A stretch of DNA of 64,000 nucleotides from Micromonospora marina. Lineage in GTDB: Bacteria > Actinomycetota > Actinomycetes > Mycobacteriales > Micromonosporaceae. Below are positions 1-64,000 of this stretch, piece by piece; within the stretch, counting starts at the first letter, position 1, and the number at the start of each line of letters is the position of its first letter. Position numbers and translations under genes: made by a program. The stretch covers positions 1 to 64,000 of the forward strand of contig NZ_FMCV01000021.1 in assembly GCF_900091565.1 (NCBI RefSeq), written 5' to 3'. The notes under the pieces are model-generated. The model was given only the letters and a program-made list of their open reading frames with translations, was not told where the DNA came from and did no database searches.

Positions 1-1007
1 ACATCAGCCACACCCAACCGCGCGTTCGCCAACGCCTGCCGGATCACCCGCTGCTGCGACGGACCATTCGGCGCCGTCAAACCATTCGACGCACCGTCCT
101 GGTTGACGGCCGTGCCCCGCACGACCGCGAGAACCCGACGCCCGTCACGCCACGCATCCGACAACCGCTGCACCACCAGCACCCCGACGCCCTCGGCGAG
201 CGCCGTGCCGTCCGCCGCGTCGGCGAACGCCCGGCACCGGGCCACCGGGGACAGGTTGCCCTGCCTGGTGAAGTCGACGAACACCGCGGGGGTGGGCATG
301 ACCGTCACGCCGCCGGCCAGCGCGAGGTCGCACTCCCCCGACCGCAGCGCCTGCACCGCCAGGTGCAACGCCACAAGCGACGACGAACACGCCGTGTCCA
401 CCGTCACGGCCGGACCCTCGAACCCGAACGAGTACGCCACCCGACCCGAGGCGATGCTGCCCGCGTTGCCGAGACCGAGGTAGTCCTCCACGCCCGCCGG
501 CGGGGTCTCCGGCGGGTGTGCGTACCCGCTGTGGGTCATGCCGGCGAAGACCCCGACCCGGGCGCCCTTCAGACTTGTGGGGTCGATCCCCGCCGACTCG
601 ACGGCCTCCCACGAGGTATGCAGCAGCAGCCGCTGCTGCGGGTCCATGGCGAGGGCCTCGCGCGGCGAGACCTCGAACAGCCGGGCGTCGAACTCGGCGG
701 CGTCGGCCACGAATCCGCCCTCACGGACCGAGGAGGTGCCCGGCCGGGACCGCTCCGGGTCGTAGAGCGCGTCGAGATCCCAGCCGCGGTCGGTGGGGAA
801 GGAGGCGATCGCGTCACCGCCGGACACGACGAGATCCCACAGTTCCTCGGCGGTGCGTACCCCGCCGGGGAACCGGCAGCCGATGCCGACGATCGCGATG
901 GGCTGCTGCGCGTCGGCCTCGACGTCCCGGAGCCGTTGCCGGGTCCGCCGCAGGTCGGCGGTGACTCTCTTCAGGTACTCCCGGAGCTTCTCTTCGGTGT
1001 CCATCAT
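1..1007 (-). CDS. Type I modular PKS subunit, N-terminal part (runs off left edge)
   Basis: This is the beginning of a second modular polyketide synthase protein. It starts at tandem ATG codons (1007 or 1004) and reads leftward off the window. The first ~35 residues form a charged helix ([20 protein letters not shown]) typical of an N-terminal docking domain, followed by a ketosynthase beginning [14 protein letters not shown]. The active-site cysteine lies in [13 protein letters not shown], and the reading frame stays open to the edge just after the [18 protein letters not shown] region. The docking helix fits reception of the chain from the ACP and C-terminal docking tail of the upstream PKS (4674-19571). 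The subunit has its own divergent promoter region shared with the thioesterase at 1293. Domains beyond the KS cannot be seen. Confidence 0.95.
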
Positions 1008-1169
1008 CCCAGCCCATCGCGATTCACGGCGGAGACTCGACGTAGGCGACGGTACGAATGCGCAGAAGTCTCAGGCGACACCTGTATCTGTCGTTCGGCT
1101 CGCTCGGCCGAGAGCCACGCAGATCCCCATCTGCCGGGAGAAGCTATTGGTTGCGCGCGAGCGCGGACA

Positions 1170-1201
1170 ACCCCTAACCAGGCAACCGACCAGCTAGGGG
1201 T
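1170..1201. promoter_or_regulatory. Divergent promoter region with inverted TAGGGGT motifs
   Basis: The 285-bp gap between the PKS subunit (start 1007, minus) and the thioesterase (start 1293, plus) holds ACCCCTAA at 1170-1177 and CTAGGGGT at 1194-1201. They read as TTAGGGGT on the minus strand and CTAGGGGT on the plus strand, so each copy points toward one of the divergent genes. The same octamer recurs in other intergenic regions of this cluster. A role as operator of a pathway activator is inference. Confidence 0.45.
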
Positions 1202-1292
1202 GTCCGGTCCCGACCCGTCGCACTAGCGTCGCCTCGACCGGGTCCGCGCCGATCCGGTCGGCAACCGCAGCCGCCGGAAGGACCACCAGAGG

Positions 1293-2054
1293 ATGACCAC
1301 GCCAGATACCGACAACGGCTTGTGGGTGCGACGCTTCCACCCCGCTCCGGGCGGCGCGAGGCGGTTGGTGTGCCTGCCCCACGCCGGCGGGTCGGCAAGC
1401 TTCTACTTCCCGGTGTCCCGCGCTCTCTCCCCCGCTGTGGAGGTGCTGTCGATCCAGTACCCGGGGCGGCAGGACCGGCGCCACGAGAAGTGCATCGGCG
1501 ACATCCACGACCTCGCGCGCGAGGTGTTCACAGTGCTGCGGCCCTGGCGGGTCGAGCCGCTGGCCATCTTCGGGCACAGCATGGGGGCCAGCCTCGGCTT
1601 CGAACTCGCCCGGCTCATCGAGCAGGACGGCGGCAGCGTCGCGCACCTGTTCGCGTCCGGACGCCGGGCGCCGTCGAAGTCGAGGCACGAGACGGTGCAC
1701 CTGCTCGACGACGAGGGGCTGCTGGCCGACGTCCGGAAGCTCAGCGGCACCAACTCCGCCGTCCTCGGGGACCCGGAGATGCTGCGCGCCGCGTTGCCGG
1801 CGATCCGCAACGACTACCGGGCCGCCGAGCGGTACACCTACCGGCCGGGGCCGCCGCTGAGCTGCCCGATCACCGTCCTCACCGGTGACGACGACCCGAA
1901 GACGACTGTCGACGAGGCTCGGGCGTGGTCGGACCACACCACCGCGGCGTTCGACCTGAAGGTCTACCCGGGCGGGCACTTCTTCCTGGCCGAGCACCAG
2001 CCGGCGATCCTGCGGGCTGTCTCGACGGCACTGAGCGCGGCGCCGGCGGTCTGA
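1293..2054 (+). CDS. Type II thioesterase (RifR-like)
   Basis: A 253-residue alpha/beta hydrolase of the editing thioesterase family that removes stalled or wrong acyl groups from PKS or NRPS carrier proteins. The nucleophile motif GHSMG lies near residue 92, the acid is probably in the VLTGDDDPKT segment, and the catalytic histidine is in YPGGHFFL near residue 229. Length and the N-terminal RLVCLPHAGGSASFY signature match stand-alone TEII enzymes such as RifR of rifamycin clusters. It lies on the plus strand between minus-strand genes and converges with the methyltransferase across a hairpin terminator. Start ATG at 1293 is preceded by an AAGGA sequence. Confidence 0.95.
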   Translation: MTTPDTDNGLWVRRFHPAPGGARRLVCLPHAGGSASFYFPVSRALSPAVEVLSIQYPGRQDRRHEKCIGDIHDLAREVFTVLRPWRVEPLAIFGHSMGASLGFELARLIEQDGGSVAHLFASGRRAPSKSRHETVHLLDDEGLLADVRKLSGTNSAVLGDPEMLRAALPAIRNDYRAAERYTYRPGPPLSCPITVLTGDDDPKTTVDEARAWSDHTTAAFDLKVYPGGHFFLAEHQPAILRAVSTALSAAPAV

Positions 2055-2060
2055 TCCCAC

Positions 2061-2113
2061 CGGACGAGGGGCCGTCCGCCGGTCGTCACGACCGGTCGGC
2101 GGGCCCCTCGTCG
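2061..2113. terminator. Bidirectional terminator
   Basis: An 11-bp outer stem (2063-2073 with 2102-2112) encloses a second GC-rich stem (about 2076-2086 with 2088-2101). It sits between the convergent stops of the thioesterase (2054) and the methyltransferase (2124). Confidence 0.75.
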
Positions 2114-2123
2114 GTACGCGGTG

Positions 2124-3011
2124 TCACCGCTTGTGGCCGACCGCGATCACGTAGTCCAGCTGCGCCAGCTCACGCTTCATGAGGTCCTGGTTCTTCCAGT
2201 GGGCCGCCATGCTCTTGCGGACGGCCGGCTTGACGACGGCCCGGAACGCGGGGTCGTTGGTCCGCTCGGCCATGTACGCCCGCCAGCCCTCCCACGTCCG
2301 GTCCTTGATCGAGCGGACCTCCGGGTTGGCGAAGCCGGCCTCGACCAACTGCTGCCGGTACGTGTCCCGGTCGTGCCAGTTCTCCTTGGGAATGCTGAAC
2401 TTGACGAAACTCAGCGGGCCGGACTGGATGGCGGCGCGGACGACGTCGCCGCTGACCGGGATGATGTCGGCCGTGGCGAGCACGCCGCCCGGGCGCAGCA
2501 CCCGCAGCGCCTCGGCGAAGAACGCGCTGCGCGGGTAGAAATGGAAGGCGGACTCCAGGGCGACGACCCGGTCGAAGGTGTTGTCCTCGAAGGGCAGTTC
2601 GGTGGCGCTGCCGAGCCGGAAGTCGGTCCGGTCGGCGAGCCCTTCCTCCTGCGCCCGGCGCTGCGCCGCCTCGACGTGGTGCGGGGTGATGTTCAGGCCG
2701 TACACCTTGGCTACCTGGCGCTCCCGCAGCCACTTGAAGTCCTGGTCCCCGTAGCCGAAGCCGACGTCGAGCACGGTGTCGTCCGGCTTGAGCCCGGCGG
2801 CGTCGGCCAGCCTGTCGGCCAGCGCGTCGGCGGCCGTGTCGATGTCGGTGACCCCGTCAGACCAGTAACCCACGTTCATGTAGTGGGTACGGCGGGCCGC
2901 GAACTCCACGTCGGGCGACTGGATCTCGTAGAAGCGCCGGACCCGGGTGATGGGGTCGGCGGTGAAGACCGTGCGGATCGCCCGGCCGGCGATCTTCAGG
3001 TTCTCGAACAT
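2124..3011 (-). CDS. SAM-dependent methyltransferase (tailoring)
   Basis: A 295-residue class I methyltransferase. Motif I reads VLDVGFGYGDQD (near residue 88), with Phe where Cys is usual. A post-motif FDRVVALESAFHF and a VLRPGGVLATADI segment follow. The N-terminal MNVGYWSDG is typical of small-molecule O- or N-methyltransferases of natural product clusters, and in ansamycin clusters such enzymes O-methylate the macrolactam (for example rifamycin Orf14). The acceptor is not deducible. ATG at 3011 is chosen because GGAAGG lies just upstream and the frame above it overlaps the monooxygenase gene. It follows that gene by 29 bp and is probably co-transcribed with it. Confidence 0.9.
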   Translation of the reverse strand: MFENLKIAGRAIRTVFTADPITRVRRFYEIQSPDVEFAARRTHYMNVGYWSDGVTDIDTAADALADRLADAAGLKPDDTVLDVGFGYGDQDFKWLRERQVAKVYGLNITPHHVEAAQRRAQEEGLADRTDFRLGSATELPFEDNTFDRVVALESAFHFYPRSAFFAEALRVLRPGGVLATADIIPVSGDVVRAAIQSGPLSFVKFSIPKENWHDRDTYRQQLVEAGFANPEVRSIKDRTWEGWRAYMAERTNDPAFRAVVKPAVRKSMAAHWKNQDLMKRELAQLDYVIAVGHKR

Positions 3012-3040
3012 GTCGGTTCCTTCCGGTGGGTGGATGCCGA

Positions 3041-4603
3041 TCAGCCGCGCCGGATCTGCCGGCGCAGATCCTCGACGAGCGCCGGCACGACGGCCGGGTC
3101 GGCGGCGGTGCCGAAGACGTAGAAGTCGGGACGGACGAGCACCGCCACCGCGTCGTACCGCTTGAGGTGAGGCAGGTACACGTCGTCGAGGTCGAAGGCG
3201 GTCGGCGCGGCGCCGGATCCGGGCGCGGGCGCGCCGGCGGGAACGATCCGGACGACCCGCGTGCCGAGCGCGTCCAGGAAGGCCCGGGCGTCGGCGTCGA
3301 GCAGGTCGCCGGGGTCCTCGGCGCAGAGCAGGACGAAGCCGGTGCCGACGACCTCGTCGAAGAGCCCGGCGCGGCCGTCGACCTCGACTCGGCCCTGCGG
3401 CATCGGGGCGCCGGCGGCCTCGCAGCCGCTGTGCAGGATCCCGCCGGACAGGGGCTCCAGCAGGGACCGGGTGCGCGGGCGGGCGGTACGCCGGCGCAGC
3501 TCGGCGAGCATCGCGGCGTCGCGGCCGGCCGCGGCGGCGCGGTCGGTCTCGCAGATCACCGCGCCCGAGTCCATGGACATCCGGATGGCGTGCTGCACGT
3601 GCGCGCAGCGCTCCTCCTGGTAGGTGTCCAGCAGGGCCTCGTCGGCGAGGCCGCGGTGCACCAGGTCGAGCTTCCAGGCGAGGTTGAGGGCATCGCGGAA
3701 GCCCGAACTCATCCCCTGCCCCATGAACGGCGGCATCACGTGCGCCGCGTCGCCGGCGAGCAGGATCCGCCCGGAACGCCAGCGCCCGGCCGAACATGCC
3801 TGGGTGGTGTAGACGCCGTACCGCTCCAGGGTGGCGTTGTCGGGGGTGATGTCGAAGAGGCCGAGCAGCCGCCACACGCTGGCGGCGCTCTCGAACTCCT
3901 CGCGGCTCTCCCCCGGCACCCGCATGAACTCCCACCGCCGGTGCCCCGGGCCGGCCGACACGGCCGTGCGGGGCCGCGCCGGGTCGCAGACCTGCAGGTT
4001 GTTCGGCTTGAACTCGCGGGCCTCGTGCGGGATCACGTCGCAGACCAGCCAGTCGTACGTGAAGCCGAGGTCGGTGACGCCGCCGCCCAGGTGCTCCCGC
4101 ACGAAGCTGTTGGCCCCGTCGCAGCCGATAACCCAGCGGGCCGCGCGGACCTCCTCGCCGTCCGGGCCGGCGATGGTCACCTCGACCCGGTCGTCGTGCT
4201 CGACCAGGCCCGTCACCTGGTACGGGCGCAGCACCGTGACACCCGGCAGCTCCGCGCCCCGCTCGGCGAGCAGCGCCTCCAGTCCCGGCTGGTAGAACGA
4301 GACCGAGTCGGGCCAGCCCATCGGGCCGTCGCCGGTGACCCTGACATGCAGCAGGGTACGGCCGAAGCCGTTCTTGAAGGTGTACTCGCCGGACGACTCC
4401 ACCACCGGGCCGAGGCGGTCGGCGACACCGGCGGCGGCCAGGACCCGACTCGCCTCCCCGTCGTACGACACCGCGCGGGGGAAATTGTACGGGGTGGCCC
4501 ACCGCTCGACCGCCGTGACGGTGAGCCCTCGCTGCGCCAGCAGGATCGTGAGCATCTCACCGACGGGGCCGTAGCCCACGATCAGGACGTCGGTCGTCAG
4601 CAT
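3041..4603 (-). CDS. Class A FAD-dependent aromatic monooxygenase (Rif-Orf19-like)
   Basis: A 520-residue PheA/TfdB/MhpA-type flavoprotein hydroxylase. The FAD motif GYGPVG lies at residues ~10-15, the DG motif in GCDGANSFVR (~158), and the GD motif in ILLAGDAAHVMPPFMGQG (~285). The C-terminal ~120 residues form the thioredoxin-like tail of this family. In rifamycin clusters the homologous Orf19 is proposed to hydroxylate the AHBA-derived ring during chain assembly. Here the gene lies 70 bp after the PKS that carries the AHBA loading domain, so ring oxidation of the AHBA unit or the macrolactam is the likely role. Related enzymes also inactivate rifamycins, so the precise reaction stays open. 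Confidence 0.92.
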   Translation of the reverse strand: MLTTDVLIVGYGPVGEMLTILLAQRGLTVTAVERWATPYNFPRAVSYDGEASRVLAAAGVADRLGPVVESSGEYTFKNGFGRTLLHVRVTGDGPMGWPDSVSFYQPGLEALLAERGAELPGVTVLRPYQVTGLVEHDDRVEVTIAGPDGEEVRAARWVIGCDGANSFVREHLGGGVTDLGFTYDWLVCDVIPHEAREFKPNNLQVCDPARPRTAVSAGPGHRRWEFMRVPGESREEFESAASVWRLLGLFDITPDNATLERYGVYTTQACSAGRWRSGRILLAGDAAHVMPPFMGQGMSSGFRDALNLAWKLDLVHRGLADEALLDTYQEERCAHVQHAIRMSMDSGAVICETDRAAAAGRDAAMLAELRRRTARPRTRSLLEPLSGGILHSGCEAAGAPMPQGRVEVDGRAGLFDEVVGTGFVLLCAEDPGDLLDADARAFLDALGTRVVRIVPAGAPAPGSGAAPTAFDLDDVYLPHLKRYDAVAVLVRPDFYVFGTAADPAVVPALVEDLRRQIRRG

Positions 4604-4673
4604 CGGTATCGGTTCCTCGCGGGTCGGTCGGACACGGGGTCGGCTTGCGGCGTGCGGGACGGCCGGACGGCCA

Positions 4674-19571
<14,898 letters not shown>

Positions 19572-19796
19572 GTCACCACATCCATCCGTCGGCGAGACTC
19601 CTCATCCGCGGCGTAGACCTCGCTCGCCGTAGCGGCCCAAGTCTTCCGAGCACCCTGCCGGTGTCCTACCCCTGTCACCCCCTAAGTCGTCCCCAGTTCG
19701 AAGCGCCGATCGGGTGGTGGAACGGCCCCGCGGGCCGATGATGGGGCGACCCCCGCGGACCGTCGAATCCCGTGCTCCACCCGCCCGTCAGCCGAG
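19572..19796. promoter_or_regulatory. Divergent promoter between the PKS and the SpaB_C-like gene
   Basis: This gap separates the PKS start (19571, minus) from the GTG of the next gene (19797, plus). Two AGGGG cores on the minus strand, 10 bp apart (19668-19674 and 19677-19685, read as CAGGGGT and TTAGGGGGT), lie about 100 bp upstream of the PKS and match the motif seen in other intergenic regions of this cluster. Confidence 0.4.
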
Positions 19797-20630
19797 GTGC
19801 CGTCGTTGGAACGCTGCTGGTTGTTCGCCCGTTCGGCCGTACCGGCCGGCGGCTGCCCGGGCACGCGGCTGACCGAGCTGGTCGGCACCGTCCTGACCGG
19901 GCTGGTCGCCGCCGCCCGCCGGGCCGATCCCGGCATGCACTGGTTCTTCGACCCGGAGGGCTCCCCCGCCGGGCGGCTGAGCCTCGGCTTCCATGCCACC
20001 CCCGCCGCGCTCGACGCGGTACGGGCGGGGTTGCTCGCGTACGACCCGGGGACGTCCCTGGCCGGGGACCGGTGCGTCGTGCGCGACCCCGCCCGGGGCG
20101 GCCCGCTCGCGTTCGCGGGCAGCGAACTGGCCCTCACCCTGCTCGGCGGCGACGTGCCCTGGCTGGCCGGCGGCGAACTGCCGCTGGCCGTGGCGCACCT
20201 GCGGCACCTGACCGGGCTGATGCCGGCGGCCGACCGCCTGGCGTTCCTGTTCCTGCACTGGCAGGAACGCAGCCAGCGGCTCACCGGCGCGCAGCGGCGG
20301 GAGCTGGCCGCGCAGGCCGACGCCGGGGCGGAGAAGATCGTCCTGTCGGCCGGTGACCTACCGCTGGGCGGGGACGTGGCAGTGGCGTGGCAGCGCTACC
20401 TGGACCGGGTGACCGACGTGGTGGGTCACCACCACCCGACGGCGCCTCCCGGGTTCCTGCTGGCGCACCACGCGCAGCTCACCCACGACCGGTGGGGCAT
20501 CCGGCCGGAGGTCGACTCGCTGGCCGCGCTGGCGCTGCGCCTGTCGATGGTGCGGGCCGACCCGGCCCCGACCGCGCCGGCCCACGTTCCGCAGAGGAGG
20601 CAGCAACCACATGCACGCGCCGGTACCTGA
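19797..20630 (+). CDS. SpaB_C / thiopeptide-type biosynthesis domain protein, stand-alone
   Basis: A 277-residue protein resembling the C-terminal SpaB_C (elimination or thiopeptide-type) domain of lantibiotic dehydratases. By eye the family pattern is visible in MHWFFDPEGSPAGRLSLGFH (usual form: WFF, a proline-rich turn, then LRLRF) and in the terminal LLAHHAQLTHDRWGIRPEVD helix (usual form: LLHMHxNRLxG followed by E). Relatives remove glutamyl groups from Ser/Thr or, in thiopeptides, catalyse a [4+2] ring closure. No lanthipeptide precursor or N-terminal LanB partner is seen here. GTG at 19797 is followed by PSLERCW; its ribosome binding site is weak. The 3' end overlaps the next gene by 20 bp, so it is translationally linked to aminoDHQ synthase. 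Family assignment by eye is moderate; its role here is unknown. Confidence 0.6.
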   Translation: MPSLERCWLFARSAVPAGGCPGTRLTELVGTVLTGLVAAARRADPGMHWFFDPEGSPAGRLSLGFHATPAALDAVRAGLLAYDPGTSLAGDRCVVRDPARGGPLAFAGSELALTLLGGDVPWLAGGELPLAVAHLRHLTGLMPAADRLAFLFLHWQERSQRLTGAQRRELAAQADAGAEKIVLSAGDLPLGGDVAVAWQRYLDRVTDVVGHHHPTAPPGFLLAHHAQLTHDRWGIRPEVDSLAALALRLSMVRADPAPTAPAHVPQRRQQPHARAGT

Positions 20631-21648
20631 CCGTCCCGCCGGCGAGCCGGCCCGCGTCGAGGTGGCACTCGGAGAACGGTCGTACCCGGTGCTGATCGGT
20701 CCCGGCGTGCGCCACCGGCTCCCGGCGGAGGTGGCGCGGATCGGCGCCCAGCGGGTCGTGGTGGTCTCGGCCCGGCCACCGGAGTGGACGCCCGACCCGG
20801 GCGTGCCGCACCGGGTGGTGCCGGCCCGCGACGGCGAGCACGACAAGAACCTGACCACCGTGGAACAGCTCTGCCGGGCGTTCGCCGAGTTCGGGTTGAC
20901 CCGGACCGACGCCGTGGTCTCCTGCGGCGGCGGCACCACCACGGACGTGGTCGGGCTGGCCGCCGGCCTCTACCACCGGGGTGTACCGGTGATCCATCTG
21001 CCGACCTCGCTGCTGGCCCAGGTGGACGCCAGCGTCGGCGGGAAGACCGCCGTCAACCTGCCGGAGGGCAAGAACCTCGTGGGCGTGTACTGGCAACCCC
21101 GGGCGGTGCTCTGCGACACCGAGCACCTGAGGACGCTGCCGCAGCGGGAGTGGCGCAACGGGTACGGGGAGATCGCCCGCGCGCACTTCATCGGCGCCGG
21201 TGATCTGTATGACCGGCCGGTGGCGGAACAGATCGCCGCATCGGTGGCGTTGAAGGCCCGGGTGGTGGCCGCGGACGAGCGGGACTCCGGCCTGCGGCAC
21301 ATCCTCAACTACGGTCACACGCTCGGGCACGCGTTGGAGCGGGCCACCGACTTCGGCCTGCGCCACGGTGAGGCCGTGGGAGTCGGCACGGTCTTCGCGG
21401 GCCGCCTGGCCGGCGTCCTCGGCCGGATACCGGCCGACCGGGTGGCCGAGCACCACGACGTGGTGGCGGGCTACGGGCTCGACACCACGCTGCCCGGCGG
21501 CGTCGACCACGACGAGCTGATCAGGCTGATGCGCCGGGACAAGAAGGCAACCTCGGGCCTGTCCTTCGTCCTGGACGGACCGGGCGGAGTCGAACTGGTC
21601 ACCCGCGTCCCCGAGGTCGCTGTGCGTACCGCACTTTCCGGCATGTGA
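20611..21648 (+). CDS. rifG: 3-amino-3-dehydroquinate synthase-like (aminoDHQ synthase)
   Basis: A 345-residue dehydroquinate synthase family protein that in AHBA pathways cyclises aminoDAHP to aminodehydroquinate. The NAD site is visible in VVSCGGGTTTDVVGLAA. PTSLLAQVDASVGGKTAVN is the family core, and metal ligands are expected in NGYGEIARAHF, NYGHTLGHALE and RHGEAVGVG. The NGYGEIAR form, rather than the SGMAEVIK of primary-metabolism enzymes, points to the AHBA subfamily. A GGAGGCAG sequence precedes ATG 20611, which lies inside the preceding gene. The rifH-like aminoDAHP synthase is not in this window. Confidence 0.9.
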   Translation: MHAPVPDRPAGEPARVEVALGERSYPVLIGPGVRHRLPAEVARIGAQRVVVVSARPPEWTPDPGVPHRVVPARDGEHDKNLTTVEQLCRAFAEFGLTRTDAVVSCGGGTTTDVVGLAAGLYHRGVPVIHLPTSLLAQVDASVGGKTAVNLPEGKNLVGVYWQPRAVLCDTEHLRTLPQREWRNGYGEIARAHFIGAGDLYDRPVAEQIAASVALKARVVAADERDSGLRHILNYGHTLGHALERATDFGLRHGEAVGVGTVFAGRLAGVLGRIPADRVAEHHDVVAGYGLDTTLPGGVDHDELIRLMRRDKKATSGLSFVLDGPGGVELVTRVPEVAVRTALSGM

Positions 21649-21751
21649 GGCCGCCACCGCCGGGTGCCCGTTCGCCGGCCGGCGCCGCGGGGCGGCCGGG
21701 CCGGCGAACGGATGGCGAGCCGCCGGAGCCGAGCGGGCCCGGACCGGCGCG

Positions 21752-22942
21752 TCAGGTGCCCAGGGCCCGCTGGATCTGCGCCACCAGCACGCCGCAGGCG
21801 TACCGGTCCGCGGCTCCGACCATGCCGACGATGGTCGCCGGCAGCGGGCCGTTGTCCGTCTCTGCCGGGTCGTGGTGCATGAACACGACGAACTGCCCCC
21901 GGTCGATGAACGGCGCGAGGATCGGCTCGGCGTCGACGCCGGGAGCCAGTGAGAAGAACGTGGTCATGGCGCACGGATGCCGGCCCAGCAGCGAGCTGCG
22001 GTGCAGCAGCGAGGTGGTGGCCCCGCTGACCCGGAAGTTCGGGTCGATGACCCGCAAAGCGCCGTCGCGGCCGATCCCGGCGTCGAAGGAGCAGTAGCCC
22101 CGGTACCCGAGCTCACTGGCCTTTCGGACCCCTACGGTCAGCGCTTCGACCAGCTCCTCCGGGGGCTGGTCGTCGTCCATCACACAGCCGACCCACGTCG
22201 AGGTGGGCTGCGGCAGGTGTACCGACGCTCCGAAGTAGTGCACCGTTCCCCCGTCGGTCACGCCGAACTGGAGACCCCAGATCGTCTCGAAGGGCACCTC
22301 CTCCTCGACGATCCACTGCTCGCTCACCTGTTCCAACTGGTTGAACAGGGAACGGTTCCGCCGGTCCCGCAACCGACGGGTGAAGATCGCAATTCCACTG
22401 AACACCTCGACCCCGGCCGGTTTGATGACCGCCGGCCGGCGGTCCCGCGCCACGATCCGGCGCACCTCGGCGGGGGTGGCGACCTGCCGGCGGGGCAGGT
22501 ACTCCGGCGCGACCAGAGTCTCCAGCACGGTCTTGTTGTTGAGGCGGGCGAGCAGATCCGCGGGCACCCGGGCGCGAGCGGCCCGCAGCAGCGGGTCATG
22601 CGGGGGAAACTGGAACTCCAGCGTCTCGCCCCGCTCGACGGCTTCCCGCGCGTACCGCACCGCCTGCGCGCCGGAGCGGAACTCCCGCAGGTCGCTGGGC
22701 GTCTTCAGACCACTCCGGCTGAGCAGACGCAGTGACTTGTCCGCGCTGGAGCCGGTGCTGCAGATGACCGCCGACTGGTGCGGAAGGGTCAGGTGCAGAC
22801 CCGTGATCATGTCCAGGCCGTTGTAGAGAGCGGCGCCCGCGCCGGCGAGATAGGGGCTGTCGGCGGTGGCCGACGGGTCGGGCGGTCGGGCGAGGACCAC
22901 CCCGTCGTGTGCGAACACCTGTACCTGGATGGGAACCTGCAT
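21752..22942 (-). CDS. ATP-grasp ligase of unknown substrate
   Basis: A 396-residue ATP-grasp fold enzyme. The nucleotide-binding lysine is in RRPAVIKPAGVEVFSG. A WIVEEEVPFETIWGLQ strand and the Mg-binding end RVIDPNFRVSGATTSLLHRS (Asp, Asn, Arg) are typical, as is the glycine-rich loop in VGCVMDDD. Such enzymes activate a carboxylate as acyl phosphate and join it to an amine or thiol. ATG at 22942 is chosen for the AGGAG 6 nt upstream. It is not a standard ansamycin gene and is divergent from the NRPS and convergent with rifG. It might build an amide on the ansamycin or prepare a tailoring acid; this is inference. Confidence 0.8.
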   Translation of the reverse strand: MQVPIQVQVFAHDGVVLARPPDPSATADSPYLAGAGAALYNGLDMITGLHLTLPHQSAVICSTGSSADKSLRLLSRSGLKTPSDLREFRSGAQAVRYAREAVERGETLEFQFPPHDPLLRAARARVPADLLARLNNKTVLETLVAPEYLPRRQVATPAEVRRIVARDRRPAVIKPAGVEVFSGIAIFTRRLRDRRNRSLFNQLEQVSEQWIVEEEVPFETIWGLQFGVTDGGTVHYFGASVHLPQPTSTWVGCVMDDDQPPEELVEALTVGVRKASELGYRGYCSFDAGIGRDGALRVIDPNFRVSGATTSLLHRSSLLGRHPCAMTTFFSLAPGVDAEPILAPFIDRGQFVVFMHHDPAETDNGPLPATIVGMVGAADRYACGVLVAQIQRALGT

Positions 22943-23762
22943 CTGATCTCCTGACATGCTGGCCCGGTGCGGGCCTCGGGGTAGCGCTGAAACCGGTGCG
23001 CCACGGCCACGAACAGCGGAGAACGTGGCCTCAGGCGTGGGCTCCCGGTCCTGGTGCGGCCGCTCGGCCGCGAGAGCCGGGCGTGCCGTGTGCACCGACC
23101 GGACGGTCGTGAGCTGGACCGGCCGGGAAGCCGGCCGGCGTGTGGCCAGCTTCACCCGGCGAGGTGCACACCGCCGGTCAGCGGCTGATTTTCCAGCCAC
23201 CGACTTGGAGTCATGATCGAAAGATCATAGTCACTACTCATTGCCCCGGGATGGGCCAGACAGGCGAACGCGGACGACCCTTTCGCCGCCGGGGCCGCCG
23301 ATACTCCTAGCCGTTGCCATCGACTCGGGCTGACCGAAAAGCTGTTCGTCAGTAGGGTTGGAGTCGCCGGACAGCGCTGTCGCAGCCGCGCTGCCGACGG
23401 CCCGGCTCGCACGGCCACGCCCCTGCCAGGCCCACATTGCCGGCCCGGCCTCGACACGGCCGGTGGCGGGCGGGCACCGCCGCCACGTCCCCGGCCTGCC
23501 CGGGGCGGGATCTCCGGCTGGCGCGCTAGGGGTCGACATGCCGATCTCTAGGGGTGTACGTCACGGCGCAGCGCTTCGTATGGTCGGGCCCCGTCGGCTC
23601 GTCGTTGCCACCCTCAGCGCACCGGATCGGGTGGCCCGCGAGCGGCGCCGCCCGTCGACGCGCCTCGCGTCACCCCCGCCGTCCGGCGTACCGCATCCCG
23701 GCTGACCGATCGTCGCGGCCCTGAGCCTTTCGGTCGTTCCCTTTCGATCGGAGGTTGAGCTG
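22943..23762. promoter_or_regulatory. Long divergent control region of the ATP-grasp and NRPS genes
   Basis: No convincing gene is seen in these 820 bp. Two perfect CTAGGGGT copies lie at 23526-23533 and 23548-23555, exactly 22 bp (two helical turns) apart, pointing toward the NRPS. A short AT-rich palindrome, ATGATC-GAAA-GATCAT, lies at 23213-23228 and could be an operator. A GGAGG 8 nt before the TTG at 23763 sets the NRPS start. Confidence 0.5.
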
Positions 23763-26700
23763 TTGTCTGTCGGGTTCGATGGCGCCCAGGCCGCGGACGG
23801 CGCGGTTGCTCTGGAACTCGTGGGTGACCTGCGGAGGCCGGCGGTGTGGCCCGCGCGGGCGGCCTCGGTGCACCGGGTACTGCCCGCCTGGCCGTCGCGC
23901 GTGACACCGGCCGGACACGTCGTGGTGGCGGGGCTCGTGGCGGTCCTGGCCCGCTGGACCGGCCAGGACGAGGTGGTGCTCGGGCTGGCCCCGGCCCACG
24001 GGCCGGTGGCGCGGGTGGACGTCTCGGGCGACCCGGGATTCGGGGAGTTGGCGACGCGGGTGGGACTGGCGTGGACGGCGCCGGTGGCGGGTCCGGACCG
24101 ATCGGATCCGGTGGCGGTGGAGCTCACCGACGGCCCGGTGGCGGAGACGGGACCGGCCGTGGTGGACGTCGACATGGTGGTGCGCGTGGCTGCGGACGGA
24201 TCAGTGCTGCGGGTGGACTACGCGGTGGAGGAATTCTCCACGCAGTTCGTACGGGGACTCGTGGATCAGGTCGTGGTGCTCGTCTCCGCCGGGACGGCGG
24301 CGCCGCAGGTCGCCCTGTCGAGGTTGCCGTTGCTGGACGCCGCGCAACGGGAGCGGTTGCTGGCGTGGGGGCGCGGCCCGGTGCGGGAGATCCCGGGTGA
24401 GCCGATCCACGAGCTTGTGCTGGGCTGGGCGCGGCGGTCCCCGGAGGCGGTGGCGGGTGTCGCGGGCGACGAGGTGCTGACCTACGGGGAGCTGGATCGC
24501 CGGTCCGGACTGCTGGCGGCGTACCTGCGGTCGGTGGGTGTCCGTGCCGGTGACGTGGTGTCCGTGGCGTTGGAGCGCGGGTTGTGGTCGCTGGTGGCGG
24601 CGATGGGTGTGCTGCGGGCGGGTGCCGCGTACACGCCGATGGACGTGTCGTGGCCCGCGGAGCGGATGCGGGTGCTGCTGGCCGACCACGGCGCGCGGGT
24701 GGTGTTGACGGTCGGTGCGGTAGCGCCCCGGATTCCCGCCGGGGACGGGGTCACGGTGGTGGCGCTGGACGACGGCTGGCCCGCGGTACCGGACGGTGCG
24801 GCGGCGGATCTGCCTGTGGTGCCGGTGGACGCCCCGGCGTTCGTCATCTACACGTCGGGTTCGACAGGCACGCCGAAAGGCGTGGTGCTGTCACACGAGA
24901 GGCTGGCGAACTTCCTGGCGTGGATGACCGGCGAGTGCGCCATCGGCCCCGGCAGCCGGATGCTGCACTCGGCGGCACCGGTCTTCGACGCCGCGTTCGG
25001 GGAGATCTTCGCCGCGCTCACCGGTGGGGGCCGCGTCGTCGTGTGCCCGCGCGACGATCTGCTCGACGCGCGCCGGCTCACCGACCTCGTCAACACCCAG
25101 GGCGTCACGCACACGTTCGGACCGGCCACCAACATCGCCCCGCTCGACCCGGCCGCCTGTCCCGGCCTCCGCTGCGTCATCTTCGGCGGCGAGGCCGTCC
25201 CGCCGCGGCTGGCCCAGCGGTGGCTGACGGCGGGCACGCGGGTGGTCAACGCGTACGGGCCGGCCGAGATCGCCGTGGCGTGCACCTGGTTCGACGCGTC
25301 GGCCGGGTGGGGTGGCGCGTACGTGCCGATCGGCTGGCCGATGCCGAACCGGCAGGTCCGCGTCGTCGACGCGGACCTCGACCTCATGCCGGCCGGGGTT
25401 CCCGGGGAGATCCTGATCGCCGGCTTCGGCGTCGCCGACGGTTACCTCAACCGCCCCGAACTGACCGCCCAGCGGTTCGTCACCGACCCGTACGGCGGCG
25501 GGCTCGCCTACCGCAGCGGCGACCTGGGGAGGTGGAACAGCGCCGGTGCACTGGAGATCCTCGGCCGGATGGACCACCAGGTGAAGGTCAACGGCATCCG
25601 CATCGAGCTGGGTGAGATCGAGAGCATCCTCGCCCAGCACCCGGAGGTGGAGACCGCCGTCGTCGTCCGCCGCGAGGACCGGGGCGTGGCCCGGCTCGTC
25701 GCGTACGTCACCGGGCGCGACGGCCGCACCCCGGGCATTGGCGACCTGCGCGACCACGCCACGGCCCACCTGCCCGGCTACATGGTCCCCGCCGCCGTCG
25801 TCGTCCTCGACCGCTTCCCCCTCGGCGGCACCGGCAAGATCGACCGGAGTGCCCTTCCCGCACCCGACGCCCAGCGCCCCGATCTCGGCGTGCCGTACGT
25901 GGCGCCGGCCACCGAGGGCGAACGCCTCGTCGTGGAGGTGTTCGCGAGCGTGCTCGGCATCGAGCGGGTCGGGGCCCGCGACGGGTTCTTCCACCTCGGC
26001 GGCACGTCGTTGCAGTCCGCCGCCGTCGCCGTCGCCCTCGACGAGGCCGCCGACGTGGTGGTGCCCGTCTCGCAGATCCACCGCACGCCCACCCCGCACG
26101 AGCTGGCCCGCTGGCTCGCCACCGCCCCCCGCCGCGCGGACACCGGCTCGACCGTGACACAGGCCCGGCAGCGCCCGGGACCGGTCCCGCTCGCGCAGCA
26201 GGTGGCGAAGTGCCTGATGTCGCCGCTGGAGGTCGTCGTCCCGGTCACCTGGTGGATCGAGGGTGAGCTGGACCTACGAGCCCTCATGGCCGCCCTCGGC
26301 GACATACACCACCGCCACCAGGCCCTACACGCCCGCTACCGACGCACCGACCCACCAACCGCAATCATCCCCCCCAACCCCGGCATGCCACAGCTCCGGC
26401 TACTCACCGACGCCGCCACCGAACACGACGCCCTCGACCAACTCGCCGAGGCAGTACAACAACCCCTCGACTACACCCAGGGCCGCAACTGGCGCGCCGC
26501 CCTGATCCGAAACAAAACCACCAACCGAATCCTGCTCGGCATCGGCATCCACCACATCGCCTTCGACGGCTGGTCACACGGACTACTCGTACGAGACCTC
26601 AGCCACGCCTACACCGCACGACACGCCGGCCACACCTCCACCTGGAAACACCCCGCACCCACACTCCACCAAACCCACGACGAACACACCCGCCTCCGCA

Positions 26701-27446
26701 ACGCCGCCGACCTGCAAACCCAACGAACCTACTGGCGCGAACAACTACGCGACCTACCCCGCCAAGGCAAGGGCCGGCCGCAGGAGAACCCGGAACAGAC
26801 CCCGGCCTGGGGCCCCAAGACCGGGCACATCGTCACCGTCCCGCCCGAGCTGGTGCGGCGCTGGGACCGGGCCGCCGGCGAACACCGCTTCAGCAGGTCC
26901 AGCTACTTCGCCGCCGCCTACGCCTCGGCGCTACGCGCCATCCACGGGCAGGACGACATCGCCCTGCTGATGATCGTCGCCCAGCGCGGCAGCCGCGTCC
27001 TCGACGCCGCCTTCACGAGCAGGATCAGCAGCAACTGTCTCCGGGTCCGGTTCGGTGGCCCGGAGAAGGACCTGATGTGCGCCCTCCAGCAGACGGCGGA
27101 CGAGATGATGGCCGCCCAGGACGTCTCCTTCCTGGAGATGATCACCGACGACCCGGTCCTCGACCTGCCCCGCACGGTGATCGACAGCCTGCCCTCGTTC
27201 GCCTACCAGGACAACCTCGTCCTCCCGCTGGACCTGCCCGGCTGCCGGACCGAGGAGGTCGTCGAGCCGTACGCCCGGGAGTGGTCCGGTGCCTGCGTCG
27301 CCGAGGTGCTGCCCGGCGAAGGGAGTGTCCTCCTGCGGGTCACCATCCGTACCGACCTGGTCCCGGCCCACGTCGCCGAGATCCTGGCCACCGGCATGCT
27401 GCGCTTCCTGGAAGCCGGCCCCGAGGTGGTCAGCGGGACACGCTGA
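23763..27446 (+). CDS. NRPS with partial C, A, T and terminal C domains
   Basis: A 1227-residue nonribosomal peptide synthetase. Residues 1-~190 resemble only the C-terminal half of a condensation domain and lack HHxxxDG. An adenylation domain follows (~205-700; YTSGSTGTPKGV at ~362, lysine in LGGTGKIDRS), then a carrier (Ser ~747 in GGTSLQS) and a complete condensation domain (~800-1225; HHIAFDG at ~929). There is no thioesterase or reductase domain. Aligned by eye to GrsA, the specificity residues read D-A-G-T-I-G-A-V-A-K, closest in style to aromatic amino acid codes, with low certainty. Ending in a C domain suggests transfer of an aminoacyl unit onto a hydroxyl or amine of a partner, as proposed for ansatrienin-type side chains. 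The TTG start is set by GGAGG 8 nt upstream. The 3' end overlaps the convergent phosphatase gene by 17 bp. Confidence 0.93.
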   Translation: MSVGFDGAQAADGAVALELVGDLRRPAVWPARAASVHRVLPAWPSRVTPAGHVVVAGLVAVLARWTGQDEVVLGLAPAHGPVARVDVSGDPGFGELATRVGLAWTAPVAGPDRSDPVAVELTDGPVAETGPAVVDVDMVVRVAADGSVLRVDYAVEEFSTQFVRGLVDQVVVLVSAGTAAPQVALSRLPLLDAAQRERLLAWGRGPVREIPGEPIHELVLGWARRSPEAVAGVAGDEVLTYGELDRRSGLLAAYLRSVGVRAGDVVSVALERGLWSLVAAMGVLRAGAAYTPMDVSWPAERMRVLLADHGARVVLTVGAVAPRIPAGDGVTVVALDDGWPAVPDGAAADLPVVPVDAPAFVIYTSGSTGTPKGVVLSHERLANFLAWMTGECAIGPGSRMLHSAAPVFDAAFGEIFAALTGGGRVVVCPRDDLLDARRLTDLVNTQGVTHTFGPATNIAPLDPAACPGLRCVIFGGEAVPPRLAQRWLTAGTRVVNAYGPAEIAVACTWFDASAGWGGAYVPIGWPMPNRQVRVVDADLDLMPAGVPGEILIAGFGVADGYLNRPELTAQRFVTDPYGGGLAYRSGDLGRWNSAGALEILGRMDHQVKVNGIRIELGEIESILAQHPEVETAVVVRREDRGVARLVAYVTGRDGRTPGIGDLRDHATAHLPGYMVPAAVVVLDRFPLGGTGKIDRSALPAPDAQRPDLGVPYVAPATEGERLVVEVFASVLGIERVGARDGFFHLGGTSLQSAAVAVALDEAADVVVPVSQIHRTPTPHELARWLATAPRRADTGSTVTQARQRPGPVPLAQQVAKCLMSPLEVVVPVTWWIEGELDLRALMAALGDIHHRHQALHARYRRTDPPTAIIPPNPGMPQLRLLTDAATEHDALDQLAEAVQQPLDYTQGRNWRAALIRNKTTNRILLGIGIHHIAFDGWSHGLLVRDLSHAYTARHAGHTSTWKHPAPTLHQTHDEHTRLRNAADLQTQRTYWREQLRDLPRQGKGRPQENPEQTPAWGPKTGHIVTVPPELVRRWDRAAGEHRFSRSSYFAAAYASALRAIHGQDDIALLMIVAQRGSRVLDAAFTSRISSNCLRVRFGGPEKDLMCALQQTADEMMAAQDVSFLEMITDDPVLDLPRTVIDSLPSFAYQDNLVLPLDLPGCRTEEVVEPYAREWSGACVAEVLPGEGSVLLRVTIRTDLVPAHVAEILATGMLRFLEAGPEVVSGTR

Positions 27447-28128
27447 CCACCGGGCAGTGCGCCAGCAACTCCGCCGGGGCGTGCACGACCAGGTCGGGGC
27501 CGGCGGCGAGCAGCGCCGCGATGTCCCCGCCGTGCCACGTCGTGGCGACGGCCGTCGCCCCGGCGTCCCGGCCGCTGAGCAGGTCGATCACCGCGTCGCC
27601 CACCATCATGGCCTCGTGCGGCGGCACGTCGAGGTTGCCCAGCGCCTGGAGCACGATGTCCGGGGCAGGCTTGGGACGGGCCACCTCGTCGGAGCCGATC
27701 ACCTGGCCGAAGAGGCCCAGCACGCCGAGTTGGTCGAGCAGGGACCGGGCCCGCGGGCCGGCCTTGCCGGTGGCGATCCCCATCCGGATGCCCCGCGAGT
27801 GCAGGGTCTCCAGGGTCTCCCGGACGCCGGGGAAGAGCGGCACGAGGTGGGCCATCCGGTAGCTCTCGCGGACGAACGGCTCCTCCATCTCCAGGGGCAG
27901 CCCCATCAGGCGCATGATGTCCGGGAAGTACCTGCCCATGTGCCGGTTGTACTCGTCGAACGGCGCCGGCCCGTCGCCCACCACCTCGGCGTACGCGATG
28001 CTGAACGCCTCCCGCATGACGGCCGAACTGTCGACGATGACGCCGTCGAGGTCGAACACGACCGCACGGATCGGCCCGCGCGCCGGCGACGGCGGGGTCA
28101 CCTCGGCTGTGGACGATGGACGGCTCAT
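27430..28128 (-). CDS. rifM: HAD-family phosphatase (RifM-like)
   Basis: A 232-residue haloacid dehalogenase superfamily phosphatase. Motif I is VVFDLDGVIVDS (~residue 25), motif II is in GIATGKAG, the conserved lysine is in ARPKPAPD, and motif III is MMVGDAVIDL. In AHBA pathways RifM-type enzymes are linked to dephosphorylation steps that feed the kanosamine/aminoDAHP branch and are needed for AHBA formation. It is the last gene of the minus-strand set with the rifL- and rifK-like genes, 37 bp after the oxidoreductase stop. Its stop overlaps the NRPS stop on the other strand. Confidence 0.88.
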   Translation of the reverse strand: MSRPSSTAEVTPPSPARGPIRAVVFDLDGVIVDSSAVMREAFSIAYAEVVGDGPAPFDEYNRHMGRYFPDIMRLMGLPLEMEEPFVRESYRMAHLVPLFPGVRETLETLHSRGIRMGIATGKAGPRARSLLDQLGVLGLFGQVIGSDEVARPKPAPDIVLQALGNLDVPPHEAMMVGDAVIDLLSGRDAGATAVATTWHGGDIAALLAAGPDLVVHAPAELLAHCPVVSVSR

Positions 28129-28165
28129 GGCTGCTCCCGGAAGCGGTTGGGGCCGACGGTGGTTC

Positions 28166-29296
28166 TCACCCGGCGCGATGGCCCACCAGTGCGTGCTGGT
28201 GCTCCGGCCGGGTGGGCCGGGCGCACTGGTAGATCCGTTCGATGATGTCGATGGTCCGGCGGGCCTCGACGACGGCCGCGCCCCGGGCGGCCGGGTCGGC
28301 TAGCAGCCCGGGCAGGGCGTCGAGCTGGTGGTCGTACTCTGCGCCGATCGGCTCCCCGGGCAGCGGCAGCCGCGCGGTCCGGCCGTCGCGGGTACGCGTC
28401 AGCACCGGCGTGGGCTCCCGGTTGGGACTGAAGCCGAACGTGCAGCGCAGCGTCGCCGATCCGGCGGCGCCGTGCACGGTGACGGTGGTGCGGTCCAGCG
28501 ACTCGTGCGAGGCCCAGCAGGCGTGCAGGGCGACCGAGGCGCCGGTGTCGGTGAGCAGGAACCCCCGGGCGGTGTCCTCGACGTCGCCGGGAGCGTGGCC
28601 TGCGGGGTCGGCCCCGCCGCGCCAGGCGGCGTGGGCAGCGCCGTCGTTGACGAAGTCGTCCGAGACGCTGCCGATCGCGTGGGTGACCCGGGCCGGGCCG
28701 AGCAGCGGCAGCACCGTGTCGAGCAGGTGCCAGCCGAGGTCCACCAGCGCACCCCCGCCGGACTGGTCGCGGCGGGTGAACCAGCCGCCCGCGTCGGGCA
28801 CCCCTCGGGCGCGGACCCAGGCCACATCGACGTGTCGGACCGGGCCCAGCCCGCCGGCCACGTCGGCCAGCGCCCGGATGTCGGCCCGGTAGCGGGCGGC
28901 GCTGCCGGCCAGCAGCACCGCGCCGCCGTCACGCTCCGCGTCGGCCAGGATGTCCGCCTCGGCGGAGGTCAGGCAGACCGGCTTCTCCAGGAACACCGGT
29001 ACGCCCCGGCGCAGCAGCCGGACGGCGACGACCGCGTGCAGGTGGTTCGGTACGGCGACCACCGCCAGGTCGACCGTTCCGGCGGGTAGGTCCTCGACGT
29101 CGGCGTACGCGGACGCGACGGCGTGGGTGTCGCGGGCCTGGTCGCGCGCCACGGGCTGCGGGTCGACCACGGCGACCACCTCGAAGCCGGGGTGTGCGGC
29201 GAGCCGGGGCAGCCAGATCTCCCGCCCGGCCCAGCCGAGGCCGACCACCGCGACCCGCACCGGCCGGTCGGGCGTCGCCGGGGGCCGGGCCGTCAT
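28166..29296 (-). CDS. rifL: GFO/IDH/MocA-type oxidoreductase (RifL-like)
   Basis: A 376-residue NAD(P)-dependent oxidoreductase. The Rossmann motif VAVVGLGWAGREIWLP lies near residue 15, the family signature VFLEKPVCL near 105, and a WHLLD segment near 180. RifL partners with the RifK transaminase in the proposed oxidation and amination of UDP-glucose toward kanosamine, the source of the AHBA nitrogen. ATG 29296 overlaps the AHBA synthase stop as ATGA, so the two are translationally coupled. The open frame extends further upstream, but only inside the neighbouring gene. Confidence 0.9.
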   Translation of the reverse strand: MTARPPATPDRPVRVAVVGLGWAGREIWLPRLAAHPGFEVVAVVDPQPVARDQARDTHAVASAYADVEDLPAGTVDLAVVAVPNHLHAVVAVRLLRRGVPVFLEKPVCLTSAEADILADAERDGGAVLLAGSAARYRADIRALADVAGGLGPVRHVDVAWVRARGVPDAGGWFTRRDQSGGGALVDLGWHLLDTVLPLLGPARVTHAIGSVSDDFVNDGAAHAAWRGGADPAGHAPGDVEDTARGFLLTDTGASVALHACWASHESLDRTTVTVHGAAGSATLRCTFGFSPNREPTPVLTRTRDGRTARLPLPGEPIGAEYDHQLDALPGLLADPAARGAAVVEARRTIDIIERIYQCARPTRPEHQHALVGHRAG

Positions 29297-30456
29297 CCGG
29301 CGAGGACGTCGGCGAGCACGGCGGCGATCTCGTGCATCTGCTGCTCCGTGCCGAGCAGCGTGCGGTGGTGCAGCCAGACGCAGTCGGAGTGGATCTGCTC
29401 GGTGTTGGGGCAGCGGGCCGCGATCGCCTCTGCCGACTCGTCGGGCGCGTCGGCCATCCAGAAGCCCTCGCACCGGTAGATCGCCCGGAACGCCACGAAC
29501 GCCGGGACGCCGCGGGCGATGAGCGCGTCCACCACGGCACGGCGGCGCTCGATGCCGATCCCGGGGATACGGAACATCGCCATGTAGTGCGGGTTGCGGT
29601 CGGTGCGGGGGTCGATCGTCTGCGGGACGACGCCCGGGATCTCGGCGAGCAGGCTCGACAGCAGCGGCCAACGCTGCTCGCGCAGCGCGATCTGCTCGTC
29701 GAGGCGGGTCAGCTGGGCGCGTAGCACGGCGGCGGCGAACTCGCCCATCCGGTAGTTCGAGCCGGTGGTGCCGTGCAGGTAGTCGCGGTCGGTGCGGGGC
29801 CGGCCGCAGCTGTGCACGAGGAACGCCCGCTCGCGCAGTTCCTCGTCGGGGAAGACGACCGCTCCGCCCTCGCCGGCGGTCATGAGCTTGCCGTTCTGGA
29901 AGCTGAAGGCTGCCACCGAGCCGAGCGCACCGGCCCGCCGGCCCCGCCACTGCGCGCCGTGGGCGTGTGCCGCGTCCTGCAGCAGCGCCACCCCGGCGTC
30001 GGCGGCGAGCTTGTCGAGCGCGTCCATGTCGGCGAACTGCCCGGCCATGTGCACCGGCATGATCACCTTGGTACGCGGGGTGATCGCGGCCTCGACGGCG
30101 GCGGGGTCGAGGCAGTAGGTGTCCAGGTCGACGTCGACCGGCACGGCGACCGCGCCGAGACGCTGGGCGGCCAGCGAGGACGAGATGAACGTGAAGGCCG
30201 GGACGATCACCTCCGTACCGGGGCCGACGCCGAGCACCTCCAGCGCGACCTCCAGGGCGTGGGTGCCGTTGGTGACGGCGAGCGCGTGGGGGCTGCCGTG
30301 GTAGTCACCGAACTCTCGCTCGAAGGAGTCGACCTCACTGCCGCCCATCCGCCACCACTGGCCCTGTTCGAGGGCGCGGATCAGTCCGGTTCGCTCCTCG
30401 TCGCCGTACCGCGGCCACTCGGGGAGCTCGGACACCGTCGAGGGCTGACCACTCAT
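29293..30456 (-). CDS. rifK: AHBA synthase (PLP-dependent, RifK-like)
   Basis: A 387-residue DegT/DnrJ/EryC1-fold enzyme, the length of known AHBA synthases. The PLP lysine lies in FSFQNGKLMTAGEGGAVV. LLQDAAHAHGAQWRG and the N-terminal WPRYGDEERTGLIRALEQGQ are characteristic. It aromatises 5-deoxy-5-amino-3-dehydroshikimate to AHBA and, with RifL, is also implicated in an early transamination. ATG 30456 is preferred over the in-frame ATG at 30504 because a GGGAAG sequence precedes it and the RifK-like sequence begins there. This gene is the strongest marker that the cluster makes an AHBA-derived product. Confidence 0.96.
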   Translation of the reverse strand: MSGQPSTVSELPEWPRYGDEERTGLIRALEQGQWWRMGGSEVDSFEREFGDYHGSPHALAVTNGTHALEVALEVLGVGPGTEVIVPAFTFISSSLAAQRLGAVAVPVDVDLDTYCLDPAAVEAAITPRTKVIMPVHMAGQFADMDALDKLAADAGVALLQDAAHAHGAQWRGRRAGALGSVAAFSFQNGKLMTAGEGGAVVFPDEELRERAFLVHSCGRPRTDRDYLHGTTGSNYRMGEFAAAVLRAQLTRLDEQIALREQRWPLLSSLLAEIPGVVPQTIDPRTDRNPHYMAMFRIPGIGIERRRAVVDALIARGVPAFVAFRAIYRCEGFWMADAPDESAEAIAARCPNTEQIHSDCVWLHHRTLLGTEQQMHEIAAVLADVLAG

Positions 30457-30788
30457 GACTTCCCACTTCCCAACTCGGGCAGACCAGGGGCTTGGACGGA
30501 CCATCGGGCGGGGCGACCCGAGACCGCCGGTGCGCGGTCCGGGCGCAGCGGAGAACCGGGTGGCCGCGCGGTACGTGACGCCTCCGTCTGGAGCCGGCGA
30601 CGTCGCTTCAGCAGGGAGGACGGTAACCGACGCGGATATGCGGTCACCGCCCCTAACAGCCCCTAGCCACCCCTTAGTCCGCCCGCACGTCGGGCACCGC
30701 CGGTTCGCCGGGAGCCGTCGGCGTAGTAAGACTGCGGTGACCAGTCATCAGGCTCTGCGGACAAGGGCCGTGCCCCACGAGGTGAAGC
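30457..30788. promoter_or_regulatory. Divergent promoter region with three TAGGGG-type repeats
   Basis: The 332-bp gap between AHBA synthase and aminoDHQ dehydratase contains no gene that can be supported. At 30650-30677 the minus strand carries three AGGGG cores (in TTAGGGGC, CTAGGGGC and CTAAGGGGT) with an exact 10-bp period. They point toward the AHBA synthase operon. Confidence 0.5.
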
Positions 30789-31220
30789 GTGTCGGACGTA
30801 CTGCTGCTGAACGGCCCGAACCTGGGCATTCTCGGCCGGCGGGAACCGGAGATCTACGGCACGGACACCCTGGACGACATCGAACGCGCCGTCGGCGAGG
30901 AGGTCGCCGCCCAGGGCTGGGGTGTGATCGCCGAGCAGCACGACTGCGAGGGGGCACTGATCCGTACGATCCAGAACAGCTACGGCACGGTGGGCGCGAT
31001 CGTCAACCCGGGCGCCCTGATGATCGCGGGTTGGAGCCTGCGCGACGCGCTGGCCGACTACCCCCGGCCCTTCGTCGAGGTGCATCTGTCCAACGTGTGG
31101 GCTCGGGAGAGCTTCCGGCACGACTCCGTGATCGCCCCGCTGGCCAGCGGGGTGATCGTCGGGCTCGGCGCGCTGGGCTACCGGCTGGCCGCGCGCGCCC
31201 TCACCTCGACCGTCCGATGA
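30789..31220 (+). CDS. rifJ: AminoDHQ dehydratase (type II dehydroquinase, RifJ-like)
   Basis: A 143-residue type II dehydroquinate dehydratase that converts aminoDHQ to aminodehydroshikimate. Visible are LLLNGPNLGILGRREPEIYG (catalytic Arg and Tyr region), NPGALMIAGWSLRDAL and EVHLSNVWARESFRH with the catalytic His. The NPGALMIAGW and NVWARE forms differ from the usual NPGAYTHTS and NVHARE of primary-metabolism enzymes and resemble AHBA-pathway members. The GTG start follows a GAGGTG. It heads a plus-strand unit with the DoxX-like, ROK kinase and FMN reductase genes. Confidence 0.93.
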   Translation: MSDVLLLNGPNLGILGRREPEIYGTDTLDDIERAVGEEVAAQGWGVIAEQHDCEGALIRTIQNSYGTVGAIVNPGALMIAGWSLRDALADYPRPFVEVHLSNVWARESFRHDSVIAPLASGVIVGLGALGYRLAARALTSTVR

Positions 31221-31311
31221 CGACCGGGCACCCCGCCGTCCGGTGCCGTGGGCGCCGGCGTGCCGGCAGTACGGTCGTCCGCACGTCCCGACTCTTCCCG
31301 AAGGACCTCAC

Positions 31312-31665
31312 GTGGAGATTCCCGTCCTCGTCCTGACCCTCGTCCTCGCCGCCGTGTTCGCGGGCACCGCCGTACCGAAGCTCACCGGGCAGGCACAGAT
31401 GCGCGAGCGGATGGACCACCTCGGCGTCTCGCCGGGGCTGACCCGCCTGCTGGGGGTGCTGGAACTCGCCGCGGTCGCCGGGCTGCTGCTCGGCCTGCTC
31501 TGGCCGCCCCTGGGCATCGCGGCGGCGATCGGTCTCGCCCTGCAGATGACGGGCGCGGTCGCCTACCACGCCCGGGCGAAGGACCCGGCCACGACGATCC
31601 TGACGCCGGTGATCTTTGCCGTGGCCGCCCTGGCGCTCGTCTACCTGCACGTGCGGCTGGGCTGA
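31312..31665 (+). CDS. DoxX-like small membrane protein
   Basis: A 117-residue protein with about four hydrophobic helices, beginning VEIPVLVLTLVLAAVFAGTA and carrying the family-like PKLTGQAQMRERMDHLGVS turn. DoxX-type proteins are often linked to redox or quinone chemistry, but few have a proven role. GTG 31312 has AGGA 6 nt upstream. The kinase start follows its stop by only 8 bp. Placement inside an AHBA operon suggests a role in redox poise or membrane handling of a quinone product, which is inference. Confidence 0.75.
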   Translation: MEIPVLVLTLVLAAVFAGTAVPKLTGQAQMRERMDHLGVSPGLTRLLGVLELAAVAGLLLGLLWPPLGIAAAIGLALQMTGAVAYHARAKDPATTILTPVIFAVAALALVYLHVRLG

Positions 31666-31673
31666 GGCCGGCC

Positions 31674-32612
31674 GTGTCCGGTCCGCAGCGCCACGGCGGC
31701 GTCCTCGGCATCGACGTCGGCGGCACCAAGGTCGCGTTGCACGCGGAGGCACCCGGGCGGCCGGCGTACGACCGGACCTTCCGCTGGCCCCTTGGTTCCG
31801 CCGACCCGGCCGCGGACCTGACGGTGCTGGCCGTCGAGGTGGACCGGCTGCGCGACCGGTGGGGACCGGTGGACGCGGTCGGGGTGGCCATGCCGGCGAC
31901 CACTGACACCGGGGGCACCGTCACCACCTGGCCTGGGCGCCCCGGCTGGGTGGGCCTCGACCTCACCGGAGCGCTGCGCCGCCTCTTTCCCGACGCGGCG
32001 ACCGCCGTCGCCGACGATGGTGATCTCGCCGCCCTGGCCGAGGCGCGCTGCGCCGGCGCGGACGACGTGGTCTACCTGGGCGTCGGCACCGGGATCGGCG
32101 GCGGCGTCGTGCTGGGCGGCCGGCCCGTGCCGGGCCGGTCCTCCGCCGAGATCGGCCACATGGTCGTCGCCCTCGACGGTGAGCGCTGCGACTGCGACCG
32201 GCATGGCTGCCTCCAGTCCGTCGCGTCCGGCCCCGCCACCCTGCGCCGCGCCGCCGCCCGCCGAGGCGGCGAGGTGGGCTTCGACGACCTACTGGCCGGA
32301 CTCGACGGGCGCGAGCCCTGGGCGGTGGCGGCGGTCGAGGAGAGCTGCCGGGCGCTGGCGGCGGCGGTGGTGAGCCTCGGCGAGATCCTCGATCCGGCGC
32401 TGGCCATCGTGGGCGGCGGATTCGCCGCCGGCCTGCCCGGCTTCGTGCCGCTCGTCGCGCAACGGGCACGCCGCGCCGGCCGGCCCGGGCGCCCTGCGCC
32501 ACCGGTGCGTCCCGCCGCCCTCGGCGGGCTGTCGTCCCTGCACGGCGCGGTGGAGCTGGCTCGTGACCTGACCGGCACGCCGGCTCCGGCGCGCCCCGTC
32601 CCCATCGCGTAG
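31674..32612 (+). CDS. rifN: ROK-family sugar kinase (kanosamine kinase, RifN-like)
   Basis: A 312-residue ROK kinase. The phosphate loop is GVLGIDVGGTKVAL (~residue 10), the ATP-binding core YLGVGTGIGGGVVLGG (~140), and the zinc-type motif is seen as CDCDRHGCLQS, where the usual glycine and glutamate are replaced by Asp and Gln. In rifamycin biosynthesis RifN phosphorylates kanosamine at C6, committing it to aminoDAHP. Position next to the rifJ-like gene supports the same job. The GTG start at 31674 follows a GAGG. Confidence 0.9.
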   Translation: MSGPQRHGGVLGIDVGGTKVALHAEAPGRPAYDRTFRWPLGSADPAADLTVLAVEVDRLRDRWGPVDAVGVAMPATTDTGGTVTTWPGRPGWVGLDLTGALRRLFPDAATAVADDGDLAALAEARCAGADDVVYLGVGTGIGGGVVLGGRPVPGRSSAEIGHMVVALDGERCDCDRHGCLQSVASGPATLRRAAARRGGEVGFDDLLAGLDGREPWAVAAVEESCRALAAAVVSLGEILDPALAIVGGGFAAGLPGFVPLVAQRARRAGRPGRPAPPVRPAALGGLSSLHGAVELARDLTGTPAPARPVPIA

Positions 32613-32623
32613 AGGAGAGCAGC

Positions 32624-33184
32624 ATGGTCAAGATCGGTGTCATCGTCGGCAGCACGCGACCCGGCCGCAAGGCCGACGCCGTGGCCCGCTGGGTGCGCGA
32701 CGTCGCCGCCAAGCGGGGCGACGCCACTGTCGAGCTGGTCGACATCGCCGACTACGCCCTGCCACACTTCGACGAGGTGCTGCCGCCGTCGATGGCGCCG
32801 TCGCGACGCCCGGCCGTACGCCGCTGGGCGGCGACAGTGGCCGGGTTCGACGGCTTCGTCTTCGTCACGCCGGAGTACAACCACTCCATCCCGGGCGCGC
32901 TGAAGGATTCCCTCGACTTCCTCTACCAGGAGTGGCAGCACGCCGCCGCCGGCCTCGTCAGCTACGGCGTGCACGGCGGCACCCGGGCGGCGGAGCACCT
33001 GCGGCTGGTGCTCGGGCAGCTCGGCGTCGCCGACGTCCGCTCCCAGGTCGCGCTCTCTCTGACGACCGATTTCGTCAACTTCCGCGACTTCCGGCCGGCC
33101 GCGCACCACGAGCAGGCCCTCGGCACCATGCTCGACGAGGTGGTCGCCTGGGCCGGCACACTGCGGACGCTGCGCCGGGCCTGA
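32624..33184 (+). CDS. NAD(P)H-dependent FMN reductase / quinone reductase
   Basis: A 186-residue flavodoxin-fold reductase. The phosphate-binding loop VIVGSTRPGRKAD is at the N-terminus, and the flavin-contacting segment FVFVTPEYNHSIPGALKD lies near residue 80. The family reduces FMN or quinones with NAD(P)H. A strong AGGAGA precedes the ATG. It is the last gene of the rifJ-DoxX-rifN unit (11-bp gap). It may reduce an ansamycin quinone or supply reduced flavin; either is inference. Confidence 0.88.
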   Translation: MVKIGVIVGSTRPGRKADAVARWVRDVAAKRGDATVELVDIADYALPHFDEVLPPSMAPSRRPAVRRWAATVAGFDGFVFVTPEYNHSIPGALKDSLDFLYQEWQHAAAGLVSYGVHGGTRAAEHLRLVLGQLGVADVRSQVALSLTTDFVNFRDFRPAAHHEQALGTMLDEVVAWAGTLRTLRRA

Positions 33185-33453
33185 CGCCGCTGCGGCTGCG
33201 CGGGCCGGTGACGGAGGTCGGGCACCCAGCGTCGACCCGCCCGGCCCGGCGGAAACGAGGTCGCGCCGGCCACGGCGGAGGACGAAGGGACACGCTGGAG
33301 CCACGCCCGCTGTCGTAGACCAGGCCGACCCGCGCAGTGCGGCGACCGCCACCGCGAGACCACCGGCGGGTCGTGGCCGCCCTGGATTCGCGGCGTCCGG
33401 TGAAGGTGTTCGGCATCCCGCCGACGCCCTGACCTCGACGCGGGGCTGCCCGC
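33185..33453. other. Convergent intergenic gap, nothing firm
   Basis: Between the FMN reductase and the convergent glycosyltransferase there are 269 bp with no supported gene. Short open stretches are present but match nothing recognised. Confidence 0.4.
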
Positions 33454-34677
33454 TCAGGCTCCCGGTGCGGCGACCAACCGCTCCGCGGCGACCTGCGCCG
33501 CGTCGGTGCGTACGACGCCGGCGAACTCGCGGGCGCGGGCGGCCACCTCCGGCCGCAGCGCGGCGCCCAGAGCCTCGGTCAGCGACTCGACGGTCGGCAC
33601 GGAGCCGGAGTGTGCGGTGCCGATGCCGAGCGCGGACACCCGGCGTGCGAAGTAGTGCTGGTCGTACACCTGCGGTATGACGACCTGCGGCGTCCCGGCC
33701 CGCGCGGCCGTGGTCGTGGTGCCCGCGCCGCCGTGGTGGACCACCACGGCCACCTCCCGGAACAGGTCCTGCTGGTTCACTTCGCCGACCACCAGGCAGT
33801 CGGAGGACCGGTCGACCGGCGAGAGCGGTGCCCAGCCCCGGGAGACGACCAGCCGGCAACCGACCGCGCGCACGGCCCGCACGGCCGTCTCCAGCAGACC
33901 CGGGGGTGCGGCGACGCTGCCGAATCCGACGTAGACGCACGGCCCGCCGGCGTCCAGGAAGGCCGTCAGCTCGGCGGGCAGGGCCCGCTCGTCGGGCAGG
34001 AGCCAGGCGCCCGGTTGGTAGACGGCCGGATCGGCGACGTCCGGCCAGGGTGCCAGGGTCGGGTCGGCGGCCAGCCACGGCCGGTCGGTGTGGATGTGAT
34101 CGTTGACATCGTCGACCGGGCCCAACCCCACCGTCGACCGAAGCGCGTTGAGGGGCGCGGCGAAGGTGTCGTTGACGTGCCGCAGGTTGGCGGCCCACAG
34201 GTCGCTGTTGTCGGCCGACGCGGGCGCCGGGACCTCCCCCGGCACCGGCAGCGGCAGCGGGGGGTGGTGGGGTGAGGGAAGGGCCGCCGGGCAGAGCGCC
34301 GCGAAGACGTACGGGATGCCGCGCTTCTCCGCCACGGTGCGGGCGGCGATCTGGAGGCCCGTCGACGCGACGAGGACGTCACAGTCCCGGGCTGCGGCCG
34401 ACAGCACCTCGAACTGGATGCCGATGGAGGACTCGGCGAACTTGCGTACCTGCGCGGGTGAGGGTTTGGGCACGGCGGCCCGCGACCTGGACGCCGCCGA
34501 CCTGCGCCAGGGCGGGCCGACGGGCACGAAGGGAATCCTGAAGCTGGCCACCCAGCGGGCGAAGTCGGGCGGGGCGCAGAGTCGGACCTGGTGACCGAGG
34601 GCCGTCAACCGCGACGCGAGCGCCACCAGTGGTTGGACATCGCCGCGCGACCCGAGAGTCGACAGTAGTACGCGCAT
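33454..34677 (-). CDS. UDP-glycosyltransferase, GT1 / MGT type
   Basis: A 407-residue GT-B glycosyltransferase like those of macrolide and glycopeptide pathways. The N-terminus MRVLLSTLGSRGDVQPLVAL is the acceptor-domain signature. The donor-binding motif is VVHHGGAGTTTTAARAGTPQ with PQVYDQHYFARRV following. It probably moves a sugar from a nucleotide donor to the ansamycin or, as with macrolide-inactivating relatives, to a self-resistance target. No deoxysugar genes are seen nearby, so a common hexose donor is possible. Start ATG 34677 is preceded by AGGCGAG. It follows the GT2 gene by 90 bp on the same strand. Confidence 0.9.
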   Translation of the reverse strand: MRVLLSTLGSRGDVQPLVALASRLTALGHQVRLCAPPDFARWVASFRIPFVPVGPPWRRSAASRSRAAVPKPSPAQVRKFAESSIGIQFEVLSAAARDCDVLVASTGLQIAARTVAEKRGIPYVFAALCPAALPSPHHPPLPLPVPGEVPAPASADNSDLWAANLRHVNDTFAAPLNALRSTVGLGPVDDVNDHIHTDRPWLAADPTLAPWPDVADPAVYQPGAWLLPDERALPAELTAFLDAGGPCVYVGFGSVAAPPGLLETAVRAVRAVGCRLVVSRGWAPLSPVDRSSDCLVVGEVNQQDLFREVAVVVHHGGAGTTTTAARAGTPQVVIPQVYDQHYFARRVSALGIGTAHSGSVPTVESLTEALGAALRPEVAARAREFAGVVRTDAAQVAAERLVAAPGA

Positions 34678-34767
34678 GATACTCGCCTTCCCGTCTCTTG
34701 CGCCGGATCCGGGCGCGGTTGGGCCAGGCCCGACAGCGTTGTCGGGCCTGGCCGCACCGTCGATCTG

Positions 34768-36180
34768 CTATCCCCGCGTCGTGGAGCGCCCCGGCGCCAG
34801 GGCAGCGGGTCGCGCCCTGGCGGCGGTCTGGGCGGGTACCCGGCGCGCGGCGCCGGGCGCGGGTCGGAGGGGCCGCAGGGTCAGTACGTGGCCGAGCCCC
34901 TCGACCGCGCGCAGCTCGGCCGTGCAGGCCGCGGCCTGCGCCTGGCGCAGGTAGTCCAGCGTCTGCGGGTCGGCGGCGCACATCCCCGGCGTCGAGTCGG
35001 CGGTGGCGACCAGGTGGACCTCGCCGGCCAGCAGCAGCGAGGCCGAGATGAACTGGCAGAGTTCCGGCCACAGCAGGTACCGCCAGAAGTCCACACTGAT
35101 CACCGCGTCCAGGCTGCCCGGCGGCATGGGCGGGGCGACGCCGAGCAGGTGGAAGTTGGTCCGCCCGATGGGTGCGGCGTAGTCGAAGGTCAACGCCGAG
35201 GCGGGCAACCCGGAATCGGCGCGGCCGGTGCCGATCCAGAGCGTGCGGTGCCCCCGCACCTGGCCGGCGAGGCGCGCGGCGGCGGGCCCGATGGCGCAGG
35301 CCGACCGCTCGACGCACTCGTCGATGAGCGCGCGATAGTGCAGGATGCGCCGGATCGCCTCGTACCCCATGACGGCGGTGAGGAACTCCCACTCCAGGCA
35401 CGGATAGAGCCGGGCCGCCTGCTGGAAGTTGGCCTTCATCTCCATCCAGTTGCGGGTGATGTTTTTGTGGTGCGGCAGGTGGACGACCCGGGCGTCGTCG
35501 TCGTAGCCGAAGTTGACGCCGTCGGGGAGGCTGCGGTCGACGCGGTAGAACAACTCGACGTCCTCCACGCCGTAGCTCAGACCGAACGCCTCGCGGTAGC
35601 CACCGACCTGCGCGAAGTGCGCGCTGGACAGCGAGATGTTGTGCGTGTAGGCGATGACCCAGCCGGCCCGGAGCCACTCGCCCCCGTCGTCGGGAAGCCC
35701 TGTGGCGAACCGCAGGTCGCCGCCGTGCGGGAAGGCGCGTGCGACCGCGTGCGGCTCCCCGGCAAGCACTGCCGGCAGGTCAGCGAGGCCGATCTCGTCC
35801 CGCCGGCCGATCAGCACCGCCGCGTTGCCGGGCACGCTGTGCCAGGCCAGGTGCCGCTCCAGCAGGTCGGGCACCGCCCACGAGTCGGCGTCGAGGAAGA
35901 CCAGCAGAGGTGCGCAGGCACGGCGCGCCCCCTCGTTGCGGGCTACGGAGCGGCCCTTGCGCTCGGCGAGTTCCAGCACGCGCAGGCGGAGACCGGCGCC
36001 CTCGGCGAGCGCCTCGGCGTACCCGTCGGGCGAGCCACCGTCCCGCACCACGATCACCTCGAAGCGTTCCGGCGGTAGCGTCTGCCGGGTCAGCGCCCTG
36101 AGGGTCAGCGCAAGGCACTGCGGATCCTGGTAGGTCGGCATCACCACGCTCAGCGCCGGAGGGTTTGTGGGCAGCGTCAT
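34768..36180 (-). CDS. Family 2 glycosyltransferase with C-terminal Rossmann-like domain
   Basis: A 470-residue protein. Residues ~10-290 are a GT2 domain: LSVVMPTYQDPQCLALTLRA, VIVVRDGGSPDG, the metal-binding DADSW, and a GGYREAFGLSYGVEDVELFY acceptor segment. Residues ~310-440 (TLWIGTGRADSGLPASALTF, SLDAVISVDFWRYLL, LLLAGEVHLVAT) look like a class I methyltransferase fold without a clear SAM glycine loop. ATG 36180 is chosen for the GGAGAGG upstream; the frame also opens further upstream to 36270. The acceptor is unknown. It may form an operon with the GT1 gene. Confidence 0.82.
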   Translation of the reverse strand: MTLPTNPPALSVVMPTYQDPQCLALTLRALTRQTLPPERFEVIVVRDGGSPDGYAEALAEGAGLRLRVLELAERKGRSVARNEGARRACAPLLVFLDADSWAVPDLLERHLAWHSVPGNAAVLIGRRDEIGLADLPAVLAGEPHAVARAFPHGGDLRFATGLPDDGGEWLRAGWVIAYTHNISLSSAHFAQVGGYREAFGLSYGVEDVELFYRVDRSLPDGVNFGYDDDARVVHLPHHKNITRNWMEMKANFQQAARLYPCLEWEFLTAVMGYEAIRRILHYRALIDECVERSACAIGPAAARLAGQVRGHRTLWIGTGRADSGLPASALTFDYAAPIGRTNFHLLGVAPPMPPGSLDAVISVDFWRYLLWPELCQFISASLLLAGEVHLVATADSTPGMCAADPQTLDYLRQAQAAACTAELRAVEGLGHVLTLRPLRPAPGAARRVPAQTAARARPAALAPGRSTTRG

Positions 36181-36974
36181 GGCGATCCTCTCCGTCAGAC
36201 GATCTTGCCGCCGAGGGGCGGTGACATTCGTCAGACGATAACGTTCCGCGATGACATCCTCACGAATCATTAGGGGTCCGTAGGGGTGCGCTGTCCCATC
36301 TCGACAGTCGCCGCCTGACCGGAACCTCAGGGCGTTCGCAAGGTAGTGAGATGACCGGATTGCCGGTTATGGGGTAGTCACGCCGGTTGCGGCGGGTACG
36401 TAGGAGAGCGGCCTTCTGGTGATCATTCAGGTGTCAGGCGGCGGCCGCGCCCTCGAACGCCACCAAGACCGGCGTGGCGTCGAACAGCGCGGCACCCGGC
36501 GGCGCGCCCGGCAGCGGGTCCCCTGATGGGGGTAACGGGGGTGAGGCGTCCCGCAACCACATCCACGCCATCATCCGCACCCCGAATGGGAACGACTACG
36601 GATTCGACCTGCTCAAGGAGCATCTCGCCACCCATCCACATCCGTCACTTAGCTGACCGGCCCGGTGACCGATGGCGGTACGGACCTGGTCCGACCACAG
36701 CTGCTCTCCAGCAGCGGCTGTGGTCCGGCCATCGACCCGCACCGGGCCGTCGACCAGCATGGCCACCTGGGGGTGCTTGGACCCGGCCGGAGCAGAGCGG
36801 ATCAGTCACCGGCTCGGGCTCCGGCGCGGTCACCTCGTCCCAGACCTTCTCCAGGTCGCTGCGGGTGGCGTCGTGGACCAGCTCGACCAGTTCGGGCGAT
36901 CGCGCGTACGCCGCTGCAGCGGCACCCGGCCCCGCCGCCGGCGGGATCACCGGCGGCGGAGCGTTGGTCAGCCG
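36181..36974. other. Gene-poor junction with TAGGGGT repeats and possible gene remnants
   Basis: About 790 bp with no supported gene. TTAGGGGT (36270-36277) and TAGGGGT (36281-36287) have AGGGG cores 10 bp apart, like the other motif clusters in the ansamycin half, and point rightward. A 60-codon plus frame (36474-36656) encodes a piece containing [20 protein letters not shown], and a minus frame (36645-36950) contains ELVELVHDATRSDLEKVWDE. Both look protein-like but match no family I recognise and lack clear starts; they may be decay remnants. Confidence 0.35.
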
Positions 36975-37622
36975 TCAGGGAAGCCGGATGGTCCTGGTGT
37001 TCGGGAAGCTGTAGGGGCAGGAGATCGACGAGCCCGTGCCGATGACCACGTAGCCCGGTGGAATCGGAGACACCGAGCAGACGACGGTGGTGCCGGTGGT
37101 CGACGGGGTGCGGATGCTCCAGGTGTTGGGGAAGCTGTAGGGGCAGGAGATCGTCGAGCCCTCGGCGGTGATCACGAACCCGGCCGGCACAGCCGTCACC
37201 TTGCACATCGAGGTCGACGTGGAGGTGGACGGCTTCTTGATGGTCCAGGTGTTGGGGAAGCTGTAAGGGCAGGAGATCGACGAGCCCTCCGCGATGACGA
37301 CGAAACCGGTCGGAACGGCCGTCACCTTGCACATCGTGGTCGTCGAGGTGGTCGACGGGGTGGTGATCGTCCAGGTGTTGGGGAAGCTGTAAGGGCAGGA
37401 GATCGACGAGCCCTCCGCGATGACGACGTATCCGGCGGGCACGCCCGAGCTCTTGCAGATCGTCGTCGTCGCCGCACTGGCCGGCGTCGCGAGGGCCAAC
37501 GCGGCGGCACCGCCGACGACCACGGCGGCCAGCGCCGTCGCCATCGTTCGCAGTAGCGCCCTGGGTCGGCCTGCCGGCGTCGGCGCGGTAAGACGCCGCC
37601 ACGCCCGTTCCATCCGATTCAT
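36975..37622 (-). CDS. Secreted protein with four 42-residue cysteine-containing repeats
   Basis: A 215-residue exported protein. A signal peptide (basic start, then ALAAVVVGGAAALALATPASAA) is followed by four tandem repeats. Each has the form Cys, ~7 residues, GYVVIAEGSSISCPYSFPNT plus a TI/KKPST-type linker rich in Ser/Thr. The DNA repeat period is 126 bp (copies align at 37011, 37137, 37263 and 37389). Two cysteines per repeat suggest a disulfide in each unit. ATG 37622 has GGAAGG upstream. No known domain is recognised; a wall-associated or extracellular binding protein is possible. The gene is probably not part of either biosynthetic pathway. Confidence 0.8.
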   Translation of the reverse strand: MNRMERAWRRLTAPTPAGRPRALLRTMATALAAVVVGGAAALALATPASAATTTICKSSGVPAGYVVIAEGSSISCPYSFPNTWTITTPSTTSTTTMCKVTAVPTGFVVIAEGSSISCPYSFPNTWTIKKPSTSTSTSMCKVTAVPAGFVITAEGSTISCPYSFPNTWSIRTPSTTGTTVVCSVSPIPPGYVVIGTGSSISCPYSFPNTRTIRLP

Positions 37623-38118
37623 TCGGGGACCCTTCCTGATGCAGGTGTCGCACAGCAGCGCTGCTGTGACTTTGCGTAGCCATATTGCGGGTCTCTGGCG
37701 GTCCAAGGCAATGCCGAAGGCAATAGATGAACGAAAGAAGTCGGCCGGAAGGGCAGCCGAAGTCGTTGACCTCACTCGATGCCAGAGTTGCTGAATTAAT
37801 CGGGCGGCAACACTGAGGTGATCGGCCGCGATGCGGTCCAGCCCGGCCCGAACTGGTGTTAGTAAACGAATGGACCGCAATTGCTGACCGGGTCATCGGA
37901 CAGTCGCATCACGAGGTCGGAGCCGGATGTCATCCGGGAATTCCCCAGGGGCCCGGAAGGCCATTCAAAAGTGGGTTGACGCTCGCAGATGTCATGATGC
38001 GTGAACGTTGAGGTTGGGTGTGCCGAGCAGCAGCGTCCCAAGTGGACGCGACGGCTGAAACCCGGATAGGTCGACTTTGTGTGGAAGATGATCGAGGGCC
38101 AACCGCGGGTTACGTTCA

Positions 38119-38710
38119 AGCTGATCCCGATCGCCATGCCGATACCGTGGACGCTGCTGACCAGCGCCAGCCCGGCGAGGTCCTGGCGCAGCCGGGTGAG
38201 CGTCCGAGTCCCCGCCTCGCCCGCTCTGTCTGCCAACTGCTGCCTGTGTACGGTCTGGGCCACGACGGCGACGGCACGGCATGCGAGCGGAAAGCCGCCG
38301 TACCTGGAGGAGCTGGCACTGGGGGCTCCGAATGGGCCGCGCTGCATGAGGTCCGTCGGGGCGCAGATGGCGGAGACGGGATAACCGTTGCCGAGGCCCT
38401 TGCCGAGTACGACGACGTCGGGACGTACGTCTGGTTGGTCGCTGGCGAGGATGGTGCCCGTGCGGCCCATGCCGGTCATGGACTCGTCGGCGATGAGCAG
38501 TACGCCATGTTCGTCGGCGAGGCGGCGCAGGGCACGGACGTAGCCCGTAGGCGGCACCACGTTGCCTGCGCGGCCTTGGACGGGTTCGACCAGGATCGTT
38601 GCGAGGGATCCGGTGGACTGCTCACGCAGGATGTCGCGGGCGAGGTCGACGCAGGCGAACCCGCAGGCTGGCGAGGTCAGGCGCAGGGGGCAACGTGAGC
38701 AGTTCGCGTA
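38119..38710 (-). pseudogene. Class III aminotransferase, truncated and decayed
   Basis: An internal piece of a PLP-dependent class III aminotransferase. Visible are PYANCSRCPL (family form with RCP), LATILVEPVQG, LLIADESMTGMGRTG, the PLP-lysine segment VVLGKGLGNGYPVSA, and SSVHGIGMAIGISL. The first ~200 residues of a normal enzyme are missing, and after GISL the frame runs into unrelated sequence until a stop at 37859. The flanks (37623-38118 and 38711-38945) have no supported gene. This is a broken gene at the junction of the two clusters. Confidence 0.8.
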
Positions 38711-38872
38711 TGGGGCGCCAGCGGTCGCGGACGTCTCCTGATCCTCGGTCGGACGGTGTTCCGCTCGGGTCGCCGCAGTCGTCGCCGAGGGACGTCGCGC
38801 CTCGGCGACGCCCGGAACGGGTCCGCCGGATCCCGGCCCAGCGGGCATCTCGAGCGGCCGCGGACCACCGGC

Positions 38873-38890
38873 TCGACCCGGGTTCGAGGC
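38873..38890 (+). promoter_or_regulatory. SARP-type direct repeat upstream of fgd
   Basis: TCGACCC and TCGAGGC start 11 bp apart (38873 and 38884), with a third heptamer, TCGAGCG, at 38850. SARP activators of the DnrI/ActII-ORF4 type bind such heptamers. The -10 is less clear here (TAACCG around 38897-38902). Confidence 0.6.
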
Positions 38891-38945
38891 GTCCGCTAAC
38901 CGCTGCCCTGATCGTCGAGGCACCGACGCAGGACAGGGGTGGCAG

Positions 38946-39950
38946 ATGATCAGGTTCGGCTACAAGGCGTCCGCCGAGCAGTTCGGCCCACGGGAACTGC
39001 TCGAGTACGCGGTGCTCGCCGAGGAGTACGGCTTCGACTCCGTCTTCGTCAGCGACCATCTCCAGCCGTGGCGGCACGACAACGGGCACGCGCCGGCCGC
39101 GCTGCCGTGGCTGGGCGCCCTGCTCACGCGTACCCGTCGGGTGGTGGTGGGCACCAGCGTGCTGACGCCGACGTTCCGCTACCACCCGGCCGTGGTCGCG
39201 CAGGCCTTCGCCACGCTGGGCTGCCTCGCCCCCGGGCGGGTGGTGCTGGGCGTCGGTTCGGGCGAGTCGCTCAACGAGGCGCCGTTGGGCGCCGCCTGGC
39301 CGGCGCCGGCGGAACGGCTGGCCCGGTTGACCGAGGCGGTCCGGCTGATCCGTCGGCTGTGGACGGAGGAGCGGGTGACCTTCGCGGGGCGGTGGTACCG
39401 CACCGACCGGGCCACCATCTACGACCGGCCGGCCCGTCCGGTGCCGCTCTACGTCGCCGGCGCGGGGCCGGTGGCCGCGCGGCTCGCCGGGCGGGAGGGC
39501 GACGGCTTCATCTGCACCAGCGGCAAGGGCCGTGACCTGTACGCGGAGAAGCTGCTACCCGCCGTGCGGGAGGGCGCCGGCCAGGCCGGCCGTGCCGTGG
39601 ACGACCTCGACCTGACGATCGAGCTGAAGGTGTCGTTCGACCCGGACCCGGAGCGGGCGCTGCGCGACACCGCCCACTGGGCCGCACTGGCGCTCACCGG
39701 CGAGGAGAAGACCGGCGTCGACGACCCGGTCGAGATGCAGCGCCGGGCGGCCGCGCTGCCGCTGGCCCGAGCCGCGAGCCGGTGGATCGTCTCGTCGGAT
39801 CCGGCCGAGCACGCGGCCCGCGTTCAGGAGTATCTCGACCTGGGCTTCCGGCACCTGGTGTTCCACGCCCCCGGCCCGGACCAGGCGCAGTTCCTCAGCC
39901 TCTACAGCACGAAGGTGCTACCCCTGCTGCAGGTCGGCACACGGGTGTGA
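38946..39950 (+). CDS. fgd: F420-dependent glucose-6-phosphate dehydrogenase
   Basis: A 334-residue luciferase-like (LLM) enzyme closely resembling mycobacterial FGD1. Shared features include FGYKASAEQFGPRELLEYAV, VSDHLQPWRHDNGHAPAALP, VGTSVLTPTFRYHPAVVAQA, DGFICTSGKG and LDLTIELKVSFDPDPE. It oxidises glucose-6-phosphate and makes F420H2. ATG 38946 follows AGGGGTGGC and lies ~55 bp after a SARP-type repeat. Its stop overlaps the next start as GTGTGA, coupling it to the F420 guanylyltransferase. Within an antibiotic cluster it probably supplies reduced F420 to the F420-dependent tailoring enzymes nearby. Confidence 0.95.
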   Translation: MIRFGYKASAEQFGPRELLEYAVLAEEYGFDSVFVSDHLQPWRHDNGHAPAALPWLGALLTRTRRVVVGTSVLTPTFRYHPAVVAQAFATLGCLAPGRVVLGVGSGESLNEAPLGAAWPAPAERLARLTEAVRLIRRLWTEERVTFAGRWYRTDRATIYDRPARPVPLYVAGAGPVAARLAGREGDGFICTSGKGRDLYAEKLLPAVREGAGQAGRAVDDLDLTIELKVSFDPDPERALRDTAHWAALALTGEEKTGVDDPVEMQRRAAALPLARAASRWIVSSDPAEHAARVQEYLDLGFRHLVFHAPGPDQAQFLSLYSTKVLPLLQVGTRV

Positions 39951-40579
39951 CCGCCACCGACCGTCCCTGGACCGTCCTGGTGCCCCTGAAGCGGCTGGAC
40001 CGGTCCAAGAGTCGGCTCGCCCTCCCCCCGGCGCTGCGCCGGGCGGTGGCGGAGGCGATGCTCCTCGACGTGCTGGCCGCCGCCGCCCCGGTGGCGCGGG
40101 TGTGCCTGGTGAGCGCGGAACCGGCCGGGGACCGCTACGGCGTACCGGTGCTGCCGGATCCGGGCGGTGGCCTGTCGGCCGCGGTGGCGCACGCCGCCGC
40201 CCGGTTCGACGGCCCGGTCGCGGTGCTCTCCGGCGACCTCCCGGCGGCCCGCCCCGCCGAGCTGGCGGCGGCGTTGGCCGCCGCGGCGGCGCTGGACACC
40301 GCCGTGCTGGCCGACGCCCCCGGGTCGGGCACCACCCTGCTGACGGCGCGCCGCGGGCGGTGGCTGCGCCCGGCGTACGGGCCGGACTCGCACCGGCGTC
40401 ACGTCGGCGCGGGGATGGCGGACCTCACCGGCCGACTGGCGCTGCCCGGTCTGCGCCGGGACGTGGACACCGTGGCGGATCTGCGGGAGGCCGCCCGGCT
40501 GGGGATCGGCCCGGCGTCGACCGGGCTCCTCGCGGCGGCCGGTCACACCTGTGTCGGGAGCCCGTGGCTCGCGGTTTGA
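39947..40579 (+). CDS. cofC: 2-phospho-L-lactate / phosphoenolpyruvate guanylyltransferase (CofC/FbiD)
   Basis: A 210-residue nucleotidyltransferase for the side chain of coenzyme F420. The N-terminal WTVLVPLKRLDRSKSRLA is the GTP-binding signature, GGGLSAAV follows near residue 75, and VLSGDLPAA and the C-terminal RRDVDTVADL complete the fold. GTG 39947 overlaps the fgd stop. It transfers GMP onto phosphoenolpyruvate or phospholactate to form the donor for FbiA/CofD. FbiA and FbiB are not in this window, so the strain must supply those from elsewhere. Confidence 0.92.
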   Translation: MTATDRPWTVLVPLKRLDRSKSRLALPPALRRAVAEAMLLDVLAAAAPVARVCLVSAEPAGDRYGVPVLPDPGGGLSAAVAHAAARFDGPVAVLSGDLPAARPAELAAALAAAAALDTAVLADAPGSGTTLLTARRGRWLRPAYGPDSHRRHVGAGMADLTGRLALPGLRRDVDTVADLREAARLGIGPASTGLLAAAGHTCVGSPWLAV

Positions 40580-40624
40580 CCTCGCCAGCCGGAGCACGGT
40601 CTGGTCTAGCCAGCCGGAGCACCG

Positions 40625-40657
40625 CGACCGCGGCAGCGGAGTCGGCTGCCGCGGTCG
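40625..40657. terminator. Bidirectional terminator
   Basis: A 13-bp perfect stem (40625-40637 with 40645-40657) with a 7-nt loop, between the convergent cofC and the minus-strand gene ending at 40672. An AGCCGGAGCAC repeat occurs twice just before it. Confidence 0.7.
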
Positions 40658-40671
40658 TATGCCGACGTCGG

Positions 40672-41514
40672 TCAGTCCCGGTGGGCCGTCACGCGGCGGA
40701 CGTCCAGGCGGACGCCCTGCCCCCAGAGACGGTCGGCGAAGAGCGCCAGGCCCACGGTGAGCTGGCGTGGGGCGGCGGGCTCCTCCGGCCGGCCGTTGTC
40801 GCGCATCGCGTACCGCGCGTCGAGCGCCCGGCGCCCGATCCGGTCCACCCGCAGCACCTCGGTGTCGCCGACGTGCCAAAGGGCGGTACGCCGGTCCGCG
40901 TCGTAGGTGAGGGCCAGGGCGTGCACGTCGGCAGGCTGACGGTCGAGCACCGGCACCGCGTACGAGAACCCGGCGTACCCGTGCGGCGGGAAGGCGAGCC
41001 GCTCGTAGACGGCGAAGACGCAGCGATCGGTGACGATGAAGTCGAAGACCATTCCCGTCTCGCGGTCCATGCAGATCAGCGCCGCCGCGCCCAGCCGCAG
41101 GTCCCGGTACGGGTCGACGACCGCGTCGCCGTAGGTGTGCCGGTCCAGGCCGTACGCCTCGACGGACAGCTCGGCGCGAACGGTGAACCGGCCGGCCGGC
41201 ACGGCGAACCCCGGGAAACCGTCGGCGGTGTCCCGATTCGCCATCAGCGCCCAGCGCAGGTGATCGGTTTCGGACAGCGGCTGCGGCGGCTCGGCGAACG
41301 CGGGCTGACCGGTCGCCGGGTCGGTCGCCGTGGGGACGACCGTCAGACCGCTCGGGCCGGTACGCGCCACGCCGTCGCCCGCCGGAAAGCCCGGCACCGG
41401 ACGCAGCCGCCACCGCGCCGTCTCGCCGCCGACGGAGAGCGGGCCCGAGAAGTCGTCCCGCAGCACCTCCCCGGTCGCGGCCACACGGGTCGACGCCTCG
41501 GATTCGATGCTCAC
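40672..41514 (-). CDS. Uncharacterised beta-rich protein (DUF6081-like)
   Basis: A 280-residue soluble protein without signal peptide or membrane helices. Its pattern (LRDDFSGPLSVGGETARWRL, FTVRAELSVEAYGLD, MVFDFIVTDRCVFAVYERL, DVHALALTYDADRR) suggests a concanavalin or laminin-G-like beta sandwich. I associate it with the DUF6081 group, at low certainty. The GTG start at 41514 has TGGAGG upstream. It lies 27 bp after the NmrA-like gene on the same strand, so the two probably form an operon. Function is unknown; a ligand-binding or cyclase-like role in the aromatic pathway would be conjecture. Confidence 0.7.
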   Translation of the reverse strand: MSIESEASTRVAATGEVLRDDFSGPLSVGGETARWRLRPVPGFPAGDGVARTGPSGLTVVPTATDPATGQPAFAEPPQPLSETDHLRWALMANRDTADGFPGFAVPAGRFTVRAELSVEAYGLDRHTYGDAVVDPYRDLRLGAAALICMDRETGMVFDFIVTDRCVFAVYERLAFPPHGYAGFSYAVPVLDRQPADVHALALTYDADRRTALWHVGDTEVLRVDRIGRRALDARYAMRDNGRPEEPAAPRQLTVGLALFADRLWGQGVRLDVRRVTAHRD

Positions 41515-41541
41515 TGCAACCTCCAGGATTCCGAATTCGGT

Positions 41542-42453
41542 TCAGCCGTTGCGCGGTACGCCGGCGGCCGGCGGCGCGCTGTGTGCGGTGCTGGGCGCCC
41601 AACCGGTGCGGGCCAGCCAGCCGGCCAGGGTGACCAGCTCGGGGAACTGCCGGCGCAGCGCGGGAATGTCCGCCTGGTAGCCGATCCGGTTCAGCCAGCC
41701 GTACGCGGTCGCCTGCCACTCGCTCTGCCGTTGCAGCTCCGCCATCGGCACCGGTTCGAACCGGGTGGGCAGCCCGGTGTGCCGCTGGAACGTCTCCGCG
41801 ATCTGGTCACCGGTGAGCTCGTCGCCGGCCAGCTCGATCTTCGCTCCGATGGTGGACGGGTCGTCGAACGCCGCCGCGGCGAAGAACCCGATGTCGCCGG
41901 AGGCGATCATCTGCAACGGCTTGCCGGGGGCCAGGCCGCGCCGGTACACCAGCCCGCCGTCCTCCAGCAGGGGCGGGTACTGGCCGAAGTTGTCCATGAA
42001 GTAGGTGGGGCGCAGGAAGGTCGCGGGCAGGTCGTGCTTGCGGATCCGCTCCTCGATCCGCAGCTTCGCCTCGCGCCAGAACACTCCCTCGGGTCGTTCG
42101 GCCCCGCCGACGGAGCTGTGCACGAAGTGCCCCACCCCGATCTCGCCGGCCACGTCGGCGATGTTGACACCGTGTCGTTCCTCCGCCGGCACGCCGCCCT
42201 GGCTCAGCGGCGTCTGCACGCTGAACACCCCGTACGCCCCGGTCATGGCGGCGCGGATCGACGCGACGTCGTCCAGGTCGCCGACGACCAGCGTCGCCCC
42301 CAGCGCCCGGAGTTCCCGGGCGGCGGGCCGCTGCGCGTCCCGGACGAACGCGTGCACCGGCCAGCCCCGGCGCAGCAGGTGCCGGGCCGTCCCACCGCCC
42401 TGCTTCCCGGTCGCCCCGAAGACCAGCACCCACCGGTCTGCGCGTGATGACAC
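41542..42453 (-). CDS. NmrA-family NAD(P)-binding reductase
   Basis: A 303-residue atypical short-chain dehydrogenase. The dinucleotide motif VLVFGATGKQGGGTARHL lies at ~10, with LVVGDLDDVASIRAAM and VFSVQTPLS following. FVHSSVGGAERPEGVFWREAK replaces the classical YxxxK. TFLRPTYFMDNF and FFAAAAFDDPSTIGAKIEL are typical of NmrA/HSCARG-like reductases. In aromatic polyketide clusters such proteins reduce quinone or anthrone intermediates. GTG 42453 has GGAGG 5 nt upstream. It is transcribed divergently from the PPOX gene across an array of SARP-type repeats. Confidence 0.88.
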   Translation of the reverse strand: MSSRADRWVLVFGATGKQGGGTARHLLRRGWPVHAFVRDAQRPAARELRALGATLVVGDLDDVASIRAAMTGAYGVFSVQTPLSQGGVPAEERHGVNIADVAGEIGVGHFVHSSVGGAERPEGVFWREAKLRIEERIRKHDLPATFLRPTYFMDNFGQYPPLLEDGGLVYRRGLAPGKPLQMIASGDIGFFAAAAFDDPSTIGAKIELAGDELTGDQIAETFQRHTGLPTRFEPVPMAELQRQSEWQATAYGWLNRIGYQADIPALRRQFPELVTLAGWLARTGWAPSTAHSAPPAAGVPRNG

Positions 42454-42554
42454 GGCCGCCTCCTCGTACCTCGTCGCGGTCCGCGCGGTGTCCCGGCCAC
42501 CGCCGGAGCGCCGCGCCTGCCGCCGAAGGTTCACCGACCGGGATAGAGCCGGGT

Positions 42555-42617
42555 TCGAGAGCCGGTCGAGGCCGGGTTCGAGCGGCTCTCGAGCCGGGTT
42601 CCAGTCGGGAGCGAGCC
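42555..42617. promoter_or_regulatory. Array of six SARP-type heptamers in a divergent promoter
   Basis: TCGAGAG (42555), TCGAGGC (42566), TCGAGCG (42578), TCGAGCC (42589), TCCAGTC (42600) and GCGAGCC (42611) follow one another at 11 bp (once 12). GACGAT at 42626-42631 lies 8 bp after the last copy and would serve as -10 for the PPOX-transaldolase-fbiC unit. The minus strand also reads TCGAACC and TCGACCG copies toward the NmrA-like gene. Confidence 0.65.
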
Positions 42618-42707
42618 GCCGCTCCGACGATCAGGACCCCGGCGTGACCGCACGTCGGGGCCCCGGCGTGACGGCGCGGGGCGGATGCCGACGAGGGGCA
42701 GGATGAC

Positions 42708-43133
42708 GTGATCTTCACCGCGGACGAGCTCGAATACCTGAAGTCGCAGCGGCTCGGCCGGCTGGCCACGATCCAGCCGAACGGCAGCATCCAGAACAAC
42801 CCGGTCGTCTACTGGTACAACGCCGAGGCGGACTGCATCGACATCGGCGGACGCGCGATGGCCACCACCCAGAAGTTCAAGAACGTGGCCGCGAACGGCA
42901 AGGCGTCCTTCGTCATCGACGACGTGGTGTCCCGGCGGCCGTGGCGGGTGCGGGGCATCGAGATTCGCGGCCACGCGGAGGCGCTGGTCGACCAGCCCGT
43001 CCCGCCGGAGCTGGAGTTCCTCTCCCCCGAGCTGATCCGCATCCACCCGCAGCGCCTCTTCACGTGGGGTCTGGACCCGGAACACCTCGCCATGGTGCGG
43101 CGCAACGTCACCCCCGCCGCCGCGACGCACTGA
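42708..43133 (+). CDS. PPOX-class F420-dependent oxidoreductase
   Basis: A 141-residue split-barrel flavin/F420 protein. MIFTADELEYLKSQRLGRLA, ATIQPNGSIQNNPVVYWYN and FVIDDVVSRRPWRVRGIEIR are family signatures. Members of this PPOX group bind F420H2 and reduce small molecules; relatives perform the last reduction in tetracycline biosynthesis. With fgd, cofC and fbiC in the same cluster, use of F420 is very likely, and the substrate is probably the aromatic polyketide. GTG 42708 follows GGGGCAGG. Confidence 0.87.
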   Translation: MIFTADELEYLKSQRLGRLATIQPNGSIQNNPVVYWYNAEADCIDIGGRAMATTQKFKNVAANGKASFVIDDVVSRRPWRVRGIEIRGHAEALVDQPVPPELEFLSPELIRIHPQRLFTWGLDPEHLAMVRRNVTPAAATH

Positions 43134-43213
43134 CCGCGCCGACGACACCCCACCCGGCCACCCACGTCACGCCCGGTGGACCGGGCGTGCGGACGTACGA
43201 GGAGACGACAGCT

Positions 43214-44263
43214 GTGACCGAGAACCTCCGTCGGCTCGCGGAAGCGGGCGTGACCATCTGGCGCGACGACCCGGCGGCCGTCGGCCCCGGCCAGCCACCG
43301 GTGTCCGGCCTGGCCGTCGGCGTCGCCGCGCTGCGGGTCGGGCTCACCGCTCCGGACGGCGGCGCCACGCCCGCCGCGGCGGGCGACGACCTCGACGACG
43401 CCGTGCGCCGGGCCGGCGCGGACGTGGCCCGGCGCGCCGCCGACGCACTGCGACCGGGGTACGACGCCTCGGGCGGCCGCGACGGTCTGGTGAGCCTGGA
43501 GATCGATCCCCGGCTGGCCGACGATCCCGACGGCACCGTGGCCGAGGCGCGACGACTGGTCGAGCTGGTGGACCGGCCGAACCTGCTGCTCGCCATCCCG
43601 GCCACGGCCGCCGCGCCGGCGGCGGTGACCGCCCTGCTGGCCGAGGGCATCGGGGTGAACGTGACCCTGGTGTACGCCCCGGCGCAGCTGCGGACCGTGC
43701 TCGACGCGGTCCGCGAGGGGCTGACGGCCGCGGAGGGATTTCCGCCCGCGATCGTCTCGGTGCCGGTGGCGGATGTGGACACCGAGGTCGACAAGCGTCT
43801 CTGGGCGATCGGCACGGACAGCTCGGCCCGGCTGCGCGGCACCGCGGCTCTGGCCGGCGCGCGGATGGCGTACGCGGCGTTCGAGAACGCCCTGCGTGGC
43901 CGTGACTGGGCGGGTCTGACCGCCCTGGGCGGTCCCCGGCCGCGGCTGGCCTGGACGTCGACGCAGGTCCGCGACCCGTACTACCTGGAGACCCGCTACG
44001 TCGACGAGCTGGTGGTCCCGGGGGTGCTGACCGTCCTGTCGGCGGCCACCCTCGCCGCGGTGGTGAAGGGCAGCGAGGTGCGCGGGGACAGGGTGCACGG
44101 CTCCTACGAGGACGCCCACGCCGCGTTGGAGCGGCTGACCGCGATCGGCGTCGACCACGACGACGTGCACCGGGTGCTGCGCGAGAAGGCGCTCGCCCGG
44201 GCCACCACCGCCTGGCTGCGGCTGCGCGACACGGCTGCGGCGCAGCGTCAGCCGGTCGGCTGA
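43214..44263 (+). CDS. Transaldolase-like protein lacking the catalytic lysine
   Basis: A 349-residue protein that aligns along its length with actinobacterial transaldolases ([79 protein letters not shown]). The Schiff-base lysine of the usual LIKIPAT is alanine here (LLLAIPAT). The N-terminal TTNPSIF motif is also gone, replaced by an alanine- and glycine-rich stretch. It therefore cannot work as a normal transaldolase. GTG 43214 has AGGAG 8 nt upstream. The stop lies 2 bp before the fbiC ATG, implying tight coupling with FO synthase. A scaffold, regulatory or altered catalytic role is possible; decay without loss of the frame is the alternative. Confidence 0.85.
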
Positions 44264-44265
44264 GG

Positions 44266-46857
44266 ATGACCGGTCGACGGACGGTCGCGCCGGAACAAAA
44301 CCCGCCGGGCCGGTCGGCGCTGCGCCGCGCGCTGCGCCGGGCCCGCGACGGGGTGAGCCTCGACGTCGGCGAGGCGGCGGTACTGCTGGCCGCCCGCGGC
44401 GAGGACCTGGACGAACTCGTCGGCGTGGCCGGCCGGGTACGCGACCAGGGCCTCGCCGCGGCGGGACGGCCCGGCACGGTGACGTACTCGCCGAAGGTCT
44501 TCATCCCGCTCACCCGGTTGTGCCGGGACCGCTGCCACTACTGCACGTTCGCCACCGTCCCGCACCGGGTGCCGGACGCGTACCTGAGCCCGGATGAGGT
44601 GCTCGACATCGCGGCGGCGGGCGCCCGCGCCGGGTGCAAGGAGGCGCTGTTCACCCTCGGCGACCGGCCCGAGTCGCGCTGGCCGGCCGCACGCGAGTGG
44701 CTGGACGCGCACGGTTACCCGGACACGCTGGCCTACCTGCGGGCGATGGCGGTCCGGGTGCTGGAGGAGACCGGCCTGCTTCCGCACCTCAACCCGGGCG
44801 TGCTGTCCTGGTCGGACCTGCAACGGCTCAAGCCGGTGTCGGTCTCGATGGGGATGATGCTCGAAACCACAGCGACCCGGCTGTGGAGGGACCCGGGCGG
44901 GCCGCACCACGGCTCGCCGGACAAGGAACCGGCCGTCCGGCTGCGGGTGCTGGAGGACGCCGGGCGCTCGGCGGTGCCGTTCACCACCGGCGTGCTGGTC
45001 GGCATCGGGGAGAGCCGGGTCGAGCGGGCCGAGTCGCTCTTCGCGATCCGTCGGGTGGCCCGGGCCTACCGGGGCATCCAGGAGACGATCGTGCAGAACT
45101 TCCGCGCCAAGCCGGACACCGCGATGCGGGACGTGCCGGACGCGGAGCTGACGGACCTGGCCGCGACGATCGCCGTGGCCCGGCTGGTGCTCGGGCCGTC
45201 GGCCCGGATCCAGGCGCCGCCGAACCTGGTCGGTGAGCAGCACGGGTTGATGCTGCGGGCCGGTGTCGACGACTGGGGTGGCGTCTCCCCGGTGACCGCC
45301 GACCATGTGAACCCGGAACGCTCCTGGCCGGCGCTGGACGAGCTGGCGCGGTGGACCGAGCGGGCGGGGTTCACGCTGCGCGAACGGCTGGCGGTCCAGC
45401 CGGAGTACGTTCGCAGCGGCGGTTCCTGGCTCGACCCGCGGGTCCTACCGCACGTCCGGGCGCTCGCCGACCCGCAGACCGGGCTGGCGGTGCCCGGCCG
45501 CCGGCCGACCGGGCTTCCCTGGCAGGAGCCTGCGGCCGGCTGGCGGGCGAGCGGGCGCACCGATCTGCACCTCGACGTCGACCGCCGACCCGCCGACGAC
45601 CGGCGTCGCTCCGACTTCTCCGAGGTGTACGGCGACTGGGACGCGCTGCGGGAGCGGGCGAGGACGACGTCGGCGCCGGTCGGCGGCCGGCTCGACAGCG
45701 ACGTGGCGGCGGCGCTGCGGCGGGCCGAGAAGAACCCGTCGGGCCTCGGTGAGCGCGACGCGTTGACGCTGATGACCGCCGAGGGGTCGGGTCTGGAGCA
45801 GCTCTGCGCGCTCGCCGACGCGCTGCGCCGGGAGGCGGTCGGCGACGAGGTCACCTACGTGGTCAACCGCAACATCAACTTCACGAACGTCTGCTACACC
45901 GGTTGCCGGTTCTGCGCCTTCGCCCAGCGGCGCAGCGACGCGGACGCGTACACGCTGTCGGTGGCCCAGGTCGGTGACCGGGCGGCGGAGGCCTGGCGGG
46001 CGGGGGCCACCGAGATCTGCATGCAGGGCGGCATCCATCCCGACCTGCCGGGCACTGCCTACTTCGACCTGGCGGCCGAGGTGAAGCGGCGGGCACCCGG
46101 GCTGCACCTGCACGCGTACTCGCCGATGGAGGTGGTCAACGGCACCGCACGGACCGGGCTGTCCATCGAGGACTGGCTCGTGGCGGCCCGCTCCGCCGGG
46201 GTGGACTCGCTGCCCGGCACGGCCGCCGAGATCCTCGACGACGACGTGCGGTGGATCCTGACCCGGGGCAAGCTGCCCGCGGCCACCTGGGTGGAGGTGG
46301 TCACCACCGCGCACCGGCTCGGCATCCCCACCACCGCGACCATGATGTACGGGCACGTCGACGCCCCGGCGCACTGGGTCGCACACCTGCGGCTCATCGC
46401 CCGCCTCCAGGACGAGACGAACGGCTTCACGGAGTTCGTCCCGCTGCCGTTCGTGCACACCAACGCGCCGGTCTACCTGGCCGGCATCGCCCGACCCGGT
46501 CCGACGGAGCGGGACAACCGGGCCGTGCACGCGATGGCCCGCATCCTGCTGCACGGTCGGATCCCCAACATCCAGACGAGTTGGGTCAAGCTCGGTGTGG
46601 ACGGCAGTCGGCTGGTGCTGTCCGGGGGCGTGAACGACGTGGGCGGCACGCTGATGGAGGAGACGATCAGCCGGATGGCGGGCAGCTCGCACGGCTCCGC
46701 GAAGAGCGTCGCCGAGCTGCGGGAGATCTGCGCGCCGCTGGGCCGCCCGGTCCGCCAGCGGACCACGCTCTACGGGGAGGTGCCGGCCGAGCGGCTGACG
46801 GCGGCGGCATCCGCCAGGCCCAGCCGGGCCCTCCTGCCGGTGCTCGGGCAGCACTGA
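44266..46857 (+). CDS. fbiC: FO synthase, CofG-CofH fusion
   Basis: An 863-residue double radical-SAM enzyme that makes the deazaflavin FO from tyrosine and 5-amino-6-ribitylaminouracil. The CofG half (~60-400) carries the cluster motif [10 protein letters not shown] near residue 86. The CofH half (~480-850) carries [14 protein letters not shown] near residue 546. Length and order match FbiC of other actinobacteria. It is the third gene of the PPOX-transaldolase-like-fbiC unit downstream of the SARP repeat array. Together with cofC and fgd it indicates dedicated F420 supply for the aromatic pathway. Confidence 0.97.
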
Positions 46858-46868
46858 GCGCGGGTAGG

Positions 46869-46903
46869 ACGCAGCTCCGGGCGGTCGTCGCCCGGAGCTG
46901 CGT
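46869..46903. terminator. Bidirectional terminator
   Basis: A perfect 15-bp GC-rich stem (46869-46883 with 46889-46903) with a 5-nt loop, 11 bp after the fbiC stop and 15 bp before the stop of the convergent oxidoreductase. Confidence 0.85.
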
Positions 46904-46918
46904 GCGCACCGCGGCCGG

Positions 46919-47833
46919 TCAGTCGACGACCAGGGCCACCTTGCCCCGCACGTGTCCGGTCTCGACCTGGCGGTGCGCCTCGGCGGCCTGCCCGAGCGGC
47001 ACGGTGCTGGCGACCTCGACGACCAGCTTGCCCTCGGTGTAGAGGCGGGTCAGGTCGTCGAGCTTCTGCACCGACCGCTCGGTGCCCACCCGACGGATGC
47101 CCAGCTGGGCCGAGCGCGCCCAGTCCGCGATCGTGACGATCCGCTCCGTGCTGCCGAGCAGCTCCAGGGAGACATCGAGCGCCTCGCCGCCGATCGCGTC
47201 GAGCGCCGCGTCCACCCCCTCCGGCGCCACCTCCCGGACCCGGTCGGCGAGGCCCGGCCCGTAGGTGACCGGCGTCGCCCCCAGCGAACGCAGGTAGTCG
47301 TGGTTGCGCTCGCTCGCGGTGCCGATCACCCGGGCGCCACGGGCCTGCGCGAGCTGCACGGCGAACGAGCCCACCCCACCGGCGGCGGCGTGGATCAGCA
47401 GCGTGTCGCCGGACCCGACGCGCAGCTCGTCCAGGGCCGTGTACGCGGTCTGGCCCGAGGCGGTCAGGACCCCCGCCTCGGCCCAGGACATCTTCGCGGG
47501 CTTGTGGCCCACCTGGTTGATCGGAACCACGACGGCGTCGGCGTACCCCTCCATCGTGAGGAAGGCGATCACCTCGTCGCCGTCGACGAAGCTGCTGACA
47601 CCCTCACCGACCTGGTCGACGACGCCGGCGACCTCGTTGCCGAGCCGGACCGGGAAGGTCAGCGGGTTGTACGCGGCGAAGTCGCCGCGCCGGGTCGCGC
47701 AGTCGAACGGCTGCACGCCGGCGGCCTTCACCCGGATGCGCACCTGCCCGGGCCCGGCCACCGGGTCCGGCACCTCGACGAGGTGGAGCACCTCCGGGCC
47801 GCCGTACTCGTTGAACACCACGATCTTGGCCAT
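46919..47833 (-). CDS. NADPH:quinone oxidoreductase-like (MDR family)
   Basis: A 304-residue zinc-free medium-chain reductase. Visible are FNEYGGPEVLHLVEVPDP, AGVQPFDCATRRGDF, LGNEVAGVVDQVGEG and the nucleotide motif [19 protein letters not shown]. Such enzymes reduce quinones or enones with NADPH. ATG 47833 has AGGAA upstream. It may act on a polyketide quinone or give protection against quinone stress. It lies 74 bp after the exporter gene on the same strand and may be co-transcribed with it. Confidence 0.9.
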   Translation of the reverse strand: MAKIVVFNEYGGPEVLHLVEVPDPVAGPGQVRIRVKAAGVQPFDCATRRGDFAAYNPLTFPVRLGNEVAGVVDQVGEGVSSFVDGDEVIAFLTMEGYADAVVVPINQVGHKPAKMSWAEAGVLTASGQTAYTALDELRVGSGDTLLIHAAAGGVGSFAVQLAQARGARVIGTASERNHDYLRSLGATPVTYGPGLADRVREVAPEGVDAALDAIGGEALDVSLELLGSTERIVTIADWARSAQLGIRRVGTERSVQKLDDLTRLYTEGKLVVEVASTVPLGQAAEAHRQVETGHVRGKVALVVD

Positions 47834-47907
47834 CTGGATTCCTTCCGCCGGCGCTGGGCGCCGGTGTCGACGGTGAAGATTTGTCGATCGTCCTGCACTG
47901 CCGCCAG

Positions 47908-49662
47908 TCAGCTCGCCGATCCGGTCTCCCGCCCGGCCGGGCCGTCCCCCGCACCACCCGGCCGGTGGCGGCGGGCGTACGGCGGCAGCAGGAAGGTCAG
48001 CGCGAACGCGGTGGCCAGCAGCCCCACGGCGGCCCAGATCGTGCCGCGCAGTGCGGCGGCGAAGCCGCCGTGGGTGGCGTCCCGGCCGGCCTCGTCGACG
48101 GCCGCGGCCACCGCGGCGCCGTCGCTGGTCGCGCCGGAGGCTCCGCTGACCTCCTCCCCGAGCCGGCGGCAGGCCGTTGGGACGGCGTCGGGGTCGGTCG
48201 TGTCCGCGCTCTCCCGACCGCAGGCGCGCAGCCCGTCGACGATGCGCTGCTGCTCGGGGGCGGGCACGCCGATCGCGGCGAGCCGGGACCGCAGGGCGGA
48301 CGCGTCGGCGTCGGCGGCCTGCGCGACCTGACCGCCGAGGAGGCCGAAGAACAGGGTGCCCAGCACCGCCGCGCCGACGGCGCCGCCGAGCTGCTGCATC
48401 GCGTTCAACGTCCCCGATGCCGAGCCGTACTCGGCGGGGCGCACTCCGGCCAGCACGATGTCGAAGAACGGGGAGAGGAACAGGCCCAGACCGGCGCCGT
48501 AGATCAGCAGCACGGGTGCGAAGTGCCACGGCGACACGTCCGCGCCCTCGACGCGGAGCACCAGGAACACCCCGAGCACTCCGCAGATCATCAGCGCGGT
48601 GCCGAGTTGCAGCGATCGGCGTCCCAGCCGTTGGGTCAGCCCGACCGCGGTGGCTGCGAAGCCGACCAGGCTGCCCAGCGCCTGGGGTAGGACGGTCAGC
48701 CCGGCCTTGAGCGGCGAGAAGCCCAGACCCGCCTGGAGGAAGACGGCGAACACCAGCGCGAAGCCCACCATGGAGGTGAAGATGGCCAGCCCGGTCGCGA
48801 GGCCGCCGGTGAAGGCCCGGTTACCGAAGAGGGTGGGCACGATGAGCGGGTCGCCGCCGCGTCGCTGGACGCCGGCCTCGAACCGGGCGAAGACCACGAA
48901 GAGGATCAGCGCGAGCGCGATGAGCAGGAAGACCCAGGCCGGCCAGTCGAGTTCGCGCCCCTGCACGACGGGATAGACCAGCAGCAGTGCGGCGACCGCG
49001 GCCAGCACCGCGCCGGGCAGGTCGAGGCGGCGGGCCGTGGACTCCCGGCCGGCGGGCAGGAAGCGGGCCCCCGCCACGACGGCGAACAGCCCGATTGGCA
49101 GGTTGATCAGGAAGATCATCCGCCAGCCGGTGCCCCACAGGTCGGCGCTGATCAGCCCGCCGGCCAGCACGGGGCCGGCGACCGAGGCGAGACCCATGGC
49201 CGGGCCGAAGACACCGAACGCGGCGCCGAGTTCGCGGGGCGGGAAGACCGAGCGGATCACGCCGAGCCCCTGCGGGAGCATCACCGCGCCGAAGAGGCCC
49301 TGGGCCACCCGGGCGCCGATGAGCATGCCCGGCGAGGTGGCGACGGCGCAGAGCAGGGAGGTCAGCGTGAAGCCGGCCGCGCCGACCAGGAACACCGGTC
49401 TGCGGCCGTAGAGGTCGCCGAGGCGGCCGCCGGTGATCAGACCGGCGGCCAGGGCCAGCGTGTAGCCGGCGCCGAGCCACTGGATCAGGGCCGGGCCCCC
49501 GCCCAGTTCCGCCCGGATCGACGGGGCGGCGATGTTGGTGACCAGGGTGTCGAGCAGATTCATGATCGAGGCCAGCAGGACCACGACGAACGCCGGCCAC
49601 CGCCACCGGTAGGCTCCGCCGGCCGTCGTCGGCTGCGGCGCGAGGGCCACGTTGTCGGTCAT
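47908..49662 (-). CDS. MFS drug exporter, DHA2 / EmrB-QacA type
   Basis: A 584-residue major facilitator with about 14 membrane helices. Motifs include MNLLDTLVTNIAAPSI in helix 1, GGRLGDLYGRRPVFLVGA (motif A) and RVAQGLFGAVMLPQGLGVI. A ~90-residue extracytoplasmic loop (QVAQAADADASALRSRLAAI onward) precedes the last helix. It probably exports the aromatic product by proton antiport and gives self-resistance. It is divergent from a MarR regulator across a 120-bp gap, the usual layout for substrate-induced export. Confidence 0.93.
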   Translation of the reverse strand: MTDNVALAPQPTTAGGAYRWRWPAFVVVLLASIMNLLDTLVTNIAAPSIRAELGGGPALIQWLGAGYTLALAAGLITGGRLGDLYGRRPVFLVGAAGFTLTSLLCAVATSPGMLIGARVAQGLFGAVMLPQGLGVIRSVFPPRELGAAFGVFGPAMGLASVAGPVLAGGLISADLWGTGWRMIFLINLPIGLFAVVAGARFLPAGRESTARRLDLPGAVLAAVAALLLVYPVVQGRELDWPAWVFLLIALALILFVVFARFEAGVQRRGGDPLIVPTLFGNRAFTGGLATGLAIFTSMVGFALVFAVFLQAGLGFSPLKAGLTVLPQALGSLVGFAATAVGLTQRLGRRSLQLGTALMICGVLGVFLVLRVEGADVSPWHFAPVLLIYGAGLGLFLSPFFDIVLAGVRPAEYGSASGTLNAMQQLGGAVGAAVLGTLFFGLLGGQVAQAADADASALRSRLAAIGVPAPEQQRIVDGLRACGRESADTTDPDAVPTACRRLGEEVSGASGATSDGAAVAAAVDEAGRDATHGGFAAALRGTIWAAVGLLATAFALTFLLPPYARRHRPGGAGDGPAGRETGSAS

Positions 49663-49782
49663 GTCGTCCCGTCCGTCAGGGTGGATCCGGGCCTGCGGTC
49701 CTGCGCCGGCCGGGATTCGGTAGCCAAAACGTTCGAAGTTCGATACCTTCCAAAAGCGAAGTATTCTGGAGTCGGAGTAATC
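49663..49782. promoter_or_regulatory. Divergent promoter of exporter and MarR genes
   Basis: This gap is AT-richer than its surroundings at 49725-49775 and holds the palindrome TTCGAA (49732-49737), a nearby repeated GTTCGA, and an imperfect inverted pair ATACCTT and AAGTAT around 49744-49764. It is a candidate MarR operator. The heptamers here are not at the 11-bp SARP spacing. Confidence 0.35.
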
Positions 49783-50298
49783 ATGTCAAGACGAACGCGG
49801 AACGAGGTGGTCTTCGGCCTGATGCGCGCGTGGCGAGCCGCCCGCCTGCAGACCGATCTGCTCGACGACACCGCCTTCCACAAGATCGGCATCAACCGCA
49901 CCGACGGACGCTGCCTGGACGCGCTCAGCGAAGGACCGATGACGGCGACCACGCTGGCCCAGGCGTGCGGGATCAGTCCCAACGCACTGACCACCGTGGT
50001 CGATCGGCTCGCCGAGCGCGGGCTGGTCGAGCGGGTCAAGGACCCGACCGACCGCCGGCGGGTGGTGGTCCGCCTCACCGCGCTGGCCGACCACATCAGC
50101 ACCCAGCTGTACGGGCCGGTGGTGCAGTGGTCGCTCCACAACTTCGAGAAGTACTCCACCGACGAACTCGAACTCATCGAAGGCTTCATCAACTCCGGCC
50201 GGGAGTTCCAGGCCGAACACGTCAGGTACATCAACGAGCTGGAGCTGTCCTGGGACGTCCCGGACGCACCGGCCACCGACGGCCCCGGCGGGGGCTGA
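49783..50298 (+). CDS. MarR-family transcriptional regulator
   Basis: A 171-residue winged-helix regulator. The recognition segment is TATTLAQACGISPNALTTVV followed by DRLAERGLVERVKDPTDRR, the MarR wing. ATG 49783 (MSRRTRNE) with GGAG upstream is preferred over an in-frame ATG at 49681. The protein probably represses the divergent exporter and responds to the product. Confidence 0.92.
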   Translation: MSRRTRNEVVFGLMRAWRAARLQTDLLDDTAFHKIGINRTDGRCLDALSEGPMTATTLAQACGISPNALTTVVDRLAERGLVERVKDPTDRRRVVVRLTALADHISTQLYGPVVQWSLHNFEKYSTDELELIEGFINSGREFQAEHVRYINELELSWDVPDAPATDGPGGG

Positions 50299-50366
50299 TC
50301 CACCACGTCCCCACGCGGGCGTACCGCCGGCGCCGTCGACGTCATCGACAGCCTAGGGAGCAGAAC

Positions 50367-50792
50367 ATGGCCACGACCACGGAACACGTCCGCCCCGCCC
50401 TCGGACGCCTCGGCGTCCGGACCCTCGTCACCGTCTCGGCGATCCTCGCCGCCGCCCTCGTCTACCTGCTCTTCGTCCGCGTCGGCGGTTACGAGCTGCG
50501 GGTTCCGGAGACCCCCGGTTCGAGCGTCTCGCGCCCCATGCAGTTCGGCGAGATGGTCGGGGCGGCGACCATCGCCTGCTTCGCCGGCCTGGCCTTCCTG
50601 ACGGTACTGGAGCGCTTCACCCCCAAGGCCCTGACCATCTGGACGGTGGTCGCCGTCGTGCTCTACCTGGGGACCCTGCCCTACCTGCCCGGCTTCCGGG
50701 TGATGGACCGGCTGATCATCGTGCTCATGCACACCGCACTGGCCGCCGTGCTCATCCTGGGCCTGCGCCGGACCTCGACCCGTCCGGCGTGA
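50367..50792 (+). CDS. Small four-helix membrane protein (DUF6069-like)
   Basis: A 141-residue integral membrane protein with four predicted helices (for example VSAILAAALVYLLFVRVGG, ATIACFAGLAFLTVL and VVAVVLYLGTLPYLPG). The final helix contains MHTALAAVLILGL, the His-containing end typical of the DUF6069 group. No function is known. GGGAG precedes the ATG. It lies between the MarR and DsbA-like genes on the plus strand and may share their transcript. Confidence 0.78.
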   Translation: MATTTEHVRPALGRLGVRTLVTVSAILAAALVYLLFVRVGGYELRVPETPGSSVSRPMQFGEMVGAATIACFAGLAFLTVLERFTPKALTIWTVVAVVLYLGTLPYLPGFRVMDRLIIVLMHTALAAVLILGLRRTSTRPA

Positions 50793-50826
50793 CGGGCCGA
50801 CGACACCCACGCAGAGGAGGACGAGG

Positions 50827-51459
50827 ATGCTCGTCGAGGTCTGGTCCGACATCATGTGTCCCTGGTGCTACATCGGCAAGCGGCGGTTGGAGAAGGCGCT
50901 GGCCCGGCTGGGCGACCCCCGCATCGGCATCACCTGGCGCAGCTACGAACTGCGGCCCGGCCACACCCGTACCCCGGACATCACGCTCGGCGAAGGAATG
51001 GTGCGCTGGCGGGGCCGGACCGAAGCCGAGGTGACCAAGCTCTTCGGCTGGATCCGCAGCCTGGGCGCACAGGAGGGGCTGGCGCTCAACCTCGACACCG
51101 TCCGCCCGGTCAGCTCGTTCGACGCGCACCGGCTGACCCACCTGGCCGGTGCGTACGGGCTTCGCGACGAGATGACCGAACGTCTCTTCCGCGCCCACCT
51201 GACCGAGAACGTCAACGTCGCCGACCACGAGGTGCTGCTCGATCTCGCCGACGAGGTCGGACTCGACGCCGCGACGGCCCGGCAGGTCCTCGACAGTGAC
51301 CGGTACGCCGCCGAGGTGCACGCGGAGGCCCGTGCGGAGGGGGTGACCGCCGTGCCGACGGTGCTGGTCGACCGCCGGCAGCACGTCGCCGGAGCGGCCG
51401 AGGTGACGGAGTACCTCGCCCTGCTGCACCGGGCGCAGGCCGCCGCGGCCCCGTCCTGA
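50827..51459 (+). CDS. DsbA-family (FrnE-like) thiol oxidoreductase
   Basis: A 210-residue thioredoxin-fold protein with the active site SDIMCPWCYIGKRRLEKAL (CPWC). An all-alpha insert contains FDAHRLTHLAGAYGL, and VTAVPTVLVDRRQHVAGA carries the cis-proline. FrnE-like members are cytoplasmic and occur in several polyketide clusters (frenolicin is the name source), with an unclear role. AGGAGG lies just before the ATG. Confidence 0.92.
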   Translation: MLVEVWSDIMCPWCYIGKRRLEKALARLGDPRIGITWRSYELRPGHTRTPDITLGEGMVRWRGRTEAEVTKLFGWIRSLGAQEGLALNLDTVRPVSSFDAHRLTHLAGAYGLRDEMTERLFRAHLTENVNVADHEVLLDLADEVGLDAATARQVLDSDRYAAEVHAEARAEGVTAVPTVLVDRRQHVAGAAEVTEYLALLHRAQAAAAPS

Positions 51460-51460
51460 C

Positions 51461-51507
51461 GGCGGCGGGGCCGGCCGGACGACGGATGTCCGGCCGGCCC
51501 CGCCGCC
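51461..51507. terminator. Bidirectional terminator
   Basis: A perfect 20-bp stem (51461-51480 with 51488-51507) and a 7-nt loop between the convergent FrnE-like and BCCP genes; the strongest hairpin in the window. Confidence 0.9.
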
Positions 51508-51518
51508 GGTGCCACCTC

Positions 51519-52031
51519 TCATTCGGCGCCGAACGGCGCCAGGGCGAGCAGGCGTTCGTCGTACTCGACGTCGGCGCCGTCGTCGCGCAGCACCGCCACC
51601 ACCGTGCCGTGCACGTCGGCGTTGACCGGGATCATCAACTTCATCGCCTCGACGATGCCCACCTGCTGGCCCGGCGAGACGATGTCGCCCTCGGTGACGA
51701 ACGGCTTCGCGCCGGGCTCGGGGGCCCGGTAGAAGACGCCGACCGTGGGGGCGCGGACGAAGTGCTGCCCGGAGTCCGCGACGGCTTCGACCGCCGGGGT
51801 GGCGGCCGACCCGAGCGGAGCCGGCGGCTCCGCCGCGGCGACGGCCGGTCCGGCCGTCGACCACTCCGCCTCCAGCGTCAGCTCGCCGGCCCGGATCCGC
51901 AGCGCTGAGGGCTGCCGGGGCAGGTCGGCGAGGAGTTGCAGGGCGCTGCGCCGTACGGCGTCCAGGGCGGCCGGGAGATCGGGCGACGTCCGGTCGCTTC
52001 CGTCGCCTGCGACGGCGGTGTCTGGGCTCAT
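51519..52031 (-). CDS. accB: Biotin carboxyl carrier protein of acetyl-CoA carboxylase
   Basis: A 170-residue BCCP. The C-terminal biotinyl domain has the acceptor lysine in VGIVEAMKLMIPVNAD, preceded by the thumb-like segment FVRAPTVGVFYRAPEPGA; a proline- and alanine-rich linker precedes it. It carries CO2 from the biotin carboxylase to the carboxyltransferase for malonyl-CoA synthesis. It lies 43 bp after the ketoreductase on the same strand, and its partners are encoded at 53627-56782. Confidence 0.95.
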   Translation of the reverse strand: MSPDTAVAGDGSDRTSPDLPAALDAVRRSALQLLADLPRQPSALRIRAGELTLEAEWSTAGPAVAAAEPPAPLGSAATPAVEAVADSGQHFVRAPTVGVFYRAPEPGAKPFVTEGDIVSPGQQVGIVEAMKLMIPVNADVHGTVVAVLRDDGADVEYDERLLALAPFGAE

Positions 52032-52074
52032 TGCCAGCCTTCCTGCTCGGCGGAAAATCGGGGAACCATCGCGG

Positions 52075-52857
52075 TCAGTAGTTGCCCAGGCCGCCGCAGA
52101 CGTTGAGCGCCTGGGCGGTGACCGCCGCCGCGTGGTCGCCGACCAGGTAGTCGACCATCGCGGCGACCTCGTCGGGCTGGACGTAGCGGCCGAGCGGAAC
52201 CCGGGCGGTGATCCGGTCCCGGGTCTCCTCCTCGGAGACCCCCCAGATGTCCGCGTAGTGCGCCCGGACCCGCTCGGCCATCGGCGTCTCCACGAAGCCC
52301 GGGCAGACCGCGTTCACCGTGACGCCGGCGCGCGCCAGCTCCAGGCCGAGCGCCTTGGTGAGACCGACCACGCCGTGCTTCGAGGCCGAGTACGGCGCCG
52401 CGTGCACCACGCCCTGCTTGCCGCCTGTGGATGCGATGTTGATGATCCGGCCGTGCCCCCTCTCGAGCATGCCGCCGACCTTGAGCACCTCCTTGGTCAT
52501 CAGGAAGACGCTGTTCAGGTTGGTGTTGATCACGTCGAACCAGAGTTCGTCGGCGATCTCGGCGGTGGCGCCGCCGCCGCTGCGGCCGGCGTTGTTGACG
52601 AGCACGTCGACCGGCCCGTAACGGGCCACGGCGGCGGAGACGAACCGGCGGATGTCGTCCGGCACGGAGACGTCGCAGGTCTGGCCGTCCACCTCGAAGC
52701 CCTCGTCGCGGAGCGCCTTGATCGTCGCCGACAGCTCCTCGTCGTGGCGGGAGCAGATGAAGACCCGGTGGCCGCCCGCGGCCAACCGCCTGGTGATCGA
52801 CAGACCGATGCCGCTGGTCGCCCCGGTCACGATCGCGACCGGCTGGTTTCCCTTCAC
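52075..52857 (-). CDS. Aromatic polyketide ketoreductase (ActIII-like, C9-type)
   Basis: A 260-residue SDR with a very ActIII-like sequence: IVTGATSGIGLSITRRLAAG, ICSRHDEELSATIKALRDEG, VLVNNAGRSGGGATAEIADE, GRIINIASTGGKQGVVHAAP, YSASK (catalytic), and an end of ALNVCGGLGNY. It reduces the C9 keto group of a nascent type II polyketide. It shows that this half of the window belongs to an aromatic polyketide cluster even though the minimal PKS is out of view. GTG 52857 has GGAGGAAG directly upstream, and a SARP-type repeat lies at 52911-52928. Confidence 0.96.
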   Translation of the reverse strand: MKGNQPVAIVTGATSGIGLSITRRLAAGGHRVFICSRHDEELSATIKALRDEGFEVDGQTCDVSVPDDIRRFVSAAVARYGPVDVLVNNAGRSGGGATAEIADELWFDVINTNLNSVFLMTKEVLKVGGMLERGHGRIINIASTGGKQGVVHAAPYSASKHGVVGLTKALGLELARAGVTVNAVCPGFVETPMAERVRAHYADIWGVSEEETRDRITARVPLGRYVQPDEVAAMVDYLVGDHAAAVTAQALNVCGGLGNY

Positions 52858-52910
52858 GCTTCCTCCACTGACCACTTCGTAGGACAGGACGCTGTGACGG
52901 TGGCGCAGCG

Positions 52911-52928
52911 GGCTCGAGGCCGCGTCGA
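52911..52928 (-). promoter_or_regulatory. SARP-type direct repeat for the ketoreductase operon
   Basis: On the minus strand TCGACGC and TCGAGCC are 11 bp apart. CACCGT (52897-52902) lies exactly 8 bp downstream and would be the -10 of the ketoreductase-accB transcript. Confidence 0.6.
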
Positions 52929-52972
52929 ACCGGTCTGGAACACCGGCCCGACCACCGGCGCTCGCCGCGTTC

Positions 52973-52990
52973 TCGAGGCCGGTTCGAGGC
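52973..52990 (+). promoter_or_regulatory. SARP-type direct repeat for the SnoaL-like gene
   Basis: Two identical TCGAGGC heptamers start at 52973 and 52984 (11 bp apart). CACGGT (52999-53004) follows after 8 bp as candidate -10, about 100 bp before the ATG at 53101. Confidence 0.65.
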
Positions 52991-53100
52991 CTTCGGGGCA
53001 CGGTGGGCGCAGTGGTCGGCAGGGCCACGGCGGCGTACGCACGCGGTGGCCCCCGAGGGCGACCCGGACCGGCCGCCCAGTCTCTCTCCCGAGGAGCGCG

Positions 53101-53529
53101 ATGATCGGCACCGAGTCCCTCACCGACCTGTACGTCGAGGTCCAACACTTCTACGCGCGACAGATGCATCTGCTCGACGGGGGCGCGTTCGAGGAGTACG
53201 CGGCGACGTTCACGGAGGACGGCGAGTTCACCCACACCCCGCAGCAGCCACCGGCCCGCACCCGGGCGGGCATCGTCGCCGAGCTGAACCGGTTCCACCA
53301 GCGCTTCGCCGACGACCCGGTGGTCCGTCGGCACTGGTTCAACATGCTGAAACTGGACCCGCTGGAGGGCGGGGACATCGCGGCGACCTACTACGCCCTG
53401 GTGGTCACCACCCGACCCGGTCGCAACGTGACCATCGCGCCGAGCTGCGTGGTCCACGACGTCCTGGTCCGCGAGAACGGCGCGCTGCTTACCCGGTCCC
53501 GGAAGGTGGACCACGACCAGGTGCCGTGA
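53101..53529 (+). CDS. SnoaL-like / NTF2-fold protein (ActVI-A type)
   Basis: A 142-residue protein of the nuclear transport factor 2-like superfamily. VQHFYARQMHLLDGGAFEEY followed by FTEDGEFTHTPQQPP is the typical N-terminal part, with RRHWFNMLKL and DVLVRENGALLTRSR later. In aromatic polyketide clusters this fold serves as ring cyclase, hydroxylase or accessory protein. GAGGAG precedes the ATG. The exact reaction cannot be read from the sequence. Confidence 0.83.
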   Translation: MIGTESLTDLYVEVQHFYARQMHLLDGGAFEEYAATFTEDGEFTHTPQQPPARTRAGIVAELNRFHQRFADDPVVRRHWFNMLKLDPLEGGDIAATYYALVVTTRPGRNVTIAPSCVVHDVLVRENGALLTRSRKVDHDQVP

Positions 53530-53548
53530 GCCGTCGCACCGGGTCCTC

Positions 53549-53578
53549 CGGCGCGGCAGGGTCCACCCTGCCGCGCCG
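53549..53578. terminator. Bidirectional terminator
   Basis: A stem of about 13 bp (53549-53561 with 53566-53578) with a short loop, between the convergent SnoaL-like gene and accC. Confidence 0.7.
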
Positions 53579-53626
53579 CGTCCCGTTACGGGCTTGTTGG
53601 ATCCGCCGCGCGGGATGCCTGACGGG

Positions 53627-54994
53627 CTACCGGACGGCCGGCACGCCGACGGTGGCGAAGAGTTCGTCGACGAGGGCGGTGTTGTGCTCCGCCGCCCGGA
53701 AGGTCGGATGGTCGACGACCTTCCGCAGAAAGTCGCGGGTGGTGCTGATCCGGGGGCCCGACACCCGGCACTCGTCGAGTGCGCGCAGCATCCGGGCGAT
53801 GGCCCGGTCCCGGTCCGGCGCCCAGACGATCAGCTTGGCCAGCAGGGAGTCGTAGTTCGGCGGCACGACGTAGCCGGGGTACGCGTGGGTGTCCACCCGG
53901 ACGAACGGCCCGGCGGGCACGACGAACTCCTCGAGCAAACCGGGGGTCGGTGCGAAATCGGCGTCCGGGTTCTCCGCGTTGAGCCGGCACTCGATGGCCA
54001 CCCCGCGCGGCTGGACGTCGCGTTGGGTCATGGTCAGCCGCTCGCCGGCCGCCACCCGGAGCTGTTCCTGCACCAGGTCCACGCCGGTGACCGCCTCGGT
54101 GACCGGATGCTCCACCTGGATCCGGCAGTTGACCTCCATGAAGTAGTACCGGCCGTCCGGGTCCACCAGGAACTCGAAGGTGCCCGCCCCGACGTAGCCG
54201 ACCGCCGACGCGCCGGCGACGGCCGCGGCGCCCATCCGCTCGGCGAGACCGTCCGGCAACCGCGGCGACGGGGTCTCCTCGATGAGCTTCTGGTGCCGGC
54301 GCTGCACGCTGCAGTCGCGCTCACCGAGGTGGATCGCGTTGCCGTACGCGTCGCAGAGCACCTGGATCTCGACGTGCCGGGCGCTGCGCAGGTACTTCTC
54401 CACGTACACCCGGCCGTCGTTGAAGAGCATCTGGGCGGTGGCCCGGGTCCGGCGGTGGGCGTCGGGGAAGTCGTCGGACCGGGTCACCACCTGCATTCCT
54501 CGACCGCCGCCCCCGGCGACCGCCTTGATGATCACCGGGTAGCCGATCTCGTCGGCGAGCCGGTGGGCGGCCTCGGGCCCGAGCGGATCGAGGCTTCCCG
54601 GCAGCAGCGGCAGGCCGGCGTCGGACATGATCTTCCGGGCCGAGCCCTTGTCCCCCAGTTTCGCCATCACCGGCGCGGGCGGACCGATCAGGACGATCCC
54701 CTCCATGGCACACGCGTCCGCGAAGTCGGGATCCTCGGAGAGGAAGCCGTACCCGGGGTGAATGGCATCCGCGCCGGTGCGCCGGGCCGCCTCCAGGATC
54801 GCGGCGGCACAGAGGTAGCTCTGCCGGGGCGGCGGCGGACCGATCTGCACCGCCTCGTCCGCGTACCGCACGGCCGCCGAGTCACGGTCCTGTGTCGAGT
54901 GCACGACGACCGTGCGGATGCCCATCTCCCGGCAGGCGCGGGCCACCCGGAGCGCGATCTCGCCCCGGTTGGCGATCAGGATCGTACGGAACAC
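53627..54994 (-). CDS. accC: Biotin carboxylase subunit of acetyl-CoA carboxylase
   Basis: A 455-residue ATP-grasp biotin carboxylase. The N-terminus MFRTILIANRGEIALRVARA, the ATP loop VIIKAVAGGGGRGMQVV, YFMEVNCRIQVEHPVTEAV with catalytic Glu/Asn/Arg, and the C-terminal domain are all present. GTG 54994 follows AGGAGA. It lies 36 bp after the carboxyltransferase gene. A full carboxylase set inside an aromatic polyketide cluster provides extra malonyl-CoA extender units. Confidence 0.97.
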   Translation of the reverse strand: MFRTILIANRGEIALRVARACREMGIRTVVVHSTQDRDSAAVRYADEAVQIGPPPPRQSYLCAAAILEAARRTGADAIHPGYGFLSEDPDFADACAMEGIVLIGPPAPVMAKLGDKGSARKIMSDAGLPLLPGSLDPLGPEAAHRLADEIGYPVIIKAVAGGGGRGMQVVTRSDDFPDAHRRTRATAQMLFNDGRVYVEKYLRSARHVEIQVLCDAYGNAIHLGERDCSVQRRHQKLIEETPSPRLPDGLAERMGAAAVAGASAVGYVGAGTFEFLVDPDGRYYFMEVNCRIQVEHPVTEAVTGVDLVQEQLRVAAGERLTMTQRDVQPRGVAIECRLNAENPDADFAPTPGLLEEFVVPAGPFVRVDTHAYPGYVVPPNYDSLLAKLIVWAPDRDRAIARMLRALDECRVSGPRISTTRDFLRKVVDHPTFRAAEHNTALVDELFATVGVPAVR

Positions 54995-55030
54995 GGCTCT
55001 CCTTCGAGGGCGGGGTGCGGGCGGAGGCGC

Positions 55031-56782
55031 CTACCGGCGCGGTTCGCTCATGGTGCGCAGCTCGGACTCGACGGTCAGCGCCGATCCGTACTGCCGGAAC
55101 CGGGCCCGGCGGTCGGCCCGCAACTGCGGGCCGGTCAGTTCCCGCAGCTCGCCCAGACTGTCGGCCAGTGCGCGACGCAGGGCGTCGGCAGCGGCCAGCG
55201 GGTCGGCCCCGGTGCCGCCGTCCGGTTCGACCACCACCGCGTCGACGACGCCCAGCCGCAGCAGGTCCCGGGAGCCGACCCGCAGCGCGGCGGCCGCGCG
55301 GGGCGCCGCCGCCGGGTCCTTCCAGAGGATCGCCGCACAGCCCTCCGGCGAGATCACCGAGTAGACGGCGGAGCTGAAGGCCAGCACCCGGTTGGCGACC
55401 GCCAGCGCCAGCGCGCCCCCGCTTCCCCCCTCCCCGATGATCACGGTGACCACCGGGACGGTCAGCAAGGCCATCAGCCGCAGGTTCTCGGCGATGGCCA
55501 CGGCCTGGCCCTGCTCCTCGGCGTCCGCGCCCGGATAGGCGCCGGGCGTGTCGACAAGCGTCACCACCGGCAGCCGGAGCTTCTCGGCCAGGCGCATCAG
55601 CCGGGCTGCCTTGCGGTAGCCGGAGGGCATCGGCATGCCGAAGTTGCGCTGCGACAGCTCCGCCGCGGTGTGCCCCTTCTGCTGCCCGATCACCATGACC
55701 GGACGCCCGTCGAGCCAGGCCGTCCCGCCGACCACGGAGGGACAGTCGCCGGAGATCCGGTCCCCGTGCAGTTCCTGGAAGTCGACGAAGGCCGTCGCGA
55801 GGTAGTCGAGCGTGGTCGGACGGGTCAGGTCGCGTGCCCGACGGACCTGCTCCCACGCGTCGGCCTCGGGCAGCCGACCCGGGTCCCGCACCAGCCCCTC
55901 GCCCGGCTCGGGCCGGCCGCTGCGGGAGGACCGGCCGGCGCCGACGGGCCGGGCGTCGCCGACGGGCCGGTCGGCGTCGGTGGCGGCGCGTAGCAACCGG
56001 CCGAGCTCGGTACGGAGCCGGGGCCGGGGCACGATCCGGTCGACGACGCCGCGCTCGAGCAGGAACTCCGCGGTCTGGAACTCGGCCGGCAACTGCTGCC
56101 GGATGGTCTGCTCGATGACCCGTCGACCGGCGAAGCCGAGCCGGGCGCCGGGCTCGGCCAGGATGACGTCGCAGAGTGTGGCGAAGGACGCCGCGACGCC
56201 GCCGAAGGTGGGATCGGTGACCAGGGAGACCGTCAGCACTCCCGCCTCGTCGAGCTGCGCCAGCGCGGCGGCTGTCTTGGCCATCTGCATGAGGGAGAGC
56301 ACGCCCTCCTGCATCCGGGCGCCGCCGGAGGCGGAGACGATGACCAGCGGCGTACGACCGGCCAGTGCGACCTCCGCGGCCAGGGTGATCAGCTCGCCCA
56401 CCGCGCTGCCCAGGCTGCCACCCAGGAAGCGGAAGTCCATCACCGCCAGGACCACCGGGACACCTTCGACGGTCGCCCGCGCGCACAGCACCGCCTCGTC
56501 CAGGCCGGTCCGGGCCCGGGCCTGGACGAGCCGCGCCGGGTACGGGACGGTGTCGACGAACTGCAACGGGTCCTCGCTGCGCGCTTCCAGGTCGAGCCGC
56601 TCGTAGCGGCCGTCGTCGACGAGCTGCGTCAACCGTTCGACCGCGGACAGCGCGGTGTACCGGCCGCACTCGGGGCAGACGCTCAGGTTGCGCAGCCACC
56701 GCTTGCCGTACACGGGGGTGGTGCAACCGGGGCAGAGCACCCACCGCGGTTCGTCCACGATCCGGTCCACGGTCTGCCTCAT
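55031..56782 (-). CDS. accDA: Acetyl-CoA carboxylase carboxyltransferase, fused beta-alpha
   Basis: A 583-residue fusion. The N-terminal AccD-like half (1-~270) starts with a four-cysteine zinc ribbon ([13 protein letters not shown], then [10 protein letters not shown]) and has [14 protein letters not shown] and [16 protein letters not shown]. The C-terminal AccA-like half (~310-583) has [35 protein letters not shown] and [16 protein letters not shown]. It transfers the carboxyl group from biotin to acetyl-CoA. It is the first gene of the accDA-accC unit and divergent from the flavin reductase. Confidence 0.96.
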
Positions 56783-56838
56783 CCGTCCACTCCCCCTCGG
56801 CCGGCTTCCTGCTGGCGAGGAGCAATCTGCCCCGGACC

Positions 56839-56905
56839 GCTCGAGCGGCGACAGAGGATCGCTGGTGCCGGCGTACCCCAGCCCGACTCGACCCGGTCTC
56901 GAGCA
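56839..56905. promoter_or_regulatory. Divergent promoter with SARP-type repeats
   Basis: TCGACCC (56888) and TCGAGCA (56899) are 11 bp apart on the plus strand, with CAGCGT (56914-56919) 8 bp later as candidate -10 for the flavin reductase. On the minus strand a single good TCGAGCG (56838-56844) sits 8 bp before CAGATT (56824-56829), toward accDA. Confidence 0.55.
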
Positions 56906-56964
56906 TCGGCGGCCAGCGTGATGTCGGGACGTTCGACGCCACCGACCGGAAGCAGAGGAACGAG

Positions 56965-57498
56965 ATGATCTCAGCGGATCCGTCCGAGCTGGATGACACC
57001 CGTCGAGAGCCGCTGGACCTCGACGGCTTCCGAGCCGCCATGGCGTCCTTCCCCACCGGTGTCACCATCGTGACGACCCAGGGCCCCGAGGACACCCCGT
57101 ACGGCTTCACTGCGAACTCGTTCTGTTCGGTCTCCCTGGAACCGCCCATGATCCTCGTCTGCCTGTCCCGCACGGCCCGCTCGTTCCCGGTCTTCCAGGG
57201 CTGTGAGCAGTTCGCGGTCAGCATCCTGCAGGCGCACCACACCGAGCTGGCCCGCCGGTTCGCCAGCAAGCGCGGGGACAAGTTCGCCCAGGGTCGGTTC
57301 GTCCGGACCGCCAACGGGTTGACCGTGGTCGACGGAGCGGTGGCGGTGATCGAGTGCGACCTGCACCAGCAGCACGAGGCCGGCGACCACGTCATCCTGG
57401 TCGGCCTGGTGCACTCGGTGCGGATGGCGGCGACCCGGAGCCCGGCGCTCTACGTCGACCGCGCCTTCGGCGCCGTCGGTCCGATGCCGGCCGGCTGA
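56965..57498 (+). CDS. NAD(P)H:flavin oxidoreductase (two-component monooxygenase partner)
   Basis: A 177-residue flavin reductase of the HpaC/ActVB type. [39 protein letters not shown] and [19 protein letters not shown] are family signatures. It supplies free reduced FMN or FAD to a hydroxylase, most likely the acyl-CoA-dehydrogenase-like hydroxylase at 60641-61774. GAGGA precedes the ATG. It is a single-gene unit ending at a strong hairpin. Confidence 0.93.
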
Positions 57499-57542
57499 TG
57501 GTCGGCACCGGCCGGCAGCGGTTGGTCGGAACACCTGCCACC

Positions 57543-57574
57543 GAAGGGGGCCGGGCCCGCGGGCCCGGCCCTTC
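57543..57574. terminator. Bidirectional terminator
   Basis: A long GC-rich stem (about 14 bp with one bulge) between the convergent flavin reductase and LLM oxidoreductase genes. Confidence 0.8.
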
Positions 57575-57585
57575 GTCGTCTACCG

Positions 57586-58623
57586 TCAGTGCTCGCCCAC
57601 ACCGGAGAGCCGCAGCGCCCGGGCGGCGAGCCGGAGCAGCTCCAGCCGGCCGTCGGTGCCGGTCGCCGCGGCCGACACCATCACCCCGAGCGTGGTCACC
57701 CCGGCCTCCGCGTACTCCTGCATCCGGGCGGCCACCCGGTCGACCGGTCCGACCAGCGCGGTCGCGCAGACGAAGTCGAGCGGCACCGCGGCGGCCGCGC
57801 CGGCGCGGTCACCGCCGCGGACCAGCTCGTGGACCTTCTCCACGGCACCGTCGAACCCCATCTGCCGGGCCAGGGAGACGTAGAAGTTCCGCTCCGGGTC
57901 GCCGATGCCGAGCAGGTACGCGTACTGACCTCGGACCAGGTCCACCGCTGCGGCGGTGTCGTCCATGATGGCCGTGGGCAGGCAGGGCATCGCCTCGAAG
58001 CCGTCCAGGGTGCGGCCGACGACCGCCCGGCCCTCGCGCAGGTGCGCGACAGCGCGGGCGGCCAGCTCGGGTGAGGTGAAGACGCCGATCCACCCGTCGG
58101 CGATCTCGCCGGCCAGCCGCAGGTTGCGTGGACCGACCGCGGCGAGGTAGATCGGCAGATCCGGGCGGACCGGCTCGGTCAGCACGTGCAGCGGGGCGCT
58201 CCCGGCCCCGTCCCGGGGCAGCCGGAAGTGCCGCCCCTCGTACCGCACCGGCCCGCCGCGCAGAGCGGCCCGGACGATCTCCACGTACTCACGGGTCCGT
58301 TGCAGCGGATGGTCGAACGCGACCCCGTACCACCCGTCGGAGACCTCGGGGTTGGACACCCCGAGGCCCAGCCGGAACCGGCCACCGCTGACGGCGTCGA
58401 GGGTCGCCGCGGTCAACGCGGCCAGGCCCGGCGTACGGGCGGGGATCTGCATCACCCCCGACGCGAGGCCGATCCGCTCGGTGCGCCCCGCCACCAGGCC
58501 CAGCACGCTCGCGGCGTCGGAGCGGTACCCCTCGGGGGCGAGGGCGATCGCGTAGCCCAGTTCCTCGGCGGCCCGGGCGAGCAGCGCGGCGTCCTGGTAG
58601 ACCAGATTGACGGCCAGCTTCAT
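57586..58623 (-). CDS. LLM-class flavin/F420-dependent oxidoreductase
   Basis: A 345-residue luciferase-like TIM-barrel enzyme: LLARAAEELGYAIALAPEGY, VAGRTERIGLASGVMQIPAR, GGRFRLGLGVSNPEVSDGWY and LPIYLAAVGPRNLRLAGEIA. It resembles the F420-dependent subgroup (MER/FGD-like) more than the bacterial luciferases. With dedicated F420 genes in the cluster, F420H2 is a likely cofactor and a polyketide the likely substrate; both are inference. GGAAGGAG precedes the ATG. It lies 21 bp after the SDR gene. Confidence 0.88.
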   Translation of the reverse strand: MKLAVNLVYQDAALLARAAEELGYAIALAPEGYRSDAASVLGLVAGRTERIGLASGVMQIPARTPGLAALTAATLDAVSGGRFRLGLGVSNPEVSDGWYGVAFDHPLQRTREYVEIVRAALRGGPVRYEGRHFRLPRDGAGSAPLHVLTEPVRPDLPIYLAAVGPRNLRLAGEIADGWIGVFTSPELAARAVAHLREGRAVVGRTLDGFEAMPCLPTAIMDDTAAAVDLVRGQYAYLLGIGDPERNFYVSLARQMGFDGAVEKVHELVRGGDRAGAAAAVPLDFVCATALVGPVDRVAARMQEYAEAGVTTLGVMVSAAATGTDGRLELLRLAARALRLSGVGEH

Positions 58624-58644
58624 CGGCGTCTCCTTCCGGCGTCT

Positions 58645-59373
58645 TCAGATGAGGTGTGCTCCGCCGTCCACCAGCACGACCTGCCCGGTCATGTAGCTCG
58701 CGGCGACGACGCCGGCCACCGCCTCGGCGACGTCCGCCGGGACGCCGACGCGACGCAGCGGGGTGCTCTGCCGCACCTTCTCGGCGATCTCGGTGAACGA
58801 CGCCGTCCACGGCGTCTCGATCAGTCCCGGGGCGACCGCGTTCACCCGGACCTGCGGGCCGGCCACGTTCGCCAGCAGGCGGGTGAGGTGCTCCACGGCG
58901 GCCTTGCTGACCGCGTACGGGATCGAACTGCCGGCGGGCCGGCTGCCGGCCACGGACGAGATGTTGACGACGCACCCCGCACCGGAGGCGCTCAGGTGCG
59001 GCATCGCCGCCACGGTGGTTTGCCAGGTGCCGATGACGTTGAGGTCGAGGATCTCCCGCCAGACCTCCGGCGTCACCGCGGCCAGGTCGTGGTGCGGGAT
59101 GAACCGGGTCCGGCCCGCGTTGTTGACCAGGATGTCCAGCCGGCCGTACGTCTCGACCGTCGTGTCGATCAGGCGGGCAGCCTGGACCGGGTCGGCGACG
59201 TCGGCGGCGACGTACCGCGCCTCGGGCAGCGCGGCAGCGAGTTCCTCGCCCGCCTCCCGGGAGCGGACCGAATTGATCACCACCCGGACCCCCTCGCCGG
59301 CCAGCCGGCGGGCGACCGCCGCGCCGATGCCGGACGACGACCCGGTCACCACCGCGACACGTTCGTCTGCCAT
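58645..59373 (-). CDS. Short-chain dehydrogenase/reductase (FabG-like)
   Basis: A 242-residue classical SDR: VAVVTGSSSGIGAAVARRLA, ILVNNAGRTRF, VVNISSVAGSRPAGSSIPYA, catalytic YAVSK, VNAVAPGLIETPW, and the end MTGQVVLVDGGAHLI. It probably reduces a keto group during tailoring. ATG 59373 has AAGGAG upstream. It forms a unit with the LLM gene. No SARP heptamer pair is visible in its own upstream gap, and a hairpin separates it from the gene before it. Confidence 0.92.
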   Translation of the reverse strand: MADERVAVVTGSSSGIGAAVARRLAGEGVRVVINSVRSREAGEELAAALPEARYVAADVADPVQAARLIDTTVETYGRLDILVNNAGRTRFIPHHDLAAVTPEVWREILDLNVIGTWQTTVAAMPHLSASGAGCVVNISSVAGSRPAGSSIPYAVSKAAVEHLTRLLANVAGPQVRVNAVAPGLIETPWTASFTEIAEKVRQSTPLRRVGVPADVAEAVAGVVAASYMTGQVVLVDGGAHLI

Positions 59374-59410
59374 GTCGTGCTCTCCTTCGCTCTCCCTGAC
59401 TGACCGCGGC

Positions 59411-59443
59411 GGTGCGGGCGCCGGATCATCCGGCACCCGCACC
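59411..59443. terminator. Terminator after the secreted-protein gene
   Basis: A 14-bp stem with one mismatch (59411-59424 with 59430-59443) lies just after the secreted-protein stop at 59464, reading on the minus strand. Confidence 0.65.
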
Positions 59444-59463
59444 GCCCGAGCACCGCTGTGAGG

Positions 59464-60135
59464 TCAGCCGATGGTGGTGCTGCTGAACACGACCGGCGTG
59501 GCCGGGTTGCAGTCGAAGGGCCGCTGCACGCCCTCCAGGTCGGTGCGGACCCAGCTCCAGGACGGGTCGGTCAGACTCGTGCCACCGGTGGCCGTCTGCG
59601 CCACCCCACTCGGACCGGACAGCAGGTAGACCGTCACGGTGGGCAGGTCGAACGGCACGTTGGCAGGTAGCGGCCCGGCCACCGTCACGGTCAGGGTCCG
59701 CGCCGCGTAGTCGACCTTTACCTGCGGCGGGGTCGAACCGAGGTTGAGCCCGCCGGAGAGCTGGTGCCAGACGTACCAGGCGTTCGCCGGCAGCCGGTAC
59801 CTGACCGTGACGTTGCGGACGTCCAGGTTGAACTTCGGGTCCGGCGTCCACTGCTGCGGGTCGAGCGTCACGCTGAACGACCGGTACGCGGCGACCCGCT
59901 CGGGTGCGGTGGAGGTGAAGGTCAGACTGAACGGCACGGTCGTCGAGCCGCCGGGGAAGGTGACGTAGCAGCTGTAGTTGACCGGCGTCGCGGTGGTGAC
60001 GCCGGGCGTGGCCGTGGCCGTCGCACTCCGGCCGGTGTCGGCGCCGGCCGTGCCGGGCACCGCCGCGAGTCCCACGACGGCGAGCGCCGCGGCGGCGAGC
60101 AGGCGACGGCTCCAGGTCATACCAGTGGTCATCAT
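59464..60135 (-). CDS. Secreted beta-rich protein in the SARP regulon, unknown function
   Basis: A 223-residue protein with a signal peptide (SRRLLAAAALAVVGLAAVPGTAGA). The mature part is rich in Val, Thr and Pro with alternating beta patterns (VPFSLTFTSTAPERVAAYRS, NVTVRYRLPANAWYVWHQLS) and two cysteines (YSCYVTFPG and RPFDCNPA) that could pair. Tandem ATGs lie at 60135 and 60132; the AGGA position favours 60132. A SARP-type repeat at 60208-60225 with a well-placed -10 suggests co-expression with the polyketide genes. No family is recognised; an extracellular binding or carrier protein is one possibility. Confidence 0.75.
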   Translation of the reverse strand: MMTTGMTWSRRLLAAAALAVVGLAAVPGTAGADTGRSATATATPGVTTATPVNYSCYVTFPGGSTTVPFSLTFTSTAPERVAAYRSFSVTLDPQQWTPDPKFNLDVRNVTVRYRLPANAWYVWHQLSGGLNLGSTPPQVKVDYAARTLTVTVAGPLPANVPFDLPTVTVYLLSGPSGVAQTATGGTSLTDPSWSWVRTDLEGVQRPFDCNPATPVVFSSTTIG

Positions 60136-60193
60136 CGTCCTTTCCTAGTAGGCACCCGGACGGGACCGGCGTGGTCCGTCGGGTGGCAGGAGA

Positions 60194-60225
60194 ACCGTGC
60201 CAACCCCGGATCGAGCTTCGCTCGA
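60194..60225 (-). promoter_or_regulatory. SARP-type direct repeat and -10 for the secreted-protein gene
   Basis: On the minus strand TCGAGCG and TCGATCC (60208-60225) are 11 bp apart, and CACGGT (60194-60199) lies 8 bp downstream. The repeat also forms a small palindrome (TCGAGC and GCTCGA). Confidence 0.6.
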
Positions 60226-60252
60226 CGCAACGTCCACATCGCACGGCGGCGG

Positions 60253-60609
60253 TCAGGTCCGGGCGGTGACCTCGGCGGCCGGGATGCTGCGCTGGAGGGT
60301 GTAGGCGACCATCTCCGGCCCCTGCACCCCCGGCATGCCGGCCAGCGCCTGGCGCAACGCCCCGGCGCGGGGATTGCTCTTGAAGGACTCGCGGTACGCC
60401 TCCTCGCTGGTCCACTGCGCGTAGTTGACGAGCCGGGTGCCGTCGACGCTGAAGTGGTAGTTGGCCGAGATGAACCCGGGGCAGTGGCGGACCCACGCCT
60501 CGACGTCGCGGACCAGGAGGTCGAGAAGCTGGCGCTGGGTCTCCGGACCGTCAGTGCGCAGCGTGACGATGGCGATGAAGCCGGCCTCGGGCCGGTCGGT
60601 GTCGACCAT
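60253..60609 (-). CDS. Antibiotic biosynthesis monooxygenase (ABM domain)
   Basis: A 118-residue dimeric alpha/beta barrel protein: GFIAIVTLRTDGPETQRQLL, HCPGFISANYHFSVDG, LVNYAQWTSEEAYRESFKSN. Single ABM domains of this size oxidise anthrone-type polyketides to quinones without a cofactor (ActVA-Orf6 and TcmH types). GAGGAGGG precedes ATG 60609. It follows the flavin hydroxylase by 31 bp, so both act in one oxidation operon. Confidence 0.92.
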   Translation of the reverse strand: MVDTDRPEAGFIAIVTLRTDGPETQRQLLDLLVRDVEAWVRHCPGFISANYHFSVDGTRLVNYAQWTSEEAYRESFKSNPRAGALRQALAGMPGVQGPEMVAYTLQRSIPAAEVTART

Positions 60610-60640
60610 GGTACGTCCCTCCTCGGACGGGTGTGCGGAG

Positions 60641-61774
60641 TCAGGCCCGGTGCCGGGCCTGTGCGGCGTACGCCGCGGCGGCGGGTTCGAACTGGAGCAC
60701 GACGTGGCTGGCGGCGGCGTTGACGTCCCGCCAGGCCCGCTGCAGGCCGTTACCGTCGGCCTGGGCCCGGGTGCCGGCGGCACGGAAGAGCCGGTCCACG
60801 GCGGAGACCAGCAGGTCGACCGCGAGTGCGCAGTCGCGGCTGTTGCGGGCGACCTCCAACGGGGTGACCGCGCCGCCGTCGGCGACCGCGGCGACCCGGT
60901 CGAGAAGTAGTCGGGCGGCGTCGATCTCGCCGGCGCTGCGGGCCAGGGTGCCGTCGTACGTCGGGCCGCCACTGATGCCGTTCGCCGGGCTGGTCCGCAC
61001 CTTCTCGGCGATCCACGACGTCCAGAGCTTGAGTGCGCCGTCGGCCGCCCCCAGCACGGGCACCGCGAACGCCAGGCCGTTGGCGGCCTTGAGCGGCACC
61101 CGGTGGCAGGGCGCGTCCGCGTCGGCGGCCCGACCCTGCGCCACCGCCTCCCGGGTGAAGGACCGTCGCGCCGGCACGACGACGTCGTCCAGCACGAGAG
61201 TGTTGCTTCCGGTCGCCCGCATCCCCACGTTGAACCAGGTGTCCACGGTGGTGTACGAGTCGCGGGGGACGGCGAAGAACCGGGCCTCGGGCCGACCGTC
61301 GGTCTGCGCCATGGCACAGACCAGGGCCCACTCGGAATATTCCACCGCGCTGACGAACGGCCACCGCCCGCTCACCCGCCAGCCTCCCGGCACCGGCCTG
61401 GCCTCACCGAGCGGCATCAGCGCGCCGACGATCAGTGGGTCCGGGCCGTTCCGCCACAGCTCCTCCTGACCGGAGGCGGGCAGATACGCCGCCATCCGGC
61501 CGAGACTCGCGGTCAGCGACGCGTACCAGGCGGTGGAGGCGCAGCTCTCACCGATCGCCGCGACACCGCGGGTCACCTCGGCGAAGGTGCCCGCGATGCC
61601 ACCCCACCGCGACGGTACGAAGTGGCGGGCGAAGCCGGCCTCGATGACGGCCCGGACCACCTCGGGATGCAGTTGCCGGTCGGCTTCCGCCTCGCCGGCC
61701 CGCTTGCCGGCCAGATCGGCGACCTGGTCGGCAGCCTCCAGCAGACCGCTCTGGTTGGACATCTGTTCGCGCAC
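60641..61774 (-). CDS. Flavin-dependent hydroxylase, acyl-CoA dehydrogenase fold (two-component)
   Basis: A 377-residue group D monooxygenase of the HsaA/ActVA-Orf5 type. EVVRAVIEAGFARHFVPSRWG, AIGESCASTAWYASLTASL, GGWRVSGRWPFVSAVEYSEW and MRATGSNTLVLDDVVVPAR are characteristic. It hydroxylates aromatic rings using reduced flavin delivered by a separate reductase, here most likely the one at 56965. The GTG at 61774 is chosen because GGAGG lies 7 nt before it; ATG 61762 and GTG 61795 are alternatives. A SARP-type repeat is placed directly upstream. Confidence 0.92.
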   Translation of the reverse strand: MREQMSNQSGLLEAADQVADLAGKRAGEAEADRQLHPEVVRAVIEAGFARHFVPSRWGGIAGTFAEVTRGVAAIGESCASTAWYASLTASLGRMAAYLPASGQEELWRNGPDPLIVGALMPLGEARPVPGGWRVSGRWPFVSAVEYSEWALVCAMAQTDGRPEARFFAVPRDSYTTVDTWFNVGMRATGSNTLVLDDVVVPARRSFTREAVAQGRAADADAPCHRVPLKAANGLAFAVPVLGAADGALKLWTSWIAEKVRTSPANGISGGPTYDGTLARSAGEIDAARLLLDRVAAVADGGAVTPLEVARNSRDCALAVDLLVSAVDRLFRAAGTRAQADGNGLQRAWRDVNAAASHVVLQFEPAAAAYAAQARHRA

Positions 61775-61816
61775 CTCTGTGCCTCCTCGAACCACGGACG
61801 GCTGGCATCGCCGGTC

Positions 61817-61848
61817 ACGTTCTCAGGAGGTGCTCGAGGACAACTCGA
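61817..61848 (-). promoter_or_regulatory. SARP-type direct repeat and -10 for the hydroxylase-ABM operon
   Basis: On the minus strand TCGAGTT and TCGAGCA (61831-61848) are 11 bp apart. GAACGT (61817-61822) follows after exactly 8 bp as candidate -10, about 45 bp before the hydroxylase start. Confidence 0.65.
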
Positions 61849-61887
61849 CGTCAGCTCGGCCCGAGCCCCGACGAGGTGCGCGCCGGG

Positions 61888-62712
61888 TCACGAGGCGACC
61901 CGGACGTGGGCCCGGGCGCCGACCGGCCCGCCGGGGCGCCGCCCCGGTGCGGGCAACTGCCCGACGTTGAGCAGCTCGAACTGCATCTGCTGGATCTCCG
62001 GCGTGGGCAGCACCCCGAGTTCCTCGTCGAGGATGCGCCGCAGGTCGTGGTACGCCTGCAACGCCTCGGCCCGCCGACCGGAGCGGTTGAGCGCGGTGAT
62101 GAGCTGGGCGTGGAACCACTCGTTGAGCGGGTACGCACTGACCAGGGCGCGCAGCTCCGGGATGAGCTCGCGGTAGCGACCGAGCCGCTGCTCGGCCTCC
62201 ATCCGCAGCTCGATGGCCCTGATCTTGAGTTCCTCGAGGTGGGTGATCTGTCCCCGCAGGACCGCGCCGGCGGTGATGTTCGCCAGCGCGGCGCCGCCCC
62301 ACAGGTCGAGCGCCTCACGCAGCACCCGGGACGCCTCCTCCAGCCGGCCGTCGTCGAGCAGGCTCCGCCCCTGTTTGGTGAGCCGGACGAAGACCGCGGC
62401 GTCGACCTCGTCCTCGGCGACATCGATGAGGTAGCCGGGCGGCCGGGTGACGAGCAGCGTACGGCCCTGGGGCACCAGCTCCTGTCGGGCGAAGATGCGG
62501 CGGGCGTGGTAGACGTACGTCTGCAGCGTGGTGACCGCGCTGCGGGGCGGGGCGTCCGCCCACAACTCCTCGACGAGCGAGCTCACGCTGACGATCTCGT
62601 TGGGTCGGATGAGCAGCAGGGCCAGCACCTGGCACACCTTCGGTGTGCTCAATGTGCAGGCCTTTCCGCGGTCTGCGACGATTTCCAGTGGACCGAGCAG
62701 TTTGAAACGCAC
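61888..62712 (-). CDS. SARP-family pathway activator
   Basis: A 274-residue Streptomyces antibiotic regulatory protein. The OmpR-like winged helix occupies ~1-95 (MRFKLLGPLEIVADRGKACT, KVCQVLALLLIRPNEIVSVS, LVEELWADAPPRSAVTTLQT). A bacterial transcriptional activation domain follows (~100-250; DAAVFVRLTKQGRSLLDDGR, AYPLNEWFHAQLITALNRSG, EALQAYHDLRRILDEELGVL). The small size is that of DnrI or ActII-ORF4. It likely activates the TCGAGNN-repeat promoters of this half. GTG start at 62712. Upstream, TGAACCG and TGAACAA stand 11 bp apart (minus strand, around 62735-62755), a possible control site of its own. Confidence 0.95.
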   Translation of the reverse strand: MRFKLLGPLEIVADRGKACTLSTPKVCQVLALLLIRPNEIVSVSSLVEELWADAPPRSAVTTLQTYVYHARRIFARQELVPQGRTLLVTRPPGYLIDVAEDEVDAAVFVRLTKQGRSLLDDGRLEEASRVLREALDLWGGAALANITAGAVLRGQITHLEELKIRAIELRMEAEQRLGRYRELIPELRALVSAYPLNEWFHAQLITALNRSGRRAEALQAYHDLRRILDEELGVLPTPEIQQMQFELLNVGQLPAPGRRPGGPVGARAHVRVAS

Positions 62713-63036
62713 TGTTCCCCCGAACTGACCCGTTGTTCACTGACGGTTCATGCGGACATCCGTCGCGCCTGAGCAGATAGCCAACCGGTGGCTCCGACGC
62801 CCCCGAGCAGTTGCATCAACCGCTCTACACAATGACGGCGGACTATCAGACTACGGATGATCCGTTGTTGCCGGGCACTAATTGAAGCCCTGGCCGAGCA
62901 TACTCGGCCACCCACCGGCCCGAAAGGCAGTGAGATAGGCCACTCCCGGCGTGCAATGGCCGCTGAGCTGGGGAAACGTAACTTTGAGGGGCACCACCTG
63001 GTCGACGCATCACACTATCCGACAGAAGTTGCAGTT

Positions 63037-63210
63037 AGAGCGACCGGCAATAGGCAGGTGTCTGGGTGGACGTGACCCCGGGGTAGCAAGCAGGCACGGA
63101 ACTCCATCGGTTGCAGAGCGTCGAGAACTCCGATGATCAATGGACCCGTGCCTGCTTGCCGCCCGCAGGTACCCGCATTTCCGGATCTTGGACCTATTGC
63201 CGGTCGCTCT
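63037..63210. repeat. 174-bp fold-back (MITE-like) element with nested inverted repeats
   Basis: An 18-bp perfect terminal inverted repeat (63037-63054 with 63193-63210, AGAGCGACCGGCAATAGG) encloses a 14-bp perfect inverted repeat (63086-63099 with 63146-63159). No transposase frame lies inside. It could be a nonautonomous mobile element, a long structured RNA, or a remnant. No clear target duplication is visible at the ends. Confidence 0.7.
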
Positions 63211-63312
63211 TATTTTCGTCCGCACCCGGACGTCGCACCGGTCATCGTGTTCGCAAATTCATCGGCGCGAAACATCTCCCGTCGAAACGGGGACCCGATG
63301 AAACGAATGACG

Positions 63313-63353
63313 GCGAGGGTGGTGGGAACGGAGCCCGTTCCCACCACCCTCGC
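63313..63353 (-). terminator. Terminator of the MBL-fold gene
   Basis: A perfect 18-bp stem (63313-63330 with 63336-63353) with a 5-nt loop, 11 bp downstream of the stop of the minus-strand gene ending at 63365. Confidence 0.9.
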
Positions 63354-63364
63354 GATGCGCCTGA

Positions 63365-64000
63365 TCAGGCCCAGCAGTCCGGGAGCCGCCCGCCGTTGAA
63401 ATCCACCATTTCCGCGAAAACGGATGAGACGTCCAGGGGACGGCCGGGTTCGCCGCCGCGCAGTTCGTCGTACGCCCGGTGCAGGTTTCCCACCATCCGC
63501 TCGGGGTCGAGCAGATCGGCGAACTCCCCCAGACCGGTGTCCCGGGCCACCTCCAACGCCGTGAGCCCGGCGGCGAACCCGGCGGCCGCCACCTCCTGGA
63601 TCCAGCGCAGGTACGCCTCGGTCCGGTCGAACACCTCCGGCCCGGCGACCGGGCCGTGCCCGCAGACCACCGTCACCGGATCGAGCCGGCGCAGCCGCGC
63701 CACCGCCCGGAGCGCCCCCGCGATCGACCCCATCAGGTTGAAGGGCGTGCATCCGGCCAGCACCACGTCACCGGCGAACAGCAACCGCTCCTCGGGCAAC
63801 CAGGCGACGACATCGTTGGTGGTGTGCGCCGGACCCACGTGGATGAGTTCCACCCGCCGGTCGCCCAGGTGCACCGTGACGGCCTCCCGGAACGTGAGGT
63901 GGGGCAGGACGACCCGGACGTCACCCCAGGCCACGTCCGGCCAAAGGCCGGTCAGGGCCGTGCCGGTGGCCGCCATCTCCGTTCGGGCCTGCTCGTGGGC
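63365..64000 (-). CDS. MBL-fold metallo-hydrolase, C-terminal part (runs off right edge)
   Basis: The last ~211 residues of a metallo-beta-lactamase fold protein; the N-terminal HxHxDH metal site would be beyond the edge. Visible are the later ligands in IHVGPAHTTNDVVAWLPE (His) and LLFAGDVVLAGCTPF (Asp), and the final His in TVVCGHGPVAG. MBL-fold enzymes act in aromatic polyketide clusters as thioesterase-cyclases (ActIV type) or ring-opening hydrolases. Context supports a polyketide role, but the substrate is unknown. Confidence 0.88.
   Translation of the reverse strand, partial: AHEQARTEMAATGTALTGLWPDVAWGDVRVVLPHLTFREAVTVHLGDRRVELIHVGPAHTTNDVVAWLPEERLLFAGDVVLAGCTPFNLMGSIAGALRAVARLRRLDPVTVVCGHGPVAGPEVFDRTEAYLRWIQEVAAAGFAAGLTALEVARDTGLGEFADLLDPERMVGNLHRAYDELRGGEPGRPLDVSSVFAEMVDFNGGRLPDCWA

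Follow-up and report, generated by a model that had tools for sequence, protein, structure and literature searches.

The window analysed here, a stretch of 64,000 nucleotides that forms the start of a 122-kb contig (C20) in a genome of 6.06 Mb (G000), encodes a protein of 277 aa which we take, tentatively and as the best of the available explanations, to be a diverged stand-alone member of the SpaB_C superfamily that works outside RiPP chemistry, together with the adjoining aminoDHQ synthase, in the supply of AHBA (3-amino-5-hydroxybenzoate). According to this proposal, the two proteins would be translated together and would associate, with the SpaB_C-like partner using its conserved C-terminal helical half to stabilize, activate or feed the synthase within the complex. 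The AHBA so made would prime the PKS of a quinolidomicin-type giant macrolide cluster, a starter role to which the genes of the cluster point.

AHBA is the starter of drugs of the rifamycin, geldanamycin and maytansine types. Its pathway has been considered complete with about seven enzymes, and the SpaB_C fold has, to our knowledge, so far been described from peptide maturation. A conserved extra protein that accompanies the aminoDHQ synthase in many AHBA clusters, the quinolidomicin one among them, presents a testable gap in this pathway and, if the proposal is true, a non-RiPP use of the SpaB_C fold. It is also conceivable, if less likely than not, that a RiPP-dehydratase fold now serves the aminoshikimate pathway alone, as an enzyme or as a partner that the pathway requires; it would have an active or binding site of its own and act together with the aminoDHQ synthase on small sugar-derived intermediates, with neither peptide nor tRNA involved.

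Gene, frame and cluster type

The SpaB_C-like gene has a GTG start and a coding-type codon composition with GC-rich third positions (GC1/2/3 of 0.80/0.56/0.92). Orthologs at the same place in many genomes indicate that it is more than a chance ORF; named relatives include those of M. chalcea DSM 43026 (95%), sp. C31 (83%), M. rubida (70%) and M. okii (68%). Its 3' end runs 20 bp into the ORF of the aminoDHQ synthase, an overlap already given in the preliminary description and reproduced by the ORF coordinates (19797-20630 and 20611-21648). The surrounding genes are listed below, the Rif names being provisional labels:

3..1007, minus strand: start of the second PKS, QnmA2-like, truncated by the contig end
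1293..2054, plus strand: type II thioesterase (PF00975, E 3e-52)
3041..4603, minus strand: FAD-dependent aromatic hydroxylase (PF01494, E 7e-59)
4674..19571, minus strand: predicted first PKS, QnmA1-like (AHBA-loading and extension modules), divergent from the SpaB_C-like gene (from the ORF, synteny, and the G287 PKS layout against the qnm tables)
19797..20630, plus strand: SpaB_C-like gene of the AHBA-associated subfamily, 277 aa (ORF; orthologs match PF14028; hhalign 97.5% to LanB SpaB_C)
20611..21648, plus strand: aminoDHQ synthase, RifG-type (DHQ_synthase, E 6e-42; conserved downstream partner)
21752-23200, minus strand: 482 aa, ATP-grasp-like by eye, with no Pfam match at 1e-5
23763-27446: NRPS gene (A-PCP-C)
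27430..28128, minus strand: HAD phosphatase, RifM-like (PF00702; conserved neighbour)
28166..29278 (start approximate), minus strand: GFO/IDH/MocA oxidoreductase, RifL-like (PF01408)
29293..30504, minus strand: AHBA synthase, RifK-like (PF01041, E 2e-118)
30789..31220, plus strand: type II dehydroquinase, RifJ-like (PF01220, E 1e-45)
31701..32612 (start approximate), plus strand: ROK-family kinase, RifN-like (PF00480, E 1e-33)

The NRPS gene separates the aminoDHQ synthase from the other AHBA genes; two of these genes stand in tandem in the relative G287, and okii-type clusters show none at this place. The 482-aa gene adjoins the synthase in chalcea-type clusters only.

Of the PKS genes, only the first and the beginning of the second are in the window. 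The gene of G287 is 96% identical to that of the window, and the PKS genes of this relative span ~180 kb, with 1,1,4,4,6,2,3,1,3,2,1,2,1 KS motifs per gene (31 in sum). The tables of PMC8698034 list 2,1,4,4 modules for the qnm (quinolidomicin) genes of Micromonospora chalcea AK-AN57 and 6,2,3,2,3,2,1,2,1 for the rest of the ortholog in TP-A0316; the PKS order is the same in G287, and 11 of the 13 genes agree, the other two being counted one low with a KS motif pattern that is incomplete. By this agreement, the window carries the beginning of a giant macrolide cluster of the quinolidomicin type. The same paper names M. okii TP-A0468 (L004), in which we find the SpaB_C-like gene, as a carrier of a qnm ortholog, and reports such an ortholog in 34 of 74 Micromonospora strains.

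The AHBA part of the "AHBA/ansamycin cluster" of the preliminary description hence stands, whereas the ansamycin part does not: the cluster is of the quinolidomicin type, and a search for a RifF-type amide synthase (PF00797) returned no match in the window's genome, which is 99.85% complete. The genome also has a single type II DAHP synthase, unlinked to the cluster, although its set of AHBA genes looks complete in other respects.

Relationship to SpaB_C domains

Homology to the SpaB_C superfamily is distant but real, and is well supported on account of profile matches of orthologs, profile-profile alignment and structural matches; the exact fold is less so. The window protein alone has no match in Pfam or NCBIfam, and PDB sequence searches with it, with an alignment of 22 homologs (near-copy L006 excluded) or with one of 20 diverse members found nothing credible. 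As a control, a profile of 23 LanB-type domains, chosen as a subset of the PF14028 matches found, does retrieve NisB, MibB and MadB from the PDB. The 20-member alignment draws on 20 of the 31 loci described below and includes the short L023 (from G290), whose N-terminal columns are consequently gaps.

PF14028 (Lant_dehydr_C) is matched at E<=5 by 14 of the 22 aligned homologs, with a best value of 2e-7. The curated cut-off of 24.4 bits is exceeded by L004 (31.8) and by two members further removed, L135 (46.3) and L141 (50.1); L003, L005, L009, L014, L017, L021 and L140, scanned singly, fall below it, and scans of L012, L020, L022, L023, L134, L136, L137 and L139 gave no match to this model. 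L004 is the M. okii ortholog, 67-68% identical to the window protein, and its match spans residues 8-237. Against the profile of Micromonosporaceae LanB domains, the window protein itself scores 13.0 bits (E 0.086). Further, hhalign aligned the 20 diverse members with the 23 Micromonosporaceae SpaB_C domains at 97.5% over 236 collinear columns, a value obtained without an unrelated-profile control, and the narrower alignment with the LanB SpaB_C domains at 95.8%. Additionally, one member aligns in tblastn at 27.5% with a staphylococcal SpaB_C protein, presumably micrococcin TclL, that stands alone in its thiopeptide cluster.

The AlphaFold2 model of the trimmed ortholog L004 is of low confidence (pLDDT 51, pTM 0.51), and that of the untrimmed window protein is poor (pLDDT 43). 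With the former, Foldseek placed TbtD first (probability 0.91, E 0.19), with none at E<=0.001, and VIA-align filled ranks 1-11 entirely with entries of TbtD, PbtD, TsrL, MadB, NisB and MibB (Z 11.3-7.2), the next rank, at Z 7.0, being an antiporter without relation to them. The stand-alone SpaB_C-like protein of the preliminary description is thus upheld as a distant resemblance by the ortholog matches to PF14028 and by hhalign. The HMM search that it proposed favours SpaB_C, through the orthologs, and not the NCBIfam pyridine-synthase model NF045556, which has no match in the 22 members and four further ones; the proposed structural comparison agrees in its eleven best VIA-align matches, all of them LanB or thiopeptide-cyclase entries, and falls short in the quality of the model and the Foldseek E value.

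Distribution and association with the aminoDHQ synthase

A search of 300 Micromonosporaceae genomes matched 22, of which three were excluded after reading as chance frames (L024, L025, L026), leaving 19 loci, i.e., 16 of the quinolidomicin type and the divergent G291, G100 and G290. Profile searches of 397 genomes of the order and 394 of the class, two samples that overlap and in which the six best candidates were scored per genome, add seven genomes, six from another family of the order and one with the label 'same class'; a match in G853 (E 7e-4) is not counted among them. All 15 profile matches at E<1e-20 in these samples adjoin an aminoDHQ synthase or an AHBA synthase. In the stretch read, an AHBA synthase lies near the gene in six of the seven extra genomes, and the seventh, G374, has an aminoDHQ synthase and a loading PKS. 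A plasmid tblastn search recovered a homolog in Streptomyces sp. NBC_00335 (NZ_CP108007), directly 5' of a '3-dehydroquinate synthase family protein' and near genes for an arylamine N-acetyltransferase, a class II DAHP synthase and PKSs. The domain itself is already known, and RefSeq names this one member a 'lantibiotic dehydratase C-terminal domain-containing protein'.

In 29 of 31 loci, spread over three or more bacterial families, the SpaB_C-like gene lies directly 5' of the aminoDHQ synthase and on the same strand: the 16 quinolidomicin-type loci, four named ones (some possibly of the same species), G291, G100, six of the seven outside the family, and the Streptomyces plasmid. The recurrence of the gene next to rifG/rifK homologues in other genomes, for which the preliminary description had suggested looking, is hence observed in several families. 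The exceptions are G290, where the gene is 6.8 kb from the synthase, and G451, where the 20 kb read contain no aminoDHQ synthase. Of the 28 loci measured, 18 have a candidate start codon of the synthase no more than 22 bases upstream of the point where the SpaB_C stop codon ends. In M. rubida (L005 10001-12013), the SpaB_C-like protein and the aminoDHQ synthase form one frame of 670 aa with a Gly/Pro/Ala-rich linker, in a single draft genome in which a sequencing error is possible.

The gene is by no means universal among AHBA loci. Of the 300 Micromonosporaceae genomes, 29 encode AHBA synthase, at 33 loci altogether; the SpaB_C-like gene accompanies 16 of 16 quinolidomicin-type AHBA synthases (>=82% identity; in two drafts on another contig) and is present at 3 of the 17 loci of other types. 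The profile search of the 14 other loci found no such gene in the stretch read, and five of these (L106, L107, L108, L110, L116) show no aminoDHQ synthase in that stretch either. In trees of aminoDHQ synthase and AHBA synthase, the presence of the gene is clustered and patchy, with gains or losses. A single history shared with the aminoDHQ synthase was considered and rejected, since the trees give 4 and 5 label changes, of which at least two are forced by supported branches.

The clusters that carry the gene differ in type, some specifying a giant macrolide without an amide synthase and others combining a short PKS with one: in at least three loci (G586, G291, NZ_CP108007) an amide synthase is in the same, ansamycin-type cluster. 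A role shared by all would, therefore, most likely concern the AHBA step. As AHBA is common to all carriers and the synthase adjoins the gene, a partner role at or near the aminoDHQ synthase is favoured. The strongest point against this reading is that 14 AHBA loci of the same family do without the gene, and it follows that aminoDHQ synthase does not need the SpaB_C-like protein in general. The G290 and G451 arrangements also count against it, and position alone cannot tell a partner of the synthase from an independent enzyme.

A tie between the gene and a missing RifH was considered as well. Only one type II DAHP synthase, with no second of the RifH type, is found genome-wide in 12 of the 26 gene-carrying genomes that were tested (G000, G123, G221, G187, G082, G233, G264, G045, G269, G541, G374, G451), compared with 1 of 10 AHBA genomes lacking it, or 2 of 10 if a partial second match in G146 is discounted. 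This candidate was rejected, as nine of the 12 genomes are of the quinolidomicin type and several carriers do have RifH, which lies near the gene or in the cluster in G291, G586, G732, G290 and the Streptomyces plasmid. By a rough hand count with near-identical lineages merged, roughly one lineage in two has RifH in the cluster, whether or not it carries the gene, and this near-equal share indicates that loss of RifH does not explain the gene.

Residue conservation, competing explanations and known systems

All 23 chosen LanB-type domains have the LRxR arginines, the PE, the His and the later Arg. Among the members of the AHBA-associated subfamily, the second LRxR Arg is found in none of 17 (three of the 20 are gapped, and the most divergent members are aligned with less certainty there) and the first in six of 17, with a Ser in the window protein. 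The His of the elimination domains, five residues before a conserved Arg, is retained in 1 of 20, with a Gln in the window protein. Tyr293 of PbtD, located from alignments and titles of the wild-type and variant proteins, occupies this same place, and a Tyr is found there in none of the 20. The usual catalytic residues are thus mostly lost, and the protein has probably taken on a new role outside peptide antibiotics.

A different set of residues, H134, R147, W155, Q156, R167, W198, Y201 and R248, is kept in 19-20 of the 20 diverse members and sits in the C-terminal half of the protein. Thirteen positions are invariant among the 22 members and five in the wider set of 20. The two members L137 (9683-10261) and L139 (9669-10244), from genomes G485 and G451, consist of only the C-terminal helical half (192 aa) and retain the WQ (WR in L139) and Arg positions. 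In eight of eight chosen ortholog comparisons, the C-terminal half has the lower dN/dS of the two halves. Over six chosen orthologs, dN/dS is 0.39-0.62 for the SpaB_C-like gene, as opposed to 0.16-0.23 for the adjoining synthase, and between the window and M. okii the SpaB_C-like protein is 67% identical and the synthase 88%. These values suggest a gene that is constrained, yet fast-evolving. The frame is open across the conserved core in the loci read, and the search rows flagged for stops (L011, L013, L021, L128) have them at the C-terminal end.

The weak selection (dN/dS of about 0.4-0.6 against about 0.2) is a further point against the partner reading, and it would suit a weakly constrained accessory, e.g., a regulator, a protective AHBA-binding protein or a relic kept by its operon position, as would the fast divergence and the patchy presence in the two synthase trees. 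The open core frame and the invariant positions argue to the contrary, and a relic would hardly last in several bacterial families, leaving such an accessory unlikely. An independent catalytic role on AHBA-stage compounds ranks next after the partner role and is a minority possibility: the protein would be an enzyme in its own right, with H134, R147, W155, Q156, R167 and R248 forming a new active site for an aminoshikimate intermediate or AHBA. These polar residues are kept as those of a functional site would be, and the clusters vary in the AHBA genes they hold, with a RifH-type enzyme absent genome-wide in 12 of 26. However, the canonical AHBA enzymes are regarded as sufficient, 14 AHBA loci do not have the gene, RifH loss does not account for its presence, and two members dispense with the N-terminal half.

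Elimination or [4+2] cycloaddition on a polyketide or AHBA-polyketide, the chemistry envisaged in the preliminary description, has become improbable, since most of the residues that either reaction uses are absent (His 1/20, Tyr 0/20, second LRxR Arg 0/17). TbtD and PbtD, which are stand-alone pyridine synthases of the [4+2] type, are indeed the best matches of the L004 model (Z 11.3 to 10.0), but that model has a pLDDT of only 51, the NCBIfam pyridine-synthase model is unmatched, and the PKSs are too unlike across the clusters for one shared polyketide step. A separate RiPP pathway that merely adjoins the polyketide genes is very improbable. G290 has a YcaO gene (L048 8066-10171) directly 5' of its divergent homolog, a few kb from the aminoDHQ synthase and PKS genes, which could be read in favour of such a pathway; on the other hand, the conserved neighbour in 29 of 31 loci is the aminoDHQ synthase, and the RiPP search, whose scope was the window's contig, returned no LanB N-terminal gene. 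Six LanB queries found no such partner either in the window, as the preliminary description had stated, or in the other 58 kb of the contig, where, by its account, a RiPP precursor and LanB gene would speak for another pathway; the best tblastn match on the contig (E 0.024) was taken as noise, and as a control the first query retrieves ten LanB loci elsewhere, each with an E value of 5e-43 or lower. PF14028 matches elsewhere in the window's genome number two, both on contig C26.

The partner reading may also be placed against known systems and the literature. PMC8698034, which in the portion consulted treats the qnm PKS genes, does not mention the SpaB_C-like gene there; the sections consulted of a pentaketide ansamycin paper (PMC13000494) mention no 'lantibiotic', 'hypothetical' or 'unknown function' gene; and the open-licence literature searched, including the quinolidomicin papers PMC8698034 and PMC9967187, yielded no link of the gene or domain to AHBA. 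With the PF14028 elimination domains of class I lanthipeptide dehydratases (NisB, MibB, MadB), the protein shares a full-length collinear profile match, and the matches of the L004 model suggest the same fold, but the catalytic Arg and His positions are largely replaced, no N-terminal partner is encoded on the contig, and the setting is a polyketide/AHBA cluster. The thiopeptide [4+2] pyridine synthases TbtD, PbtD and TsrL are SpaB_C-fold proteins that likewise stand alone and are the top structural matches of the L004 model, and differ in the Tyr at the PbtD Tyr293 place, absent here in all 20 members, and in their NCBIfam model. A PEARL (peptide aminoacyl-tRNA ligase) has a LanB-like N-terminal aminoacylation part, unlike the present 277-aa stand-alone protein, with no LanB-like aminoacylation gene on its contig. 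As in the rifamycin-type AHBA set, RifG-, K-, L-, M-, N- and J-like genes surround the window's SpaB_C-like gene, and the window's genome differs from that set in being without the RifH-type and RifF-type genes and in carrying the SpaB_C-like gene as an extra one.
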